This document shows positions 1 to 64,000 of a DNA stretch of 64,000 bases, piece by piece. This stretch comes from Aeoliella mucimassa (lineage in GTDB: Bacteria > Planctomycetota > Planctomycetia > Pirellulales > Lacipirellulaceae), in contig NZ_CP036278.1 of the NCBI RefSeq assembly GCF_007748035.1, positions 1,054,001-1,118,000 on the forward strand, read 5' to 3'. The notes beneath the pieces were generated by a model. The model did no database searches and was not told the origin of the DNA. It saw only the letters and a list, made by a program, of their open reading frames with translations. Position 1 is the stretch's first letter. Each line of letters opens with the position of its first letter. Position numbers and translations under genes: made by a program.

Positions 1-647
1 TGAACGTCGACTTGGAAGGCCCCTATACCATCGAGCCAGGCGACAAGTTCCTGCTCTGCAGCGACGGTCTAACCGGCGTCGTCGACAACGAGCTACTCGG
101 CTGCCTGCTGGCCGTGCTACCGCCAGACGAGGCTGTTACCACGCTGGTGGATGTAGCCAACCTGCGAGGTGGCCCCGACAATATCACCGTGGTCGTAGTG
201 GAAGTCGCCTGCCAGTGCTCACCGAGCCAGGAAGACAACGGAAGTTCGCTTCCCGAGTGCCCTGGGTGCCAGGAAGAGGAAGGCTGGCTCTCGCGACTCT
301 TTGGTTGGTTCTGGCGCACCGGCAGCTCGCCCCGCGCTGGGCACGAGCTCGGGGGCCCCTACGGTAACGGCCCCTACCGACACTACCCCATGCACCCCGA
401 AGTATCGGCGCGCGACATGGGAGGCTTGTGTCGAGAGCTTTCGGCCTTGGAACACGATGAAGAGTCGCCTTTGGCCCGCACTCCAAAAGTCGACTGGCAG
501 GCCTTTAATCAGGTGTGCGACGAGGCCCACTCGGCAGCCGATACCCACGACGCGGCCGAATCGATCAAGCTTTATTCCAAGGCGATTCGCAAGCTGATGA
601 GCCAGATTCGCCAGGGCGATTCCCCTTCCGACAGCGCAATACGCTAA
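1..647 (+). CDS. PP2C-family protein phosphatase, C-terminal part (partial at left edge)
   Basis: The frame is open from the window edge, so the N-terminus and most of the catalytic domain lie outside. The visible part begins within a PPM/PP2C fold: the segment LLCSDGLTG is the family's metal-binding aspartate motif, and GGPDNITVVVVEV is its typical final strand with the D-N pair. These enzymes are metal-dependent Ser/Thr phosphatases and often reverse Hanks-type kinase signalling. After the domain comes a Cys-containing linker and a roughly 100-residue tail without recognised motif; its last 45 residues look helical (VDWQAFNQVCDEAHSAADTH) and could be a TPR-like helix pair. The partner kinase cannot be seen. 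Confidence 0.85.
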   Translation, partial: NVDLEGPYTIEPGDKFLLCSDGLTGVVDNELLGCLLAVLPPDEAVTTLVDVANLRGGPDNITVVVVEVACQCSPSQEDNGSSLPECPGCQEEEGWLSRLFGWFWRTGSSPRAGHELGGPYGNGPYRHYPMHPEVSARDMGGLCRELSALEHDEESPLARTPKVDWQAFNQVCDEAHSAADTHDAAESIKLYSKAIRKLMSQIRQGDSPSDSAIR

Positions 648-776
648 GCCTGGTGCTTTGCGTCCAGCGGATGCTAGCAGTGCGGGCGAATTGTCATTCT
701 CACTTTGCACTGCTCCTGCTACAGTGCGGGCCTGCGTTTCTTCCCCCGCCTTCGTTAAATGCCTTTCGCTGCTAGT

Positions 777-1958
777 ATGCGTATCCTCACCAAATACGTC
801 GTCGGTGAACTGCTCAAGTTGTTTGTGCTTACATTGAGCGTCATGACTCTCATGATGTTCATTGGGCTCCTAGGCAAGCAGGCTGTCGAGCAGGGGCTCG
901 GTCTCGGGGCACTCCTGCGACTGATGCCTTACGTACTGCCCGAAGCGTTGCAGTTTACGTTGCCTGGCGCTTTGCTACTGGCGGTCTCCGGAGTCTACGG
1001 AAGAGTGGCCAGCAGCAACGAACTGGTCGCCGTGAAGTCGATGGGCATCTCGCCGATGGTGATGGTTTGGCCCACCTTGATTCTGAGCGTGCTGGTAAGC
1101 TTCACCGCGGTCTGGTTGAACGACATCGCTGTTTCTTGGGGCCGGCGAGGACAAGAACGGGTGATTCTCGAGTCGCTCGAAGCGATTGCCTATAGTCAAC
1201 TGACAAACAAAGGGATGTTCGAGTACCGGTCGCTCAAAGTCTACGTGAAAGACGTGCAAGGGCGTACGCTCGTCCGACCGCAGATTGTGATCAAAGAGAA
1301 AGGGCAGGAGCAAGCCGATATTCTCGAGGCTCGTTCCGCCCAATTTGCGGCCGACATTGATAGCGGCCAACTGATTCTCAAGATGGAGGACGTCGACGCC
1401 ACTGGCGAATTCGACTTCATTCAGCCGGGAGTCGCCGAGCAAGAGTTGCCGCTGGACGATCTGCTGGGAAGCCGCGAGAAGAGCCGCAGCCCGTCAAACT
1501 ACGCCTTGGCGGAAATCGGCCCAGGCAAGCAGCAGGAACGCGAAACCATCGATAAAGCTCGGCAGGATATGAGCACCGAGGCTGCATTCGCCATGCTCAC
1601 CGGCGATTTCAACGAGTTGGGCGAGAGCAACTGGAAGAATCAAGAACGCACGATCCGCAACGCTGAGAACCGTTTGAACCGGTTCTACACCGAGCCGTAT
1701 CGACGATGGTCGAATGGTTTTAGCTGCCTGGCGTTCGCGTGCGTGGGGATTCCCGTCGCGGTAATGCTTCGCAAAGGCGAAATGCTGGCCAGCTTCTTTG
1801 CCTGCTTCCTGCCGATATTGATCGTCTACTACCCCATGTTCATGGGGACGATGGTGGCCGCGAAGAAAGGCAACCTGCCCCCTCAGTCGGTTTGGCTCGG
1901 AAATATCGTGCTGATCATCGTCGGGCTCTACTTGATGCGCCGCGAGGTACGTCACTAA
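777..1958 (+). CDS. LptF/LptG family permease (YjgP/YjgQ)
   Basis: This 393-residue inner-membrane protein has the family layout: N-terminal membrane segments starting MRILTKYVVGELLKLF, a periplasmic middle region (about residues 130-300), and three C-terminal membrane segments ending with the RRE tail. LptF and LptG pair with the LptB ATPase to extract lipopolysaccharide from the inner membrane and pass it to the periplasmic bridge. An ATG 18 bases upstream is in frame, but MRILTKY is the conserved family start. The central region is charged and longer than usual. Only one of the two permeases is here, and I cannot tell LptF from LptG. The upstream phosphatase is unrelated in function. Confidence 0.85.
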   Translation: MRILTKYVVGELLKLFVLTLSVMTLMMFIGLLGKQAVEQGLGLGALLRLMPYVLPEALQFTLPGALLLAVSGVYGRVASSNELVAVKSMGISPMVMVWPTLILSVLVSFTAVWLNDIAVSWGRRGQERVILESLEAIAYSQLTNKGMFEYRSLKVYVKDVQGRTLVRPQIVIKEKGQEQADILEARSAQFAADIDSGQLILKMEDVDATGEFDFIQPGVAEQELPLDDLLGSREKSRSPSNYALAEIGPGKQQERETIDKARQDMSTEAAFAMLTGDFNELGESNWKNQERTIRNAENRLNRFYTEPYRRWSNGFSCLAFACVGIPVAVMLRKGEMLASFFACFLPILIVYYPMFMGTMVAAKKGNLPPQSVWLGNIVLIIVGLYLMRREVRH

Positions 1959-2150
1959 CAGCCAGTTGGTTGCCTTTGAATAAGGCTCTTCTGTGCGTTT
2001 GCTAGCACTCTCGTAATCTGTTCTTGTGAGCGGTTGGTTCCGCTTGCTAGAATCGCCCGGTATCGGCTCATGGAAGAGCCGCTTTTATGTCCATCGTGGC
2101 GGCGTTACCGGAACCGCCGCCGTGTTGGTCGCCGCGACAAGGAGGTCGCC

Positions 2151-3773
2151 ATGATCTCGCATTGGCCAATTCGCTTGAAGCTCCGCGTCGGACTCGGTTC
2201 GATGGCGGTGAGTATCGCGCTGTTGTTTGCGGCTGCCCTCTACGGTCTCTACGCTTATCGCAATTTGGTGAAGAGCTTGAGCGCCAGGTCGCAAGAGTTG
2301 CCGCTCGCCGATCAACTCAGCACCACTGTTGGTGACCTGAAGGTGATCATCGCTCAGGCCAAACAAGCGATTACCAACAAAGATGAGATCAAGTTCAATG
2401 GAGTGCGTTTCAGCATGGCTTCGAGCTTTCCTGAACTGCAGGAGAAGGAACGTGCTGAGTTCCGGGAAGAGTATTTACTGAAGTACAACGATTTCAAGAA
2501 CGCCCTCTCGCTCTACAAAGAACGGTTGGATGTAAGCCGGGCGCATACTGGGGGACGCATCGGCGACGACCAACGTGAACGGGCGACGCTCAAACAGATC
2601 GATGCGGTGCTAGCTCGCATCGATTCGCAACACCCGCTGCAAGAGTGGGTGGAAGAAGATCTCGCTTCACTGGAAAGCGAAATTAACCAGCTAAGGAAAC
2701 TGGCGGGCGAACTCCCCAGCTACTTGCATCAGCGACTACAGTTGCTGGCCGGCGACGTTCGCTCGCAGTATCGCCTGGCTATTCCGTTGGCCTGGGCCAC
2801 CTTCCTGGCTTCGGTGCTGGTGATGGGCTTGGCCATCGTGGTGTTTCATCGCACGATCTCTCGACCGCTTGGCATCCTGGTCTCTGGATCCCGCGAAGTC
2901 GCCAAGGGAGAGTTCGACCACCGCATTCAGCTGGATAGTCGTGACGAAATCGGCGAGTTGGCGGTGGCCATGAACGACATGACCTCTCGGTTCCAAGAAA
3001 TCTACACCGATCTGGACCATCAGGTGCAAGAGCGAACCAAGGAAGTGGTGCGGAGCGAACAGCTTGCCAGCGTCGGTTTTCTGGCCGCCGGCGTGGCCCA
3101 CGAAATCAACAACCCGCTTGCCTCGATTGCGTTGTGCAGCGAATCCCTCGAAAGCCGGATCAAAGAATTGCTCGGCGACGATCCCCAGTCGACGCCTGAA
3201 AAAGAAGTGGTGATCAGCTACCTGGACATGATTCAAAAAGAGGCCTTCCGCTGCAAACAGATTACCGAGAAGCTGCTCGACTTTTCCCGGATGGGTGACT
3301 CGCAGCGTCACGCAACGGAGCTTCGCGATCTAGTGGGCGGGGTCATTGAGATGATCCAGCACCTTGGCCGATACAACGGCAAGAATCTGGAACTCGAGCC
3401 AGGTGATCCGGTGATCGTCGACGTGAATCCGCAAGAGATCAAGCAGGTGGTGCTGAACCTGATTACTAACGGGCTCGATAGCCTCGAAGCTGGCGGCACC
3501 GTAAGTGTGAAGGTAGAACGCCATGCAGGTCAGGCTCGCATCGTGGTTCGCGACAATGGCTGTGGAATGACTGAAGAGGTGATTCGCAATCTGTTCGAAC
3601 CATTTTTCACGCGCCGACGCGACGGGCAGGGTACCGGACTAGGGCTCTCGATCACGTGCCGGATCATCAACGAACATGGCGGGTCGATCACACCCACCAG
3701 CGAAGGGGTGGGCCAAGGTTCACAGTTCATCGTCACCCTTCCTTTGGCACAACGAAACAGCAAGGCGGCCTAG
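2151..3773 (+). CDS. Membrane sensor histidine kinase (HAMP, HisKA, HATPase), NtrB/AtoS-like
   Basis: The 540-residue protein starts at an ATG eight bases after a strong GGAGG (2141-2145), which rules out longer upstream starts. It has a transmembrane helix at about residues 13-35, a roughly 170-residue helical extracytoplasmic sensor, a second helix at about 210-232, a HAMP linker, and a dimerisation helix with phosphoacceptor His317 in GVAHEINNPLASIAL. The ATPase domain shows N (NLITNGLDSL), G1 (DNGCGM), F (FEPFF) and G2 (GTGLGL) boxes. The HEINNPL form of the H box is typical of kinases paired with sigma-54 activators, and exactly such a regulator follows 56 bases later. The signal is unknown. 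Confidence 0.93.
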   Translation: MISHWPIRLKLRVGLGSMAVSIALLFAAALYGLYAYRNLVKSLSARSQELPLADQLSTTVGDLKVIIAQAKQAITNKDEIKFNGVRFSMASSFPELQEKERAEFREEYLLKYNDFKNALSLYKERLDVSRAHTGGRIGDDQRERATLKQIDAVLARIDSQHPLQEWVEEDLASLESEINQLRKLAGELPSYLHQRLQLLAGDVRSQYRLAIPLAWATFLASVLVMGLAIVVFHRTISRPLGILVSGSREVAKGEFDHRIQLDSRDEIGELAVAMNDMTSRFQEIYTDLDHQVQERTKEVVRSEQLASVGFLAAGVAHEINNPLASIALCSESLESRIKELLGDDPQSTPEKEVVISYLDMIQKEAFRCKQITEKLLDFSRMGDSQRHATELRDLVGGVIEMIQHLGRYNGKNLELEPGDPVIVDVNPQEIKQVVLNLITNGLDSLEAGGTVSVKVERHAGQARIVVRDNGCGMTEEVIRNLFEPFFTRRRDGQGTGLGLSITCRIINEHGGSITPTSEGVGQGSQFIVTLPLAQRNSKAA

Positions 3774-3829
3774 TCGTCGCCAGATTCGATACAGCGTTTT
3801 TCTTGAGTAGAGACCACGAGGACTTAGTA

Positions 3830-5215
3830 ATGCCGACTCAGCCTAATGCACCGCAGGGACTATCGATGTTGTTTGCCGACGACGAAAGATCGCTGCAGGA
3901 ATTAATGAAGCTGGAAATACCTCGTATGGGGCACCGGGTGACCGTGTGTCCCGATGGGCTCACCGCCGCAGCGGCACTGGAGAAGGACAATTTCGACTGC
4001 ATTCTGGTCGACCTCGACATGCCTGGTCTAAACGGCATCCAGGTCATTGCCAAGGCCAAGGAGATGTCGCCTAGCACCGAAGCGATCGTGCTAACGGGAA
4101 AAAGTTCCACCGATACGGCTATCGCAGCGCTGCGTCATGGAGCCTTCGACTACCTGACCAAGCCCTGCAAGCTGGTAGAAATCGAAGCCCTGCTGAAACG
4201 CGTGCAGGATAAACGCGAACTGACAAACAAGTACTACGCGCTGGTGCATCGGCTCGAATCGATCGAAGGAGCCCCCAGGCTCATTGGCGAGTCTACCGGC
4301 ATGGGGCAGGTGCAGAAGATGATTAGTCGGGTCGGCCCAACTGACTCGACAGTACTCATTTTGGGCGAGACCGGTACCGGTAAGGAACTGGTTGCCCGCG
4401 CGGTGCATGAGAATAGCACCCGGGCTGGCAAGCCATTTGTCGCGATCAACTGCGGGGCGTTGCCTGAGAACTTGATCGAGAGCGAGCTGTTCGGTCACGC
4501 GAAGGGGGCGTTCACCGGTGCCGACGATCATCGCACCGGTCTGTTCGAGGTCGCCAGCGGTGGCACGATCTTCCTCGACGAAATCGGCGAGCTTCCCAAG
4601 AGCATGCAGGCGAAGCTGCTGCGTGTGCTCGAGAGCCGAGAGATTCGTCGGGTGGGCGAAAACAAGACCGTGATGGTCGACGTGCGGGTGGTGTGTGCGA
4701 CGCACCGAAACCTGGAAGACATGGTTGCCGAAGATGAGTTCCGCGAAGACCTGATGTATCGGATCAACACGTTCGAGATCCACCTTCCGCCGCTGCGGGA
4801 GCGACTCGACGATATCCCTCAACTGGCCGCCCACCTGCTCGCCCGATTCCGACCACAGGGCAAGGGGTTCGATCACCAACTGACCGACGACGCGCTCTCG
4901 GCGCTCAAGTCGCACGTCTGGCCAGGCAATGTTCGTGAGCTGGCCAACGTGATTGAACACGCGACCATCTTGTGCGACTCGGGTCCTATCAGCAGCGAGC
5001 ACCTACCCCAGCACTTTAACCGCCGCCAACTCACTGGCGGGGCCAAAGCTCAATTGGGACCGATGACGCTGCGCGATCTTGAGATGGAAGCTATTCATCA
5101 AGCCCTCGATCGCCATTCGGGCAACAAGCCGAAGGCGGCCGAGGAGCTCGGAATTAGTCTCAAGACGCTCTACAACAAGCTCAACCAGTCGACCACGCTA
5201 GAGAAGAGTGCCTAG
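3830..5215 (+). CDS. Sigma-54-dependent response regulator (receiver, AAA+, Fis HTH), NtrC family
   Basis: The 461-residue protein begins with a receiver domain (phosphoacceptor Asp61 in LVDLDMPG). An AAA+ domain follows, with Walker A GETGTGKE near residue 180, the sigma-54-contacting loop GAFTGA, and Walker B IFLDEIGE. A C-terminal Fis-type helix-turn-helix ends the protein (ELGISLKTLYNKLNQ). All residues needed for ATP-driven opening of sigma-54 promoters are present. The start has GAGG about ten bases upstream; an internal ATG before LFADDE is possible. It forms a two-gene operon with the upstream kinase and is the only clear sigma-54 activator in this window, so it is a natural but unproven candidate for the sigma-54 promoter near 23.13 kb. 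Confidence 0.95.
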   Translation: MPTQPNAPQGLSMLFADDERSLQELMKLEIPRMGHRVTVCPDGLTAAAALEKDNFDCILVDLDMPGLNGIQVIAKAKEMSPSTEAIVLTGKSSTDTAIAALRHGAFDYLTKPCKLVEIEALLKRVQDKRELTNKYYALVHRLESIEGAPRLIGESTGMGQVQKMISRVGPTDSTVLILGETGTGKELVARAVHENSTRAGKPFVAINCGALPENLIESELFGHAKGAFTGADDHRTGLFEVASGGTIFLDEIGELPKSMQAKLLRVLESREIRRVGENKTVMVDVRVVCATHRNLEDMVAEDEFREDLMYRINTFEIHLPPLRERLDDIPQLAAHLLARFRPQGKGFDHQLTDDALSALKSHVWPGNVRELANVIEHATILCDSGPISSEHLPQHFNRRQLTGGAKAQLGPMTLRDLEMEAIHQALDRHSGNKPKAAEELGISLKTLYNKLNQSTTLEKSA

Positions 5216-5304
5216 CACGCGCGTGCAGCGGTGCTTGGGACACAAAATGTCCAGCGTTGGGAAAAAAGGCAGCCAGTCGATCCGAAACGGTGCGTCGCGT
5301 GCGA

Positions 5305-5904
5305 TCAGAGTCGGCGGACGACACCGGTGACGATGCCGAGCACTTGCACGTTCTTCGAGTAGATCGGCTTCATGCTGCTATTGGCCGGTTGCAGCCGAAT
5401 GCGGTTGGCCTCGGGGAACCAGTACTTCAGCGTTGCTTCGCCTTCGTCGGTCATGGCGACGACGATATCGCCCCGGTGGGCAGTGCGGGCGCGGCGGCAA
5501 ATCACGACATCGCCATCCGCAATGGCGGCTTCGATCATCGACTCGCCCTTCACTTTCAGGGCGAAAGTGTTCTTCTTCACGGGGAACCAGTCGTCGAAGT
5601 CGAATCGCTCGGCTTGTTCGATGGCTTCGGTCAGGCTACCGGCGGCGATTTCACCTACCAGCGGCATGCCGGTTTCGGCCAAAACGGCTTCGCTAAGCTG
5701 AATAGCCCGCGACATGTTCGGTTCGCGGACAATCAGGCCCTTCTTTTCCAAGGCCTTCAGATGGCACATCACCCCGTTGGGCGAGGCGATCTCGAAGTGC
5801 TCGCCGATTTCACGCACCGTGGGGCCATAGCCACGATTGTCGATTTTATCGCGAATAAAGTCGAAAACTTGCTTTTGACGCTTGGTTAGCGTGTCTAACA
5901 GCAT
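5305..5904 (-). CDS. lexA: LexA SOS repressor
   Basis: The 199-residue protein has the LexA plan: an N-terminal winged helix (residues 1-65, with YGPTVREIGEHFEI and SPNGVMCHLKALEKKG), then an S24-type self-cleavage domain. The cleavage bond is Ala88-Gly89 in GEIAAGSL, the nucleophile Ser122 lies in VKGESMIEA, and the general base Lys160 lies in ATLKYW. RecA filaments trigger self-cleavage and derepress DNA-repair genes. In-frame sequence extends 25 codons upstream, but LLDTLTKRQ is the conserved beginning. The gene is divergent from the HtrA-like genes. A perfect AATAC/GTATT palindrome about 140 bases upstream is a possible autoregulatory site. Confidence 0.96.
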   Translation of the reverse strand: MLLDTLTKRQKQVFDFIRDKIDNRGYGPTVREIGEHFEIASPNGVMCHLKALEKKGLIVREPNMSRAIQLSEAVLAETGMPLVGEIAAGSLTEAIEQAERFDFDDWFPVKKNTFALKVKGESMIEAAIADGDVVICRRARTAHRGDIVVAMTDEGEATLKYWFPEANRIRLQPANSSMKPIYSKNVQVLGIVTGVVRRL

Positions 5905-6294
5905 GATAAAGGCCGCCTTGCGGTTGAAAACTGGAAAACGAACTGAAATTAAGCCAGATCGCAGGTGGCAATACCCCAACCGGAGGGGGCTAGTTGCCGA
6001 GATTTCTGCGGTCCAGTAGTAGGTTTAAGGTGTTAGATTAAGTAGAATACAGAGTATTGGCTTTGAATATGTTGGCTAAGGCAGCAATTCACTCTGTCAA
6101 TACAGGTGCTACAACCTTCCCTACTTAAAATATGCTATACGGGCGTACATCGTCAATAGCTTGCGGAAATTTTTCGCGAAAAAACGACCAGGCGACAACA
6201 TTTGTCCCGTTCACCGGGCCAGCTTACAATCAAACAATCCCGCCTAGCGGTCGCCGCCCGCCTAGCCTTCTGACATCTGTTGGAGCCGTATCAA
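5905..6294. other. Divergent intergenic region between lexA and the HtrA-like operon
   Basis: This 390-base stretch is noticeably more AT-rich than its neighbours and must hold the promoters of both divergent units. I see one perfect inverted repeat (6046-6058) and a second shorter one, TACG-GG-CGTA, at 6138-6147. A TTGACA-like hexamer reads leftwards at 6095-6100, without a convincing partner at normal spacing. No coding frame looks real here. Confidence 0.6.
6046..6058. promoter_or_regulatory. Palindrome upstream of lexA, candidate LexA operator
   Basis: AATAC, a three-base spacer, then GTATT form a perfect 5-base inverted repeat, about 140 bases upstream of the lexA start. LexA proteins usually repress their own gene through such dyads, but the operator sequence differs between phyla and I do not know the planctomycete consensus for certain. 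The assignment therefore rests only on symmetry and position. Confidence 0.3.
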
Positions 6295-7839
6295 ATGCAG
6301 TGGAGAGCTCGCCCATTCGTATTGGTTATCGCTGCGTTGAGTCTCGTGATTTGTCGCCCGCTCTGGGCTGACGATCCGCAGCCCGATAGCCCTCAACCTC
6401 CCGCGGAGCAGGCTGCCCCGTCGGAAGAATCTTCGGAAGAGTCGCCGGAAGCCAATCCAGCCGACGAGTCCGCCGCCCCAGAACAGCCAGCCGAAGAACC
6501 TGCCAAGCCTGAGTCCGAGGCTCAGCCAGCACCCGAGGCCAAACCAGAAGCGGATAAGCCTGCCGAGACTCCTCCTGCTGAGAAAGCCGAGTCGGCTGAA
6601 GAAAAGCCAGCCCCAGAGCAGCCTGCCGAGGAAGCAAAACCTGCTGAGGGCGAGAAGAAAGAATCGGCCGAACCAGAGATGGAGCCCGAGGACCAAGCTC
6701 CCAAGGAAGAGGCTGAGAAACCAGCCGAGGAATCTGAGGAGAAGCCAGCCGATGATGCAAAGGGCGATGACGCGCCGGAAGAAAAACCGGCGGAGTCGAA
6801 GCCCGATGAATCAAAGCCGAATGAATCGAAGCCCGAAGAGCCAGAGCAGCCCGCCCCGCGGACACTCGATCTGGATGAAGCCACCTCAAAGGTGCTGGAG
6901 AAGCCGTATCCACAGAACGTCGAAGACCTGCTGCTAATCCAAAAGCAGACGCAGCGCGTGGTCGAAACGGCCACCCCGGCGACCGTGTCGGTGCGAGTAG
7001 GGCAAGCGTTTGGTAGCGCTGTAATCGTTAGCCCGGATGGGTTGGTACTTACCGCCGGCCACGTGGTCGGCCAACCTGGGCAGGATGTGACCTTTATCTT
7101 CTCCGATGGCAAGACCGCCAAGGGAAAGACGTTAGGCATGTTCCGCGAGATCGACAGCGGCATGATGAAGATCACCGATCCTGGCCCATGGCCCTACGTG
7201 AAGCTGGCCAAGGCTGGCGACATCAAGACCGGACAGTGGGTGGTCGCTATTGGTCACCCCGGTGGCTTTGACCCTGAGCGCACGCCGCCCGTTCGTTTGG
7301 GACGTGTGCTGTTCTCCAACGACGATGTGATTAGCACCGACTGCACCTTGGTCGGTGGCGACTCGGGCGGACCGCTTTACAACATGAAGGGCGAGGTCGT
7401 TGGTATCCACAGCCGCATTGGTCGGCGGATCACCGACAATTTCCACGTGCCAATTTCGACGTATCACTCCACCTGGGACCGCCTGGCCTCAGGCGAAGAG
7501 TGGGGGCGTCCGCTTGGGGGAACCGAACAAGCCGAAGCCCGTCCGTTGCTCGGAGTCACTGGCAATCGCTATGAACCCGAATGCAAAATCGCCGACGTCT
7601 ATCCCGGCATGCCGGCCGCTCAGGCGGGGCTCAAGTCTGGCGACATCGTGCGAAAGTTCAATGGTAAGCAGGTTCAATCGTTCGACGATTTGATCAACAT
7701 GGTCTTCGAGCAAAAGCCAGGCGACACGGTGAAAATCGAAGTCGCCCGCGGCGAAGAAACGCTGAATATGGAACTCCGGCTGGGGCTCGCATCGAAGCCA
7801 CTGCCTGGCAGTGCCGAGAAGCCTGAGAAAAAGGGTTAG
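6295..7839 (+). CDS. Secreted trypsin-like serine protease with acidic Pro/Glu/Ala linker and C-terminal PDZ
   Basis: The 514-residue protein starts MQWRARPF with a signal peptide ending near LWADD, after a TGGAG at 6281. Residues about 27-190 are low-complexity, made almost wholly of Glu, Pro, Ala, Lys and Ser. The protease domain follows with an intact triad: His256 in TAGHVV, Asp287 in REIDSGMM and Ser357 in GGDSGGPL. A PDZ domain (LLGVTGN to the end) closes the protein. The architecture matches the S1C/HtrA family of envelope proteases that degrade or sense misfolded proteins. The long charged linker could tether the protease at a distance from the membrane or bind polymers. The related pseudo-protease gene begins 11 bases downstream, so the two are probably co-transcribed. 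Confidence 0.88.
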   Translation: MQWRARPFVLVIAALSLVICRPLWADDPQPDSPQPPAEQAAPSEESSEESPEANPADESAAPEQPAEEPAKPESEAQPAPEAKPEADKPAETPPAEKAESAEEKPAPEQPAEEAKPAEGEKKESAEPEMEPEDQAPKEEAEKPAEESEEKPADDAKGDDAPEEKPAESKPDESKPNESKPEEPEQPAPRTLDLDEATSKVLEKPYPQNVEDLLLIQKQTQRVVETATPATVSVRVGQAFGSAVIVSPDGLVLTAGHVVGQPGQDVTFIFSDGKTAKGKTLGMFREIDSGMMKITDPGPWPYVKLAKAGDIKTGQWVVAIGHPGGFDPERTPPVRLGRVLFSNDDVISTDCTLVGGDSGGPLYNMKGEVVGIHSRIGRRITDNFHVPISTYHSTWDRLASGEEWGRPLGGTEQAEARPLLGVTGNRYEPECKIADVYPGMPAAQAGLKSGDIVRKFNGKQVQSFDDLINMVFEQKPGDTVKIEVARGEETLNMELRLGLASKPLPGSAEKPEKKG

Positions 7840-7850
7840 AGGGACAAAGC

Positions 7851-9002
7851 ATGAACCATCGTTGGATGATGAATCGGTACGTGATGCTGGCCGTTGTCAG
7901 CTTGCTGACAGTTTCGGTCGCTCGCGCCCAAGAGAACGATCCGCTGAACCAAGCGGGTGAAGCCTTGCGCAACGCGATGCGGCGGGTGATGATTCCCAGC
8001 TCGAAGCTCACGGATGGCCCGCAGGTTCGTTCGGCGTTTCGCGAAGTTGTCGCCGATGCAGCCGAAGCAACCGTTGCTGTTCGCTTGAATGGCAAGCAGG
8101 TCGCTCTGGGGGGCATCGTGGGTCGTGATGGCTGGGTGATTACCAAGGCCGATCAGCTGAAGGGGGAGACTCCAACCTGCAAGCTGAAGGATGGTCGTGA
8201 GTTCGATGCTCGCGTGGTGGGAATCGACAACAAATACGACATGGCCATGCTCAAGATCGAAGCGAAAAACCTACCGGTGCTTTCGCTAAAACGCGACGAC
8301 GACGCAACCGTCGGTGAGTGGGTCGCCACCGTGGCCCCTGACCGCGACCCGGTGGCCGTCGGCATTGTGGCCGTCGACACCCGACGCATTCGTCCGCAGC
8401 GCGGTTGGCTCGGCATTCAGATGGATACCAGCACGGATCGCCCGCGAATTGCCCTGGTCTACGAAGGCTCGGCCGCCGAGCAGGCGGGGCTGTTGGTAAA
8501 CGATGAAATCGTCGAGATCAATGGCGAGGCAACCAACGACCGCGAAAGGTTGTTCCGCACCATCGGCAAGTACAGTCCTGGTGACTTGCTGGCCATGAAG
8601 ATCAAGCGGGGAAGCGAGTCGCTCAGTGTCGAAGCCGTGCTAACGCCGCCGGTTAAAGGCATGCCGAACGATCGTCGGCAGTTCCAGAACAATCTCGGCA
8701 GTGAGTTGAGCGATCGCCGATTCGGTTTCGACGCTGCCTTCCAGCACGACACGGTGCTCAAACCGGTTGATTGTGGTGGTCCGCTGGTCGACCTCGAAGG
8801 TCACGTGGTTGGTTTCAACATTTCGCGAAGCGGGCGTACCGAGAGCTATGCGATTCCTGCGAACGTCGCGATCACAAGATTCTACGACCTGATGTCGGGC
8901 AACTTGCCTCCGAAGGTGCGAAACAAAGTCGACGCGCCGGACGAAGAGCAGCCCGTGAATGCCGAATCGGAGCCAGAGCCCGAGGAAGCCTCTGCCGAGT
9001 AA
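7851..9002 (+). CDS. HtrA-like pseudo-protease with PDZ domain inserted in the second barrel
   Basis: The 383-residue protein has a signal peptide (to about residue 26, ARAQ). The trypsin-like fold is recognisable, but the triad is broken. The usual TAGH or TNHH position reads TKADQL, so His becomes Asp101; Asp130 is kept in NKYDMAML; and GDSGGPL reads PVDCGGPL, so the serine becomes Cys308. A PDZ domain (RGWLGIQMD to about residue 260) lies between the first barrel and the DCGGPL strand, whereas in HtrA/DegP it follows the whole protease. After it the fold resumes (GHVVGFNISRSG, SYAIPANV). The product is probably a non-proteolytic partner or regulator of the active protease encoded just upstream; Cys in the nucleophile slot leaves some residual activity possible. 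The last 25 residues are acidic. Confidence 0.8.
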   Translation: MNHRWMMNRYVMLAVVSLLTVSVARAQENDPLNQAGEALRNAMRRVMIPSSKLTDGPQVRSAFREVVADAAEATVAVRLNGKQVALGGIVGRDGWVITKADQLKGETPTCKLKDGREFDARVVGIDNKYDMAMLKIEAKNLPVLSLKRDDDATVGEWVATVAPDRDPVAVGIVAVDTRRIRPQRGWLGIQMDTSTDRPRIALVYEGSAAEQAGLLVNDEIVEINGEATNDRERLFRTIGKYSPGDLLAMKIKRGSESLSVEAVLTPPVKGMPNDRRQFQNNLGSELSDRRFGFDAAFQHDTVLKPVDCGGPLVDLEGHVVGFNISRSGRTESYAIPANVAITRFYDLMSGNLPPKVRNKVDAPDEEQPVNAESEPEPEEASAE

Positions 9003-9109
9003 CCTCGGTGGTAGCCGCACTCGACCGCTGCTCCCTGTTGAACCCCCGGGGCCATCTGTTCTAATGGCATCGCTGTTAGCACGAAGTCCCTATATCGGAG
9101 GTTCCTACG

Positions 9110-9418
9110 TTGATTCATGTCATAGCTGCTCTTACCACCGCGCCTGGCAAACGGGATGAATTGATCGAAGCATTTAAGCAGGTAGCACCCACGGTGCGTG
9201 CCGAGGATGGATGCATCGAGTACAACGCTGCCGTTGACGTGCAAACCCCGCTCGATGGCCAAAGCGATCTCCGTGACGACGTACTGACCGTTGTCGAAAA
9301 ATGGGAAAGCATCGACGCCCTCAAAGCCCATCTGGCGACTTCCCACATGGAGCAGTTTTTCACTGCAATGGGCGATGTGATCACCGGTGTCTCGCTGCAG
9401 GTGCTGTCGCCTGTTTGA
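9110..9418 (+). CDS. Antibiotic biosynthesis monooxygenase (ABM) domain protein, YgiN-like
   Basis: The 102-residue protein has the single dimeric alpha/beta-barrel ABM fold: an N-terminal strand IHVIAALTTAPGKRDEL, the CIEYNAA strand, VVEKWESIDALKAHL, and the helix with HMEQFF. Relatives include quinol monooxygenases and small heme- or quinone-binding oxygenases without cofactor; the substrate cannot be predicted. The start is TTG, supported by GGAGG at 9097-9101 eight bases upstream; no ATG gives a complete first strand. Compared with YgiN the loop before the WES strand (TPLDGQSDLRDDV) is slightly extended. It stands between the protease pair and proB and may be monocistronic. Confidence 0.85.
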   Translation: MIHVIAALTTAPGKRDELIEAFKQVAPTVRAEDGCIEYNAAVDVQTPLDGQSDLRDDVLTVVEKWESIDALKAHLATSHMEQFFTAMGDVITGVSLQVLSPV

Positions 9419-9507
9419 GTTTGGCACGATCTTTCATTTCTAACTAATGGTGCCTTGAGGACTTTCGCAGTCGCAAGGCGTTGCCTTTCGGTACTGCGCT
9501 CGATTCT

Positions 9508-10665
9508 ATGTCCGATACCACTCGTCAATCGCTGGCCGCGATGGCCGATACTGTCGTCGTGAAGGTAGGCACCCGCGTGCTCACCCACCCCAACGGTGCG
9601 CTCGATACTCGCCGGGTGGCGGGGCTCGCCGATCAACTGGCGTTGCTCACCAGCGAAGGGCGGCGCGTGCTGCTGGTCAGTAGCGGAGCGGTCGGCGCCG
9701 GCATCGGGCGACTGGGGCTCGAGCATCGCCCCACCGACTTGGCGGAGCTGCAGGCGGTTGCGAGCGTTGGACAGAGCTGCCTGATCGAAGCCTACAACCT
9801 GGCACTCGAAAACCACGGCCGACATGCTGCCCAGGTGTTGCTTACGGCCGACGATTTCACCGATCGTTCGCGGTACCTCAACGTTCGCAACACGTTGTTC
9901 GCACTGTTTCGGTTGGGAGCGGTGCCAATTGTCAATGAGAACGACGTGGTGCGAGTCGACGAGCTGCAGCGTAACGTCGGCGACAACGATCGACTCGCGG
10001 CCATGGTCACCAACTTGCTCCGCGCGCCGTTGCTGGTGCTGCTCTCCGACGTGGAAGGGGTGTACGAGTCGATGCCATCGGGCGACGAACCGCCGGTCGT
10101 GATTCCGCAGATCGATATCTCGCAGATCGCCTCGGATAGCCTCGTACAGTCGCGGGCGAATGCCGGGGCCGGGCCTCAGCTCAGCGTCGGAGGGATGGGC
10201 AGCAAGCTCGATGCAGCTCGGCTCGTCGCTACCGCTGGCGAACGGGTGATCATCGCGAGCGGTCGCCGTTCGAACGTGCTGGTCGACATCCTGGCCGGCA
10301 AACAGGTTGGTACGCTCATCATGGGCGCCGAATCGACCACCAACTCGCGGAAGCGTTGGATCGGCGGCGCTGCCCGCTGCGAAGGGCGTTTGATCGTGGA
10401 TGAAGGAGCGAGCCGAGCGCTCTGCGAGCGGGGTAGCAGCCTGCTGGCCGTGGGTATCACCCGCGTTACTGGCCAGTTCAGCCGAGGCGACGCAGTGGCT
10501 ATCGTCGATGGGCAAGGGATCGAAATCGCGCGTGGTTTGAGCAACTACTCGGCCGACGAAGTCGCTAAAATTGCCGGCGCGAGGGCCGATCGCATTGCGG
10601 ACTTGCTAGGGCAGCGACCTTACATCGAGGTAGTGCATCGCGACAATCTGGCGCTCTTGGGTTAA
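9508..10665 (+). CDS. proB: Glutamate 5-kinase with C-terminal PUA domain
   Basis: The 385-residue enzyme phosphorylates L-glutamate in the first step of proline synthesis. The amino-acid kinase domain shows VVVKVGTRVLT, the VSSGAVGAGIGRL loop, and the IVNENDVV and GDNDRLAAMV substrate and nucleotide motifs. The distal part has GGMGSKLDAA (the lysine motif). Residues about 290-370 form a PUA domain, present in many bacterial ProB proteins and linked to regulation or oligomerisation. I chose the ATG of MSDTTRQ; a TTG nine codons earlier (9481) is in frame, but neither has a clear ribosome site. No proA lies alongside, so the pathway is split in the genome. Confidence 0.95.
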   Translation: MSDTTRQSLAAMADTVVVKVGTRVLTHPNGALDTRRVAGLADQLALLTSEGRRVLLVSSGAVGAGIGRLGLEHRPTDLAELQAVASVGQSCLIEAYNLALENHGRHAAQVLLTADDFTDRSRYLNVRNTLFALFRLGAVPIVNENDVVRVDELQRNVGDNDRLAAMVTNLLRAPLLVLLSDVEGVYESMPSGDEPPVVIPQIDISQIASDSLVQSRANAGAGPQLSVGGMGSKLDAARLVATAGERVIIASGRRSNVLVDILAGKQVGTLIMGAESTTNSRKRWIGGAARCEGRLIVDEGASRALCERGSSLLAVGITRVTGQFSRGDAVAIVDGQGIEIARGLSNYSADEVAKIAGARADRIADLLGQRPYIEVVHRDNLALLG

Positions 10666-10688
10666 ATGGCGTCGAGGGGAATCCTACT

Positions 10689-12329
10689 TTATAGGCCGGC
10701 CTTCGCATCGTGGGAGGCCGCATCGAACTTCGCAAGCATTTGCAGCATTTCGTTACTTGCTACGGATTCTTCACTCACGATTTCGTCCGCTCCTACCTTC
10801 GACAGGCGGGCGACATTCGCCTGGTACCGGCAGCGAACCACCACGTAGCAATTCGGATTTGTTTTGCGCAGTTGCTGGACGATGGAAATCGCGGCCTGGT
10901 CGTCGGGCACCGAAAGCACAGCGATCGAAGCCTCGGCGATGCCGGCCCGTTGCAGGATGCTCGGCTGCGTGGCATCGCCAGCCACGGTGCGAATGCCTTG
11001 CTGTGCGAAGGGGTGCAGATTGATCGGGCTGAAATCGACCAGGCACACATCCTTGCCAGCGATCTCGAGCAGTGAGGTCACTTGTCGACCGATGAGTCCG
11101 GCGCCGATCACAATCGCCTGATTGCCAGACTGCTTCGGTAGATCGTGCGTGGGTTGTTCGCCTTCTTCGGGCAGGTCGTGAGTCCACCGGAAACCAAACT
11201 TGAGCAGCGGAGGGGTGAGAATCAGCGAACCAATGGCCACGGCCACGATGCGCTGATAATCCGACTCGACAAGAACCCCTGATTCCCAGCCGAGTAGGAT
11301 CAACACGAAAGCAAACTCGCCGACATGAGCCAAACCGATGCCCATGCCGAACGCGGCCGACCAGCGCAGCCCGGTGAGTCGCAGCGCCAGGGTAGCCGCC
11401 AGGGCTTTGATAACCAGCAGGGCGACGAAGCAACCAAGCGACAGCAGTGGCGAATCCATCAACACTTGCGGATCGAACAGCAACCCGAGTCCCACGAAAA
11501 ACACCGCGGAGTAAGACTCGCGGAACGGCAGCACCAGCGCGTCGATCTGCCGAGCCCAGCGACTCCCTCCCAGCACGAGCCCAGCGGCGAACGATCCGAT
11601 GGCGGGGGGGAGCCCCAACTGGTGCGCACCCAGCGTGACTCCGCCGAGCAGCACGAGCGTAAATAGCACAATCAGGTCGGGGCTGCGATAGCTGGCAAAC
11701 AGAGGGACAACCCACCGTCGCAGCACGATTCGCAGCACAACGACACCAGCCACAAACAGTACCGAGGATAACGCCAGTACCAAGTACCGCGCGGCACCCA
11801 CGCTTTCGCCGCTCTGGGTGAGCAGCGGCACCAGCAGCAGCAGTGGAATCAACGCGGCGTCCTGGAACAACAGAATACCAATCGCCCGCCGGCCATGCGG
11901 CAAACTAGCGTGGCCCCACTCGGCCAGGGCTTTGAACACCAGCACCGTGGAACTAAACGACACTGCCGCGGCAATCAGCAGCGCGGCCTGCCAGGCAAAA
12001 CCCATCACCAGCAAGCAGCCAGCCACCGGTCCGCCGACCAGCAGCATTTGCACGCTTCCCCCAATCGCCAGGTTGCGCCCGAGCCGGCCGAGTTCTTCAA
12101 GCGAGAACTCCAGGCCAATCGAGAACAGCAGCAGGAACACGCCGGCCTCGGCGATGTATTCAATCTCGTGGCGGTCGTCGCTTACCCAGCCAAGCAGTCC
12201 CTCGCCAATCACCGCACCGACCACCAGGTAACCGACCAGCACCGATATGCGCAACCACCGACAGACCAGACTCGCGATGAGTCCAGACGTCAGGATGATC
12301 ATCAAATCGTTGACCAGGTAGTTGTTCAT
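10689..12329 (-). CDS. KefB-type monovalent cation:proton antiporter with TrkA-N domain (CPA2)
   Basis: The 546-residue protein has about twelve to thirteen hydrophobic segments of the Na+/H+ exchanger fold (residues 1-380), with LLLFSIGLEFSLEELGRLGR characteristic of CPA2 members. A cytoplasmic TrkA-N Rossmann domain follows, with GAGLIGRQV and an acidic residue ending strand 2 (LVDFSP), which suggests NAD(H) binding. It is expected to exchange K+ or Na+ for protons under nucleotide control. There is no KefF/KefG partner nearby and no TrkA-C domain after TrkA-N. The gene converges on proB with a 23-base gap and is head-to-tail with the DUF21 proteins, 87 bases away. Confidence 0.9.
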   Translation of the reverse strand: MNNYLVNDLMIILTSGLIASLVCRWLRISVLVGYLVVGAVIGEGLLGWVSDDRHEIEYIAEAGVFLLLFSIGLEFSLEELGRLGRNLAIGGSVQMLLVGGPVAGCLLVMGFAWQAALLIAAAVSFSSTVLVFKALAEWGHASLPHGRRAIGILLFQDAALIPLLLLVPLLTQSGESVGAARYLVLALSSVLFVAGVVVLRIVLRRWVVPLFASYRSPDLIVLFTLVLLGGVTLGAHQLGLPPAIGSFAAGLVLGGSRWARQIDALVLPFRESYSAVFFVGLGLLFDPQVLMDSPLLSLGCFVALLVIKALAATLALRLTGLRWSAAFGMGIGLAHVGEFAFVLILLGWESGVLVESDYQRIVAVAIGSLILTPPLLKFGFRWTHDLPEEGEQPTHDLPKQSGNQAIVIGAGLIGRQVTSLLEIAGKDVCLVDFSPINLHPFAQQGIRTVAGDATQPSILQRAGIAEASIAVLSVPDDQAAISIVQQLRKTNPNCYVVVRCRYQANVARLSKVGADEIVSEESVASNEMLQMLAKFDAASHDAKAGL

Positions 12330-12416
12330 GACGGCAGGATAGAGAATAAAAAGGACCGGCGTGTGGTTGGCCTAAGCCTGTTTGAATATAGCTTTCACCG
12401 CTTCGCTGCGGATCGG

Positions 12417-13376
12417 CTACTCGACCAAAAGGGCCATCTGCATGCGGGCTAGGGTGACGTAGCCAACGGTTTGCTGCTTGCGATTGATGACTCTCGCAAT
12501 CGGCGATTCGGTAGCCAGCATGTGCGAGAGCGTTGCCAGGTAGGGACGTTTTTCATCAACAGTCAGCATCGGCCGAGCGGGCAGTTTGTCGTCCTGCACG
12601 AACAAGCAGTCGGCGACCTTCACGAATTGAGTCACCTTTCGTTTGCCTTCCACCAACTCCTCGACCGGCATCAGCGTTTGCCCGGTACGTTTGGCAATCG
12701 CGATCACCTGGCCAGCGGTCGAATGCGTCGAGACGCGTGGAAACCGCGAAGCGGGCTCCACAAAGCCCGAGATCGACTGCACACCTAACGCAATAGTTGC
12801 TTGAGCCAGCGACTGTTGCGTCGGCTTCAGCAGGCCCACTGCTTCGCCTTCGTCGAGCAGTTCACCCAATTCGCGACGGGCGAGCACCATTTGCCACGGT
12901 TCTGGCGACTTGCGACCAATGGTCTCCAGCAGCTTATTCACCAACCACAATAGCGCGCTCACCGGGGCAAACAGCACCGCTGCGATGCCGAACGGAATAC
13001 CGCAGCGGCGAATCATCTTGTTGGGCGACGACAGAAAAATGTTTTTCGGCAGTAGCTCGCCATAGATGAAGATGAACGGAGCCAGCAGCATCGGGGCCAG
13101 CAGTTCAGCCGACGGCCAGCCAGGCAAGCCTTGCGTTGCCCCCATCACGATGGCCGCCGACGTGACGTAGTTGGCTACGTTGTTGCCGACCAAAGCGGTG
13201 GCCACAAAGATGCTCGGATTGTTCGACGCCCACAACAGCCCGCGACTGATCATGTCGCCATCCAAGGCGTTGATCAGCAGCCGTGCACGATTCATGCGGT
13301 AGAATCCGGTTTCGGATCCGCTGAAAAACGCGCTCAGGCACATGCCGACAGCAAACAACAGCAGGGCGATCATCAT
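12417..13376 (-). CDS. DUF21 (CNNM) transmembrane protein with CBS pair, lacking CorC domain
   Basis: The 319-residue protein begins with four hydrophobic segments of the DUF21/CNNM fold; FFSGSETGFYRMNRARL carries the family's conserved SETGF motif. The rest resembles a CBS pair, with the C-terminal part ending in the GYVTLARMQ strand. DUF21-CBS proteins, like CorC/HlyC-type proteins and eukaryotic CNNMs, are linked to Mg2+ or other divalent-cation efflux. The usual C-terminal CorC_HlyC domain is missing, in contrast to the gene just upstream. Its ATG overlaps the stop of that gene in an ATGA arrangement, so the two are translationally coupled and may form a heteromeric transporter. Confidence 0.85.
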   Translation of the reverse strand: MMIALLLFAVGMCLSAFFSGSETGFYRMNRARLLINALDGDMISRGLLWASNNPSIFVATALVGNNVANYVTSAAIVMGATQGLPGWPSAELLAPMLLAPFIFIYGELLPKNIFLSSPNKMIRRCGIPFGIAAVLFAPVSALLWLVNKLLETIGRKSPEPWQMVLARRELGELLDEGEAVGLLKPTQQSLAQATIALGVQSISGFVEPASRFPRVSTHSTAGQVIAIAKRTGQTLMPVEELVEGKRKVTQFVKVADCLFVQDDKLPARPMLTVDEKRPYLATLSHMLATESPIARVINRKQQTVGYVTLARMQMALLVE

Positions 13377-14665
13377 GATGCACCTCCGTCGCTATGGTGG
13401 TTGAGCAAGTCGCTATCGGGCGACAGCCTTTCGACCGTCGCGGTCAGCCGCCCAGGACGTGGCGAGTCGATCACCCGAAACAGGCAGCTGCCCCACACCA
13501 CTTCGTCGTCGGGCTGGGGAAGTCGCTGCAACGACTCTTGCAGCAAGCCAGCAACGGTCACGCTCTTGGCTTCCGGCAGGTGGAGTTTCAGCAGCTTGGC
13601 TAACCGCCTTAGGGTGAGCGCCCCGTTGAGCTGGTACACCTCGTCGCCAAGTGGTTCGATCGACTGTGCCGCCGTGCGGGAGGTGTCGCGGATAGCAGGG
13701 TTGCTAAACAAGGCGTGCATCACGTCGTCGAACGTGACGATGCCGATGGTTTCGCCGAGCTCGTTAATCACGACCGCTAGTCCGCCACGGCTTTGATTCA
13801 GCACGTCGAGCGTCGTCGCGCCCGACGCACACCATGGCACGTACGGCACACGGTCGCACTCGAGTTCCAAGTGCTTGGCCGTGGTCGTCGCCAGTTGCGC
13901 GAGCGGCATCGCGCGGTCGATTTCGTCGCTATCCGACTCGGCGACCAGCAGGTGATCGCAGGTCGGAGGTTTCTTGCGAAGATCCTCCAGGCTCACAGGA
14001 GCCTGGTAGATGGTCAGCCCGCTTCGCGGACGCATCAGCTCTTCGGCTTCCATCTCGGTGAGCGACACAATTTGATTGAGTACCAGTTCCTCCTGGCGAG
14101 CGAGGGTTTTGTCGGGCGTGCTTAGCGAAATCGCTCGTTCGATGTCTCGCAGTTCGAGATACGCTTCCTGCTCAAAGTTCGGCATGATGGTTCGCAGCGA
14201 GATGCGATTCACGAACCGCAGCGAGGGCAGGATCGGCGATAGCACCCTCACCGAGGCGATAAGCGGCAAGCTCACCGCGGTCGAAATCACGCGCGGCCAA
14301 AGCACCGCCAGATTCTTGGGTACCATTTCGCTGAGCAAAATAATTGCGAGCAGCGACCCAATGGCAAACATGGCCGCCGCTTCGTGATGGCCGCTGCGTT
14401 CGAGCGCCAGACCGATGCTCGAGGCAATCGCGAAGTACGAAATGTTGATCACCAGATTCCAGAACAGCACACTGGTGAGCAGCGTTTCGGGACGCTCCAG
14501 GAGCTGGACCACCCGCTTTTGAGCCCGATTGCCATGCACAAACCGTTCGCGGTCGTCCCGCGTCAGGTAGAACAGGGCCGCTTCGCTGGCCGAAAAAAAG
14601 GCGGAACCGACCAGCAGAACCAGCATCGTAGCTAGGAGCGGGATGTGCTGCAGGAAGGGTGCCAC
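13373..14665 (-). CDS. CorC/HlyC-family DUF21-CBS protein
   Basis: The 430-residue protein shows the DUF21 membrane domain (AFFSASEAALFYLTRDDRER), a cytoplasmic linker with VLNQIVSLTEMEAEELMRPR (the conserved entry to the CBS pair), a CBS pair ending in the IGIVTFDDVMHALF strand, and a C-terminal CorC_HlyC domain (YQLNGALTLRRLAKLL). The older name hemolysin is misleading; characterised members act in Mg2+/Co2+ homeostasis. It forms a 4-base overlapping pair with the shorter DUF21 protein. It is the first gene of the unit, and its upstream side faces repeat copy 1. Confidence 0.88.
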   Translation of the reverse strand: MAPFLQHIPLLATMLVLLVGSAFFSASEAALFYLTRDDRERFVHGNRAQKRVVQLLERPETLLTSVLFWNLVINISYFAIASSIGLALERSGHHEAAAMFAIGSLLAIILLSEMVPKNLAVLWPRVISTAVSLPLIASVRVLSPILPSLRFVNRISLRTIMPNFEQEAYLELRDIERAISLSTPDKTLARQEELVLNQIVSLTEMEAEELMRPRSGLTIYQAPVSLEDLRKKPPTCDHLLVAESDSDEIDRAMPLAQLATTTAKHLELECDRVPYVPWCASGATTLDVLNQSRGGLAVVINELGETIGIVTFDDVMHALFSNPAIRDTSRTAAQSIEPLGDEVYQLNGALTLRRLAKLLKLHLPEAKSVTVAGLLQESLQRLPQPDDEVVWGSCLFRVIDSPRPGRLTATVERLSPDSDLLNHHSDGGAS

Positions 14666-14904
14666 GGCGGGAGTACAAAATATGGTGTGGAAGGCGAAAA
14701 ATACGGACAGACAAGTATAGTATCTGCTAGGCGCGCGTCACAGCCGGTTTCACGTGCCGGAGTCCGGCACGCCGAAAACCGAAGAGGCGACCCAACACGC
14801 TCTGCGCGACCGTGGAATTCGATCCGCTCCCGAGGGCCGACTGCTGGCACATCCTGCTGCCCTCCTGTTCGTCCATTTCTGCTAGCTTTCGCCCCCTCGG
14901 CGAA

Positions 14905-15413
14905 ATAGATTCCCATCGCTCACGAATAGATTCCCAATTTACCCACCGATGGGAAAATTGAATCTGCACGCACGCTGCAAAACCAGTGGTTTTCGGCTGC
15001 GAATAGATTCCCATTCCCAAAAACGCATCGAGTGGGAATCTATTTTTACGCGGCGCACTTATCGCAAGTCGTTGGTAGATAGTGGTTTGCATCAACACCT
15101 CCGCGGAAAGTGCCCAAAATAGATTCCCATGGGTGGGAAACTATTCTGGGAGGATTCAGGAATCAGGATTCGGGGGACAGGGGGAAGGAGCTTCCGGCGA
15201 CGCAGCCCCACCATCGCTTTACCCAACCGCGCAGCAGCGAACGCCCGCGCCAGCAAACATTCGCCTGCGCATCGCTAGAAGTTCTGACGTTTGAAATTCA
15301 TTCCATCGCAACCACCTCCATTAACTAAAAAGCCAACAGCCGATAGCTGAAAGCCGACAGCCAACACACCTGTCCATTAGATCACCTTAGGTGGCCAATT
15401 CCCAGCAAAAACT
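14905..15413. repeat. Structured intergenic repeat, copy 1
   Basis: This is one of three diverged copies of a palindrome-rich element. In order it holds: an AATTT/AAATT stem around 14936-14962 (one mismatch here); the invariant AAAACCA-G-TGGTTTT dyad at 14979-14993; a long-loop hairpin pairing AATAGATTCCCA (15002-15013) with TGGGAATCTATT (15033-15044); and a fourth hairpin with outer arms 15113-15122 and 15141-15150. A right-hand module follows, shared with copy 3 (CGCGCAGCAGCGAAC, GCAAACATTCGCCTGCG, CAGCCGATAGCTGAAAGCC), ending in AGGTGGCCAATTCCCAGC near 15413. No gene is convincing within it. It separates the CorC-like gene from the convergent end of the Amphi-Trp gene. Confidence 0.85.
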
Positions 15414-15448
15414 ACTGAGAATGCGCACACGACAGCCGCTTGCTGGCG

Positions 15449-15673
15449 CTACTCGTTGCCATGCTTCCATTGAATCTGGAATTCGATCTCCTCGGAGTCG
15501 CCGTCGCGTTCGTGTTCGATATTGAACTCCGCTCGCACCGGCACGTAGATCCGCTCGCCGGCAATCTGAATTCCGAACTTCTCGCCTTGCTCCAGGGCGT
15601 CGGCCAGTCGGCGGAGTTTGGCGACAAACTCGCTGGTACTGTAGGCTTTCTCGATGTCTCGCTCTTCGCTCAT
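15449..15673 (-). CDS. Amphi-Trp domain-containing small protein
   Basis: The 74-residue protein starts MSEERDIEKAYSTSEF and matches the Amphi-Trp domain layout: an N-terminal helix with RRLADALEQGEKF, a beta segment IQIAGERIYVPVRAEFNIEHER, and a final strand EEIEFQIQWK with the aromatic residue that names the family. Function is unknown; such proteins occur in archaea and bacteria as small stand-alone domains. A longer in-frame extension upstream is Pro-rich and overlaps the tandem repeat, so I rejected it. The start is weakly supported because no clear ribosome site precedes it. Confidence 0.75.
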   Translation of the reverse strand: MSEERDIEKAYSTSEFVAKLRRLADALEQGEKFGIQIAGERIYVPVRAEFNIEHERDGDSEEIEFQIQWKHGNE

Positions 15674-16013
15674 GGTGTGGTCTCTCAGGTTTGGGGTTGG
15701 CTGCGGTAATCCACCGATCGGGGTACGATAGCACGGGGGAATAAGCCTTGCCACTCTGCGCGGGGGGAGGGGGCACGGGGGAATAAGCCTTGCCACTCTG
15801 CGCGGGGGGAGGGGGCCATGCTAGAATCGTGCTCCCCATCCCCGCGGTGTTTCCCTGTTCGGTGGGCAATTCACCTTACCCCCTCTGCAGCGAGACCAGG
15901 CGAACCCCAACCATCGGTTCAGGGTCCCTGACTTCGTCTGTCTGTTCGATGGGGTGCCGTGAATACGTGGTTGTCCTTCGCACCCTCACACCCTTCCTTG
16001 GGCGAAATCTTGC
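15674..16013. other. Intergenic region between Amphi-Trp and MFS genes
   Basis: This 340-base gap lies between divergent genes and should contain both promoters. The only structure I see is the 42-base tandem duplication described separately. No reading frame is supported. Confidence 0.5.
15731..15814. repeat. Tandem direct repeat, two 42-base units
   Basis: Two adjacent, apparently identical 42-base units begin GCACGGGGGAATAAGCC, at 15731 and 15773, and end in a G-rich run (GCGGGGGGAGGGG). The G runs could form quadruplex-type structures. The duplication sits in the promoter-proximal region of the leftward Amphi-Trp gene. Confidence 0.85.
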
Positions 16014-17273
16014 ATGGTCCGCCGAATCGCCAATAGCTACCGCGAATCCTACTCCGGTTTGCCGAGGGAGTTATGGATCGTTGCGCTGTCGCTGTGGATC
16101 AATCGTTGCGGAGCCATGGTGCTCGCTTATCTGGCGATTTACCTGCACGAAAGCAAGGTAGCCATGCCCGAGAGCGAAGCCGGGCGGATGATTAGCGTGT
16201 TTGGCGTTGGATCGATTCTGGGCACATTAATCGGCGCCCGCCTGGTCGAAGCGGTCGGTGCGGTACGGGTGCAAACCCTCTGTATGCTGCTAGCAGCGCC
16301 GTTGTACTGGTTCATCCCCGCCTGGACCGAAACCTGGGCCATCGTGATCAATATCCTGCTACTCAGCAGCGTGAACGAAGCGGTGCGCCCGGCCAACTCG
16401 ACGTTGATCGCCAAGTTGGTGAGTCGCGAGGATCGTTCGCGGGCGTTTGCCTTGCAGCGATTGGCTGCGAATCTGGGGTTTGCCTTCGGCGGTCTCATGG
16501 GGGGTGTTGTTGCCAGTTACGATTACCGTTTGTTATTCGTGGTAAACGGAAGCACCACGTTAGTAGCAGGTTTGGTGTTGTTGTGGTACTTCCGACTGCA
16601 GCGACTACCTGGCGAAGCAAAGCCGAGCGAAGTGCGTGTGCCAGGCCCGGTTACCGACCCGGTGTTCATCGTGTTCTTGGGGTTGTTTCTGTTGAGCACG
16701 TTGGTGTTCTTCCAGTTGCTTTCCAATTACACGCTTTATCTGCATGGACCTTACTCGCTAAGTGAGCGTCAGATCGGAATCCTGTTTGCCGTGAACACGT
16801 TGATCGTGGTCATCTTTGAGATGCCGCTAGTCGACTGGGTAAAACGCTGGCCGGCGGTGCGCGTGGTAGGCTGGGGGTGTGCACTGTCGTGCCTGGGCTT
16901 TGGCATCTTGCCGTTTGGCAGCACCTTTGGGTTTGCCATTTTTGGCATGGCAATCGTGAGCCTTGGCGAGATGCTGTGCATGCCGCTGGCGGCAAGCTAC
17001 GCGGCCAATCGCTCGCCGGTGGGAGCCGAGGGGCAGTACATCGGATGGTGGTCGATGAGCATTGCCTTGGCCTTTGTCCTGGGGCCGGCCATTGGGTCGT
17101 GGCTCTATAGCATCACACCGAATCTGGTGTGGTACGCCAGCCTGGGCATAGCCGGTGTGGTATTCGTTGGGTTTTATCTGCTTCCCAAGAACGAACGGCA
17201 CACGCACGATCCTCACGACGTGCTTCCGGCCCCCGACGCTGGCGACCTGCTGGCCGACTCGGCCGCCAGTTAA
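16014..17273 (+). CDS. MFS transporter
   Basis: The 419-residue protein has twelve predicted membrane segments in two halves separated by a charged loop (RLQRLPGEAKPSEVRVPG). It carries the MFS A-motif region after segment 2 (GARLVEAVGAVRV) and NEAVRPANSTLIAKLVSREDRSRAFALQRLAANLG around segments 4-5, which resembles the MdtH/multidrug-type subgroup. The substrate cannot be inferred. The start ATG gives a sensible short cytoplasmic N-terminus. The C-terminus ends in a His/Asp-rich cytoplasmic tail (ERHTHDPHD) that could bind metal. No regulator is adjacent. Confidence 0.85.
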   Translation: MVRRIANSYRESYSGLPRELWIVALSLWINRCGAMVLAYLAIYLHESKVAMPESEAGRMISVFGVGSILGTLIGARLVEAVGAVRVQTLCMLLAAPLYWFIPAWTETWAIVINILLLSSVNEAVRPANSTLIAKLVSREDRSRAFALQRLAANLGFAFGGLMGGVVASYDYRLLFVVNGSTTLVAGLVLLWYFRLQRLPGEAKPSEVRVPGPVTDPVFIVFLGLFLLSTLVFFQLLSNYTLYLHGPYSLSERQIGILFAVNTLIVVIFEMPLVDWVKRWPAVRVVGWGCALSCLGFGILPFGSTFGFAIFGMAIVSLGEMLCMPLAASYAANRSPVGAEGQYIGWWSMSIALAFVLGPAIGSWLYSITPNLVWYASLGIAGVVFVGFYLLPKNERHTHDPHDVLPAPDAGDLLADSAAS

Positions 17274-17594
17274 AGTATTGGCCAGTGGATAACGCTCGCG
17301 CACTTCGCGTTCGGTTGTTTCGAACAGGGGTAGTTCGTCGGCTATAGCGCTCGTACCGATTCGTGGCGCACGAATCACCTGCCGAGTTTCGTTTCCCTTT
17401 GCGGAAACCATCGAGCGAAGGCCGATGCCAGAATGGTAGTGGCCGCTGCGCGTTGTGGTTACCAGAGCGCTTTCAAAGTTGCCCTTTCGGCGAAACGTTG
17501 GTGAACCGCTGGATAAACGGCCGCCACGTTAGAACATGGATGTGCAACTTGCACAACATTCTGGCTGCGCACAATCAATGGAACGAGTACGATC
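17274..17594. other. Intergenic region downstream of the MFS gene
   Basis: This 320-base stretch contains one small hairpin, GTTTCC (17391-17396) pairing with GGAAAC (17403-17408), which lacks a following T-run. Apart from the presumed promoter of the small secreted protein I see nothing. Confidence 0.45.
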
Positions 17595-18065
17595 ATGACA
17601 ATCGCCAAGCTTTGCCGACCGCTGATGGTTTGCCTGTTGTTTGGCGTGGCCACGCATGCCAGTGCGGGCAATTGCTACAAGGTGCTGGTCGACCCAGGCA
17701 CGCGGCACACGAATGGAATCCCCATGGCTACAAGTGAGCCGCTACGGGGTCCTTCGGTCAGCTGGAACTGCAATCCCGATCGACTTGGGTATTGCGGCGG
17801 CCGGTACTACGTGCCCTGCGTGGACTCGTTGCGGCCTTCTCGGGTCTGGGCGGCCGCCCATGGCAACTTGACCCCTCCCCAGCATACGTACAACTGGAAT
17901 GCCAACCTGATGTGCCCTCCCTGCGATCAGGAAAGCAGTTTCGACGGGATCGAGCCCGCTGGCTTCTCCCAACTCGGCGAGCTGCCGAACAACATGATGA
18001 TGCCGGGGGGAGCTGGACGCGGTTCCGCCGGAGCCGTGGCCCCGCCTGCTGGATTCGGGCCCTAA
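17595..18065 (+). CDS. Small secreted cysteine-containing protein, unknown function
   Basis: The 156-residue protein has a clear signal peptide (MTIAKLCRPLMVCLLFGVAT, cleaved near ASAGN). The mature part has seven cysteines, including NCY, NCNPDRLGYCGGRYYVPC and MCPPCDQ, spaced as if to form disulfides, followed by a Gly/Pro/Met-rich low-complexity end. I recognise no family. The gene looks real from its signal sequence, its clean frame and the strong terminator hairpin about 145 bases downstream. It is flanked by an MFS gene on the same strand and a convergent TPR gene. An envelope structural protein is possible, but this is inference only. Confidence 0.7.
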   Translation: MTIAKLCRPLMVCLLFGVATHASAGNCYKVLVDPGTRHTNGIPMATSEPLRGPSVSWNCNPDRLGYCGGRYYVPCVDSLRPSRVWAAAHGNLTPPQHTYNWNANLMCPPCDQESSFDGIEPAGFSQLGELPNNMMMPGGAGRGSAGAVAPPAGFGP

Positions 18066-18181
18066 AGCCCGGCCGAGTCCCATAACTGTGCCGAATAGCA
18101 CAGCCGATAAAATCTGCCAAATCGGCTAAAGAGTCATCCTCCCTGCGCCCGATAATTGGGATAGAAAGAGACGGGAGGGCG

Positions 18182-18197
18182 AAACACAGCTGTGTTT
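18182..18197. repeat. Perfect 16-base palindrome in the convergent gap
   Basis: AAACACAGCTGTGTTT reads the same on both strands without a spacer. It lies between the stop of the secreted-protein gene and the terminator hairpin, so it may be a regulatory site or part of the transcript end. No function can be assigned. Confidence 0.5.
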
Positions 18198-18210
18198 TGC
18201 TTCAGGATAG

Positions 18211-18258
18211 AGGTCATGGCAGGACGACGGATCGACCTGCCATGACCTTTTATTTTTG
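18211..18258 (+). terminator. Rho-independent terminator between convergent genes
   Basis: AGGTCATGGCAGG (18211-18223) pairs perfectly with CCTGCCATGACCT (18236-18248) across a 12-base loop, and TTTATTTTT follows on the plus strand. It would end transcripts of the small secreted protein and also lies just past the stop of the leftward TPR gene. Confidence 0.85.
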
Positions 18259-18278
18259 GCGAAGCGTACGAGAGTCGC

Positions 18279-19667
18279 TTACTTCAGCGATTCGAGCAAC
18301 GCTTCGGCTTCGGCACGATGAACGAAGATGCCTTGGTCGTTCTTCAGGGCATTCTCCAGTACTGCACGGGCGTCCTTCTTGCGTTCCTGCTCGACGAGCA
18401 GCTTCGCAATCAGCAGGGTGGAGTCGGCGTTCGGCTGTCCGAGGCGAATGCCGCGAGTGAACGCCTGATTGGCTTCAGCACCCTTGTTACGCTTGCGAAG
18501 CACCCAGGCCAGGGTGAGGTTCACGTCCGAGTTATTCTCGTTCAGGCGGGCGTTCAGGCGGGCAACCGCTTCGGCGCGAGCCTGTACTTCTTCGTCGTCG
18601 CTCTTGATCAACAGCTGGGCCAGTTGATTGCTGGCGTCACGGTTGCCAGGCGAGAGAGCCAGCGTTTGATTGTAGAACTTCTCGGCTTCGGCAGGCTTGC
18701 CTGTCATTTCGGCCAGCACACCGCTGAGAAGCTGAATCTGGTGCGAAGTCGGCTGGGCGGTGCGAGCAGCAGCCAGTACCTTTTCGGCTTGGGCCAGATC
18801 GCCGCTGCGGATGAGCCATTCGCTGTACGAAACCAGCGTGGTTTCGTCGTTCTTGTCGGCCTGGTAGGCACGTTCGAACGATTGCTTGGCCTTCGATTCG
18901 TAGCTGGCTTTGTTCTCGGAGTTCTCGGGAACGTTCGCCAGGCGTTGGTACATGGCGGCAGCCGAGACGAATGGCGACGGTAGCTTCTCGTTCAGTTCCT
19001 TGGCCTTGGTGAAGGCATCGTAGCCTTCTTTCTCGCGACCTTCCATGAACAGTACCAAGCCGAGACGGTTGTAAGCGCTGGCGGCTTCGGGGTCTTCGGC
19101 AATCCAAGCATTCAGGTCGGCTTCGGCCGCTGCCCAGTCTTGCCAACGTTGCAGTACCGCTGCCCGACCGGCGTAAGCACGGATGGCCAGCTTACGCTTC
19201 CGGCGAGGGTTCTTGTCGTAGGTTTTGATCAACTCAACAGCCTTGTCGTACAACGCGCTGGCTTGCACGGCTTGCGACTGAGTCATCGCCTGGTCGGCCA
19301 ACAATACGTAAGGCTCTGGGTCGTTGGGCGACTCGCTGGCGGTACGCTCGAGGGCTTGCAGGCCAGCCGCGGTTTGGCGGGTGAGAAAGTACATCTTGGC
19401 CATCATCAAGTTGGCCGGCGGCAGACGATCCTCGGCGCTCTTGGCCGACTCGAGGAAGTTCATCGCGCCTAGCACGTCGTTGTTTTCGTATCGCTTAATG
19501 GCTTCGGCAATGTCCGAGTACCGAGCAGCATCGGGGTCGCTTACCGCATCGCCAATCAGCGATTCAGGCGTGACCTGGGCGGAGGCTTGCTGGCCGATCA
19601 GCAGCAACGAGGCGAACAGTGCACCGCAAAGCAATCGCAATTGGGGCTGGCCTAAGGAGAATGCCAT
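18279..19667 (-). CDS. Secreted TPR-repeat protein
   Basis: The 462-residue protein has an N-terminal signal peptide (hydrophobic LRLLCGALFASLLLIG, cleavage near ASAQ) and at least eight TPR-like helix pairs spread along the rest. Examples are AANLMMAKMYFLTRQTAAGLQALERT-like and AYNRLGLVLFMEGREKEGYDAFTKA-like units. TPR arrays in the periplasm usually scaffold protein complexes; the partner is not evident. The sequence ends at helix EALLESLK without a further domain. The gene is convergent with the secreted protein and divergent from the ABC permease. Its unit looks monocistronic. Confidence 0.85.
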   Translation of the reverse strand: MAFSLGQPQLRLLCGALFASLLLIGQQASAQVTPESLIGDAVSDPDAARYSDIAEAIKRYENNDVLGAMNFLESAKSAEDRLPPANLMMAKMYFLTRQTAAGLQALERTASESPNDPEPYVLLADQAMTQSQAVQASALYDKAVELIKTYDKNPRRKRKLAIRAYAGRAAVLQRWQDWAAAEADLNAWIAEDPEAASAYNRLGLVLFMEGREKEGYDAFTKAKELNEKLPSPFVSAAAMYQRLANVPENSENKASYESKAKQSFERAYQADKNDETTLVSYSEWLIRSGDLAQAEKVLAAARTAQPTSHQIQLLSGVLAEMTGKPAEAEKFYNQTLALSPGNRDASNQLAQLLIKSDDEEVQARAEAVARLNARLNENNSDVNLTLAWVLRKRNKGAEANQAFTRGIRLGQPNADSTLLIAKLLVEQERKKDARAVLENALKNDQGIFVHRAEAEALLESLK

Positions 19668-20067
19668 GGAATACGTCCTTTGGTGTGGAATGAAGCTGGA
19701 GGATTTTCAAGCTGGGCCCACCGACCTGGTCCGTGATTTGGACCGTAAAACGAGGAGCGGACCGTCGGTTTGACCACAATTCTAAGCCACCGACGACATT
19801 TCCGCACGTGCCTGACCCTGGTCGTAGCCCGAATCGAGGGATCGGCGCTAGGTTCTACGGGTTGGGAGGGTTATCGGTTCGCTTTGCCGCTCGACCGAGC
19901 CCGATTTGGTGCCTATATTTGAAGATTCCCTGCTGCGACGGTTTCCGAACATCTGTTACAGTCGGGGCAGGTCAGGCATCGATGGCTTTGGTTCTGCCCG
20001 ATGCGAAACCTCCTTGCCGGAATCCACGCCGGCAGGTAACCGCCAGATTCATCAAGCGAGGCACCCG
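19668..20067. other. Divergent intergenic region between TPR and ABC permease genes
   Basis: This 400-base gap should hold two divergent promoters. I note a small inverted repeat, GGTCC (19728-19732) with GGACC (19740-19744), close to the TPR gene, but nothing diagnostic. Confidence 0.4.
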
Positions 20068-21891
20068 TTGTTTATTGGGCCGGTTTTCACCCGCGAGGCG
20101 AGTACCGCACCCCGTGCTGCGCGGTTCTACGCGATCCCGGCGGTCGCGGTCGGCACGCTGCTTTGCTTATTGTGGACCTACTGGCAAATTATCACCGGCA
20201 ATCAGTCGCTGCATACCGCAGGTAGCTCCGCCCGGTTTGGCTCCGACGTGTTTCAGCTGTTAGCACCGCTCGAGATGGCGGTCGCGACGCTCACCGCCGC
20301 GCTGCTCACCGCTGCTGCAGTGGCCCAGGAGAAAGACCGCAAGACCTTAGTGCTGTTGCTGCTCACAAGGCTAACCAACAGCGAGCTAGTGCTCGGGCGA
20401 CTGTTGGCCAGTTTGCTCTCGGTACTGATGGTGGTGGCCGCGTCGGCTCCGTTCTTTTTCATCATTGTACTGCTCGGCGGTATTTCGTACGGACAGGTCT
20501 ACCGCGTGCTCGCAGTGACGGTCATGAGCGCGCTGGCCGCCGGAAGTCTGGGGTCGACCATCGCACTTTGGCGAGAGAAGACCTTCCAGGCCCTCGCGAT
20601 GACCATGCTGGCCCTGGTGCTCTGGCTGCTTGCCTGGGAAGCCGTGGGTAGCGGGGCGTTAGGTGCCACGTGGTTCGGCGTCGATTGCGAACGCCTGGCC
20701 ACGGCCATGAGCCCCTGGCGGGCGGTGCTCGCAGCCGCCGAGAGCGACATCTACGCTTCGGCCCCTGGAAATCCCACGATCGCTGGCCTGTCGCCGGTGA
20801 ACGCGTTTCTGGTCTGGTCGGCAAGCTGCATCGTATTGCTCAACGCGCTGGCGATTGCCTTGGTTCGCGTGTGGAATCCCTCCCGCGAAGCCCGACGAGA
20901 ACAACGAGAAGACGAATCGCGGGCCATCTGGAGCCAGCCGCAGACCGACGAGGCCGCGAGCGAGGCCGCCCGGGCAGCCGCTCACCGTGCTCCCGGAAAG
21001 CTCCGCGAAGTGTGGGACAACCCCATTCTTTGGCGCGAGGTGCGAACCTGGGCCTACGGGCGAAAGATTCTGCTCATCCGCGGCGTGTACCTCATCGTCT
21101 GCGCCCTGTCGGCTTTGGCTCTCTACGCGTTGCTCAACGATCAAGAGTCGCTCGCTCAGTTGGGGGCCAGCATTCCGCAATCGGCCAAGTCGCTGACGCC
21201 GCTCATGGCGCTCTCGATCGTGTTAGTAAACGCCTTGGCGGTGACCTCCATCACCAGCGAACGCGACACCCGCGCACTCGACCTGTTACTGGTGACCGAT
21301 CTATCGGCCAAAGAGATCATCTTCGGCAAACTTGGCGGGGTGATTTACAATTCCAAGGAGTTGCTGGTGCTCCCGCTGTTGCTCAGCGGGTACGTCTGGT
21401 GGCGCGGCATGGCGAGCACCGAGAGCCTATGCTTTCTGGTAGTCGGCTACCTGGTGATGCAGCTGTTCTCGGCAGTGCTTGGCATCCACTGCGGCATGAC
21501 CTATCGCAACTCCCGTCAGGCGGCCGGCGTGAGTCTCGGCACCATTCTCTACCTGTTCATTGGTGTGCTGGTTTGCATGCGAATGATGGTAGCCGTCGAG
21601 GGACAGTTTACTGCCCAACTCTCTACCTTCGCCGGATTCATCGCCGGTGGTGGACTCGGGCTCTACGTCGCCCTCGGTTGGCGGCTCGATTCGTCGGCTA
21701 TCAAGCTTGCCTGTGGAGTGGCCCCGGCAGCAACGTTCTTCATCATCACCAGCTTTCTCAAGCAGCAATACGGCGCGGTGTTCCTGGTAACCGTGCTGGC
21801 CTATGGATTCATGACCGCAGCGATGCTCGTTCCAGCGGTAGCCGAGTTCGATGTCGCCACCGGGCGGACCGGCGAACGTACTGGCGAGTAA
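20068..21891 (+). CDS. ABC-2 type transporter permease, two-module
   Basis: The 607-residue protein probably starts at TTG 20068, giving (M)FIGPVFTREAST; GAGG at 20058-20061 fits as ribosome site, and this N-terminus is typical of planctomycete permeases. Two halves each contain about six membrane segments. Each has the cytoplasmic EKDRKTLVLLLLTRL or ERDTRALDLLLVTDL stretch found in ABC-2 permeases such as YhaP/NatB relatives. A charged cytoplasmic loop (residues about 325-375) joins them. No ATPase gene is adjacent, so the partner is encoded elsewhere. Substrate unknown; members export polymers, Na+ or peptides. Confidence 0.82.
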   Translation: MFIGPVFTREASTAPRAARFYAIPAVAVGTLLCLLWTYWQIITGNQSLHTAGSSARFGSDVFQLLAPLEMAVATLTAALLTAAAVAQEKDRKTLVLLLLTRLTNSELVLGRLLASLLSVLMVVAASAPFFFIIVLLGGISYGQVYRVLAVTVMSALAAGSLGSTIALWREKTFQALAMTMLALVLWLLAWEAVGSGALGATWFGVDCERLATAMSPWRAVLAAAESDIYASAPGNPTIAGLSPVNAFLVWSASCIVLLNALAIALVRVWNPSREARREQREDESRAIWSQPQTDEAASEAARAAAHRAPGKLREVWDNPILWREVRTWAYGRKILLIRGVYLIVCALSALALYALLNDQESLAQLGASIPQSAKSLTPLMALSIVLVNALAVTSITSERDTRALDLLLVTDLSAKEIIFGKLGGVIYNSKELLVLPLLLSGYVWWRGMASTESLCFLVVGYLVMQLFSAVLGIHCGMTYRNSRQAAGVSLGTILYLFIGVLVCMRMMVAVEGQFTAQLSTFAGFIAGGGLGLYVALGWRLDSSAIKLACGVAPAATFFIITSFLKQQYGAVFLVTVLAYGFMTAAMLVPAVAEFDVATGRTGERTGE

Positions 21892-21974
21892 TGCCTCGGC
21901 GAAACATCGTAGTCCATCGGTTGCGAAGGCGTTCGAACTACTAAACGATACGGTCCGTTCCCAAGGAACAGTCG

Positions 21975-22442
21975 ATGGCTCACGTGTTTGTGTATGGAAC
22001 CTTGCTGGAGCCAACAATGATGCAGGCGGTCGTTGGACGCCTGGTCGCATCGCAACCGGCCACGCTGCTGAAGTATGTACGTTCGCAACTCACCGGGTGC
22101 TACTACCCTGGAATGGTGCCAAGCGATTACCATCAAGTAACTGGGGCCGTGTACTGCGATTTAACCGACGCCGAATTGGCCCGGCTCGACTACTTCGAAG
22201 GACCGGAGTACCTGCGAGCCACCGTGCAGCCAGTGCTGGGGGAATCGAACCAGGTCGTTTCAGCCGAAGCCTACTTGCTTCAGCCCAGCGAGCAATCGCG
22301 GATGCTGCACCTCGATTGGGACGTGCAGCACTTCCGCCAAAGCAATCTGCAGGAGTTCCTAGAAGTCGCTCGGGCAACGATGCGACGCTACGAGTCGGGC
22401 GACGCCGCATCGGTGCCACCACATGGCGATTCGACTCCGTAA
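21975..22442 (+). CDS. Gamma-glutamylcyclotransferase-like (AIG2/GGCT fold) protein
   Basis: The 155-residue protein begins HVFVYGTLLEPTMM, which matches the substrate loop YGTLL of the GGCT/AIG2 family. It has the strand-turn GAVYCDLTDAELARLDYFEG with the conserved Asp/Glu pair. Characterised relatives release 5-oxoproline from gamma-glutamyl peptides or amines. The C-terminal 45 residues form a helix-rich tail (HFRQSNLQEFLEVARATMRRY) common in bacterial GGCT-like proteins. Substrate is not predictable. The start ATG is the only one that keeps the first strand. The gene follows the ABC permease by 83 bases on the same strand. Confidence 0.85.
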   Translation: MAHVFVYGTLLEPTMMQAVVGRLVASQPATLLKYVRSQLTGCYYPGMVPSDYHQVTGAVYCDLTDAELARLDYFEGPEYLRATVQPVLGESNQVVSAEAYLLQPSEQSRMLHLDWDVQHFRQSNLQEFLEVARATMRRYESGDAASVPPHGDSTP

Positions 22443-22591
22443 GCCATCGCCGAATCCCCACCTGCGACCTCGCAATATGCGCGTAGGAATCCCCCACGGT
22501 TCGCCTGGACAGGCGAGTTCGACCGTGGTCTTCGTCCGGTGGGACGGTTAGAATACTACGCCGAATCATTCACAAGCTCAGGTAGTGAAAA

Positions 22592-23020
22592 GTGCATAGC
22601 GTTTACGAAAAAGATGGTCTGCGGTTCGCCTATCCAGAGAACTGGACCGTGGAGGACGACGACACCAGTACCGCCACTGCATCGGCCACGGTAACGAGTC
22701 CCGACACGGCGTTCTGGACCGTCATGTTCTATCGTGGCAATCATGATGCCGAGCAGCTTACCGAAGCGGTGCTTGAGGCTTTCCGACAAGAGTATCCTCA
22801 ACTCGAAGTCGACCCAGCCGAGAACATGCACCAAGGGGGATCGATCTTCGGGTACGATCTCAGCTTCTCGTTCGTCGATTTGCTCAGCACCGCTACGATC
22901 CGTGCATTCAATCAACCCGAAGGCACTTATCTTGTGCTGTGTCAGGCCGAAGACCATGAGATTCCCGCGGTCGAACCGGTTTTCGAAGCGATGACTGCTA
23001 GCCTGATGACCGAGTTTTGA
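22592..23020 (+). CDS. Hypothetical cytoplasmic protein, PsbP/DUF1795-like fold possible
   Basis: The 142-residue protein starts at GTG and has no signal peptide. The pattern GLRFAYPENWTVEDDD near the N-terminus, TAFWTVMFYR in the middle and DLSTATIRAFNQPEGTYLVLCQAEDHE towards the end recall the strand-rich PsbP-like / DUF1795 fold, which also starts with a FxYPxxW motif. Function is unknown. The start lacks a clear ribosome site. A 6-base hairpin (23076-23094) lies about 60 bases downstream. Its position between a GGCT-like gene and a small-RNA candidate gives no functional hint. Confidence 0.6.
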   Translation: MHSVYEKDGLRFAYPENWTVEDDDTSTATASATVTSPDTAFWTVMFYRGNHDAEQLTEAVLEAFRQEYPQLEVDPAENMHQGGSIFGYDLSFSFVDLLSTATIRAFNQPEGTYLVLCQAEDHEIPAVEPVFEAMTASLMTEF

Positions 23021-23046
23021 ATGCTTGGCAGGTTCTCTTGTAGTTC

Positions 23047-23060
23047 TTACAAGCGTGTAA
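23047..23060. promoter_or_regulatory. Inverted repeat, candidate activator-binding site
   Basis: TTACA, AGCG, TGTAA form a perfect dyad centred about 100 bases upstream of the predicted start of the sigma-54 transcript. Enhancer-binding proteins of the NtrC type usually bind dyads in just this range. Only symmetry and spacing support the call. Confidence 0.4.
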
Positions 23061-23130
23061 CTCTTGCCAACGATTGAGAAAACGCCTGTTTCTCGCGGGT
23101 TTATAGAGAAAGAAGAGCCGTCGTGGCAAT

Positions 23131-23145
23131 TGGCACGCAACATGC
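23131..23145 (+). promoter_or_regulatory. Sigma-54 (-24/-12) promoter
   Basis: The sequence TTGGCACG followed by four bases and ATGCT matches the consensus YTGGCACG-N4-TTGCW at all but one conserved base. The invariant GG (23132-23133) and GC (23144-23145) are separated by exactly ten bases, as required. Predicted transcription start is near 23157. No protein gene begins within 300 bases; a terminator lies about 190 bases downstream. Confidence 0.75.
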
Positions 23146-23156
23146 TTTAGGTAGAG

Positions 23157-23352
23157 ACGGGACTCGAATCGGTCTCCGATTCACTTTTCAACATCAACGG
23201 GAAACAATCTTTCGTTCGCGCTAAACTAGCCGCTCTTCCTCGCAGATTTTTGCCACCAAAGTGCGGTGGCCATCGCCCGCCACGGGAAACTGCTACCAGC
23301 GGCACAGAGAGAACCCGGTTGGCACACTCGCAGGGCCAACCGGGTTCTTTGC
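23157..23352 (+). ncRNA. Candidate sigma-54-dependent small RNA
   Basis: A strong sigma-54 promoter and a strong terminator bracket about 195 bases in which no credible reading frame occurs. The predicted transcript contains three perfect hairpins: GAATCGG with CCGATTC (23166-23182, loop TCT), GCCACC with GGTGGC (23252-23270) and the 13-base terminator stem. The stretch between the first two is A/T-richer and unpaired, where a target-pairing or Hfq-type site could lie. I do not recognise a known RNA family. Alternatively it is the leader of the patatin gene at 23503 with regulated read-through. Confidence 0.5.
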
Positions 23353-23355
23353 TTT
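23311..23355 (+). terminator. Rho-independent terminator
   Basis: GAACCCGGTTGGC (23311-23323) pairs perfectly with GCCAACCGGGTTC (23335-23347) around an 11-base loop, followed by TTTGCTTT. The stem is very GC-rich. It ends the candidate small RNA and separates it from the downstream gene. Confidence 0.85.
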
Positions 23356-23502
23356 GGTACTTCTCGGTTTGGATGACTCCGTGCTAGCGACTACCTGATG
23401 ACCCCGCGAAGCCGGGCAAATTACCATTGGCCCGAATAGGCGAAATCGCTAAGCTCCGCCCGCCGGCTATCCATTCAAGTTTTCAGGCTGTGGGGAACCC
23501 CC

Positions 23503-25362
23503 GTGACTACTGTTCCCGTTCATATTCGTCAAAGCAACCTGTTTGGCTCCCTTTCCGACGACGAAGTCAAGGAGATCCTGGCTTCGTGCCGTAGCGTCAC
23601 GCTGCGCAGCGGCCAGCATGCCTGTCGCCAGGGCGAGGTGGGCGAAAGCATGTTTGTGATCGCCAGCGGACGGGTCAGCATCAACCTCGAAGAGCCCGGT
23701 GGCGGACTGCGAGTGCTGAATCATCTGAAGCCGGGAGACCATTTCGGCGAGATGTCGCTACTAGTCGGCGGCTCGCGTTCGGCCAACGTTACTGCGGTGA
23801 TGGATACCGAACTGCTCGAACTCACCCGTCCGGTGTTCGAACGTAGTTTGGCCCGCGTGCCAGGGTTTGCGGCCAACCTCTGTCGTTCGCTCGGCGAATG
23901 GCTCCGCGGGCAGATCAGCGGCGGCGGTCGCCACGAGCGGATGCATGTAGCCGTTGTGCGTGGCACCAAGCAGATGCCCAACATCGGCTCGCAGATGGCT
24001 GGTCTCGTTGCTGAGCAAGGGGGACGAATCGCGGTGCTGAGCGATCAGCAACCAATGCACGAAGTGACGAACTGGCAGACCATCGTCCCTGGCGAACAGG
24101 CTGAGCAACAGTTGCTCGCCTTCCTGTCGTCGGCAGTTACCACGAATCAACGCACCTTGGTCGATATCGATCAATCGCTGGCCACCCCCCGGGTGCTGGC
24201 ACAACACGAATTGGTGCTGTGGGTCGTTGATGGCCCGCAGTCGCTTGGTTACTTGAGTGCTGTGCTAAGCTCAGCGCCCGAGGGACTCGCACAGAAGATT
24301 CAGCTCGTCGAACTGGTGGAACAGCAAGAAGAGCTGCCGCCGGCTTTGGAGCTACCCGAACAACTTCAACAACCGTCGCTTGCGGGGCCAATCCTCCGAG
24401 TCGAGTACATACAGAGTGAATCATCACGTGCCTGTCTGGTGCCGCGCGACCTGTCGCGTCTTATCCGCACCATGCGAGGTATCCAGCTCGGGCTGGCGCT
24501 CGGTGGTGGAGGGGCCCGCGGCATCGCTCACATTGGTGTGCTCGAAGTATTGGAGCGCGAAGGCATCTTCTTCGACCGCATTGCTGGAACCAGCGCTGGA
24601 GCCATCGTCGCGGCCGCCTACGCAGCTGGTATTCAGTTGCCAAAAGTGCGGGAAGTGTTTGAAAAGGAAATGACACCCCCGCGGGCGATCCGCTGGCTTC
24701 CCAAGGCTCCCCAGTGGTACATGCTGAGCGTGTTTTGGCTCGGACTCGCCGAACGGAAGTTTCGCCGCTATCTGCGGAAATACTCGTTTGATCAATTATT
24801 GCTTCCCGCCCAAACGGTGACCGTCGATTTGATCACTGCCGAGCATCGTTTGCGCGAGTCGGGCGACGTGGTAAGCGCTGTGCTGCAAAGCATCAATCAC
24901 CCCGTGTTCGGTGCACCGATTCTCTGCAACGGCGAAGCCCTCGTCGACGGCGGGGTGCTGATGAATCTGCCGGTTACCGCGCTGCGGCAGAAGCATGTCG
25001 ACTTCAGTGTAGCCGTGGATGTCAGTAAGCAACTCGCCCACGAGTTTGCCGGCAATACGCCGGAGACTCCCACGAAGAAGATGCGCCGGCCAGGCTACTT
25101 CAGTACCTTGCTACGGGTGACTGACGTCGAACTCACCAATCTGGCCCAGCTGCATGGCGCCCAGTGCGACTTCTTGCTCGCCCCCGATACGGCCGAGTTC
25201 CCCTTCGACGACTTCACCCAGGCTGCTGGGCTGGTCGAGGCAGGGCGGCAGTCGGCCGAGGCGGAATTGCCCCGCTTGCGCGACGCTTTGAACCGAGCGT
25301 TGGCCTGGGACCGGAGCGATTCGGCCGCGACTTACAGCGATCCCCCCAGGCGGGTGGCGTAG
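23503..25362 (+). CDS. Patatin-like phospholipase with N-terminal cyclic-nucleotide-binding domain (NTE family)
   Basis: The 619-residue protein starts at GTG with GGGGA seven bases upstream. Residues about 8-130 form a Crp-like cNMP-binding domain (GEVGESMFVIASGRV, GDHFGEMSLLVGG, but no DNA-binding domain). A linker region resembling the MinD-like segment of NTE proteins follows (about 145-300). The C-terminal patatin domain has the oxyanion loop GGGGARG, nucleophile Ser364 in GTSAG and catalytic Asp482 in DGG. The architecture matches bacterial relatives of neuropathy target esterase, which hydrolyse lysophospholipids. Effector binding may control lipid turnover. No membrane segment is evident. 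Confidence 0.93.
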   Translation: MTTVPVHIRQSNLFGSLSDDEVKEILASCRSVTLRSGQHACRQGEVGESMFVIASGRVSINLEEPGGGLRVLNHLKPGDHFGEMSLLVGGSRSANVTAVMDTELLELTRPVFERSLARVPGFAANLCRSLGEWLRGQISGGGRHERMHVAVVRGTKQMPNIGSQMAGLVAEQGGRIAVLSDQQPMHEVTNWQTIVPGEQAEQQLLAFLSSAVTTNQRTLVDIDQSLATPRVLAQHELVLWVVDGPQSLGYLSAVLSSAPEGLAQKIQLVELVEQQEELPPALELPEQLQQPSLAGPILRVEYIQSESSRACLVPRDLSRLIRTMRGIQLGLALGGGGARGIAHIGVLEVLEREGIFFDRIAGTSAGAIVAAAYAAGIQLPKVREVFEKEMTPPRAIRWLPKAPQWYMLSVFWLGLAERKFRRYLRKYSFDQLLLPAQTVTVDLITAEHRLRESGDVVSAVLQSINHPVFGAPILCNGEALVDGGVLMNLPVTALRQKHVDFSVAVDVSKQLAHEFAGNTPETPTKKMRRPGYFSTLLRVTDVELTNLAQLHGAQCDFLLAPDTAEFPFDDFTQAAGLVEAGRQSAEAELPRLRDALNRALAWDRSDSAATYSDPPRRVA

Positions 25363-25420
25363 CTCTTGGTGGGCCTATTCTTCGAGATCCAGGCGAATTC
25401 TGGGCCTGGTTTCCCGCCAT

Positions 25421-25464
25421 CCTCACACTATCTTCATATTGTCTTCACAATTGCTCTCTAATAT
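25421..25464 (+). promoter_or_regulatory. Pho box (three 11-base direct repeats) and -10 element
   Basis: CCTCACA (25421), CTTCATA (25432) and CTTCACA (25443) recur at exact 11-base steps, one helical turn, as in PhoB/PhoP binding sites. TAATAT at 25459-25464 lies nine bases after the last unit, the normal place for a -10 hexamer when PhoB replaces the -35 contact. It should drive the pst operon under phosphate limitation, probably through the regulator encoded at its own 3' end. Confidence 0.85.
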
Positions 25465-25559
25465 CGAGAGTTGAGATAGGCGTACAAGGCGACGATAGAG
25501 GACCTTTGCCACCTCTTTCGCGCCTTTTGTTTTTTTGAGTGTTCGCTTCGCGCTTCCCT

Positions 25560-26567
25560 ATGCAGACTTCCGCCGGCCGTTGGGCCGCCATCCTGACATG
25601 CACCCTGACGATCGTCGCCGGCTGCGGCGGCCGCGGTGGGGCCGACGTACAGCTGGATGGTTCGAGCACCGTGTTTCCGGTCTCCGCCCGCGTTGCTGAG
25701 AATCTGCGTTACGAGGGAATCTACATCCGAGTCACCGTCGCCCGTAGCGGCACCGGCGGCGGCATGGATCGGTTCAGCAAAGGCGATATCGACATCTGCG
25801 ACGCTTCGCGAGCCATGAAGTCGGGCGAAGCGAAAGCATGCCAGGAAGCGGGCGTGGAGTTCGAGCACTTCATCGTGGCTTACGATGGTATCGCTGTGTG
25901 CGTGAATCCCAAGAACACTTGGTGCAACGGACTGACGGTCAAGCAATTAAACCGGTTGTTTTGCTACGAGAGCGAGATCCAAACTTGGAGCGACTTGAAT
26001 CCTGAATGGCCTGAGAAAGAGATCAATCTGTTTGGTCCAGGAGTCGACTCGGGCACCTATGACACATTCAACGAGCATGTGCTTGGCAAAGGGGCCAAGG
26101 TGCGAATCGGCTATACCAAAAGCGAAGAAGACAACGTGCTGGTCAACGGGGTATCGCAGGACGAATATGCTTTAGGCTACTTTGGGTTTGGTTACTTCGT
26201 TGAAAACTCAACCAATCTGAAAGTGCTTGGTATCAAGCAAGGGGAGAGTGGCGAGTACGTGGTGCCCACGATCGAATCGATTCGTGACAAAAGCTACTCA
26301 CCATTGTCGCGTCCGCTTTACATCTATGTGAATCTTAAGTCGTTCAAGAATCCGAGAGTGGCCGAATTTGTCGAGTTCTATCTCAATCATGCGGACGAAG
26401 CTGCTGTTGAGGAACGCTATGTTCCGATTACCGAAGTCGATGCTAAAGAGAATCAACGGAAGCTCATGGCTTTGAAGGCGAGCTTCGACTCGGTGGATGC
26501 CGCTAACCAGTCAGCCGATGCGACTGGCTTGATGATGGCAGGGGGGGATCAGTCGTGGACACCCTGA
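25560..26567 (+). CDS. pstS: Phosphate ABC transporter substrate-binding lipoprotein
   Basis: The 335-residue protein has a lipoprotein signal (lipobox TIVAGC, Cys22). The PBP-like domain starts with DGSSTVFPVSARVAE, the phosphate-binding loop of PstS, followed by SGTGGGMDRFSKGDIDICDASR and the distal GVDSGTYDTFNEHVL loop. It captures phosphate outside the inner membrane and delivers it to PstC/PstA. An in-frame GTG seven codons upstream (25539) is possible; I chose the ATG because it gives a normal-length signal peptide. It is the first gene after the Pho box and overlaps pstC by 13 bases. Confidence 0.95.
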   Translation: MQTSAGRWAAILTCTLTIVAGCGGRGGADVQLDGSSTVFPVSARVAENLRYEGIYIRVTVARSGTGGGMDRFSKGDIDICDASRAMKSGEAKACQEAGVEFEHFIVAYDGIAVCVNPKNTWCNGLTVKQLNRLFCYESEIQTWSDLNPEWPEKEINLFGPGVDSGTYDTFNEHVLGKGAKVRIGYTKSEEDNVLVNGVSQDEYALGYFGFGYFVENSTNLKVLGIKQGESGEYVVPTIESIRDKSYSPLSRPLYIYVNLKSFKNPRVAEFVEFYLNHADEAAVEERYVPITEVDAKENQRKLMALKASFDSVDAANQSADATGLMMAGGDQSWTP

Positions 26568-27499
26568 CCCCCGCAACCAGTTCCACTTCTGGGATCGACC
26601 AGGAGAGCTACGAACGCAACCGCCGGAGACGGATGGAGAGAATCATCCGCGCACTCTTGATGGGGTGCGCGATTATTTCGGTGGTCACTACCGTTGGAAT
26701 CGTGGTGCTGTTGCTCTTCGAGTCGCTAAAGTTCTTTCTCTACGATGGGGTGTCGATCACTGAGTTTCTCACCGGCACGGTCTGGGCACCGCAGAACGAC
26801 CAATTTGGTATTTTGCCATTATTTTGCGGCACCATGCTGGTGACCGTGGGAGCTGCCATCGTGGCGATGCCCTTGGGACTAGGCACGGCGATCTATTTAA
26901 GCGAATACGCATCGCCAATCGTTCGTGAAACAGTGAAGCCAGCCTTGGAAATCTTGGCCGGTATTCCGTCGGTGGTGTTTGGTTATCTGGCCATCGTTGT
27001 GATTGCTCCCTATATCCATGACTTGTTTCCTGATGCCGACCCGGCCAATGCCGCAGCGGCTGCCATAGTGGTGGGGTTCATGATCTTACCGACGGTCATC
27101 TCGCTGTCAGAAGACGTGCTTCGCGCGGTCCCGCGAAGTCTCCGCGAGGGGGCGTTTGCGTTGGGAGCCACCAAGTACGATGTCACCGTGAAAGTGGTCG
27201 TCCCCGCGGCGCTGTCAGGCATCATGGCTTCGTTCTTGCTGGCCATCTCGCGGGCGATCGGCGAGACCATGGCGGTTACCCTCGCCGCTGGTGGTACGCC
27301 GCGGATCACGCTTAACCCGCTTCGAAGCATTCAGACCATGACCGCTTACATCGTGGAGAAGGCTCAAGGCGAGAATCCTTACGGAACCGTCGAGTATCGC
27401 ACGATCTTTGCCGTGGGACTCACATTGTTCGTATCGACCATGCTGCTCAATCTCGTCGCCCAATGGATTCTGGGCCGTATGCGGGAGAAATACGAATGA
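26555..27499 (+). CDS. pstC: Phosphate ABC transporter permease PstC
   Basis: The 314-residue protein has six membrane segments and the permease EAA motif (EDVLRAVPRSLREGAFALGATKYD), matching PstC. Residues 60-110 form the periplasmic loop found only in PstC-type subunits (GTVWAPQNDQFGILPLFCGT). The GTG start at 26555 lies inside the pstS coding end and has a strong G-rich ribosome site. It pairs with PstA and the ATPase PstB to form the high-affinity phosphate importer. The 4-base overlap with pstA indicates translational coupling. Confidence 0.96.
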   Translation: MDTLTPATSSTSGIDQESYERNRRRRMERIIRALLMGCAIISVVTTVGIVVLLLFESLKFFLYDGVSITEFLTGTVWAPQNDQFGILPLFCGTMLVTVGAAIVAMPLGLGTAIYLSEYASPIVRETVKPALEILAGIPSVVFGYLAIVVIAPYIHDLFPDADPANAAAAAIVVGFMILPTVISLSEDVLRAVPRSLREGAFALGATKYDVTVKVVVPAALSGIMASFLLAISRAIGETMAVTLAAGGTPRITLNPLRSIQTMTAYIVEKAQGENPYGTVEYRTIFAVGLTLFVSTMLLNLVAQWILGRMREKYE

Positions 27500-28386
27500 T
27501 GTACACCGAAAAAGAGCTGGCAAACATGGCCTCGTTCCGCGTGCGCCAGAGGTTTGTCTCAAGCATGTTTCGTGTGCTCTGCATGGGGGCCATGTGGTGC
27601 TGTTTGATCATTTTGGCCTTTCTTCTCTTCAGCGTGCTGGTGAGAGGATTGCAGCACGTCGATTGGTCGTTCCTGACCGGGCTGATTTCACGCGATCCCG
27701 AGAAGGCTGGCATTTGGGTTTACTTGATAAGTAGCTTGTGGTTGATTTTATTGACCACGCTCTTTTCGATCCCAATCGGCGTAGGAGCCGCCCTCTATCT
27801 GGAAGAATACGCGGCCGACACCCGCTGGAAACGCTTGGTGCAGCTCAACATCGCCAACCTGGCTGGTGTGCCATCGATTGTTTATGGCTTGCTGGGGTTG
27901 GGGCTATTCGTCTGGGCCGCTCAGTTGGGACGCAGCATCCTTGCCGGATCGCTAACGCTCACGCTGGTGATCCTACCAATTGTGATTCTCGCCTCGCAGG
28001 AAGCATTGCGGGCGGTGCCGAACTCCATCCGTCAGGCGTCGTACGCACTCGGGGCGACGCGTTGGCAAACCACCTGGCGACAGGTACTGCCTGCTGCTAC
28101 TCCCGGCATCATGACGGGCGTCATCTTGTCCATTTCGCGGGCACTCGGCGAAGCGGCTCCGCTGGTTGCCATGGGGGCTGTTCAGTACATGAACTATGCC
28201 CCGGTGAGCGTCAACGATTCGTTTACTGCTTTGCCGCTGGCTATTTTTCAATGGGCAGGCGAAGCCAAACGAGAGTTTCACGAATTATCGGCCGCGGCCA
28301 TTATTGTTTTGTTAGTCGTGCTGATTAGCTTGAACATGATTGCTGCTTACGTGCGTCACCACTTTGGAAAGCGGGTCCAATGGTAA
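27496..28386 (+). CDS. pstA: Phosphate ABC transporter permease PstA
   Basis: The 296-residue protein starts at an ATG overlapping the pstC stop (ATGA). It has six membrane segments, the SIPIGVGAALYLEEYAADTRW stretch and EAA loop EALRAVPNSIRQASYALGATRWQTT characteristic of PstA. It forms the second half of the phosphate channel. Between pstA and pstB lies a gap of 99 bases, the largest within the operon; no promoter stands out there. Confidence 0.96.
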   Translation: MMYTEKELANMASFRVRQRFVSSMFRVLCMGAMWCCLIILAFLLFSVLVRGLQHVDWSFLTGLISRDPEKAGIWVYLISSLWLILLTTLFSIPIGVGAALYLEEYAADTRWKRLVQLNIANLAGVPSIVYGLLGLGLFVWAAQLGRSILAGSLTLTLVILPIVILASQEALRAVPNSIRQASYALGATRWQTTWRQVLPAATPGIMTGVILSISRALGEAAPLVAMGAVQYMNYAPVSVNDSFTALPLAIFQWAGEAKREFHELSAAAIIVLLVVLISLNMIAAYVRHHFGKRVQW

Positions 28387-28485
28387 GCGTTCTTGGATCG
28401 AATAGGCCATCGTGGTTCCAAGTTGGGAGCTTACTCAACTTAACGGAACGTGGTTGCATCATGCCGAAGCTGGAGTTGCCCAATC

Positions 28486-29322
28486 GTGGATAATCCTTCT
28501 GTAACAATTCGACGCCCAGAGCTGTCGTTCGAACGCCCGCATCGCACTGCCAGCGAAATGGCAAAGCGGTCGGCCAAGTTCGAAACGAAGGATGTTCACT
28601 TCTGGTACGGTTCGCATCACACACTGCACGGCATCACGCTGGCGATTCCCGAAAACTGCGTGACCGCGTTGATCGGTCCCTCGGGATGCGGCAAAAGTAC
28701 CTACTTGCGGTGCTTGAATCGCATGAACGATATGATCGAGAACACTCGCGTCGATGGCGAGATCATTCTCGATGGCAAGAGCATCCGTGGTTCGAAGGTA
28801 GATGTCGTTGAGCTGCGCAAACGGGTTGGCATGGTCTTTCAGAAGTCGAATCCATTCCCGAAGTCGATTTTCGAGAACGTTGCGTATGGGCCACGCGTCG
28901 CTGGGCTGCGTTCGCGTGATCGATTGGAGGAAATCGTCGAAAAGTCGCTGAAGCAGTCGGCCTTGTGGGATGAAGTGAAAGATCGCCTGAACGACTCCGC
29001 GCTCGCGCTCTCCGGCGGTCAGCAACAACGGTTGTGTATCGCCCGCGCTCTGGCGACCGATCCGGATGTGCTGCTGATGGACGAACCTGCGTCGGCGCTC
29101 GATCCCACGAGCACATCACGCATTGAGGATCTTATTTTTGAACTCAAAGATACCTATACCATCGTGATCGTCACACACAACATGCAACAAGCAGCTCGTG
29201 TGTCGGATCAAACCGCCTTTTTCTACGAAGGGCAATTGATCGAAGCAGGGATGACCACCGATGTGTTTACCAATCCAACGAAACGCGAAACAGAAGACTA
29301 CATTACCGGCCGCTTTGGTTAA
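28486..29322 (+). CDS. pstB: Phosphate ABC transporter ATP-binding protein
   Basis: The 278-residue ATPase shows Walker [11 protein letters not shown]-loop [17 protein letters not shown] (PstB-specific), signature LSGGQQQRL, Walker [14 protein letters not shown] and switch His (VTHNMQQA). It energises phosphate import. The start is GTG 28486 with GGAG at 28472; an ATG at 28558 would also leave a complete ATPase domain, so the first 24 residues are uncertain. The YITGRFG end is typical for the family. Confidence 0.96.
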
Positions 29323-29365
29323 GTCCTGGCGGTCGTGCCTCTTATCTTGGAATGATAACTGAGTC

Positions 29366-30049
29366 ATGAGCAAGCACCTAGAACGCGATCTTCAGACGTT
29401 GGAGCAGGCCTTACTTGCGCAAGCTTCCATCGTGGAGTCGATGATTCGAACCGCCAGCCGCGCCTTGTGTGAACGGCAGGTCGAACTCGTGTGGGACGTG
29501 ATGGATAACGAACAGCTAGTGAATGCTCGCGAAGTGACCATCGAGGAAGAGTGCCTGAAGATTCTCGCTTTGCACCAACCCGTGGCGATCGACCTCCGTC
29601 GTACGGCAGCGGTGCTCAAGATCAATGGCGACCTCGAGCGGATCGCCGATCTGGCGGTAAACCTGGGAGAGCGGGCGCGGGCGCTGGATAACTACCCCGA
29701 TTTCTATGGCTCGGAGAATCTGCAGAAGATGGCCACGATGTCGGTGGAGATGGTCCGCGGAGCGATTGATGCCTTTGTGGAGTTCGACGCCAGCCAGGCG
29801 AGTCGCATCCGCAACCGCGATGGTGAAGTCAACGACTTGAACGTGCTCTTGATTGAAGAGATTCACGAGATCATGCGTACCCGCAGCGACCTGGTCGAAG
29901 CGGCATTGCACTACTTTTCGGCAACGCGACACATCGAGCGGATTGCCGATCATGCTACCAATATTGCTGAAGATGTGATGTACCTCGTCGAGGGCGAGAT
30001 CGCTCGCCATCGCTACGAGACACAACCACAAAATAACCCTGCGAAGTAA
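29366..30049 (+). CDS. phoU: PhoU phosphate signalling regulator
   Basis: The 227-residue protein consists of two PhoU three-helix bundles. The first carries LEQALLAQASIVESMI and NGDLERIADLAVNLGERA, the second EVNDLNVLLIEEIHEIM and ATRHIERIADHATNIAEDVMYL. The E/DxxxD metal-binding pattern (ERIAD) is present in both. PhoU links the Pst transporter to the PhoR/PhoB system and damps the response in phosphate excess. It lies 43 bases after pstB and six bases before the response regulator. Confidence 0.96.
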   Translation: MSKHLERDLQTLEQALLAQASIVESMIRTASRALCERQVELVWDVMDNEQLVNAREVTIEEECLKILALHQPVAIDLRRTAAVLKINGDLERIADLAVNLGERARALDNYPDFYGSENLQKMATMSVEMVRGAIDAFVEFDASQASRIRNRDGEVNDLNVLLIEEIHEIMRTRSDLVEAALHYFSATRHIERIADHATNIAEDVMYLVEGEIARHRYETQPQNNPAK

Positions 30050-30055
30050 AGAGCC

Positions 30056-30763
30056 ATGGCGAAACCTGTAATTCTAATTGTGGAAGACGACCGGTCGCTA
30101 GCTGACGTGTTGGACTATAACCTGCGTCAGGATGGATACGAGACCATCGTCGCACGCGATGGCCAGGAAGGCTTGACCCAAGCCCGTCTGAAAGCTCCCA
30201 AGCTGGTGGTGCTCGATTTGATGTTGCCACTGGTGAACGGGCTGGAGATTTGCCGACGGTTGCGAGCCGATCCGGCAACTCAGGAAATGCTGATCCTCAT
30301 GCTCACCGCCAAGTCGGAAGAAACCGATCAGGTGGCTGGGTTCAGCGTGGGGGCCGATGATTACGTGACGAAGCCCTTTAGCGTGAAAGTGCTGTTGGAA
30401 CGCATTCGGGCGTTGCTCCGCCGACGTCACGGTGCCGCCGTGGCGGGAGACACGCTGGTGAGTCAGGGCATCATGGTCGATCGTCAACGTCATCGCGTGA
30501 CCGCTGGCGAAGAACTACTCGACCTCACTCCCAGCGAGTTTAGTTTGCTGGAGTCGCTGATCCGCCAGCCAGGGCGGGTATTCAGCCGGGCGGAGTTAAT
30601 CGACTCCGCGTTGGGAGGCGACTCCTTGGTGCTCGAACGCACGATCGACGTCCATATTCGGGCACTCCGTAAGAAGCTCAATGGCTACGCGGATCTCATC
30701 GAGACGGTTCGTGGGGTTGGTTATCGATTCCGCGATCCTGCGTCGGCGATGAGTACGGTGTAA
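30056..30763 (+). CDS. phoB: Phosphate-regulon response regulator, OmpR/PhoB family
   Basis: The 235-residue protein has a receiver domain with phosphoacceptor Asp54 (VVLDLMLP), acidic pair DD near residue 11 and Lys in TKPFS. A winged-helix DNA-binding domain follows, with SEFSLLESLIRQPGRVFSRAELID and a typical terminal hairpin (VRGVGYRF). Its position directly after phoU supports the PhoB assignment and makes it the likely binder of the upstream Pho box. A phoR kinase gene does not follow; the sensor must be elsewhere. Confidence 0.9.
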   Translation: MAKPVILIVEDDRSLADVLDYNLRQDGYETIVARDGQEGLTQARLKAPKLVVLDLMLPLVNGLEICRRLRADPATQEMLILMLTAKSEETDQVAGFSVGADDYVTKPFSVKVLLERIRALLRRRHGAAVAGDTLVSQGIMVDRQRHRVTAGEELLDLTPSEFSLLESLIRQPGRVFSRAELIDSALGGDSLVLERTIDVHIRALRKKLNGYADLIETVRGVGYRFRDPASAMSTV

Positions 30764-30839
30764 AGCGAAGGGCAGCCTTTATCGCAAGCGAGTACCGGTC
30801 TGGTGAATGCCAGATCAACTGACCGTGAGTCGTATGCAA

Positions 30840-30880
30840 AAAAGCGAGCACCGCACGTTGAAGTGCAGTGCTCGCTTTTA
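30840..30880. terminator. Bidirectional terminator between phoB and DUF4956 genes
   Basis: AAAAGCGAGCAC (30840-30851) pairs with GTGCTCGCTTTT (30868-30879), with further GCAC/GTGC pairing inside. A-runs and T-runs at the two sides allow use from both convergent operons. Confidence 0.85.
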
Positions 30881-30911
30881 ATATTGTGTGCTGACTGTCG
30901 GCAGGGGGCGC

Positions 30912-31568
30912 TTACAGACGACGGCCCCGGCGAGTGATGCTAATGCCTTCGGTCTCTTGCACGGTTTGCTGGTGCGGATGGTAGAACAACGTGATCGTGG
31001 CGCAGTCGCGTACCAGGTCGATCTTGCCAATCTCGATCCGCGAGATCGCCAGTCCCGTGCGTTCTTCGAGGTCCGCAAGCAACTCACCGTATCGATCGGG
31101 ATGCACCAGATCGAGCTTTTCGTAAAGCACTTCCTCTTGGGCTTCCTGTCTCAACAGCGGCATCATTTCGAGACACGACGGTAGTGCGACCAATGCCATG
31201 TTAGCGCAGGCGAGTTCCGCCCAGCTGACCTTTAGATTGGAAAGGGAATTGATCACCGCGATGCCAATCACTGTAAAGAGATAGGACATTTCACGAATTG
31301 GCATCGTATCGGTGCGGTAACGCAGGACGCCAAAAATGGCAAACAGGCCCAGGCCCATGCCAGTGTCGATATCCAGCTTTTTAAGCGTAAAGCAGATAAA
31401 GAACACCACCGTGCTTAGTACGTAAAACGTAAACAGGTAATCCTTGCTGCGCGAACGCCTGTAGTAAACAAACCGCACAAGAATGGACACAACGATTAGA
31501 TTGATCGCATAGCGACCGACCATCTTGATGAAATCATCATCGTAGATAGGGACTTCGAACAGTTCCAT
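30912..31568 (-). CDS. DUF4956 membrane protein (polyphosphate-polymerase partner)
   Basis: The 218-residue protein has three to four membrane segments within residues 14-115 (LIVVSILVRFVYY, FTFYVLSTVVFFICF, MGLGLFAIFGVLRYR, YLFTVIGIAVINSL) and a soluble C-terminal alpha/beta domain ending in RRGRRL. GLFAIFGVLRYRTDTMPIRE is the DUF4956 signature. Such proteins commonly sit beside VTC-domain polyphosphate polymerases, as here (13 bases after it). They are thought to form the membrane part of the polymer machinery, perhaps for export or anchoring; the exact role is unproven. I chose MELFEVPIYDDD as start, since a longer frame overlaps the upstream gene. Confidence 0.85.
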   Translation of the reverse strand: MELFEVPIYDDDFIKMVGRYAINLIVVSILVRFVYYRRSRSKDYLFTFYVLSTVVFFICFTLKKLDIDTGMGLGLFAIFGVLRYRTDTMPIREMSYLFTVIGIAVINSLSNLKVSWAELACANMALVALPSCLEMMPLLRQEAQEEVLYEKLDLVHPDRYGELLADLEERTGLAISRIEIGKIDLVRDCATITLFYHPHQQTVQETEGISITRRGRRL

Positions 31569-31581
31569 GGAGTAGCGTCTT

Positions 31582-32358
31582 TCAAGAAGTATGCGAGCCA
31601 ACAACTCGGAGTTTTCGCTTGAAGCGATTCCGCTTAAGTGTGGGATTGAGCAAGGCACTGCCGATGCAGTACTTGCTGATCCGCATTGGAGGCACTCGCA
31701 ATTGGCGAAGGCACTGGCGGATCGGAGAGTTGCGCAGGTTGCGCTCTTGTTTGACCTCGATGATCGTTACGCCTTCTAGCGCGCGATCTTGTTGTTCATC
31801 GCTGAACGACAGTTCGGTGTCGATCGTCACGCGTTCGGCAATATTGAGGCCAACCAAAGTGATTCGGGAGAATAGTGTCCAGATCTGCGGTAGCAGCGTT
31901 TTGCCGGAAGACCGTGTTTGTAATACCAAGTCTTTCGATGCGTCGTCGAGGGTTTGCTCAATCGAAGCGATGGGAACCCGTCGTTTGATGGTCCGCCCAC
32001 GATTCGTTTTCTGCTTTACCTCAAAGAACGCTGTGCCAGAACTCATGTATCGCCGCTGGCGAAACTTTAGACGGGTTGCACGACCGTTGTGGTGATCCAG
32101 ATAACAATCTCGATGCAACGTGTCGAAGTACAATGTCTCGTAAGGGGATCGACGGAATCCGTCGACCTCGAGTACCTTGTAATCGGCACGCACCATCTCA
32201 AGCAACTGGGCCAATAGAACCTCGTTCGACACGTATTTGGTGTCGATGCGATTCATCAGGCTGACGGAATCGATCTCGCTAAGTGAGGTGGGAGTAAACT
32301 TGGCGAGTGCTTGATCGATGTTGTCTAATTGAGAGGTAGGCTCAAGCTCGTCTATCAT
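31582..32358 (-). CDS. VTC-domain polyphosphate polymerase
   Basis: The 258-residue protein is a single VTC domain. It starts at an ATG overlapping the stop of the DUF1559 gene (ATGA). Characteristic features are NRIDTKYV near residue 35, YETLYFDT, the basic strand RLKFRQRRY, FFEVKQKTNRGRTIKRR, RVTIDTELSF and VTIIEVKQER. These form the positively charged tunnel and metal-binding glutamate of the triphosphate-tunnel fold. The family makes inorganic polyphosphate from ATP in yeast VTC4; bacterial homologues are inferred to do likewise. Its position facing the pst-phoB operon suggests a link with phosphate status. Confidence 0.85.
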   Translation of the reverse strand: MIDELEPTSQLDNIDQALAKFTPTSLSEIDSVSLMNRIDTKYVSNEVLLAQLLEMVRADYKVLEVDGFRRSPYETLYFDTLHRDCYLDHHNGRATRLKFRQRRYMSSGTAFFEVKQKTNRGRTIKRRVPIASIEQTLDDASKDLVLQTRSSGKTLLPQIWTLFSRITLVGLNIAERVTIDTELSFSDEQQDRALEGVTIIEVKQERNLRNSPIRQCLRQLRVPPMRISKYCIGSALLNPTLKRNRFKRKLRVVGSHTS

Positions 32359-33308
32359 TGATCGAATGCCTCTACAACTTCGCCTCCGTCGCGGGAACAA
32401 TAGCAACGTAAGATTTTAGGTTCCATTTCATCGGTCAAGAAGTGAACCGACCCATCGGCTGCCAGGGCGGTTACGCCACCTGGATGATCGGAAAAGGCAC
32501 GTTCGTCTTCCCAAACTTCAGGGGGAACCTCGTCGTTGATGCCCTTCTTGATATGGGTGATGTTGCCCCCCAAAGCCCAGGCACCGTTCAACGATTTCAC
32601 CTCGCCTGAGCTGTTAACATCGGCGCCCCGACCAGAGCACTCGATCACCATGAGGGTTGACGATAGCCCATCGGTAACTCGCGAGGTGGTGAGTTTCGGC
32701 GGCTCGATTAGCGTATCCTCTTTTTCAAGGCCTTTGGTGCCAAGCAGGATTCCGCGTTGAGGACCGTAGTCTTCCCCTGTCGTGGGGTTGGCTTTCTTCT
32801 TGTCAGGGCCCGAAATACCGAGGTAGTCGATGCAGCCCAGGCCTTCGCCGGGTTGACCATTGAGTGCCTGAATCTTTCCTTGTGGAGAGCGGTGCTCGTC
32901 CAAAGTCGCAGCACTAGGGCAGATAAACGTGGGGATGACTTGACTGGTCGCTTGAATATTCTGGTCGGAAACAAGCCGGTAGTCGAAATCGATTTTGTCG
33001 TAGATCGCTTCCTCTTCCAGATGGTTGAGGATAATACAAGCCCATGCGAAGTCGTAGGTGTTGGGATCGCTTCGCGGGCCCGACCACTTCTTGCCTGGGG
33101 GGAACTTGCCGTAGGCACTTTCGTAATTGAGGATGGCCACGCCGATTTGGCGGTTGTTGTTCAGGCAAGTGGTGCGACGCGAGGCTTCGCGGGCCATTTG
33201 CACCGCCGGCAGCAAGAGAGCAACCAATACTCCGACAATGGCAATTACCACCAACAGCTCAACTAGTGTGAAACCCTTGAAGTTCCAGGGGGGACGGGGC
33301 GATCGCAT
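32355..33308 (-). CDS. DUF1559 prepilin-like protein
   Basis: The 317-residue protein begins with a type IV prepilin-like N-terminus, GFTLVELLVVIAIVGVLVALL, with the conserved Glu at +5. The N-methylation motif is followed by CLNNNRQIGVAILNYESAYGKFPPG, the DUF1559 signature, and it ends with the H-x9-DG motif HPGGVTALAADGSVHF. Planctomycetes carry dozens of these surface or pseudopilin-like proteins; their roles are unknown. Here it opens the operon with the polyphosphate polymerase and DUF4956 protein, which is an unusual partnership. It may be processed by the same prepilin peptidase as the type IV system at 55-63 kb. Confidence 0.9.
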   Translation of the reverse strand: MRSPRPPWNFKGFTLVELLVVIAIVGVLVALLLPAVQMAREASRRTTCLNNNRQIGVAILNYESAYGKFPPGKKWSGPRSDPNTYDFAWACIILNHLEEEAIYDKIDFDYRLVSDQNIQATSQVIPTFICPSAATLDEHRSPQGKIQALNGQPGEGLGCIDYLGISGPDKKKANPTTGEDYGPQRGILLGTKGLEKEDTLIEPPKLTTSRVTDGLSSTLMVIECSGRGADVNSSGEVKSLNGAWALGGNITHIKKGINDEVPPEVWEDERAFSDHPGGVTALAADGSVHFLTDEMEPKILRCYCSRDGGEVVEAFDQ

Positions 33309-33648
33309 TTACACATCCCTTTCGAAACGCATTGTCTAATGAGGACAGTGCAGATGCTCCGGTAGGGGGGAACTATCAGACGCCCTCTCTTGTTCCTTTT
33401 TTGGAATGAGTACATTCCTCTTCCATTATTAACTGAATCTTAACAATCCTCAATAGGAGGAGTTCGGATTCACGAAGCTAGTATTGGGAAGAATAAGGGT
33501 GAGGTTCTTGCTGAGACACCGCCCGCTGTTGAGAACCATTTAGATTGAACCCCAGTGCCGACTCAAGGGATCGCAAAAACTTTTTAAAAAGTGTTTGTGG
33601 GGACCGCTAGCAAACTCATTGATGCAAAAAGGCTGGAAATATAGGTGT
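33309..33648. other. Intergenic region between the polyphosphate operon and nei
   Basis: This 340-base AT-richer gap holds three symmetric or repeated sequences. GGAATG and CATTCC form a dyad with a 4-base spacer (33403-33418). TTAAC occurs twice, 11 bases apart (33429 and 33440). A near-perfect AT-rich palindrome centred on ACTTTTTAAAAAGT spans 33573-33596 and could help end nei transcription. The leftward DUF1559 promoter must lie here. Confidence 0.5.
33429..33444. promoter_or_regulatory. TTAAC direct repeat, possible Pho-type box
   Basis: Two TTAAC units are spaced 11 bases apart, the same period as the pst Pho box and like the PhoP boxes of Firmicutes. CTTAACA resembles the CTTCACA unit at six of seven bases. 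The orientation is opposite to the leftward DUF1559/VTC operon, so the evidence is weak. Confidence 0.3.
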
Positions 33649-34497
33649 TTAAGCAGTTGGCGGTTGGCCGCGAAAGCGAGCGTCGTCCCGCGCGGGTTGC
33701 TTTGATTCTGGACCTGGTGGTTGGCATTCTGGGCACCAATAAGTGGTGCGGCCTAGGTCGCCTTGGCGGCTTAGGTGGATGGGAGTGCCACACAGATAGC
33801 AAGGTTCGCCGCGCCGGCCATACACCCACAGCCGTCCGCCGGACCCTTCGCGACGCGTCGTACGCGGTTGCGCTTGCAAGTTGAATTGCATGAGATCGCG
33901 CGCTTGCGACAACAATTCGATCCATTGTTGCTCCGTTTGCGTGGCAGCGGGAGCGAACGGGTCGATGTTTTGCAGGAACAGCAATTCCGACTTGTAGACG
34001 TTGCCGATTCCGCAAGCGATGGTTTGATTCATTACCGCCTCGCCGATCGGTAGCCAGCCTTTAGCAAGGTAGCGCGCTGCGATCGATGGCAGGTCAATTT
34101 CTTCGGCCAGTAGGTCTGGTCCCAGTGACGACAACATGCGGTGCCGGCGGAGTTGTGTCGCAGTGAGCAGTTCGAGTGTCTTGGGGTTGAAGAACACCAC
34201 GCAGAGCTGATGCGTCTCCAGCACCAATGCTGCTTGGCGAGCCGGTTTCTGCCAGGCCTCGCCATGAGGATAAATATGCCAGGAGCCGGTCATGCCCGAG
34301 TGGCCATGGATGGTAAGTCCATGGTCAAAGTGAATCAGCAAGTGCTTGCCACGCGCTTCGATGCTACGAACCTGGTGATTCACCAGCGAATCGGCATCGA
34401 CGATCTCGTCGCGAGCGCGGGCAGCCGTGATTGTCTCGCCCACCAGCCAGGGGCGGAGCGTATTGGCCGTGCGGTGGATCGTGTCGCCTTCGGGCAT
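33649..34497 (-). CDS. nei: Fpg/Nei-family DNA glycosylase (endonuclease VIII type)
   Basis: The 282-residue enzyme has the catalytic N-terminus MPEGDTIHR (Pro2 nucleophile after Met removal, Glu3), the helix-two-turn-helix motif with NQTIACGIGNVYKSE, and a zinc finger CYLCG...CPEC near residues 231-255. PEGDTIHR is typical of Nei rather than Fpg (PELPE). It excises oxidised pyrimidines and cuts the abasic site. The last 25 residues are a basic low-complexity tail. It is the distal gene of the leftward operon with lhr, 33 bases away; the pairing of a Lhr helicase with a Nei protein is also known from mycobacteria. Confidence 0.92.
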   Translation of the reverse strand: MPEGDTIHRTANTLRPWLVGETITAARARDEIVDADSLVNHQVRSIEARGKHLLIHFDHGLTIHGHSGMTGSWHIYPHGEAWQKPARQAALVLETHQLCVVFFNPKTLELLTATQLRRHRMLSSLGPDLLAEEIDLPSIAARYLAKGWLPIGEAVMNQTIACGIGNVYKSELLFLQNIDPFAPAATQTEQQWIELLSQARDLMQFNLQAQPRTTRREGSGGRLWVYGRRGEPCYLCGTPIHLSRQGDLGRTTYWCPECQPPGPESKQPARDDARFRGQPPTA

Positions 34498-34530
34498 GGT
34501 GGTAGCGAAGTTGAGCGAGAGGGAGCAGGG

Positions 34531-37500
34531 CTAGCGATAACGGCGGGGCAAATTGGTTTTCGGCGTATCGCGATACAGCATGCCGCGGCTAGTCGATTCG
34601 AACCCAGCCGATTTCAAGGCGGGAGCGAGTTCGCTGGCGGCTACCGGGTGTTCGTCGATCTTGCTGAGCAAAATCGGCGTGCTGTCGGCAGCGGCTGCCA
34701 CCAGTGCTTGGGCGATCGCATCGAGCGTTGCCGCGCGGTCGACGGGGTCGTCGGGCAGGTAGGTGTTGAGCTGCGAGCGGCCAGCGCTGATGAATCCCAC
34801 GAGCCGACCGCGATACAGTAGCACCGAAGCACCTGCTGTGCGACTGGCACGGCCGGTTGCCTCGTCGCGCGCCGGCCAGGGTAGGGCAGCGCCGTAGGGA
34901 TTCGCTGGGTCGGTGGCCGCGAGCATAATCGCTCGATCGTCTTGAGTATCGTGGTCGGTCTTGGCCCACCGCCGCACCGAGTCGTCCGCACCCGGCGCGG
35001 CAAACTGCGCCCCGCCGAGCCCTGCGACAAAATACCCTCGTCGCACTTTGCCGGCTTCTTCCATCTGCTTGAGCACTGGATAGATCGCTGCAAAGCCGCC
35101 CGGTACCGATTCGCGTGCGACCGCGTTCTTGGTCAACACGCCATGGCGGGCGACTAGCTGCTCGGCCAACGCGACGGTGCGTTCGGTCGCCGAAGGGGAG
35201 CCCTCCGTCGAAAGTGGTAACAACGACCAGCGACCTTCGCTGCCAGGCAGTCGGGCGGCTCGCCGAGAGCGGAACGTCCGGCCCCGGCGTCGCGAACTAC
35301 TCTGGCGACTGTTGCCACTGCGGCCGCGAGACAGCGACCGCACAGGGGCCAGCGTGTCGTTGGTTAGTTCGCCAGCCCACACCAGTTGCCACAACGCGGA
35401 AAGCAGGTCGGGCGGGAACGCCGCGGTGGCTCGGCATAATTCGTCGAAGAAAATTGCTCCCCGCTCAGCAAGCAGAGTGCGAACCTGGGCCACCAGTGGA
35501 TCGTTAGATAGTTCTTCGGTTTCAGTGACCATAGGGGCGAGCAGCGGAAGGCGGTCGGCCAGGTACAACGCGATGCGTCCATCGGTGGAGCCGAGCGCAT
35601 CGAACCCTCGCCACACGACTTCGCCCGCCAGGCAAAGCTCGTCGAGGTCGCCAGGAGTGTAGTCGAGCACCCGGGCGGGCAGAATCTCGCTCTCCAGCGT
35701 GCTCGCTGGCAGCGGTGCTCCTTGCAGGATCTCGATGGCGTCGAGCAGTCCATCCAGCCCGCGCCGAGGAGCTTCGAGTCCATGCCAAGAGGGGAGGAAG
35801 CGGCCAAGCGTCTCGGAGGGAACCGCCTCGACTTGCTTGCGAAGCTTAGCGAGGCTCCGGCGTTTGAGTGTTCGCAGTACTTCGGCATCGCACCATTCGC
35901 GGCCTCGTCCGCCGGGCAGGAACTCTCCCTCGACCAAGCGACCACGGTCGGCCAGCTTGTTGAGCACGCCGAGAATGGGAGCCTCGCCCAGGCCGAACCG
36001 CTGAGCAACTGCTGCTGCGGTAAAAGGTCCATGGGTGCGGGCGTGTCGGGAGACCAAATCGCCGAGCGGATCGCTCGCTGATTCGAGGAAAGCTGCCGGC
36101 AATCCGACCGGCAGGTTCACCCCGAGTGCATCCCGCAGCCGCCCCGCATCCTCGGCTGCCGCGAGTTGCGGAGTGCCTGCCACGCGGACCTCGATCACCC
36201 GACGAGCTTGGCTCAGCTCGGTAATCCATTCACTCAGCAAACTTGCCTGCTCGGGATCGGTGCGCAGTTGCAGCTCTTCCAGCGGCAATGGACCAAGCCG
36301 AAGCAGCAGGTCGTGCACGTCGTCGGGATGACGGATCACCGGTCTGGTGAGTTGTTGCAGCTCGCGATCGAGCTCGGCAATCACCTCCACGTCGAACAGC
36401 TCTCGCAAGTCGGCGGTGCCGAGCAGCTCGCGAAGTTGCGCGTGGTCGAGCGTAAGGGCCTGCGCCCGCCGCTCGGCGAGCGGGACGTCTCCCTCGTAAA
36501 CAAAGTTGCCGGTATAGGTAAACAGCAGCGACCCAGCAAACGGCGAGGCCTGATGACTCACGACGCTGTGCACCGTGATCTCGCGGCGCTCCACTTGCCG
36601 CAGCAAGGTGACCAGCCCAGGCAGGTCGAACACGTCGCGAAGTACTTCGCGATAGGTTTCGAGCAGCAACGGAAACGCTGGGTACTGGGCGGCGACCGAC
36701 AGCAAATCAGCAGCCCGCCTGCGTTGTTGCCATAGCGGCATGCGACGCTTCGGGTGACGCCGCGGCAGCAGCAGCGACCGGGCAGCGTTCTCGCGAAACC
36801 GGGCGGCGAACAGGGCGGTCGAACCGACTTGGCGGGCGACCTCGTCTTCCACTTGATCGCTCGTCGGTACGAACCAGTCGGCCGGCGGGGGGCTATCCGA
36901 CTCAGGCAGTCGGAACACGATGCCATCGTCGGACCACATGTAGTCGACTTCCTCGATGCCTTCGCCTCGCAATCGAGCCGCAACGGCCATCGCCCACGGA
37001 GCATGCACCCGCGCCCCGAACGGCGAGAGCACCACCACCCGCCAGTCGCCGATCTCGTCGAGAAACGACTCGATCACGATCATCCGATCGCTCGGCACCT
37101 CGGCCGTGACCTCCATCTGGTCAGCCAGGTAACGCAGCAGGTTCACCGCCGCGCGGCGATCGAGCGCGTGATGCTCTTGCAGCAACGCGAGGGCTTCCTC
37201 CTCGTCCATGCGAGTGAGTTCCCGCGATAGTTTGCCAATGGCCCGACCAAACTCGAGAGGCCGCCCAGGACCTTCGCCCCGCCAAAACGGCATCCGCCCA
37301 GGCTCGCCAGGCGCGGGGACCACGATCACTCGGTCGCGGGTAATCTCGATCACCCGCCAGCTCGAAGCCCCCAGTAAGAACACGTCGCCAGGGTTGGTTT
37401 CGAACACCATCTCTTCATCGAGTTCGCCGACTCGGCTGCCAGTGTTCTCGTTATCGGAAGCGAGAAACACGCCGTACAAGCCACGGTCGGGAATCGTGCC

Positions 37501-39162
37501 CGCGTTCAGTACCGCGATGCGTTGGGAACTCTTGCGTTTATCGACCGTCCCTGCGATGCGATCCCAGTGGATTCGTGGGCGAAGTTCGGCGAACTCGTCC
37601 GACGGATACCGACCAGCCAGTAGGTCGAGCACCCCTTCGAAGCTCGATCGCGGCAAGTCGGCTAGCGGGGCCGCGCCGCGGAGCATCGCATACAAGTCGT
37701 CGACCGCAAGCGATTCCATCGCCACGATGGCGACGATTTGTTGGGCGACGATGTCCAGCGGATTACGCGGGTAATAGGTCTCCTCCACATGGCCCACCAG
37801 CATTCGCCCGGTGGCTCCCGCCGCGGCTACCAGGTCGCCTCGGTACTTGGGGAATAGAATGCCTTTGCTCGTCGCCCCGGTTTGATGCCCCGCGCGACCG
37901 ATGCGCTGCATGCCCGAGGCGATGGAAGGGGGAGCCTCGATCTGAATCACCAGGTCGACCGCACCCATGTCGATGCCCAGTTCCAGCGAACTCGTAGCGA
38001 CGATCGCTGGCAGTGCGCCGCGCTTCAGTCGATCTTCAATGTCGGCTCGTTTATCTTTTGCGACCGAACCATGATGCGCGAGAGCGATTTCTTCCTCGGC
38101 CAATTCGTTGATCGCCGAAGCCAATCGCTCAGCCAGGCGTCGGCTGTTGACGAAGATCATCGTCGAGCGATGCTCGCGGATCAATCGCACCAACCGCGGA
38201 TGGATCGCCGGCCAGATTGAAGGTATCGCCGGCCCGGCGGCTGAGCCACTCGGAATGGCTGGCGGGTTGCTGACGCGACTCGCGTCGCCCGTGGGAATTG
38301 CGGGCGTGTTATTCTCGGAACCGAGGCGGGCCATGTCCTCCACCGGCACTTCGACCCGCAAATCGAATTGCTTCGGTTCGCTGGCGTCGACAATCTCGAC
38401 CGGCCGCGGTCGTGCGGGGCGATCCGGATCGGCGGTTGCCTCTGCACCCCCCAGCAAGCGGGCGATTTCTTCCAGCGGGCGCTGCGTGGCGCTCAGCCCG
38501 ATGCGTTGCAGCGGAGCGGCTTCGGCGTTCGCCTGGCGGCGCAATCGTTCGAGTCGCTCAAGCGTCACAAACAGGTGAGCCCCTCGTTTGCCGGCGACCA
38601 TCACGTGGATCTCGTCGATGATCACCGTTTCGACTTCAGCGAGCACCTCTCTCGCTTTCGAGGTGAGCATCAGGTACAGCGACTCGGGCGTGGTAATCAG
38701 TATCTCTGGCGGTTCGCGATTGATCCGCGCCCGCTCGGCCGACGGAGTGTCGCCGCTGCGGACCGCGACTGTCGGCAAGTGGTACTCCACCTGCTCCCGC
38801 TCGGCGACCGCCCGCAGGCCGGCAATCGGCGACCGCAGGTTGCGATCGACATCGACCCCCAACGCCTTGAGCGGCGAGATGTACAGCACGCGAACTTTCG
38901 ACTTCTGCTTGCGTTTGCCTTTGGCTGGCAGGCTCGCCTCGCGCGCGGCGAACATGATCTTGTCGATCGCCGCCAGGAACGCGGCCAGCGTCTTGCCCGA
39001 GCCAGTCGGAGCGAGCAGCAGCGTGCTGCGACCCTCCGCAATCGGCGGCCAGGCAAGTTGTTGCGCTCGCGTCGGGGCGGCAAACGATTGGGCAAACCAC
39101 TGCTGAGTGATCGAGTGAAAGCTCGCAAGCCCGGGAGCCGAATTATTGGTATCCGACATCAT
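34531..39162 (-). CDS. lhr: Large Lhr-type DNA helicase
   Basis: The 1543-residue protein is a full-length Lhr. Motif I APTGSGKTLA lies near residue 50, the DEAH-type box IIDEIHVMV near residue 190, and motif VI QRIGRAGHQ near residue 430. After the Lhr core come the winged-helix and beta-barrel modules and the long C-terminal region that in E. coli Lhr carries uracil-DNA glycosylase activity. Lhr translocates 3'-5' on single-stranded DNA in repair. Two linkers are odd: residues about 280-320 hold repeated PAIP units (NTPAIPTGD, NPPAIPSGSA, GPAIPSIW), and residues about 1310-1335 are very basic (RGRSGNSRQSSSRRRGR). The gene lies between a DUF3253 gene (4 bases) and nei. Confidence 0.95.
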   Translation of the reverse strand: MMSDTNNSAPGLASFHSITQQWFAQSFAAPTRAQQLAWPPIAEGRSTLLLAPTGSGKTLAAFLAAIDKIMFAAREASLPAKGKRKQKSKVRVLYISPLKALGVDVDRNLRSPIAGLRAVAEREQVEYHLPTVAVRSGDTPSAERARINREPPEILITTPESLYLMLTSKAREVLAEVETVIIDEIHVMVAGKRGAHLFVTLERLERLRRQANAEAAPLQRIGLSATQRPLEEIARLLGGAEATADPDRPARPRPVEIVDASEPKQFDLRVEVPVEDMARLGSENNTPAIPTGDASRVSNPPAIPSGSAAGPAIPSIWPAIHPRLVRLIREHRSTMIFVNSRRLAERLASAINELAEEEIALAHHGSVAKDKRADIEDRLKRGALPAIVATSSLELGIDMGAVDLVIQIEAPPSIASGMQRIGRAGHQTGATSKGILFPKYRGDLVAAAGATGRMLVGHVEETYYPRNPLDIVAQQIVAIVAMESLAVDDLYAMLRGAAPLADLPRSSFEGVLDLLAGRYPSDEFAELRPRIHWDRIAGTVDKRKSSQRIAVLNAGTIPDRGLYGVFLASDNENTGSRVGELDEEMVFETNPGDVFLLGASSWRVIEITRDRVIVVPAPGEPGRMPFWRGEGPGRPLEFGRAIGKLSRELTRMDEEEALALLQEHHALDRRAAVNLLRYLADQMEVTAEVPSDRMIVIESFLDEIGDWRVVVLSPFGARVHAPWAMAVAARLRGEGIEEVDYMWSDDGIVFRLPESDSPPPADWFVPTSDQVEDEVARQVGSTALFAARFRENAARSLLLPRRHPKRRMPLWQQRRRAADLLSVAAQYPAFPLLLETYREVLRDVFDLPGLVTLLRQVERREITVHSVVSHQASPFAGSLLFTYTGNFVYEGDVPLAERRAQALTLDHAQLRELLGTADLRELFDVEVIAELDRELQQLTRPVIRHPDDVHDLLLRLGPLPLEELQLRTDPEQASLLSEWITELSQARRVIEVRVAGTPQLAAAEDAGRLRDALGVNLPVGLPAAFLESASDPLGDLVSRHARTHGPFTAAAVAQRFGLGEAPILGVLNKLADRGRLVEGEFLPGGRGREWCDAEVLRTLKRRSLAKLRKQVEAVPSETLGRFLPSWHGLEAPRRGLDGLLDAIEILQGAPLPASTLESEILPARVLDYTPGDLDELCLAGEVVWRGFDALGSTDGRIALYLADRLPLLAPMVTETEELSNDPLVAQVRTLLAERGAIFFDELCRATAAFPPDLLSALWQLVWAGELTNDTLAPVRSLSRGRSGNSRQSSSRRRGRTFRSRRAARLPGSEGRWSLLPLSTEGSPSATERTVALAEQLVARHGVLTKNAVARESVPGGFAAIYPVLKQMEEAGKVRRGYFVAGLGGAQFAAPGADDSVRRWAKTDHDTQDDRAIMLAATDPANPYGAALPWPARDEATGRASRTAGASVLLYRGRLVGFISAGRSQLNTYLPDDPVDRAATLDAIAQALVAAAADSTPILLSKIDEHPVAASELAPALKSAGFESTSRGMLYRDTPKTNLPRRYR
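38215..38325. repeat. Palindrome-bearing in-frame insertion within lhr
   Basis: GACGCGA (38272-38278) and TCGCGTC (38280-38286) form a perfect dyad with a one-base spacer inside a stretch coding for Ala/Pro/Ile/Gly/Ser-rich residues. This stretch lies between the two RecA-like domains, where Lhr proteins normally have a short linker. The coding frame is intact. It looks like an intergenic-type REP element accommodated in a coding sequence, but only one copy is visible here. Confidence 0.45.
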
Positions 39163-39166
39163 GGGC

Positions 39167-39412
39167 TTATTCGCTTGGTAACCGCAACCGGATGGGACCC
39201 TTGGCCGATAGCGGGTCGACGACCTGCCCGCGCTGGGTGACGACCAACTCGCCGGCGACGCTCATCTCGGCGGCCAGTTGCCGGATGTCGTCCATGTGGT
39301 CGCGCCAGTCGACCGGATCAATCGCCCGGGCGACCTCCGATGGGCAGACCGATTTCGACGCCCCTCGCTTGTTGATTAGCAGCCGCAAGCAGTGTTCCAG
39401 ATTTGGATGCAT
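39167..39412 (-). CDS. DUF3253 domain protein
   Basis: The 81-residue protein shows the DUF3253 core: KSVCPSEVARAIDPVDWRDHMDDIRQLA followed by AGELVVTQRGQVVDP and GPIRLRL. The pattern suggests a small winged-helix fold. Its function is unknown. It starts at the ATG of MHPNLEHCL; longer frames upstream are Pro-rich and unlikely. It ends four bases before lhr on the same strand and so heads the lhr-nei operon. A role in DNA damage is possible but rests on context alone. Confidence 0.75.
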   Translation of the reverse strand: MHPNLEHCLRLLINKRGASKSVCPSEVARAIDPVDWRDHMDDIRQLAAEMSVAGELVVTQRGQVVDPLSAKGPIRLRLPSE

Positions 39413-39694
39413 CGGCCAGTGCTTGGGGCTGAGGGAGGGGGGGCGAGGACGAGTTTCAAGCTGGTGCAACACGGTAACTGTCGGCCGCACCGTACTCGAT
39501 TAGTATTGCGTGCTGGCCTGCGAGGGCAACTCGGGTCGTGCGGATTGAGCCGTTTTGCCGGGGTTTCTACGCATTGCCGAGGGATGGCACTCTTCAGGTT
39601 CTGGTACCATTCTGGTCGGAAAACAAGTAAAATAGAACAACTCCCCTGCGGCCCTGGCTGCGAACTCGTGGTCCTTTTTCCCCTCGCGCAAATC

Positions 39695-42625
39695 ATGGTT
39701 CCACGTCCTCTCCAAAATCTGTCGCAGTCGCATTGCTTGCGGACCGCGGCACTGGCAGTCTCGCTGTTCGGCTTGGCTCAAGTTCAAGCCGAAGAGCCTG
39801 TTTCGTTCAACGAACATATCCGCCCGATCCTGGCCGAACACTGCGTCGCTTGCCATGGCGGGGTGAAGCAAGCCAGCGGCGTCTCGTTCATCTACCGCGA
39901 CAAAGCCCTCGCCGAGGGGGAGTCGGGCATGCGATCGATCGTGCCTGGTAACGTGGAAGAGAGCTACCTGGTCGACCGCATTGCCGATCCCGACCCCGTT
40001 TACCGGATGCCGCCAGCCGAGCATGGCCCTGCACTTAGTGCGGAGGAGATCGAGCTGGTCAAACAGTGGATTCGCGAAGGTGCCCAATGGCAAGAGCACT
40101 GGGCCTTCGTAGCCCCCGAGCGGCAGCAGTCGCCGAGTGTCGAACAACCGCAGTGGGTGCGGATGCCGCTGGATGCCTTTGTGCTGGCCGATCTTGAGCA
40201 AACGTCGCTAGCCCCTGCAGAAGAGGCGAGTCGTAGCGAATGGCTTCGCCGCGTGACGTTCGATCTTACGGGACTCCCCCCGACCGCCGAAGAACGTAAG
40301 GCATTCCTCAGCGACTCGCGGCCTGATGCCTATGAGCGGGTGGTCGACCGACTGCTGGCATCTCCCCGGTACGGCGAACGCTGGGCAGCCATGTGGCTCG
40401 ATCTGGTGCGATACTCCGATACGATGGGGTACGAAAAAGACCCTCATCGCGACATCTGGCCGTATCGCGATTGGCTGATTCGCGTTCTCAACGACGACCT
40501 GCCCTACGATCAATTTATCGTAAAGCAACTGGCGGGCGATCTGCTGCCGGAAGCCACGCTGGGCGACCGGTTGGCCACCGCCATGCATCGCAATACGCAG
40601 ACCAACACCGAAGGTGGCACCGACGACGAGGAGTTCCGCACCATGGCGGTGCTCGACCGGGTGAGTACCACCTGGCAGGTGTTCGCCGGCCTGACTTTTG
40701 GATGCGCTCAGTGCCATTCGCATCCGTACGATCCGATCGAGAACCAGGAGTTCTACGAGTTCGTCGCGGTGATGAACAACACTCGGGATGCGGATCTCGA
40801 CAACGAAACCCCACGCTTGGCGGTGCCGACCGACCGTGAGCAGTGGGCGAAAGCCAACGAGCTGGACCGCCAGATTCGCAGTAGCCGCATGGCCATCCAC
40901 CAGCAATTCGCTTCTCTTGCGACCGACGCCGAAAACTGGCAATACCTGCAGTTCCAAAACGCCGAGTCGACCGGCGAGACCAAAGTGGAAGTCATCGCGG
41001 CCAGCGAAGACCAGCCCGCGGAGTTTGTGACGCGTGGGACCGTAACCACGGGATCGATGATGACGTTCGACTTGGCGGTGCCAGTGAGCGACCAGCCGAT
41101 CACCGCGCTGCGAGTCGACTCGTTGCCGTCCGACGTGGCCAAGGCCATCAAAGACCCAGAGACCGGTTTTGTTGTTACCCGTTTCAGAGCGACGATCGAG
41201 AACCCCACGACCGGCGAGAGCTCTTCGGTGTCGTTCCAGTTGGCGATTTGCGATGAGCCGTTGCCAGCGCTCGATCCAGCCGAGAGTCTCAACGACAACA
41301 ACAACGGCTGGGGAGTCGAGCCCCGCATCTACAAGCCACGCTGGGCGGTGTTTGTTCCCAGGGAGCCTTTTGTGGTGCCCGAAGGAAGCGTGCTCCGCGT
41401 GGTGCTCAAGCATAACCGCTCCCTCACCGGGTTGATTGCGTTGGTCACCAACCGTGGCCGTTTTGCGGTGTCGACCAACCCCGCCTGGCAGCAGCAACTC
41501 GCCTCGCCGGAGTACAACCAGCAGGCCAGTGATCTGGCTCAGGCGAGCCGGGAGCGTCAGCAGATCGCTAGTGTGTTGGTGCCGGTGATCGAAGAGCGAC
41601 TGCCTGCCGAGCAACGGCCGACCTACACGTTTGTCCGCGGAAACTGGCTCGACCGCGGCGACCGCGTGTCGCCTGGCGTGCCGGCGGTGTTTCCTCCGCT
41701 CGATTCCGAGCAGCCGGTCGATCGCCTGGCCGTTGCCCACTGGTTGGCCTCCACTGAGCATCCACTCACCGCCCGGGTGATGGTGAATCGTCTCTGGCAA
41801 CAGCTCTTCGGGCTCGGCATCGTCGAGACGGTTGGCGACTTCGGCACCAGCGGACTCCGCCCCACGCATCCCGAGTTGCTCGACGACCTGGCAGTGCGAT
41901 TCGAGACCGACATGCAGTGGAGCACTAAGCAGTTGCTTCGCGAGATGGTGCTGTCGGCCACCTATCGTCAGGCGTCGCAGGCGTCGGAGTCGCTCGCCCA
42001 GCAAGATCCCCACAATGCCCTCTTGGCACGTGGTCCGCGGTTGCGACTCACGGCCGAAATGGTTCGCGACCAGGCCTTGCTGCTGTCGGGCAGGATGAGC
42101 GACAAAATGTACGGCCCGTCGGTCATGCCCCCGCAGCCCGACGGCGTCTGGCGTTCGGTTTACTCCGGTGCCCGCTGGGTGACCTCCGAAGGCGACGACC
42201 GTTACCGCCGGGCGGTCTACACCTACTGGAAGCGGACGAGCCCGTACCCGTCGATGATGATGTTCGACGCGCCGAGCCGCGAAGTCTGCTCGGTGCAGCG
42301 GATCCCGACCAACACTCCGCTGCAGCCGCTGGTGACAATGAACGACCCCGTGTTTGTCGAGTGCGCTCAAGGATTCGCCGAGCGGATGAGTCAGCAAGCC
42401 GCCGGGTCGGTGCCGCAGCAGATTGCCTGGGGGATAGAACAAGCCACCGGCGAGCCGGCCACCGACGCAGTCGTCGAGGTGCTCCTGAAGTTGTTTGAAG
42501 ACTCCCTGGAGCAATACCATGCCGACGACGAAGCCCATCAGGCCCTCGCCCCCACGGCCGAAGCCTACGCCCGGGTGATTGTTGCCAGCGTTATTTTGAA
42601 CTTGGACGACGTCATCACTCGTTAG
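39695..42625 (+). CDS. PSD1 / DUF1549-DUF1553 cytochrome c-domain protein
   Basis: The 976-residue protein has a signal peptide (LRTAALAVSLFGLAQVQAEE) and an N-terminal cytochrome c-type domain with one heme motif CVACH (EHCVACHGG) and distal ligand in MPPAEHG. Then come DUF1549 (residues about 155-360, with CAQCHSHPYDPI, a second CxxCH) and DUF1553 (C-terminal 350 residues, with HPLTARVMVNRLWQQLFG). This architecture is almost a planctomycete marker; its biochemical role is unknown, though associations with sulfated polysaccharide breakdown have been suggested. A DUF1501 gene follows after 30 bases as in most such loci. The start at ATG 39695 gives the signal peptide. Confidence 0.92.
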   Translation: MVPRPLQNLSQSHCLRTAALAVSLFGLAQVQAEEPVSFNEHIRPILAEHCVACHGGVKQASGVSFIYRDKALAEGESGMRSIVPGNVEESYLVDRIADPDPVYRMPPAEHGPALSAEEIELVKQWIREGAQWQEHWAFVAPERQQSPSVEQPQWVRMPLDAFVLADLEQTSLAPAEEASRSEWLRRVTFDLTGLPPTAEERKAFLSDSRPDAYERVVDRLLASPRYGERWAAMWLDLVRYSDTMGYEKDPHRDIWPYRDWLIRVLNDDLPYDQFIVKQLAGDLLPEATLGDRLATAMHRNTQTNTEGGTDDEEFRTMAVLDRVSTTWQVFAGLTFGCAQCHSHPYDPIENQEFYEFVAVMNNTRDADLDNETPRLAVPTDREQWAKANELDRQIRSSRMAIHQQFASLATDAENWQYLQFQNAESTGETKVEVIAASEDQPAEFVTRGTVTTGSMMTFDLAVPVSDQPITALRVDSLPSDVAKAIKDPETGFVVTRFRATIENPTTGESSSVSFQLAICDEPLPALDPAESLNDNNNGWGVEPRIYKPRWAVFVPREPFVVPEGSVLRVVLKHNRSLTGLIALVTNRGRFAVSTNPAWQQQLASPEYNQQASDLAQASRERQQIASVLVPVIEERLPAEQRPTYTFVRGNWLDRGDRVSPGVPAVFPPLDSEQPVDRLAVAHWLASTEHPLTARVMVNRLWQQLFGLGIVETVGDFGTSGLRPTHPELLDDLAVRFETDMQWSTKQLLREMVLSATYRQASQASESLAQQDPHNALLARGPRLRLTAEMVRDQALLLSGRMSDKMYGPSVMPPQPDGVWRSVYSGARWVTSEGDDRYRRAVYTYWKRTSPYPSMMMFDAPSREVCSVQRIPTNTPLQPLVTMNDPVFVECAQGFAERMSQQAAGSVPQQIAWGIEQATGEPATDAVVEVLLKLFEDSLEQYHADDEAHQALAPTAEAYARVIVASVILNLDDVITR

Positions 42626-42655
42626 CCAGCTCCCCTCCCACTTGTGAGAGTAGGT

Positions 42656-44131
42656 ATGAATCTATTTCAGCATTACCATCAAGCCCAGCTCCAGTTGCAG
42701 ACTCGGCGGCATTTCCTTCGTGATGCCGCTGCTGGGGTGGGTGCGCTCTGGCTCGGGATGCAGTCGGCCGGCGCGTCGTCGGGCGGCCCCATCGCACGCG
42801 ACCCCGCCCATCCGCTGGCACCGCGGAAACCTCCCTTCGAGGCCAAGGCCAAGCGGGTGATCTTTCTGCACATGGCCGGCGCGCCGAGCCAGTTGGAGCT
42901 GTTCTCGCACAAGCCGGAGCTAGAGCGACTGAACGGACAAGACTGCCCGCAGGAGTTCCTGGAGGGGAAGCGTTTTGCGTTCATTCGTGGGGTTCCTCAG
43001 CTGTTGGGGTCCTATTACCCGTTCCATCAAGCAGGTGAGTCGGGGCAGTGGATTTCGGACCGGTTACCGCACTTCGAGCAGGTGATCGACAAAGTGACGT
43101 TCATCCACTCGATGACTTCCGACCAGTTCAATCATGCTCCCGCACAGCTGCTGCTGCACACCGGCAACCAAAACCTTGGCTACGCGTCGATGGGCTCCTG
43201 GCTTGGGTATGGACTCGGGAGCGAGAATCAAAACCTGCCTGGCTTCGTGGTGCTCATCTCAGGCGGGCGGGTGCCGAGTGCTGGCAAGAGCGCCTGGGGG
43301 GCGGGGTTCCTGCCGTCGGTGTATCAGGGAGTGCAGTGTCGCAGCGAGGGAGATCCCGTGCTGTTCCTGTCGAATCCTCCCGGCATCGACCGCAAGCTCC
43401 GCGACCGCATGCTGCAAGCGATCAACCAGGTGAATCAGCAAACCTACGAGGAGTTCGGCGACCCCGAAACGCTCACGAGAATTAGCCAGTACGAAATGGC
43501 CGCCAACATGCAGCTCACCGCCAGCGAGGCGATGGATCTGGCCGACGAGCCCGACCATATCCACGCACTCTACGGCACCCAGCCCGGACGCGAGAGCTTC
43601 GCAAACAACTGCGTGCTCGCCCGCCGGTTGGTCGAACGCGGCGTTCGCTTCGTGCAGCTGTTCGACTGGGGGTGGGATGCACATGGTGCCTCGGAAAGCG
43701 AAGCCCTAAACTCCGGCTTCAAAAACAAATGCCATCAAGTCGACCAGCCGGTCGCCGCGTTGCTGACCGACCTCGAACAGCGCGGGCTGCTCGACGATAC
43801 GCTCGTTGTGTTTGCCGGCGAGTTCGGTCGTACCCCGATGCGTGAGAACCGTGGTGGTCGCACCATGCAGTTCGTTGGTCGCGATCACCATCCAGCGGCG
43901 TTTAGCATCTGGCTCGCCGGCGGCGGCGTGCAGCGCGGTATGGCGTACGGCGAGACCGACCCCATCGGCTACGAGGTCACCAAGGACCCCGTGCAGTTCC
44001 GCGATCTTCACGCGACCATGCTCCACCTGATGGGCTTCGACCACAAGCAACTGGTCTTCCCGCATCAGGGACTCGACCAAAAGCTCACCGGAGTGAAGCC
44101 CGCCCGGGTGGTTCGCGAGATCATCGCTTAG
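42656..44131 (+). CDS. DUF1501 Tat-exported protein
   Basis: The 491-residue protein starts MNLFQHYHQ and carries a Tat signal (TRRHFLRDAAAGVGALWLG). The DUF1501 domain, a sulfatase/phosphatase-like fold, shows KRVIFLHMAGAPSQLELFSHKP near the N-terminus, LYGTQPGRESFANNCVLARRLVERGVRFVQLF in the middle and VVFAGEFGRTPMRENRGGR plus GRDHHPAAFSIWLAGGG near the end. The His/Asp residues suggest metal binding. Together with the upstream DUF1549/1553 protein it forms the standard planctomycete pair; substrate unknown. The start was chosen for the intact twin-arginine motif. Confidence 0.92.
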   Translation: MNLFQHYHQAQLQLQTRRHFLRDAAAGVGALWLGMQSAGASSGGPIARDPAHPLAPRKPPFEAKAKRVIFLHMAGAPSQLELFSHKPELERLNGQDCPQEFLEGKRFAFIRGVPQLLGSYYPFHQAGESGQWISDRLPHFEQVIDKVTFIHSMTSDQFNHAPAQLLLHTGNQNLGYASMGSWLGYGLGSENQNLPGFVVLISGGRVPSAGKSAWGAGFLPSVYQGVQCRSEGDPVLFLSNPPGIDRKLRDRMLQAINQVNQQTYEEFGDPETLTRISQYEMAANMQLTASEAMDLADEPDHIHALYGTQPGRESFANNCVLARRLVERGVRFVQLFDWGWDAHGASESEALNSGFKNKCHQVDQPVAALLTDLEQRGLLDDTLVVFAGEFGRTPMRENRGGRTMQFVGRDHHPAAFSIWLAGGGVQRGMAYGETDPIGYEVTKDPVQFRDLHATMLHLMGFDHKQLVFPHQGLDQKLTGVKPARVVREIIA

Positions 44132-44145
44132 CACCCAGTAGCGTG

Positions 44146-44772
44146 TTAATAGCCGTAGTGAGCAACTGCGTGCAGTTTCGCGAGTTCCTGATCGTTCAGC
44201 CCGCGGATCCGCTCGGCGATGAACCGATGATCGCGGGTCAGGTGAGTCCAGACGGTCATGCCGCTCACGCCGGCCGGCGGTACCTCGACCTCCGGCAGCC
44301 AGAGTCGCAGCTCCTCTGCATACAAGCTTCGCAACCAGCGACTCGGTGGACGACCATCGCGGGCGCGTCGCACGGCGCTAGCTTCGCCGTAGTCGTCTTC
44401 GTCGGCATCGTCCAACAGCTCGTCGCTGCCGTCTCGCCCGGGACCGAAACGCAGCTCGTCGGGCACCAGGCTCTCAGGCAGGTACCCTTCGACCTCCGGC
44501 GCCAACTCGCCCGACATCCGGTGCACCGGACGAGTCCGCCCGGTCAGTTCCCAGCGTTCGTCGATCTTGGTTTCGCGTTCGAACCATCGCCAGGTGCGGT
44601 CTTCGTGATAGCTCCAACGCTCTTCGTCGACCACCGGTTGGCCATCCACTTTTTTCTCGCTGCACTGCATCACGACCGCCGCCAGGGTGTCGAGCGTTTC
44701 AGCGCCAAGGCGTTCGCTCAGACTGAACAGTCCAGCGGAAACCCAGAAGGCAAACTGTCGACGATTCATCAT
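44146..44772 (-). CDS. Secreted hypothetical protein
   Basis: The 208-residue protein starts MMNRRQFAFWVSAGLFSLSE, a twin-arginine-like signal. The rest is rich in Asp, Glu, Arg and Trp (WSYHEDRTWRWFERETKIDERW, DELLDDADEDDYGE) and without recognisable domain. It ends 14 bases from the stop of the DUF1501 gene, convergently. Translated composition is hydrophilic and consistent along the frame, so it looks genuine. I cannot assign a function. Confidence 0.6.
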   Translation of the reverse strand: MMNRRQFAFWVSAGLFSLSERLGAETLDTLAAVVMQCSEKKVDGQPVVDEERWSYHEDRTWRWFERETKIDERWELTGRTRPVHRMSGELAPEVEGYLPESLVPDELRFGPGRDGSDELLDDADEDDYGEASAVRRARDGRPPSRWLRSLYAEELRLWLPEVEVPPAGVSGMTVWTHLTRDHRFIAERIRGLNDQELAKLHAVAHYGY

Positions 44773-45066
44773 GGTTCTGACCGTGGGGGGATGCTGGCAA
44801 GGTTGGCGAAACAGGCAAAGGCAACGCTAACGTAGCACGTAAAATACACGAAAGACGGTGGTTTTTTCGGCGATCGTTACAGTCGCTACCGTCGTTGCAC
44901 GTTGCCTGACATTGCTATTTTCTCTGGTCGATAGACTCGCTCTTTGTCGAGTTTTGCGATACGATGTGACGATCCATGGCGGTATAGAGTCACTGCGGGG
45001 CAGTTGCGCGGCTGGCGTCGACTGTCACGTGAATTCAATTCCTTTGACCCCCCGGCCCCTCCCGTC

Positions 45067-46485
45067 ATGAAACATTTCGATTGCGTTGTCATCGGTACTG
45101 GTCCTGCTGGTCAAAAGGGAGCAATCCAGGCTGCCAAGCTCGGCAAGCGGGTTGCGATCGTTGAAAAAACCCGCGTGCTCGGCGGTGCCCAAATCAACAC
45201 CGGCACCATTCCCTCCAAAGCACTTCGCGAAGCGGTGTTGCACCTGACTGGAGCAGCCCAGCGCGGGTTGTTCGGCTCGAGCTATCGAGTCAAGAAGAAC
45301 ATCACCATCGCCGATCTTGTGTCGGTTTCGCAAACCGTGATGCGTCACGAATGGGACCTCATCCGTAACCAATTCGAACGTAACCATATCGAACTGCTGT
45401 GGGGATCGGCTCGCTTTGCGGGACCCAACGAGTTGTATGTCGAAGGACCGGAGTCGGTCGAGAAAATCACCGCCGATAAGTTCCTGGTCGCGGTCGGCAC
45501 TCGTCCTGCACGTCCGCAGAACATTCCGTTCAACGATACCACTATTCTCACGAGTGACGAACTGCTGAAGCTCGATCGTGTTCCCCGCAGCATGGTCGTT
45601 GTCGGCGGTGGCGTCATCGGCACCGAGTACGCCTGCATCATGGCCACGCTCGGCGTGAAGGTCACCCTGGTCGAAGGTCGTCGGCAGGTGCTCGGGTTCC
45701 TCGACCGCGAAATCGGCGACGCATTCCACTACTTCATGCGGCAACGCGGCATCACGCTCCGCCTGGGTGAAAAAGTGCAGTCGATCAGCGAAGTCGAAAC
45801 CTACAACGGCAAAGCACGCCGGTTCGTCGAAGCCCAGCTCGAAAGCGGCAAAACCCTGCGTGCCGAAACGCTGCTCTACGCGGTCGGTCGCCAGGGTGTG
45901 TGCGGGGCTCTCGGGCTCGATAACGTTGGCATCGAGTTCGATGATCGCGAACGCCTGCACGTGAACGATAGCTATCAAACCAACATCGAGCACGTGTACG
46001 CAGCCGGCGACGTCATCGGTTTCCCCGCGCTCGCATCCACCAGCATGGAGCAAGGCCGCCGGGCGATTTGCCATGCGTTTGGCGATTGCGAAGTCGGCAA
46101 CTACAACACGCAGCTCTTCCCGTTCGGTGTGTACGCGGTGCCTGAGATCTCGATGGTCGGCAAGACCGAAGAACAGCTTACCGAAGAGGGCATTCCCTAC
46201 GAGGCGGGTATCGCCCATTATCGCGAAATCGCCCGCGCCCAACTGCTCGGCGACGAACTCGGCATGCTCAAGCTGCTGATTCATCAGGACACGCACAAGA
46301 TTCTCGGCGTGCATGTCATCGGAGCCGGCGCGACCGAGCTGATTCACATCGGTCAGGCGGTCATGGCCCTCGACGGCGATGCCGAGTTCTTCATCAACAA
46401 CGTGTTCAACTTCCCCACGCTGGCCGAGTGCTACAAAGTGGCCGCCTACAACGGGCTGAACAAGTTGAATCTGGTGTACGCGTAA
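45067..46485 (+). CDS. sthA: Soluble pyridine nucleotide transhydrogenase (Si-specific)
   Basis: The 472-residue flavoprotein has the FAD Rossmann motif VVIGTGPAGQKGAIQAAKLG, the second nucleotide motif VVVGGGVIGTEYACIMATLG and the dimerisation domain ending NVFNFPTLAECYKVAAYNGLNK. GTIPSKALREAV marks the SthA group. Where disulfide reductases have CxxxxC, this protein reads GGAQINTGT, without either cysteine, which agrees with hydride transfer rather than disulfide chemistry. It converts NADPH and NAD+ into NADP+ and NADH. The longer in-frame upstream extension is not family-like. A 48-base gap separates the stop from repeat copy 2. Confidence 0.93.
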   Translation: MKHFDCVVIGTGPAGQKGAIQAAKLGKRVAIVEKTRVLGGAQINTGTIPSKALREAVLHLTGAAQRGLFGSSYRVKKNITIADLVSVSQTVMRHEWDLIRNQFERNHIELLWGSARFAGPNELYVEGPESVEKITADKFLVAVGTRPARPQNIPFNDTTILTSDELLKLDRVPRSMVVVGGGVIGTEYACIMATLGVKVTLVEGRRQVLGFLDREIGDAFHYFMRQRGITLRLGEKVQSISEVETYNGKARRFVEAQLESGKTLRAETLLYAVGRQGVCGALGLDNVGIEFDDRERLHVNDSYQTNIEHVYAAGDVIGFPALASTSMEQGRRAICHAFGDCEVGNYNTQLFPFGVYAVPEISMVGKTEEQLTEEGIPYEAGIAHYREIARAQLLGDELGMLKLLIHQDTHKILGVHVIGAGATELIHIGQAVMALDGDAEFFINNVFNFPTLAECYKVAAYNGLNKLNLVYA

Positions 46486-46532
46486 CCCGCAGCGACAATC
46501 GCTTGCCAGAACCGCGTAAGCTGCCTGGTTTG

Positions 46533-46878
46533 TAGATTCCCAATTTTCCCACGAGTGGGAAAATTGAATCGTCGCCCACGCTACAAAACCAGTGGTTTTG
46601 GGCCACGAATAGATTCCCATTCCCAAGATCGCATCGAGTGGGAATCTATTTTCTCGCAATCCACGCTGCGTAACTTCCTGCGATGTAAGGCTTTACATTA
46701 ATCGCATCGGGGGAAATCTCAAAAATAGATTCCCATGGGTGGGAATCTATTTTTTCCACCAGGTTTGGGGGTGCCGGTTCCGGCCCCGCTCGCCCAAATT
46801 GTCAAACAGCGTCGCACTGATCGCGCGGTAGTGCACACTCTATTAGAGGCCAACAGGTGGCCAATTTCCACGATAAAG
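46533..46878. repeat. Structured intergenic repeat, copy 2
   Basis: This is the shortest copy. Hairpin 1 pairs CAATTTTCCCAC (46541-46552) with GTGGGAAAATTG (46555-46566). The invariant AAAACCA-G-TGGTTTT dyad is at 46585-46599. Hairpin 3 pairs 46608-46619 with 46639-46650. Hairpin 4 pairs AAAAATAGATTCCCA (46721-46735) with TGGGAATCTATTTTT (46740-46754), a perfect 15-base stem. The right module is much reduced but still ends in AGGTGGCCAATTTCCA. The middle part (46680-46715) differs from copies 1 and 3. Hairpin 1 may also terminate sthA. Confidence 0.85.
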
Positions 46879-46994
46879 TCCGAAACCTACCCCACGAGTT
46901 GCCCTCCGGCGATACCATGAGGGAATAGAACAATCGACTCTAAATGCTTGCTGCTACCAGCAAGCAACCTCCATAGAAGTTGTGAAGGGGTGGG

Positions 46995-47297
46995 ATGCAA
47001 TACGCTTGGTACATTGGTCTCGGTGTGTTGGTAATTGGCTATCCGCTGCTCTACCTCTGGGCGTCGGCTCGTGTCGAGCGGCTAACGCATCGAAAGACGC
47101 GTCCCGATTTTCGCGATAAGCGTCAACTACTACAGTACGATCTAGTGTTCTTCGGCATTTCCATCGGTGTTGCATTGCCGACGGTCTACCTGCTGCCCGA
47201 AGCAGACCTGTTGTTACTGTCGCTGCTGATTTTCACAGGGCTGCTCGTGGGCAGTTTGTCGGCTCAGGCCAGCTTCGGCCAAAAGGTGGATGGGTAA
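46995..47297 (+). CDS. Small membrane protein, unknown
   Basis: The 100-residue protein has an N-terminal membrane segment (WYIGLGVLVIGYPLLYLWASA), a basic loop with RLTHRKTRPDFRDKRQ and two further hydrophobic segments (FFGISIGVALPTVYLL, LLLLSLLIFTGLLVGSL). GAAGGGG upstream is a plausible ribosome site. I recognise no family. It lies between repeat copy 2 and the convergent YdjM-like gene, 39 bases away. Confidence 0.6.
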   Translation: MQYAWYIGLGVLVIGYPLLYLWASARVERLTHRKTRPDFRDKRQLLQYDLVFFGISIGVALPTVYLLPEADLLLLSLLIFTGLLVGSLSAQASFGQKVDG

Positions 47298-47336
47298 TCG
47301 GGCCGATGCCCAGCGAATTGATGCCCCGGAGTGTCC

Positions 47337-47975
47337 CTACCCCACAACCCCGCGTGACCAGCCGCGGAGCAGCAGGTAGGCGATCAGCACAACCAATGTG
47401 GCGGCCGACACCATGGTGGCTCGTCGGGGGAGTTTGGCAACCGCAATCACTCCCAGCATGAGAATGACCGTCGGGCCGACGTCGCCCCACGGCACTAGCG
47501 GCAGGGCGTAGCCGGTGTCGGACCAGGGCCAGAACGGTTGCACTTGCCAGTCGCTCAGACCTTTGCCGCCAGACACAACCATGTCGCAGGGCAGGTGCAG
47601 CAGTTGGGCGACCAGGCACACCACTAGCAGCACGCTCCAGGGGGCCGGTCCGCGAACCATGTCGCTGGTCTCGGCCAGGGAGAAATCGGCTGGCTTCCAG
47701 CGCCGCAGTTTGTGGGCCAGGCGATCGATCAGGTGAAAACGCCACTGGAGCGTTGCGACTAGCACCGACGACAACGTGATGGCCAGCAGGTTATGACCCC
47801 ACACCCGATGGCCCGACTCGAACCGGGCCATGTCGATCAGCATCGGCAGACCATCCCAATCGGGTAGGTTCGAAGCCACCGCGGCCAGCACCACTACTTG
47901 CCAACCGAAGCGTCGATGGAGGCCGGTCGCTAGCGCCGTGTGAACGCCCACCAAGGTATGCTCGGGAGTGGTCAT
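47337..47975 (-). CDS. YdjM/YbcI-like membrane-bound metal-dependent hydrolase
   Basis: The 212-residue protein carries the PF04307 features: TPEHTLVGVH near the start, ASNLPDWDGLP, SGHRVWGHNLLA and HLPCDMVVSGGKGLSDWQVQPFWPWS with conserved Asp and His residues likely binding metal, plus four to five membrane segments. Family members are inner-membrane proteins; YdjM in E. coli is under LexA control, but its reaction is not known. No LexA-like dyad is visible upstream here. The annotation of hydrolase activity is family-level inference. Confidence 0.8.
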   Translation of the reverse strand: MTTPEHTLVGVHTALATGLHRRFGWQVVVLAAVASNLPDWDGLPMLIDMARFESGHRVWGHNLLAITLSSVLVATLQWRFHLIDRLAHKLRRWKPADFSLAETSDMVRGPAPWSVLLVVCLVAQLLHLPCDMVVSGGKGLSDWQVQPFWPWSDTGYALPLVPWGDVGPTVILMLGVIAVAKLPRRATMVSAATLVVLIAYLLLRGWSRGVVG

Positions 47976-48086
47976 CAGCAGGCGCGGCCAGTCAGTGAAA
48001 ACAATAGTCGAGACTCGAAACTTCCTAGACGGCCATTTTCGTGCGATTCACAAACCACTGGCCGGAATCACCATTGTAAGCACGCT

Positions 48087-51000
48087 CTACCGCGTCGCAA
48101 ACGCCCGCTCCAGCGAACTGCTGCTGAACCAGTCGTTCGATTCGGCAATCTCGCTGCTCGAAGCGTCGGCCGCCAGTTCGTCGAATGCCAGTTCGGCCGA
48201 TCGATGCGAAGTCGATCGGCTAGTGTTGCTAGAACTGGAAGCAGCAAGAGGATCGTCGACCATCGCCGCGGGGCTTTCGACCGATGCGGTCGCCGATGTG
48301 GTCGCCGATGTGGTGTCGGCAGTACTGGAGTCGCTTGTTGCGGAATCGTTGGCTGTGAAGCTGGCCAGAATGATCCGCGGGACGGCCTGTACGTTGAGCG
48401 TCATCACGAAGGTCGACATCGCTCCTCGCGAATCGGTCACCGATACCACGAACTCGTTCAGGCCCTCGTTATCGGTGGTCGGCACGCCGGACAGCCCGCC
48501 ATCTTCGGCAATGGTGAGCCAGGCCGGACCGTTGGCCTTGGCGTAGGTCACCGAGTCGCCGAGGTCGTCGTCGGTCGCCTGCCCGGCGATCGACCAGTTG
48601 TACGGAAGACCCCGCGTGGCCGTGCCTAAGTCGACGATGGTCGACGCCACATCAGGCGTGGTGTTCGTCATCAAGCCCGCAATCTGCGTGGGGCTGAGCA
48701 CGTAGTCGGTGAAGAGCAGGTCGTTGAGCTGCCCGTTGAACAGGGGGTCGGAAGTGTACTGCGAGTCGCCGATGTAGTTGTTGGTAGGGGCGAAATCGGA
48801 GGGAGAAATGGTGACCGAGTTATTGGTGGCCACCAGCTCGCCATCGACGTAAAGCTTGGCCGACCCGTTGCCGAGGGTCACTGCCACGTGGGTCCATTCG
48901 CCAACCTGCAGGGCCGAGGTCTGCACGATTTGCTCGCCGCCGCCGTTCTTGATGGCGAACCGCAGCGACGATCCATTCGACGGCGTCAGGAACAAGTACG
49001 ACGAGGTGTCGTTGCCGAAGTCGAAGATCCGCTGCCAGTTGCCGCCACCTTGCCAGTTGACCCATCCCGCGAAGCTAAACTCGTCGCCGTTGGCAACGTC
49101 GTCGGAGAGTTGGATGTAGTTGCTGGTGCCATCGAGGTCGATCACTTCTCCCTGCTCGGCATCGACCACGTAGTTGGGCACCCCATGGACATAGCCGTTG
49201 TAGCCATAGCCAGAGGAATCGAGCGTGTCGCCATCGAACGAATACTGCGCGATGCTGCGCTCGGCGGTGTTGCCGGGGGCCACGTACTGCTGCAAGTAGC
49301 CGATCGGCGATTCGTTGTCGTAATACACTTGCCCGGCCGGAGTCAGGCTGCCATCGCTGTAGGTCATTTCGCGGACCGCCTCGACACGGCTGTAGATCGA
49401 GTACCGCTCGATCCACGGGGTGTTATCGAGCATGTCGATAAAGCTGCCGATCACGGTCGCGTTCTGCTCGTACGTGGGATCAGCACACGAGGTCCAGTTG
49501 GCACCGTTGTTGAACTCGGTGAGCCAGATCGGCAAGTGATAGCGATCGTAGACGTCCTTCAACCAGTTGTGGAGCGACGTGGCCGACAGCCCGCACTGGT
49601 AGTTATGGATGGCGATGTAGTCGACCCGCAGATCGGCCGCGATCGCTTTGTCCATGAACTCGTAAAGCCATGCTTTGCCGCCGTCGGTCACGGCCGGCGA
49701 ACCAACCCGGAGCCCGGTAGCCAAAAGCTCGGGCCATACCGCGATGGCCGTATCGACCGACCCGTTACCGAGCGACGTGTAAGCGTCTTCCACCGGATTG
49801 TTCGGCTCGTTGAACCCCAGCAGGCTGGTCACGTTGGTCTTGTTGGTCGGGTAACCGGGCCACCACCGTTGCTGACGGATCGGCACGTACTCCCAGTCGA
49901 GCGTCGACTCGAGGCTGTTGTTCCAGTTGTAGTGCCAGGAAGCGTTAAGCGTTTCGGGCGCGATGTCCGACGAGCCTTTCTTCGACACCCACCGCCAGGG
50001 CAACACGCGGATGAACTGCGCTTGATTATCGAGCTGAGTGGGGAGCAGCGAGATGTCGAGGTCGTGGTCCTGGGCTACGTAAACCTGGCTGATGCCGCTG
50101 CCGTTGGACTCGGTGGCAATGGTGACCATGTATCCACGCTTGAGTCGGAACGAACTCAGGTCGCCCTGCAGGTCGCCGAGCAGTTCGGCCGTGTTGTAAT
50201 AGGTGTAGAGGTCGAGCGTGGTCGCCTCGCCGGCAAACTGGGGCAGGGTGTAGGCTTCGATTGGATCGAAGTCGCGCCCCTGAGGAATGACGACGCTGCC
50301 TAGCTCGTACTGCACCACACGCGCGACGGGGCCGCGGAACGCGGCCTGACCGTTCACGCGGACGTAGCGCAGGTATTGGGCACTCACCTCCGACGGCTTG
50401 AGGTTGGGGAAAAACAGCCAGGCGTCGGGTGAGTTGAGCCGGATTTCGCTGTTGACGATCGCATCGGTATCGGCGGTGATGATAAGCTCCGACTCGCCGG
50501 TGAGTTCGATAATCGTATTGCTCAGCCTGGTGATGCTTAGCGAGCTGCCATCGAGCACCTGGTCGGCCGGTTGTTCGGCAACGCGGCCCAGGTTGTCGCG
50601 CCAGATGGTGTAGTCGGCCAGATTCACCACGCCATCTTGATTGCCGTCGGCGGCCAGGTTTTCGGTGGATCCGTAGTCCTGCTTCCACACTTCGTAGTCA
50701 TCGAGATCGACCACTCCGTTGTCGTCGTAGTCGCCGGCCAGCACCAGTTCGGCAGGTCCCTCGGCTGCATGCGTGGCGATGTCGGTACTGGAGACCGCGT
50801 GGTCGTAGATGCGCACCTCGTTGATCAGCCCGGTGTAACCTGGATCGGAGTTGAACAGCGAGCGGCCGAGGTAGTTTAGCGTGTCGTTGATGGAATTGGC
50901 GGTTCCATCTCTGCCCAGCGAGTTGGAGCTCACCAGATGTCCATCAATGTATAGCAGAAAGCTGCTGCTTCCATTGGAGGTATCCATCACAACCGCCGCC

Positions 51001-51509
51001 ATGTGCTGGGTACCATCGTCGGTGGTACCGGTCGACGCGACCCGCTCGGAATCGCCGCTGGCGTGGAACACCGCGCGGGAGTCGCCTGAACCACTCTGCG
51101 GAGTGAAGAACAGGTAGCTATCGCCGTTGCTGCCAGATTGATTGCCGAAGTCGAACACCCGCGACCAGTTGGACGAGTCGAACGCGGTGTACCACACTTC
51201 TATCGTGGCGTCGGCCGTGGTCAGCAGTTCGGCCGGCAGCTGCACGTACTCGACCGTAGTGCTTTGCCCGCTCGTGACACCGGTGTTCTGCAGGTAGAGC
51301 TGACCGTCGACCACGCTGGCACCGTTCCGCAGGGTGCCATCGGCTCCGCCGACCGAGTCGCTGGCGGTGCCGTCGTTGAACGTGTAGAGATTCGTAAGGC
51401 TGAGCAGATTGCGGTTTTCGAGCGGTTCGAAGCCGAGCATGCGGGTGCGCTGCTGGCCGCGACTCGACCTGCGCGTGCGTAGCCAACTGGAAAAGTTCGA
51501 CACACTCAT
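48087..51509 (-). CDS. Giant secreted GH128-like glycosidase with LamG, dockerin-like and Ig-like modules
   Basis: The 1140-residue protein begins with a basic N-terminus and the motif FEPLENRNLLS (residues 28-38), a variant of the planctomycete LEPR-xLL export signal. Modules in order: LamG domain (about 40-250); a pair of dockerin-type calcium loops (GDYDDNGVVDLDDYEVW, DGNQDGVVNLADYTIW, about 255-310); a strand-rich region; a GH128-type catalytic core (about 510-740) with GFNEPNN and WLTEFN holding the acid/base and nucleophile glutamates; a second LamG (about 760-930); an Ig-like domain (PYNWSIAG, GGLSGVPTTDNEGLNEF); and a Ser/Thr/Ala-rich tail. GH128 members are beta-1,3-glucanases, so a polysaccharide-degrading role is likely. 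The dockerin-like pair is central rather than C-terminal. It is a single, apparently intact frame. Confidence 0.85.
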   Translation of the reverse strand: MSVSNFSSWLRTRRSSRGQQRTRMLGFEPLENRNLLSLTNLYTFNDGTASDSVGGADGTLRNGASVVDGQLYLQNTGVTSGQSTTVEYVQLPAELLTTADATIEVWYTAFDSSNWSRVFDFGNQSGSNGDSYLFFTPQSGSGDSRAVFHASGDSERVASTGTTDDGTQHMAAVVMDTSNGSSSFLLYIDGHLVSSNSLGRDGTANSINDTLNYLGRSLFNSDPGYTGLINEVRIYDHAVSSTDIATHAAEGPAELVLAGDYDDNGVVDLDDYEVWKQDYGSTENLAADGNQDGVVNLADYTIWRDNLGRVAEQPADQVLDGSSLSITRLSNTIIELTGESELIITADTDAIVNSEIRLNSPDAWLFFPNLKPSEVSAQYLRYVRVNGQAAFRGPVARVVQYELGSVVIPQGRDFDPIEAYTLPQFAGEATTLDLYTYYNTAELLGDLQGDLSSFRLKRGYMVTIATESNGSGISQVYVAQDHDLDISLLPTQLDNQAQFIRVLPWRWVSKKGSSDIAPETLNASWHYNWNNSLESTLDWEYVPIRQQRWWPGYPTNKTNVTSLLGFNEPNNPVEDAYTSLGNGSVDTAIAVWPELLATGLRVGSPAVTDGGKAWLYEFMDKAIAADLRVDYIAIHNYQCGLSATSLHNWLKDVYDRYHLPIWLTEFNNGANWTSCADPTYEQNATVIGSFIDMLDNTPWIERYSIYSRVEAVREMTYSDGSLTPAGQVYYDNESPIGYLQQYVAPGNTAERSIAQYSFDGDTLDSSGYGYNGYVHGVPNYVVDAEQGEVIDLDGTSNYIQLSDDVANGDEFSFAGWVNWQGGGNWQRIFDFGNDTSSYLFLTPSNGSSLRFAIKNGGGEQIVQTSALQVGEWTHVAVTLGNGSAKLYVDGELVATNNSVTISPSDFAPTNNYIGDSQYTSDPLFNGQLNDLLFTDYVLSPTQIAGLMTNTTPDVASTIVDLGTATRGLPYNWSIAGQATDDDLGDSVTYAKANGPAWLTIAEDGGLSGVPTTDNEGLNEFVVSVTDSRGAMSTFVMTLNVQAVPRIILASFTANDSATSDSSTADTTSATTSATASVESPAAMVDDPLAASSSSNTSRSTSHRSAELAFDELAADASSSEIAESNDWFSSSSLERAFATR

Positions 51510-51868
51510 TGTCTTCGCCTGTTTGTTCCGAAACGCCGCGAAAAGAACCGCCGCCCATGCACGAAAAGTGGCCCGTAGGTCAACCATCCAGTTTACCTAG
51601 AGGACGCAGAAGTCACAACTCGATTGGTAATCTAATTTTATGTTTTGCGAGCTTGGCGGACGCGAAAACCCGTAAGCGACGCCGCTACTCGGCAGCCGTG
51701 AAGACCAAGGCCTGGACGCTCGAGCAAGCGGGGCACGGCGAGCACAAAATGCATGCAGCCCGCAGGTCGGCATTTGGCGTCCTCTCGGAACTCGCGTAAC
51801 CTGGTGCTCTCCGCTCCGTGCCACTCCGCAGCTCCCCGCATGGGGGGAGTCTCCCCGAACAGGGCGGG
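51510..51868. other. Intergenic region upstream of the GH128 gene
   Basis: This 359-base stretch should contain the GH128 promoter. I see no palindrome, repeat or reading frame that can be supported before the repeat begins at 51869. Confidence 0.4.
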
Positions 51869-52170
51869 ATAGATTCCCATCGCTCACGAATAGATTCTCA
51901 ATTTTCCCACCGATGGGAAAATTGAATCTGCACGCACTCTACAAAACCAGTGGTTTTGGCAACGGAATAGATTCCCATTTCCCAAAACGCATCGAGTGGG
52001 AATCTGTTTTCACAGTGGGAATAAATCGCAAGTCGTTTATTAGCAATGAGTTGCATCAACACCTCAGAGATAGTTGCCCCAAATAGATTCCCACCCATGG
52101 GAAACTATTTGGGGAGGATTCGGGATACGGGATTCAGGGGGCAGGGAAGTTGGGATTTATGATTTCTGAA

Positions 52171-53205
52171 GGCCTTGTTGAACAATTAGTCACAAACCTC
52201 CGTAAAAACTAACGTGGAATGGAACCACGTACCTTTTTTACGGAGATCGAACATGGCTACGAAAGAAAAACGAACCTACAAAGTCACGAACTGGAAGGAG
52301 TATAACAAGTCGCTCATCGAGCGTGGAAACATCACTATTTGGTTTAGCGACGAGGCGTTGGAGAACTGGGAACATCCTAACGACCAGACAAAAGTCGGTC
52401 GCCCTTTTGTCTTCAGCGATACGGCGATCGAGTGCTTGCTGACGATTCGCGAACTGCTGAAACTTCCCTATCGGCAGACTGAGGGATTCGGCCGCTCGCT
52501 GGTGGCGATGTTGGGCGTCGAGGCAGCGATTCCCAATTATTCTTCGCTCGCCAAGCGAGCCAGCAAGCTGAATGTTTCGCTCGATATCGCTAACAAGAGG
52601 GGCGACATCGATATCGTGGTGGATAGCACCGGCATGAAAGTGTTTGGCGAGGGCGAATGGAAGATGCGGACGCATGGCAAGTCGAAGCGGCGGACATGGC
52701 GGAAGCTGCATTTGTCGGTGAATCCTGACACCCGCGAGATTGTGGCGGAGATTTTGACCGAGAACAGTTGCCACGATGCCGATGCGGTTCCCGAAATGCT
52801 GGAGCAGGTGGAGCAGCCCGTAAAAAAGTTTCACGGCGACGGTAGTTACGACAAGTGGAAGGTTTATGAAGGGCTGGAATCCGAAGGCATTGAGCCGGTG
52901 ATTCCGCCGCAGCACAACGCCAAGATCAAACAACATGGCAACTCTGCGGAGGAGCCTTTGCCCCGGGACGAGGCAATTCGTCAGATTCGACGCAAGGGGC
53001 GTAGGAGTTGGAAAGAGGAAGTGGGCTATCATCGTAGAAGCTTGGCGGAAACGACCATGTACCGAGTGAAACAAAGCTTTGGGAGCCATCTCAAAAACCG
53101 AGTATTCGAAAACCAACAAACGGAAGCCCGCTTGCGCTGTAAAATCATCAATCAATTCACCCAACTCGGGCTTCCACAGTTCGAGTGGAGTTAGTCAACA
53201 AGGCC
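52171..53205 (+). mobile_element. IS5-family (IS903-group) insertion sequence
   Basis: The element is 1035 bases long. Left end GGCCTTGTTGAACAATTAG and the complement of the right end GGCCTTGTTGACTAA share 11 terminal bases, and both resemble the IS903 end GGCTTTGTTGAATAAATC. ATTTCTGAA stands directly outside both ends (52162-52170 and 53206-53214), a 9-base target duplication as expected for this group. It encodes one intact transposase. The insertion splits repeat copy 3, so it happened after that repeat arrived; the clean ends suggest it is fairly recent. Confidence 0.92.
52253..53194 (+). CDS. IS5-family transposase
   Basis: The 313-residue protein has an N-terminal helix-turn-helix-like region (PFVFSDTAIECLLTIRELL) and a DDE nuclease domain: the first Asp in DIVVDSTGMKV, the second in FHGDGSYDK, and Glu in YHRRSLAETTMYRVK. 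The last stretch fits the Y(2)R(3)E(6)K signature exactly. The start at ATG 52253 has GGAG eight to eleven bases upstream; in-frame sequence before it is not family-like. The frame is complete, so the element may still be active. Confidence 0.95.
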   Translation: MATKEKRTYKVTNWKEYNKSLIERGNITIWFSDEALENWEHPNDQTKVGRPFVFSDTAIECLLTIRELLKLPYRQTEGFGRSLVAMLGVEAAIPNYSSLAKRASKLNVSLDIANKRGDIDIVVDSTGMKVFGEGEWKMRTHGKSKRRTWRKLHLSVNPDTREIVAEILTENSCHDADAVPEMLEQVEQPVKKFHGDGSYDKWKVYEGLESEGIEPVIPPQHNAKIKQHGNSAEEPLPRDEAIRQIRRKGRRSWKEEVGYHRRSLAETTMYRVKQSFGSHLKNRVFENQQTEARLRCKIINQFTQLGLPQFEWS

Positions 53206-53662
53206 ATTTCTGAATGATGATTTCTGATTGCGGAGGATGTCATCTTGAAGGAGCTTCCGGCTACTGAAAGATCTAGCCCGCAGCTTAAAGCCTACAGCTT
53301 TACCACACGCGCAGCAGCGAACCCCCACGCAAGCAAACATTCGCCTGCGTGTCGCTAAGCGTTCGTGTTCAAAATAAACGTTACATCTCCATCACCTCCA
53401 ATCATCAAACAAGCCAGCAGCCGATAGCTGAAAGCCGACAGCCTAAAGTACCTGTTCATTAGAGCACTGCAGGTGGCCAATTTCCAGCGAAAACTGGCAA
53501 GAATCCAACCGACCTACAGCCGCCTGATCGCACGAGGTGCTCCATTGCTGAAGCTCACGCCGAACACATGGTGCCGAACCATTCGCTTTAGTGTCGAATC
53601 TCAACTTGTTAAGCTACAGGTCTTGTTTAGAGTTTGCAGTACGTACCCCTGCTCGAAGAGTC

Positions 53663-54328
53663 ATGCTCGGTAAACACTCGGTCCACCGCCCACGCGTGAA
53701 AATCTGCTGCATCAGTTCCCTCGACGAGGCGGAACTCGCCATCGCGCACGGGGCGTCGGCCTTGGGGTTGGTGTCGGCGATGCCGAGCGGCCCGGGGGTG
53801 ATCGACGAAACGCTCATCGCTCGGATCGCTGCTGAGGTACCTCCCCCGATCGCGACCTTCTTGCTCACTTCGCTGACCGAAGCGAGCGACATCGTCGATC
53901 AGCATCGTCGCTGCGGTACCACCACGCTGCAGTTGTGCGATTACGTCGACCTTTCTGTTTACGAAGTGCTGCGCCAATCGCTCCCCGGCATTGGCATCGT
54001 GCAGGTGGTGCACGTGACTGGTTCCGAGTCGCTCGAGCTGGCGACCAGCGTCGCTCCGCTGGTGGATGCCTTGCTGCTCGACTCGGGCAACACCCAGCTT
54101 GCGGTCAAGCAACTCGGCGGCACGGGACGGACGCACGACTGGCAGGTCTCCCAGCAGATTCGTAAAGCGGTCGAGGTGCCATTGTTTCTGGCCGGGGGAC
54201 TGAAACCTGGCAACGTGGCCGAGGCGTTCCGTAGCGTGGGGCCTTTTGGGCTCGATGTCTGTAGCGGGGTGCGAACCGATGGCCGACTCGATGCGGAAAA
54301 GCTGCGAGAACTCTTCGCGGCGATTTAG
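53663..54328 (+). CDS. TrpF-like (phosphoribosylanthranilate isomerase family) protein
   Basis: The 221-residue protein has the TIM-barrel pattern of TrpF: RVKICCISSLDEAELAIAHGASALGLV with the catalytic Cys15, LQLCDYV-like strand with preceding TTTLQ, DALLLDSG carrying the catalytic Asp, LAGGLKPGNVAEA and GLDVCSGV as phosphate-binding loops. The usual SPRxV segment after strand 2 is replaced by MPSGPGVI, so the substrate arginine is absent. It may therefore be a divergent paralogue with another substrate rather than the tryptophan enzyme. No other trp genes are nearby. The start ATG is 8 bases after CGAAGAG. It lies just beyond repeat copy 3. Confidence 0.7.
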   Translation: MLGKHSVHRPRVKICCISSLDEAELAIAHGASALGLVSAMPSGPGVIDETLIARIAAEVPPPIATFLLTSLTEASDIVDQHRRCGTTTLQLCDYVDLSVYEVLRQSLPGIGIVQVVHVTGSESLELATSVAPLVDALLLDSGNTQLAVKQLGGTGRTHDWQVSQQIRKAVEVPLFLAGGLKPGNVAEAFRSVGPFGLDVCSGVRTDGRLDAEKLRELFAAI

Positions 54329-54562
54329 ATGGTGTCGCAAAAGGTTGCGGAGGATTAGATTTGCCAAAAGGCAACCGACTTCGCGATGGATGTTGCGTTT
54401 TCGCCACACGATAGGGCAGGGGAGTCAACTCGCTCTTTGCCTGGAAACCGCTGTAAATACAGGGTGTTCAGGCCTGCGGGGCGACTTTTGTGGAAGTTGG
54501 CGAGCCGATTGCAATTTTAGGCCGGGGTGTTCTTGTCTCCCCGTCTGATTGGTGCTTCGCCC

Positions 54563-55381
54563 ATGTTCCGTCTCTCGCTGTTACTGCTCGCCTGCTGGTC
54601 GTCGGTGGCGACCTTGAAGGCCGCCGAAGTGCCTGCCGCGCGAGTTACCATGGTCGACGGGCGGGTGGTCACTGGTGAGATCGACGACGCGACCGATCGC
54701 GATCATCTGTGGATCCGCCGCGGCGAAGGTCGCGTGCTCATGGCGACCTCCTACAAGTGGAGCGAAGTGGAACAGGTGGAACTCGATGGGCAGCCACGTA
54801 CTTCGCAGCAACTGCTCGAGTCGCTACAGAAGATCTCGAAGCCCTGGCCCAAGTACCCCTTGCTGGAAGAAAAAGACCGCCTGCGAATCAAGCAGCCATC
54901 GGCCGATGCGGGCCGCCGGGCAACGTCGGCCAGTTTTGTCGCCCGCCTCAGCAACTGGGATGGCGACGTCGAGCCCGATGGTTATCTGGTGGAGCTCACC
55001 GTGTTCGACCAGTTTGGCAAGGCAATGCCAGTGCGTGGTACCGTGCAAGCTCGCTTGGTCGGCGAGAGAACCAGCAGCTACATCGTGCCTGGCGAGCCAG
55101 AAGAATTGGAACGATGGAGCGACAATCTATCGCTCGATCAGTTCACCGACAACGTGGTAACGCTACGACTACCCTTCCGGAGCATCCGCCCCGAGCAGCA
55201 AGTGGAGCTTGCCCCGGGCGCGATTCTCGAGATCGAAGTCGGGGCGTTCGGCCACACTCGCCTGGCGAGTTCCACCGCGGTGCCGACCCGAGTGTTCAAT
55301 CCCGTGCGTGACCGATTCGAGCAACGCACCGGCAGCCGGTGCGCTCCTGGGGAACGGAGCGAACGTTGGTCGCACGAGTAG
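54563..55381 (+). CDS. Secreted hypothetical protein
   Basis: The 272-residue protein has a signal peptide (FRLSLLLLACWSSVATLKAAE). The first 90 residues (RVTMVDGRVVTGEIDDATDRDHLWIRR) look like an SH3- or Sm-like barrel used in planctomycete proteins that present a peptide-like GEI strand. The remainder shows VELTVFDQFGKAMPVRGTVQARLVGE followed by TLRLPFRSIRPEQQVELAPGAILEIEVGAFG, a beta-sandwich-like pattern. I cannot name a family. The gene converges on the secretin gene, leaving a gap of only 10 bases; a separate function is likely. Confidence 0.65.
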   Translation: MFRLSLLLLACWSSVATLKAAEVPAARVTMVDGRVVTGEIDDATDRDHLWIRRGEGRVLMATSYKWSEVEQVELDGQPRTSQQLLESLQKISKPWPKYPLLEEKDRLRIKQPSADAGRRATSASFVARLSNWDGDVEPDGYLVELTVFDQFGKAMPVRGTVQARLVGERTSSYIVPGEPEELERWSDNLSLDQFTDNVVTLRLPFRSIRPEQQVELAPGAILEIEVGAFGHTRLASSTAVPTRVFNPVRDRFEQRTGSRCAPGERSERWSHE

Positions 55382-55391
55382 CGTCTGGAGG

Positions 55392-57152
55392 CTAACGACG
55401 CGGAAACGGAGCTGGTTCGGTCGGCTGGGCGATGCGAATCTCGGCGTCGCAAGGCTGGATCTGGCTCTCCATTTGGTTCGGGCCTGGGATCCGTCGAATG
55501 GTCAAGGTGTCACTACACGAAGCACCATCCAACACCGGCGTGTTCGTCGCTCCTTTCATGCCACCGCAGCGCGTGTCGAACCGCTTGAACGCCTCGTCGG
55601 TGATGTCTGGCAGCTTCGCTTCGTAAGGACGGGGGTAGCGACAAAGTGGCCCCACCACCAACGGGTCGCGGGCGCGTTGCACTTCTGCGTCGTTCTGGTA
55701 CTGCTTGTCGCAGTTGTAAGGCACCAAGTGCGGCATTAATGCGATGATGATCTCGGTGCGTTTGCGAACGTCTTTGCGTTTCTGAAACAGCACGCCAGCG
55801 TACGGGATGTCGCCCAATACGGGAATCTTGCTTTGCACCACGTCGTCGTTCTCGCGAATCAAACCACCGATCACGACGCCTTGCCCATCGAGTAGCAGGG
55901 CGTCGGTTTCGACTTCGGTTGTTGCTTCTTCCGGCAGTTCGGTATTGGGATTTACCGAGCCATGCGACACCTTGGGGGCGATTCGCAATAGCACGCGTCC
56001 GTCGCGCGAAATCCACGGGGTCAGTCGCAGCACCACACCGACATCAAGAAACTGGACCGACTCTTGGGTGCTCGTTTGCGTGGTCGTGGTCAAGCGGTAG
56101 GGGAGCTTTTCGCCGATCTGGATGTGCGACTCCTGCCCGTTCACCGCCAGCAGTTTGGGCGAAGCGAGTGTTTTGGCGTCGTTCGTCTCTTGCAGTAGTT
56201 CCACCAGGCCGCTCAGGTCGCCGCCGGTAGCGGAGAAGAAGAACGTCTGCGCGGGGCCAGGGGTCACTGTGGTGGGGGAACCGGGGTCGTACCCAGTCGT
56301 GGCGAAGGTGATGCCAGTTCCGCTGAGGTCGGTAAGTTGATGGAAGTTAATGCCATGCGAGCGTTCGTCAGACAGTACCACTTCCAGGATCTGTACTTCG
56401 ACCAGCACTTGTTGAGGCGCCTGATCGATGTGCGTGATATACGCAGCGATACGATCGATGTATTCCGGCAAGTCTTCTACGGTGATCGACTCAAGCGTTT
56501 TGCGATTGTCGGAGGACGAACTCTGGGTGACCCACGACTTCCCTACCGGCGACAGCAAGCCTTTGATCGCCAGGTCGACATCGGCCGCGGCGGCGTAGTC
56601 GAGTGTGAAGACTTCCAGCATCCGCCCTTGAGCCGCGGGGCCTACGGCCAAACCTTCGCTCACTTGAGTCACGTGGATGATGTTGCCCCGTCGGGTCCAG
56701 GTGTGTCCGCACGACGAGAGAATCGCATCGAGCGCGGTCGACAGCGGCACCTGGTCGAGCGATACCGTGACCGTGGTGTCGCTCACCGAGGCAAACACCA
56801 GATTCAGCTTCTGCGATTCGGCTAGCAGAGCAAGCACTTGTCGCAGCGGTGCGTCGCGCACCACCAGGTGGATCATCCCTTCCTCGTTCTCGACTTCAAT
56901 CGTGTCGGGGAGCACTCCGGAGCGGACCGGGATCAGCACCTCTTCCTCATCCGCTGGCACTGGTTCCGGCAGCGTTTCACTCGGCATGCCTTGCGCAGCA
57001 GGATTGACGAGCGATAGCGGGTACTGCTGACTATCCAAACGCGTCGTGGGTTGTGAGCCCCCGATGGTCTGAGCGTGGAGCATGCTGCTAGTCGCGACCA
57101 GCAGAAGTACCAGGCCCGTGGCCAGAGACGAAATGGGTTGGTTTATTTTCAT
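55392..57152 (-). CDS. Type II/type IV secretin (GspD/PilQ family)
   Basis: The 586-residue outer-membrane protein has a signal peptide (LATGLVLLLVATSSMLHAQ), an STN/N0-like domain (VRDAPLRQVLALLAESQKLNLVFA) near residue 100, one N1-type domain (VFTLDYAAAADVDLAIKGLL) and the C-terminal secretin domain. The latter shows ASPKLLAVNGQESHIQIGEKLPYR, VFLDVGVVLRLTPWI-like and VLGDIPYAGVLFQKRKDVRKRTEIIIALMPHLV. It forms the outer-membrane gate of a pilus or pseudopilus machine. It is the last gene of the pil operon; the C-terminal tail (about 90 residues after MPHLV) is Cys- and Pro-rich. Confidence 0.92.
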   Translation of the reverse strand: MKINQPISSLATGLVLLLVATSSMLHAQTIGGSQPTTRLDSQQYPLSLVNPAAQGMPSETLPEPVPADEEEVLIPVRSGVLPDTIEVENEEGMIHLVVRDAPLRQVLALLAESQKLNLVFASVSDTTVTVSLDQVPLSTALDAILSSCGHTWTRRGNIIHVTQVSEGLAVGPAAQGRMLEVFTLDYAAAADVDLAIKGLLSPVGKSWVTQSSSSDNRKTLESITVEDLPEYIDRIAAYITHIDQAPQQVLVEVQILEVVLSDERSHGINFHQLTDLSGTGITFATTGYDPGSPTTVTPGPAQTFFFSATGGDLSGLVELLQETNDAKTLASPKLLAVNGQESHIQIGEKLPYRLTTTTQTSTQESVQFLDVGVVLRLTPWISRDGRVLLRIAPKVSHGSVNPNTELPEEATTEVETDALLLDGQGVVIGGLIRENDDVVQSKIPVLGDIPYAGVLFQKRKDVRKRTEIIIALMPHLVPYNCDKQYQNDAEVQRARDPLVVGPLCRYPRPYEAKLPDITDEAFKRFDTRCGGMKGATNTPVLDGASCSDTLTIRRIPGPNQMESQIQPCDAEIRIAQPTEPAPFPRR

Positions 57153-57178
57153 CGAACGATCCTTCGTTGATTGATCGC

Positions 57179-57739
57179 CTACTGGGGCGACTGCCTTTCG
57201 CTCGACAGGACAACGCCTGCCTGGCTGATGCGTTTGACGTAGTATCCTTCCAAACGATCACCCACACGAATGGTTTTGTCTCCTACGAGGGCCACGAGCG
57301 TGCCATCGATCTCGACGATGGCCGTGGCTCCTTGTTCTTTTAGTTGTGCGAGGGCTTGCTGCTGTGGCGAAGCAGTTGGTGCGATCGGTCCGCCGCCGGT
57401 TAGCGAACGCGGGCCCGAGTTCACCTCCGGGCTTGTCCGCGCCCAAGTTGGCAGGGCCAACGGGTCGTGCGACAGTACCTCTTCGAGCACTGGCTGGGGC
57501 CAGGCTTCGATCGCTGGGGTGATGGCAACACGTAGCTTCGGGGTGCGTTCTCGAGCGTTGGGGCGTGTGCTCGCAGCGACTTCTGCAGGGGTGGCCAACT
57601 CCACTTTCGGGGCGGAGGTCCCACGGAAATTGCGCACCAGTACGAACACCAGCACCAGGGCCAGCACGCCGATCAAGGCGAGCTTGCCAGGCGTTGCGCC
57701 GACTTGCTCCATCCAGTTTTGCGATTGACGGGTCGTCAT
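57179..57739 (-). CDS. PilP-like pilus assembly protein
   Basis: The 186-residue protein starts MTTRQSQNWMEQVG and overlaps the PilO stop (ATGA). One membrane segment (LALIGVLALVLVFVLVRN) precedes a Pro/Ala-rich linker and a small C-terminal beta domain, ATAIVEIDGTLVALVGDKTIRVGDRLEGYYVKRI, that matches the GspC/PilP HR fold. Such proteins bridge the inner-membrane PilN/PilO ring to the secretin. Unlike classical PilP there is a membrane anchor rather than a lipobox. Spacing to the secretin gene is 26 bases. Confidence 0.75.
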   Translation of the reverse strand: MTTRQSQNWMEQVGATPGKLALIGVLALVLVFVLVRNFRGTSAPKVELATPAEVAASTRPNARERTPKLRVAITPAIEAWPQPVLEEVLSHDPLALPTWARTSPEVNSGPRSLTGGGPIAPTASPQQQALAQLKEQGATAIVEIDGTLVALVGDKTIRVGDRLEGYYVKRISQAGVVLSSERQSPQ

Positions 57740-58329
57740 AGTGGCTGCTCCTCGGCTGGTGGCTCCAAGTCGGTTTGGATGCCAAACTGCAGAGAATAGA
57801 CCACTTCGAACGGATAGACCCCTTCGACATCCGAACGCTTGAGCGACATGCTGCGAACCGTCGACAAACGCTCGAGCTGGTTCACGCCATGAAGGAACTG
57901 GCAAACGCTACTGTAACTGCCGCGACCGCTGATCACTACGTCGACTTCCGAATAGTCCTTGAACGAAGCGATTTCTTGCCGGCGGAAGTTGTCGATGATC
58001 ACCCGATGCTGGGAGGCTAGTTTGGTGGTTTCGGAGAGAAACTGTGCTTCCAGCGGACTGATTGGAATGCGACGGCGGATGCCAGCAATCTGATCTTCCA
58101 AGTGTGTTTTGGTTTCCCGCAACTGACGGTGCATCGCATGCACGTTCGTATTATCATTCAGCAATACACTCAAATTCGCGATTCGCTCGCGGTGTTCCGA
58201 CTCGCGATTGTGCAACGGAACGTGATACAGGCCATAGTACCCAAGTACCAACACTCCCCACACTGCAGCACCAATCGAAGTGGTGAGCAGGCGAAGCATG
58301 CGGCGGTCGTCGGGTAAGTTCATGGCCAT
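57736..58329 (-). CDS. pilO: PilO-like pilus assembly protein
   Basis: The 197-residue bitopic protein has one N-terminal membrane segment (LLTTSIGAAVWGVLVLGYYGLY), a coiled coil (HRERIANLSVLLNDN, RQLRETKTHLEDQIAGIRRR) and a ferredoxin-like C-terminal domain with VDVVISGRGSYSSVCQFLHGVNQLERL. This is the PilO/GspM layout. With PilN it forms the inner-membrane alignment complex. It follows PilN by 22 bases and overlaps the PilP start. Confidence 0.85.
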   Translation of the reverse strand: MAMNLPDDRRMLRLLTTSIGAAVWGVLVLGYYGLYHVPLHNRESEHRERIANLSVLLNDNTNVHAMHRQLRETKTHLEDQIAGIRRRIPISPLEAQFLSETTKLASQHRVIIDNFRRQEIASFKDYSEVDVVISGRGSYSSVCQFLHGVNQLERLSTVRSMSLKRSDVEGVYPFEVVYSLQFGIQTDLEPPAEEQPL

Positions 58330-58351
58330 TTGTTAGAAGGTATTACTGGGC

Positions 58352-58912
58352 TTAAAGTTGGCACTCGATGCGAAAGGCGGTCGCTGCGTCGTCGTCGTTG
58401 GTGCTGCTGGCACTCGAGCTCAAGGTTACGTCGGCAAACAGGTTGCTCGAACGCAGTGCCGAAGTGAATTGAGCGATGGCCGAATTGCCATACCCCATAC
58501 CATGCATCACCGCGCGTCTCGCGTCGCCCGAGCGTTCGGTTGGTTCCAGTTCGATCGACTGAATGTAAACACCGCCTGAGGTCTCAGCGGCCGCATGCGA
58601 CACCGCACCGAGCAGCGTGACCACGGGGCGGGTATCGACCAGGCGGAGCATCAGTTGCTGCGCTTCACGCATGTTGTTGATGCTGGTTCGCATGTCGATG
58701 CATTCGTCTTTTAGCATTTGCATCGGAGCGTACTGTTCTTCAAGCTCGCTGAGTTCGGCGAGCACCACGCGGTTTTGCCACCAGTGGTAAGTACCAACAC
58801 CGAGAATCACCATCATGGTAGTTAGTAATACCTTGACCCAGAACGTTTGCACGTCGTGCAACAGTTGCCTGCGCTTGTCCTCGTCGGTCATCAGGTTGAT
58901 GGAAGTTCTCAC
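58352..58912 (-). CDS. PilN-like pilus assembly protein
   Basis: The 186-residue protein starts at a GTG that overlaps the PilM stop (GTGA). The short cytoplasmic N-terminus RTSINLMTDEDKRRQL resembles the PilN motif INLLP that docks on PilM. One membrane segment follows (VLLTTMMVILGVGTYHW), then a coiled coil (VLAELSELEEQYAPMQML) and an alpha/beta domain with GGVYIQSIELEP. The longer in-frame extension has no support. It is the second inner-membrane platform component. Confidence 0.82.
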   Translation of the reverse strand: MRTSINLMTDEDKRRQLLHDVQTFWVKVLLTTMMVILGVGTYHWWQNRVVLAELSELEEQYAPMQMLKDECIDMRTSINNMREAQQLMLRLVDTRPVVTLLGAVSHAAAETSGGVYIQSIELEPTERSGDARRAVMHGMGYGNSAIAQFTSALRSSNLFADVTLSSSASSTNDDDAATAFRIECQL

Positions 58913-59985
58913 GACAGGTCCTCCCAGCAGAGAGCCGACAAGGCCATGGCCGATGCCAGCAGGCAGAGCGGTGTTCCCTTCGACTCGGCAAACGCTTCGT
59001 TCTCGGCGTCGAGCTTCCACACCCGGAATTCGCCCCCAGCACGGCGTTGCAGCACCTTGTCGATGCCTCGCAGGGTCGCGCCGCCGCCGAACAGGTAGTA
59101 TCGCTTGGGAGCGGTGCTACTCTGACTGCCAGTAGTTTTGCGGCCAAAATTCTCGAGATGGCTTAGCGTTCGCTTCAGTTCGTCGACCATCGAAGCGATG
59201 GTAGGCTCGAGTAACTCGGCCACTACTTCGTCGACATCGGTTGCCATTTGCCCACCGAGCGAAACGGATTGCAGCAGTTCGACGACTTCCCCTTCGTCGA
59301 GGTCGAGTTGCTCGGCAATTTGGGTGAATGCATCGGCCAGCGAAGTGTTCTTGAGCTGCCGAATATATACCGGTTGTAGGCGGTGGAGCAGCACAAAGGT
59401 GGCCCCCGTGTAGCTCCAGTCGATGGCGGCGATCGTGTCGTTGGTGATGCTTTCGACCATGGCGACCGACCGCGCCAGCGTGTGCGGCAGGCCATCAATC
59501 GCTTCGCAGCTTAAACCGACCGTGCGAATGTCGCCCGCAGTGAGTTCCGACCAGCCCCGGCCGGTCGAGAGTACATTCACGGTCGGGTGTCCCGACTTGT
59601 TCGGCAAGCTCGGCCAATAGTCGAACACCCGATCAGACAGATCGATGCCAAGCGGCGATAGCTCGTCGACAATCGCCCGCAGTTGGGCGGGGCTGTCGTC
59701 GTTGGTGCTGGGAGCGGTGTTAAACTGGCAAGCCATGGTCGGCAGCACCGCGGCGGTTTGGCGGCCTCGGAACTTCGACGACATCACCAGCGCGGTGCCG
59801 ATTTCGTTCGCGGCCGAAGAGTTCGAAGCAGTGATCGGTTCGTGCTCGCGCCAGGGAGCCGAGCGGGGGACGATGGCCGCTTCGGTCAGGCGCAGACGAT
59901 CTCCTTGTCGTACCACCTGTGCCAGCTTGATGCTGTTGGCACCGAGGTCGAGCCCGATCCATCCGTGATTCGAACGCCCAAACAT
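58909..59985 (-). CDS. pilM: PilM actin-like pilus assembly protein
   Basis: The 358-residue protein begins WIGLDLGANSIKLAQVVR, the phosphate-1 loop of the actin/FtsA-like PilM fold. It continues with the second ATPase lobe (IAAIDWSYTGATFVLLH) and the adenosine loop YYLFGGGATLRGIDKVLQ. It is cytosolic and anchors PilN. The GTG of PilN overlaps its stop. Gap to PilC is 36 bases. Compared with Proteobacterial PilM it is of normal length. Confidence 0.9.
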   Translation of the reverse strand: MFGRSNHGWIGLDLGANSIKLAQVVRQGDRLRLTEAAIVPRSAPWREHEPITASNSSAANEIGTALVMSSKFRGRQTAAVLPTMACQFNTAPSTNDDSPAQLRAIVDELSPLGIDLSDRVFDYWPSLPNKSGHPTVNVLSTGRGWSELTAGDIRTVGLSCEAIDGLPHTLARSVAMVESITNDTIAAIDWSYTGATFVLLHRLQPVYIRQLKNTSLADAFTQIAEQLDLDEGEVVELLQSVSLGGQMATDVDEVVAELLEPTIASMVDELKRTLSHLENFGRKTTGSQSSTAPKRYYLFGGGATLRGIDKVLQRRAGGEFRVWKLDAENEAFAESKGTPLCLLASAMALSALCWEDLS

Positions 59986-60021
59986 AGGAGTGTGATTTAG
60001 GTGAAGTGTGTGGTTACGAAA

Positions 60022-61149
60022 CTAGCTTTTGCCTGCAAAGGTCGAGAGGTCGAACACCGGCAACATCACGGCCAATACTACGATTGCGACAATCAATCCC
60101 ATGACCACGGTGATCATTGGCTCAAGGGAGGTTACCGCTTGGCGAGCGCGGTTTTCGCCTTCTTCTTCAAAGTACATGCCAACCAAGCGAGTCACTTCCG
60201 TGAGTTTGCCCGATTGCTCGGCGGTCGATAACATCTCGGCGGCCGAGTCGGGAACGATGAAGCTACCAATCAACTCGCTGGCGAAGCTCCGCCCGTTGAC
60301 GACCGCGTCTTCCACGCGGGTAAACAGTTCCTGGTAGAGCGTGTTGCGACTGCTTTGACGTGCAAGCTGAACGCTATCGAGCAGCGGAACGCCGCTCTCC
60401 ATGAGCATCGCCATTAACCGGCAACTACGGCCTACGAGAATCGAACGGGTGACTTCGTTGAGCATCGGCGTCGACAGCAGGAAGCGATCCCACAAGCGAC
60501 GTCCGGTAGTGGTGGTCGGTACCGAAATCAGACCCAAGATCGCCAGCCCAATGACGGGACACCACAGCCACCAGTGCCCGCGGAGTTCGTCCGAAATCGC
60601 GATTAATGCCTGGGTGAGCCAGGGTAGCGACATGTCGTAGTCGTCGAACAACTTCGAAAACCGTGGTAGCACAAAGATCAACAGCAGGGTAATCACCCCG
60701 AGCGACACCAGCCCGAGCAGGACAGGATAGACCAGCATGCCGCGAATCGACCGCACTAGTCGCAAGCGACTGCGTTCGAGTTCGGCCAGTTGATCGAGCA
60801 CGTCGGCCATGTGACCCGAGGCCTCGCCGGCGGCGATCGTCGCCACGTAGGCCGGCGTGAACACCTTGGGGTACTTACGAAGGGCTTCGGAGAACGAACG
60901 CCCTCCCATCACCGCGTCGTGAATCTCTTCCAGGATGACCCGCAACTGGGGACGTTTGCAGTGCGTTGCCACCGAATCGAGGGCCGAGGCAATGTCGACA
61001 CCCGAGCGAAGCATGATCGCCATCTGCGAAGTCAGGTTCACCACGTCGAGCGCCGAAGTGCGTCCCCGCACCTTTTTCACCGGCGCAGGAGCCGACATGC
61101 GACCGGAAGGCGCAACTTCGGCAAACGACTTGGCGGCATTGATTTGCAT
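60022..61149 (-). CDS. pilC: Inner-membrane platform protein PilC/GspF
   Basis: The 375-residue protein has two T2SSF domains: the first with SQMAIMLRSGVDIASALDSVA, the second with RSCRLMAMLMESGVPLLDSVQLARQSS. Membrane segments lie around VYPVLLGLVSLGVITLLLIFVLPRF, WLWCPVIGLAILGLISV and VMGLIVAIVVLAVMLPVF. It couples the PilB motor to pilin polymerisation. The N-terminal 30 residues are basic and Pro-rich. It starts 38 bases after pilB. Confidence 0.93.
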   Translation of the reverse strand: MQINAAKSFAEVAPSGRMSAPAPVKKVRGRTSALDVVNLTSQMAIMLRSGVDIASALDSVATHCKRPQLRVILEEIHDAVMGGRSFSEALRKYPKVFTPAYVATIAAGEASGHMADVLDQLAELERSRLRLVRSIRGMLVYPVLLGLVSLGVITLLLIFVLPRFSKLFDDYDMSLPWLTQALIAISDELRGHWWLWCPVIGLAILGLISVPTTTTGRRLWDRFLLSTPMLNEVTRSILVGRSCRLMAMLMESGVPLLDSVQLARQSSRNTLYQELFTRVEDAVVNGRSFASELIGSFIVPDSAAEMLSTAEQSGKLTEVTRLVGMYFEEEGENRARQAVTSLEPMITVVMGLIVAIVVLAVMLPVFDLSTFAGKS

Positions 61150-61187
61150 ATTGCAGGTGAAAACGTGCTGGTGAAACGTAGTGGCGA

Positions 61188-62975
61188 TTATTCAAACAAG
61201 GTGATGCGGGCGACTTCTTCGAGGCTCGTGAGCTCACGTTTGGCCAGGTCGAGGCCTCCTTCGAGCAGCGTTGGGAACTTCTGCTCGCGGGTGTATTCAT
61301 GAATTTCTTCTTGGCTGGCTTCGCGGGAGATCATCGAACGCAGTTCCGGCGTGGCCGGCAGCAGTTCGTACACGCCGTGGCGGCCTTGGAACCCGGTGTC
61401 GAAGCACTCGCGGCACCCCTGCCCGCGAGCAAAGCTGCGACGCATGTCGCCTTTGTAGTGCAATGATTTCAGGAAATCTTCGCTGGCGTAGTACGACGTG
61501 CGGCACTTCGGGCAGATCGTTCGCAGTAGTCGTTGGGCGAGCACTGCAACGAGGGCCGACGAGAGTTTGTAGTTCTCGACGCCCATGTCCATCAAACGGG
61601 TAATAGCCCCCGCAGCGTCGTTCGTATGCAGTGTGCTCAGCACCAGGTGACCCGTCAGAGCCGCTTGCACCGCTACCTTGGCGGTTTCGGCATCGCGGAT
61701 TTCGCCGACCAGGATCACGTCGGGGTCCTGACGCAAAATCGAACGCAAGATCGAGGCAAACGTTACATTACGGGCCGAGTCGACCTGCACCTGGTTAATC
61801 ATCTCCATCTGGTATTCCACCGGATCTTCGATGGTGACGATGTTGCGGTGTACGCTCTTAATCAGCTCCAAGGCCGAGTAAAGCGTCGTCGTCTTACCGC
61901 TACCAGTAGGACCGGTGACCAGGAACAGCCCGTAGGGTCGGTTGAGCAGCGACTTAAGCGTAGGGAGCATGTCAGTCGGCATGCCGAGCTTGTCGAGGTT
62001 GAATGTCAGCCGACCTTTGTCGAGCACACGCATCACGACCTTCTCGCCGAGCACGGTCGGCAGCGTCGAAATACGCAGGTCGACTTCTTTGCCGTCGACC
62101 ACCACCTGGCAGCGACCATCCTGCGGCATGCGTTGCTCGGCAATATCGAGCTTGGCCATCACTTTCACACGGGAGACAATCGCCGGGTAAATGTCGCGCC
62201 GAGGGCGGAGCATCTCGACCAACTGGCCATCGATGCGAAACCGCACCACGCCGAAGCTGCGGCCTGGCTCGATATGAATGTCGCTCGCGGTCTTGCGAAT
62301 CGATTGCAGAATCAGGTAGTTCACCAGATTGATGACAGGGCTACCTTCCACCAGGTCTTGCACCGAAGCGATATCGACGCTGGTGATGTCGGTCTGCAGT
62401 TCAACCGCATCGCTGTCCATGTCGGCCGTCACCGCGTCGACCGCGAAGTCGTCTTCGTAGCCACGCTTGAGCATCCGCTGGATCGAAGCCTGGAACGCGA
62501 ACACCGGCTTCACCCGGAGGTCGGTCACGTGTTCGATGATGTCGATCTGATCGAGATCAAACGGATCGTGCATGGCGACGACCAACGTGTCGCGCACCCG
62601 GAACAAAGCGAGGGCGAGCAGTCGTTCGGCCAGTTCACGAGGAATCAGTCGCACCGCTTCGGGATCCAGCAAGCCTTCACGCAGCCGAGCGGCCGGCACT
62701 CGCAGCTGGGCTTCGATGTAGGGCAGCAGTTGCTCTTCGCTGACCGCACCCATTTCGAGCAAGGTCTCACCGAGCGGAAGCTGGCTATTGGCCTGTTCGG
62801 CCAGCGCCTTTTCCAGCTCTTCCGGCTTCAGCAGATTGGCCCCAATCAGCTGCTGACCAAGCGGCCGGCGTACATTGCTGTGGGCAATCGCTTCGGGCGT
62901 GGCTTCGCCATCCATCGGAGCGGTGAGTTCCGAAATGGAGCTAGGCGCGGCTTCGCGTGGGTAAGCAGTGCTCAT
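61188..62975 (-). CDS. pilB: Type II/IV secretion ATPase PilB/GspE
   Basis: The 595-residue motor has an N-terminal GSPII_E domain (GQQLIGANLLKPEELEKALAEQANSQLPLGETL), the hexameric ATPase core with Walker A GPTGSGKTTT near residue 353, the Asp box, Walker B DPDVILVGEIRD and His box TGHLVLSTLHTNDA. Two CxxC pairs (CPKC, CREC) form the zinc-binding C-terminal insert of GspE/PilB. It powers pilus or pseudopilus extension. It overlaps the STAS gene by four bases, so it is translationally coupled. Confidence 0.95.
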   Translation of the reverse strand: MSTAYPREAAPSSISELTAPMDGEATPEAIAHSNVRRPLGQQLIGANLLKPEELEKALAEQANSQLPLGETLLEMGAVSEEQLLPYIEAQLRVPAARLREGLLDPEAVRLIPRELAERLLALALFRVRDTLVVAMHDPFDLDQIDIIEHVTDLRVKPVFAFQASIQRMLKRGYEDDFAVDAVTADMDSDAVELQTDITSVDIASVQDLVEGSPVINLVNYLILQSIRKTASDIHIEPGRSFGVVRFRIDGQLVEMLRPRRDIYPAIVSRVKVMAKLDIAEQRMPQDGRCQVVVDGKEVDLRISTLPTVLGEKVVMRVLDKGRLTFNLDKLGMPTDMLPTLKSLLNRPYGLFLVTGPTGSGKTTTLYSALELIKSVHRNIVTIEDPVEYQMEMINQVQVDSARNVTFASILRSILRQDPDVILVGEIRDAETAKVAVQAALTGHLVLSTLHTNDAAGAITRLMDMGVENYKLSSALVAVLAQRLLRTICPKCRTSYYASEDFLKSLHYKGDMRRSFARGQGCRECFDTGFQGRHGVYELLPATPELRSMISREASQEEIHEYTREQKFPTLLEGGLDLAKRELTSLEEVARITLFE

Positions 62976-63307
62976 CGTGCAAAGCTCCCCACGCCTGCCT
63001 TGGCGTTGTCAAAGATCTCAAAACGTTTCTCAACCCCAGTCAGTCGCAGTACATCAGCCACCAATGGCGAAGGGCTGGCAAGTTTGATCGAACCACCAAC
63101 ATGGTTGATTAGATCGCAACAGTCGAGCAGCGATTCCAACCCAGCGCTGTCCACCAGTTGTACGTTCGTCAGGTCGAGCACCACCATCGGTGCACCGGCA
63201 GCAGCGACTGGTTCGATCGTGGTCGCCAGCTCAGCCGCTTGTTCGGCATTGAGTGTCCCCTCGAGGCACAGCACGTCGACCGCGCCTTGTGTTTCGCAGC
63301 GAATCAT
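62972..63307 (-). CDS. STAS-domain protein (anti-sigma factor antagonist-like)
   Basis: The 111-residue protein is a single STAS domain: VDVLCLEGTLNAEQAAEL, then VVLDLTNVQLVDSAGLESLL where DSAGL holds the phosphorylatable serine of SpoIIAA-like proteins, then KLASPSPLVADVLRLTGVEKRFEIF. In partner-switching systems a serine kinase controls such proteins. Here it lies between a histidine kinase and pilB with 4-base overlaps on both sides, so it probably acts in the regulation of the pilus system. Confidence 0.88.
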   Translation of the reverse strand: MIRCETQGAVDVLCLEGTLNAEQAAELATTIEPVAAAGAPMVVLDLTNVQLVDSAGLESLLDCCDLINHVGGSIKLASPSPLVADVLRLTGVEKRFEIFDNAKAGVGSFAR

Positions 63308-64000
63308 AGTCGGGCCTCCTGGTAGAGCGGAAGCGAGACCGTGAACGTGCTACCGACATCCACTGCGGACTTCACCGTGATTTCACCACCATGCAGGCGG
63401 ACAATCTCGTTGGCCAACGCCAGCCCTAAGCCGGTACCGGTTTCTTTCTGGACCCGAGGATCTTTGCTGCGGAAGAACTTCTCGAAGACGTGCGGCAATT
63501 CGCTGGTCGGAATGCCAACCCCAGTGTCTTCGACACTTACGGTTAAATGGTTGTCGGCCTTGTTTACGATCAGCCCAACACGGCCCCCTTCGGGCGTATA
63601 TTTCGAAGCGTTGCCCAGCAGATTCACTAGCATCGTGGCCACTTTGTCTTTGTCTAAGTGGGCTTCGCCGAGTTTCTCGGGCAGGTCGACCCCCAGTTCT
63701 TGCGACTTCGAGCTGGTGAGTGGCCTCACTTTTTCCACTACCTCTTCGAACAACCGTTCGAGGTGGACGTTTTGGCGATTGATCGACAGCGAGCCAACTT
63801 CCATGCTGCTTACGCTCAGCAGGTCGTCTACAAAACGGGCCAACCGCGTTGCTTCGCTGTTAATGGTATTGCAGAACTCTTTTTGCTGCTCGATGTCAAC
63901 GTCTTCCATCAAGGCCAGCGTTTCGGAATAGGCTTTGATGTTGGCCAGCGGCGTACGCAGTTCATGCGTCGCCGAATCGATGAACTGACCGCGCATTTCC
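63304..64000 (-). CDS. Sensor histidine kinase, C-terminal part (partial at right edge)
   Basis: The visible 232 residues contain the phosphoacceptor box FIDSATHELRTPLANIKAYSETL and an ATPase domain with N box LVNLLGNASKYTP, G1 VEDTGVGIP, F FEKFFRSKD and G2 GTGLGLALA. This is a PhoR/WalK-type transmitter. Upstream sensor and any membrane segments lie beyond the window. Its stop overlaps the STAS start, so kinase, STAS protein and pilus motor appear to be co-transcribed. No response regulator is seen in this part of the operon. Confidence 0.9.
   Translation of the reverse strand, partial: EMRGQFIDSATHELRTPLANIKAYSETLALMEDVDIEQQKEFCNTINSEATRLARFVDDLLSVSSMEVGSLSINRQNVHLERLFEEVVEKVRPLTSSKSQELGVDLPEKLGEAHLDKDKVATMLVNLLGNASKYTPEGGRVGLIVNKADNHLTVSVEDTGVGIPTSELPHVFEKFFRSKDPRVQKETGTGLGLALANEIVRLHGGEITVKSAVDVGSTFTVSLPLYQEARL

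Follow-up and report, generated by a model that had tools for sequence, protein, structure and literature searches.

The window, a stretch of 64,000 nt from Aeoliella mucimassa (NZ_CP036278.1), contains three copies of a palindrome-rich element, and all three were located within a few bases of where the original prediction had placed them (14905-15413, 46533-46878 and 51869-53495). Copy 1, on the + strand, begins with an upstream iteron, AATAGATTCCCA (14904-14915), followed by a core at 14925-15150 delimited by a sequence-only model. Within this core lie an H1 dyad (14935-14960), an AAAACCA-G-TGGTTTT dyad (14979-14993), an H2 dyad (15002-15044), a conserved spacer and an H3 dyad (15113-15150). 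A variable right-hand part (15151-15367, + strand), filled by heptamer-like tandem repeats of AGCCGAT, GGATTGC and similar types, leads to the tail (15368-15413, + strand, with the tail match at 15389-15404), which is the portion recognisable in other species. Copy 2 (core 46532-46754, tail 46855-46870, both +) lies immediately downstream of a flavoprotein gene at 44944-46485. Copy 3 has an upstream iteron with one mismatch (GATAGATTCCCA, 51868-51879), a core at 51889-52113 and a tail at 53471-53486, all on the + strand. Its great length is explained by a 1035-bp insertion sequence inside it (52171-53205, + strand) that is foreign to the element, encodes a DDE transposase and carries a 9-bp duplication, ATTTCTGAA. 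The inverted repeats, including AAAACCA-G-TGGTTTT, recur in the same order in each copy as had been claimed, and the copies share the described end, with tails reading AGGTGGCCAATT(C/T)CCA at 15389-15404, 46855-46870 and 53471-53486.

When the species' own genome was searched with copy 1 by BLAST, copies turned up along the whole 6.61 Mb contig. From 32 cores we made a sequence-only model, which found 143 places, or 141 after merging two copies split by insertions; because just 150 of the 2196 first-look candidates were scored, 141 sites is a lower bound. The window holds three of the 143 places, the same three that had been noted before, and the expectation of many more per genome proved right, with at least 141 sites. 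These are spread over the whole chromosome rather than confined to three copies in one duplicated segment, and they are not fragments of a known transposon: the insertion sequences that we found sit within elements. Pattern searches gave similar pictures, with 93 forward and 53 reverse matches to the tail (≤2 mismatches) versus 4 and 0 for a reversed control, and 118 matches to the central dyad (≤1 mismatch) versus none for its control. Of the 100 tail places listed, 15 lie more than 2.5 kb from any core. The exact motif AATAGATTCCCA occurs 559 times inside element zones versus 6 times outside them in the 2.23 Mb of sequence around copies, and three of these six adjoin, by their coordinates, IS200-like insertions that split copies. 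By this contrast and by the DNA fold of copy 1 (z = -6.4), the element is not a chance product.

A typical copy consists, in order, of upstream iterons, the core, the heptamer-repeat variable part and the tail. The core is about 228 nt long and almost fixed in length, and holds, in sequence, the first dyad, an AAAACCA-N-TGGTTTT dyad, the second dyad, a conserved spacer and the third dyad; AATAGATTCCCA serves as both iterons and dyads. Upstream iterons number 0-4 per copy, with at least one extra iteron in 65 of the 123 anchored copies, and are spaced by 21-22 bp in 78 of 92 intervals. The tail, ACCTGTCCATTAGAACACC..GGTGGCCAATTYCCAGCGAAAA, was matched in 116 of the 125 long copies. In 93 of 113 cores, the right arm of the third dyad is TGGGAAAC or TGGGAAAG rather than the full complement TGGGAATC, and the hairpin therefore retains a mismatch. 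The loop of this dyad reads ATGGGT in 46 of 113 copies and its reverse complement, ACCCAT, in 44, with no relation between loop direction and strand (P = 0.67). The near-equal use of both directions suggests inversion of the hairpin at the DNA level. Loop direction in the first dyad is constant in most copies.

To describe variation within the core, we omitted 18 of the 143 places as shorter than 190 nt, leaving 125 copies; 113 of these cores are ungapped, and the other 12 were dropped as not ungapped or not anchored. Across the 113 cores, two or fewer copies depart from the consensus at 109 of 228 positions, versus 0.06 expected under an even spread, and 25 or more do so at 51 positions, versus 0.35 expected. 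The linkers are variable and in linkage equilibrium, with linkage between variable positions at background beyond 25 bp (r2 0.010-0.011). The closest pair of cores is 94.3% identical, so that there are no near-identical recent copies. Given these near-invariant positions, variable unlinked linkers and a maximum identity of 94.3%, we read the copies as old, selected sites. The pattern supports copies that appear to be old, with a core probably kept by purifying selection, and not a recent mobile burst. The independence of sites may reflect exchange between copies by recombination, saturated linkers or a combination of these; mutational saturation instead of gene conversion could produce it. For nine short blocks of the core, 2 of 36 pairs had an uncorrected p below 0.03, which we take as no association.

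In 14 of the 125 long copies, the tail lies more than 800 bp from the core start. Six of these stretched copies contain the 1035-bp element seen in copy 3, six contain a 318-codon IS110-type frame (one of the proteins tested) and two contain an IS200-like gene. Four of the 1035-bp insertions, compared by eye, have 9-bp duplications at differing positions; besides the one in the window, such insertions occur in elements within L076-L215. The element is a landing zone for insertion sequences, and no insertion sequence that we found is common to all copies. Inserted insertion sequences aside, we saw no gene of the element's own between core and tail.

The sites lie mostly between genes. With genes called by a simple method based on codon usage, 119 of the 123 cores assessed do not fall mostly within a called gene, two of the 125 copies having been dropped from the neighbour analysis for want of neighbours within 4 kb. 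The neighbouring genes of the cores are convergent in 36 cases, divergent in 31 and tandem in 56, compared with 117, 152 and 426 for other gaps ≥100 bp long in the sequence around copies. There is therefore a mild excess of convergent neighbours and no fixed orientation such as a leader or operator would show. Distribution along the chromosome is also non-random, the sites being more even than chance: the coefficient of variation (CV) of the gaps between the 141 merged sites is 0.673 versus 0.989 at random, none of 10,000 random sets was as even, and two gaps are under 9 kb versus 24.5 expected. Adding the 15 tail-only places (156 sites) gives a CV of 0.665 versus 0.991 (lowest random value 0.769) and three gaps under 9 kb versus 29.7 expected. 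Even spacing could also be explained by transposition immunity or by loss of DNA between close repeats. Among the 143 places, 91 are on the + strand and 52 on the - strand (P = 0.0014), an excess present in both chromosome halves (37:19 and 54:33). We rejected replichore polarity, as orientation is not mirrored between the halves when origin and terminus are inferred from sampled skew.

We looked for the element in other genomes. BLAST with the core returned nothing credible in 58 relatives; the sole foreign match, in G032, spans 42 bp, falls within a coding gene as judged by eye and was taken as chance. The exact dyad has no match in IMG/VR and occurs in GTDB, where the window's own genome was perhaps excluded, at two loci of unrelated genomes with one dyad each, which we also attribute to chance. 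Foreign matches in a search with the right-hand part were not counted because they are short or fall on heptamer-like stretches; short matches to the heptamer-like repeats occur in 10 of the 58 relatives searched, in which the core was not found. The model, with 15 candidates scored per genome and weaker relatives therefore possibly overlooked, produced a weak match in the congener G003, where it immediately follows the ortholog of the gene preceding copy 2 of the window. An 18-bit match at the order level (L219 in G129), with neither tail nor gene context seen, was not counted. Pfam identifies the gene preceding copy 2 (44944-46485) as a pyridine nucleotide-disulphide oxidoreductase, which we take to be sthA-like.

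Related sequence built on other motifs is present after the sthA-like gene in three congeners and in one genome of another genus. In G003 and G001 this sequence belongs to a dispersed family. In G003, a model from four copies found at least 34 places, those four included, with 150 of 998 candidates scored, and GTAAATTC is a motif that recurs in the four model copies. In G001, with 40 of 145 candidates scored, there are at least about 40 distinct places, including one after the sthA-like gene, and the motif is GTTTTGGGCCAA. A tail match in the orientation of the element, 150-650 bp after its start, is found at 15 of 29 loci in G001 and 8 of 30 in G003, versus about 0.01 expected per search window in this position test. 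The tail pattern by itself is unspecific in foreign loci (43 matches versus 17 in shuffled sequence). After the sthA-like gene, the tail profile of the window species scores above all 300 shuffles in G002, G003 and G018; it misses the tail of G001 (P = 0.14), which a looser pattern detects. At this position, G018, the genome of another genus, has two 13-nt dyads of ACTTTTGTCCC, and G002 has a 9-nt dyad of TTTGTCCCT. No element was recognised, by eye and by a dyad search weak enough that it barely detected the G003 element, after the gene in twelve other genomes of the family that have it. One of these twelve (L328 in G005) has a tail-profile P of 0.007, which we attribute to chance given that 17 loci were scored. 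Iteron spacing of 21-22 bp is not a conserved feature: in G001, an extra iteron 17-27 bp upstream is lacking at 24 of the 25 anchored loci.

We then asked whether positions are shared between species, counting a flank of a G001 or G003 copy as orthologously placed if the best match of its flanking gene lies beside a copy in the window genome (G000), on the same side and in the same orientation. The test omitted the sthA-like locus of G001, one duplicate piece and flanking genes without a unique strong match; its subject, the G000 sequence around copies, is biased to element neighbourhoods, a bias for which the null allows. Orthologous placement was found in 6 of 30 assessable flanks versus about 1.3 expected (P about 0.002), of which G001 contributed 4 of 16 (P 0.005) and G003 2 of 14 (P = 0.13, not significant). 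One of the six matches is weak, at 32% identity. The other 24 flanks are placed differently, four of them near a copy on the other side or in the other orientation. One locus (L288) that seemed adjacent in an informal synteny count fails this fixed criterion. Orthologous placement together with differing motifs indicates that part of the positions, and not the motif, is common to these species. The simplest account is vertical inheritance with homogenisation within each genome; repeated insertion at preferred sites is a possible alternative for the shared positions.

We favour, at about an even chance, the interpretation that the element is a putative protein-binding array with a chromosome-scale role. 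The copy number, architecture, selection, spacing, partial positional conservation and motif differences between species are supported by the data above, and we infer a binding protein, gene conversion and a nucleoid role to go with them. The element would be a double-stranded chromosomal site in which one species-specific 12-bp motif is used as direct and inverted repeats, with a distant tail, and a candidate sequence-specific DNA-binding protein would probably occupy this array cooperatively. Sequence statistics support the view that the sites, at least 141 in number, are old, intergenic, more evenly spaced than at random and held in their core by purifying selection, with no fixed orientation to the genes. 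At some orthologous places congeners have a different motif, so the copies within a genome would need a process that keeps them alike, the simplest being gene conversion over short tracts. The most likely job would be on the scale of the chromosome, for example in nucleoid organisation or segregation, and not the control of particular genes. Of the "nucleoid/replication site" in the original prediction, it is the nucleoid or chromosomal site that fits spacing, selection and partial positional conservation best. Together, these observations suggest a kind of chromosomal site that has gone unrecognised and takes on a new sequence from lineage to lineage. More tentatively, and rather doubtfully, it may be a bacterial counterpart of fast-evolving centromere- or hotspot-like DNA, a genome-wide set of arrays that organise the chromosome, with positions partly inherited across species and the motif rewritten genome-wide per lineage through co-evolution with a rapidly changing binding protein and gene conversion between copies.

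The main rival, which we regard as unlikely though well short of negligible, is a REPIN-like non-autonomous element whose hairpins were single-stranded DNA substrates of an HUH (Y1) transposase and which this enzyme once spread through the genome. The many copies between genes and the imperfect hairpin, with its mismatched H3 right arm in 93 of 113 cores, are what such an element would show, and the genome has 13 matches to PF01797 (Y1). Class 3 Y1 proteins of Planctomycetes are reported to adjoin atypical secondary structures that are sometimes high-copy (PMC6006769). Such proteins could escape a PF01797 search; by eye, the class 3 signature was not recognised in four translated Y1 proteins. 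In G000 (1852207) and G001 (L287) alike, a RAYT-like gene is found close to an element, a linkage in two species that made RAYT a promising motor. This candidate is weakened by the gene's own frame of inverted GGGGACATTCTACTTTT repeats (G000 1852080-1852860), which were not seen in the element. Nine of the 13 Y1 matches are apparently one IS200-like element or its fragments, with equal scores, and several are inside elements; a scan for motif and tail in the flanks of 11 of the 13, the other two being inside elements, revealed no cognate transposase linked to the element. Past copying also has to contend with the 94.3% ceiling on identity, the lack of linkage structure, the even spacing and the partial conservation of position. 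A non-autonomous mobile element, as originally suggested, is possible, but it would be one with neither near-identical copies nor a linked cognate transposase among those found. A selection-free decayed repeat left by a burst of miniature inverted-repeat elements (MITEs), its even spacing due solely to purging of close copies, would likewise be dispersed mostly between genes, and it agrees with the failure to see any gene between core and tail other than those of inserted insertion sequences. We consider it very improbable: the site-rate distribution, with its 109 near-invariant positions versus 0.06 expected, contradicts an even spread of change unless the conserved positions mutate very rarely, 113 of 125 cores have no indel, and no shared ends were seen beyond iterons and tail, the left end being of variable length.

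The original prediction also named a structured RNA, and a structured non-coding RNA family transcribed from about 140 loci does receive some encouragement from the stable RNA folds of copy 1 (z -6.1 and -4.8 for the two strands) and from dyad arms that differ together between species. Within the species, however, a double change is seen in 2 of 53 predicted pairs, and the predicted partners of a long-range helix (CACTT with AAAGTG) are independent of each other (P = 0.76). The DNA strand folds as strongly (z -6.4), Rfam gives no match up to E 1 in the window, and neighbouring genes impose no fixed orientation; we think an RNA family improbable. Origins bound by Rep at iterons combine direct repeats with dyads of one motif, and the direct repeats 21-22 bp apart and dyads of the same motif in our element are reminiscent of these. 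Replicator-like sites derived from the origin of an iteron plasmid or phage nevertheless seem a highly doubtful source, since searches of 72,556 plasmid records and 50,697 phage records found no match to the core of copy 1.

The preferred protein-binding array resembles known systems in part. The sites matS, parS and those of Noc are short, dispersed protein sites that are not tied to the control of single genes. Our element shares this dispersal and lack of a tie to single-gene control, and protein binding is predicted for it; unlike them, it forms a long array, present at least 141 times across the whole chromosome, and its motif differs between species. REPs and REPINs with RAYT are similar in having more than 100 intergenic palindromic copies and lineage-specific sequences. 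According to PMC3733652, REPs are 20-40 bp long and bear a GTAG or CGTC tag, and no invariant GTAG or CGTC was seen at the stem foot in our consensus, read by eye. In contrast to REPs and REPINs, the element has a 228-nt core plus tail, forming one fixed-length unit in 113 of 125 copies. We found no cognate transposase linked to it and no near-identical copies; its spacing is even, and counterparts with another motif occupy some orthologous places. The BIMEs of enterobacteria are likewise mosaics of palindromes between genes and are reported to be bound by several proteins (PMC2817692); they differ from our element in its fixed-length core, its use of one motif as iterons and dyads, and its copies rarely under 9 kb apart. 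Among the papers listed from the literature searched, to which most subscription papers do not belong, we recognised no description of such an element.

If the favoured interpretation is right, dispersed sites in bacterial chromosomes can stay in place even as each species comes to have a different sequence there. Searches by plain similarity would miss such sites, as did our first search of relatives, and such systems may be commoner than is known. Planctomycetes have an unusual chromosome and cell biology. The interpretation would permit a direct test, by way of the predicted AATAGATTCCCA-binding protein of this species and the corresponding protein of a sister species.

A small gene on the reverse strand of the element was also considered and rejected. 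A ribosome-site-like sequence, GGAGGTGTTGATG, precedes an ATG, and 22 of 32 copies keep the frame open. Variability in this frame shows no codon periodicity, with site entropies of 0.44, 0.35 and 0.37 at codon positions 1, 2 and 3, and stops occur in 10 of the 32 copies, some directly after the ATG.
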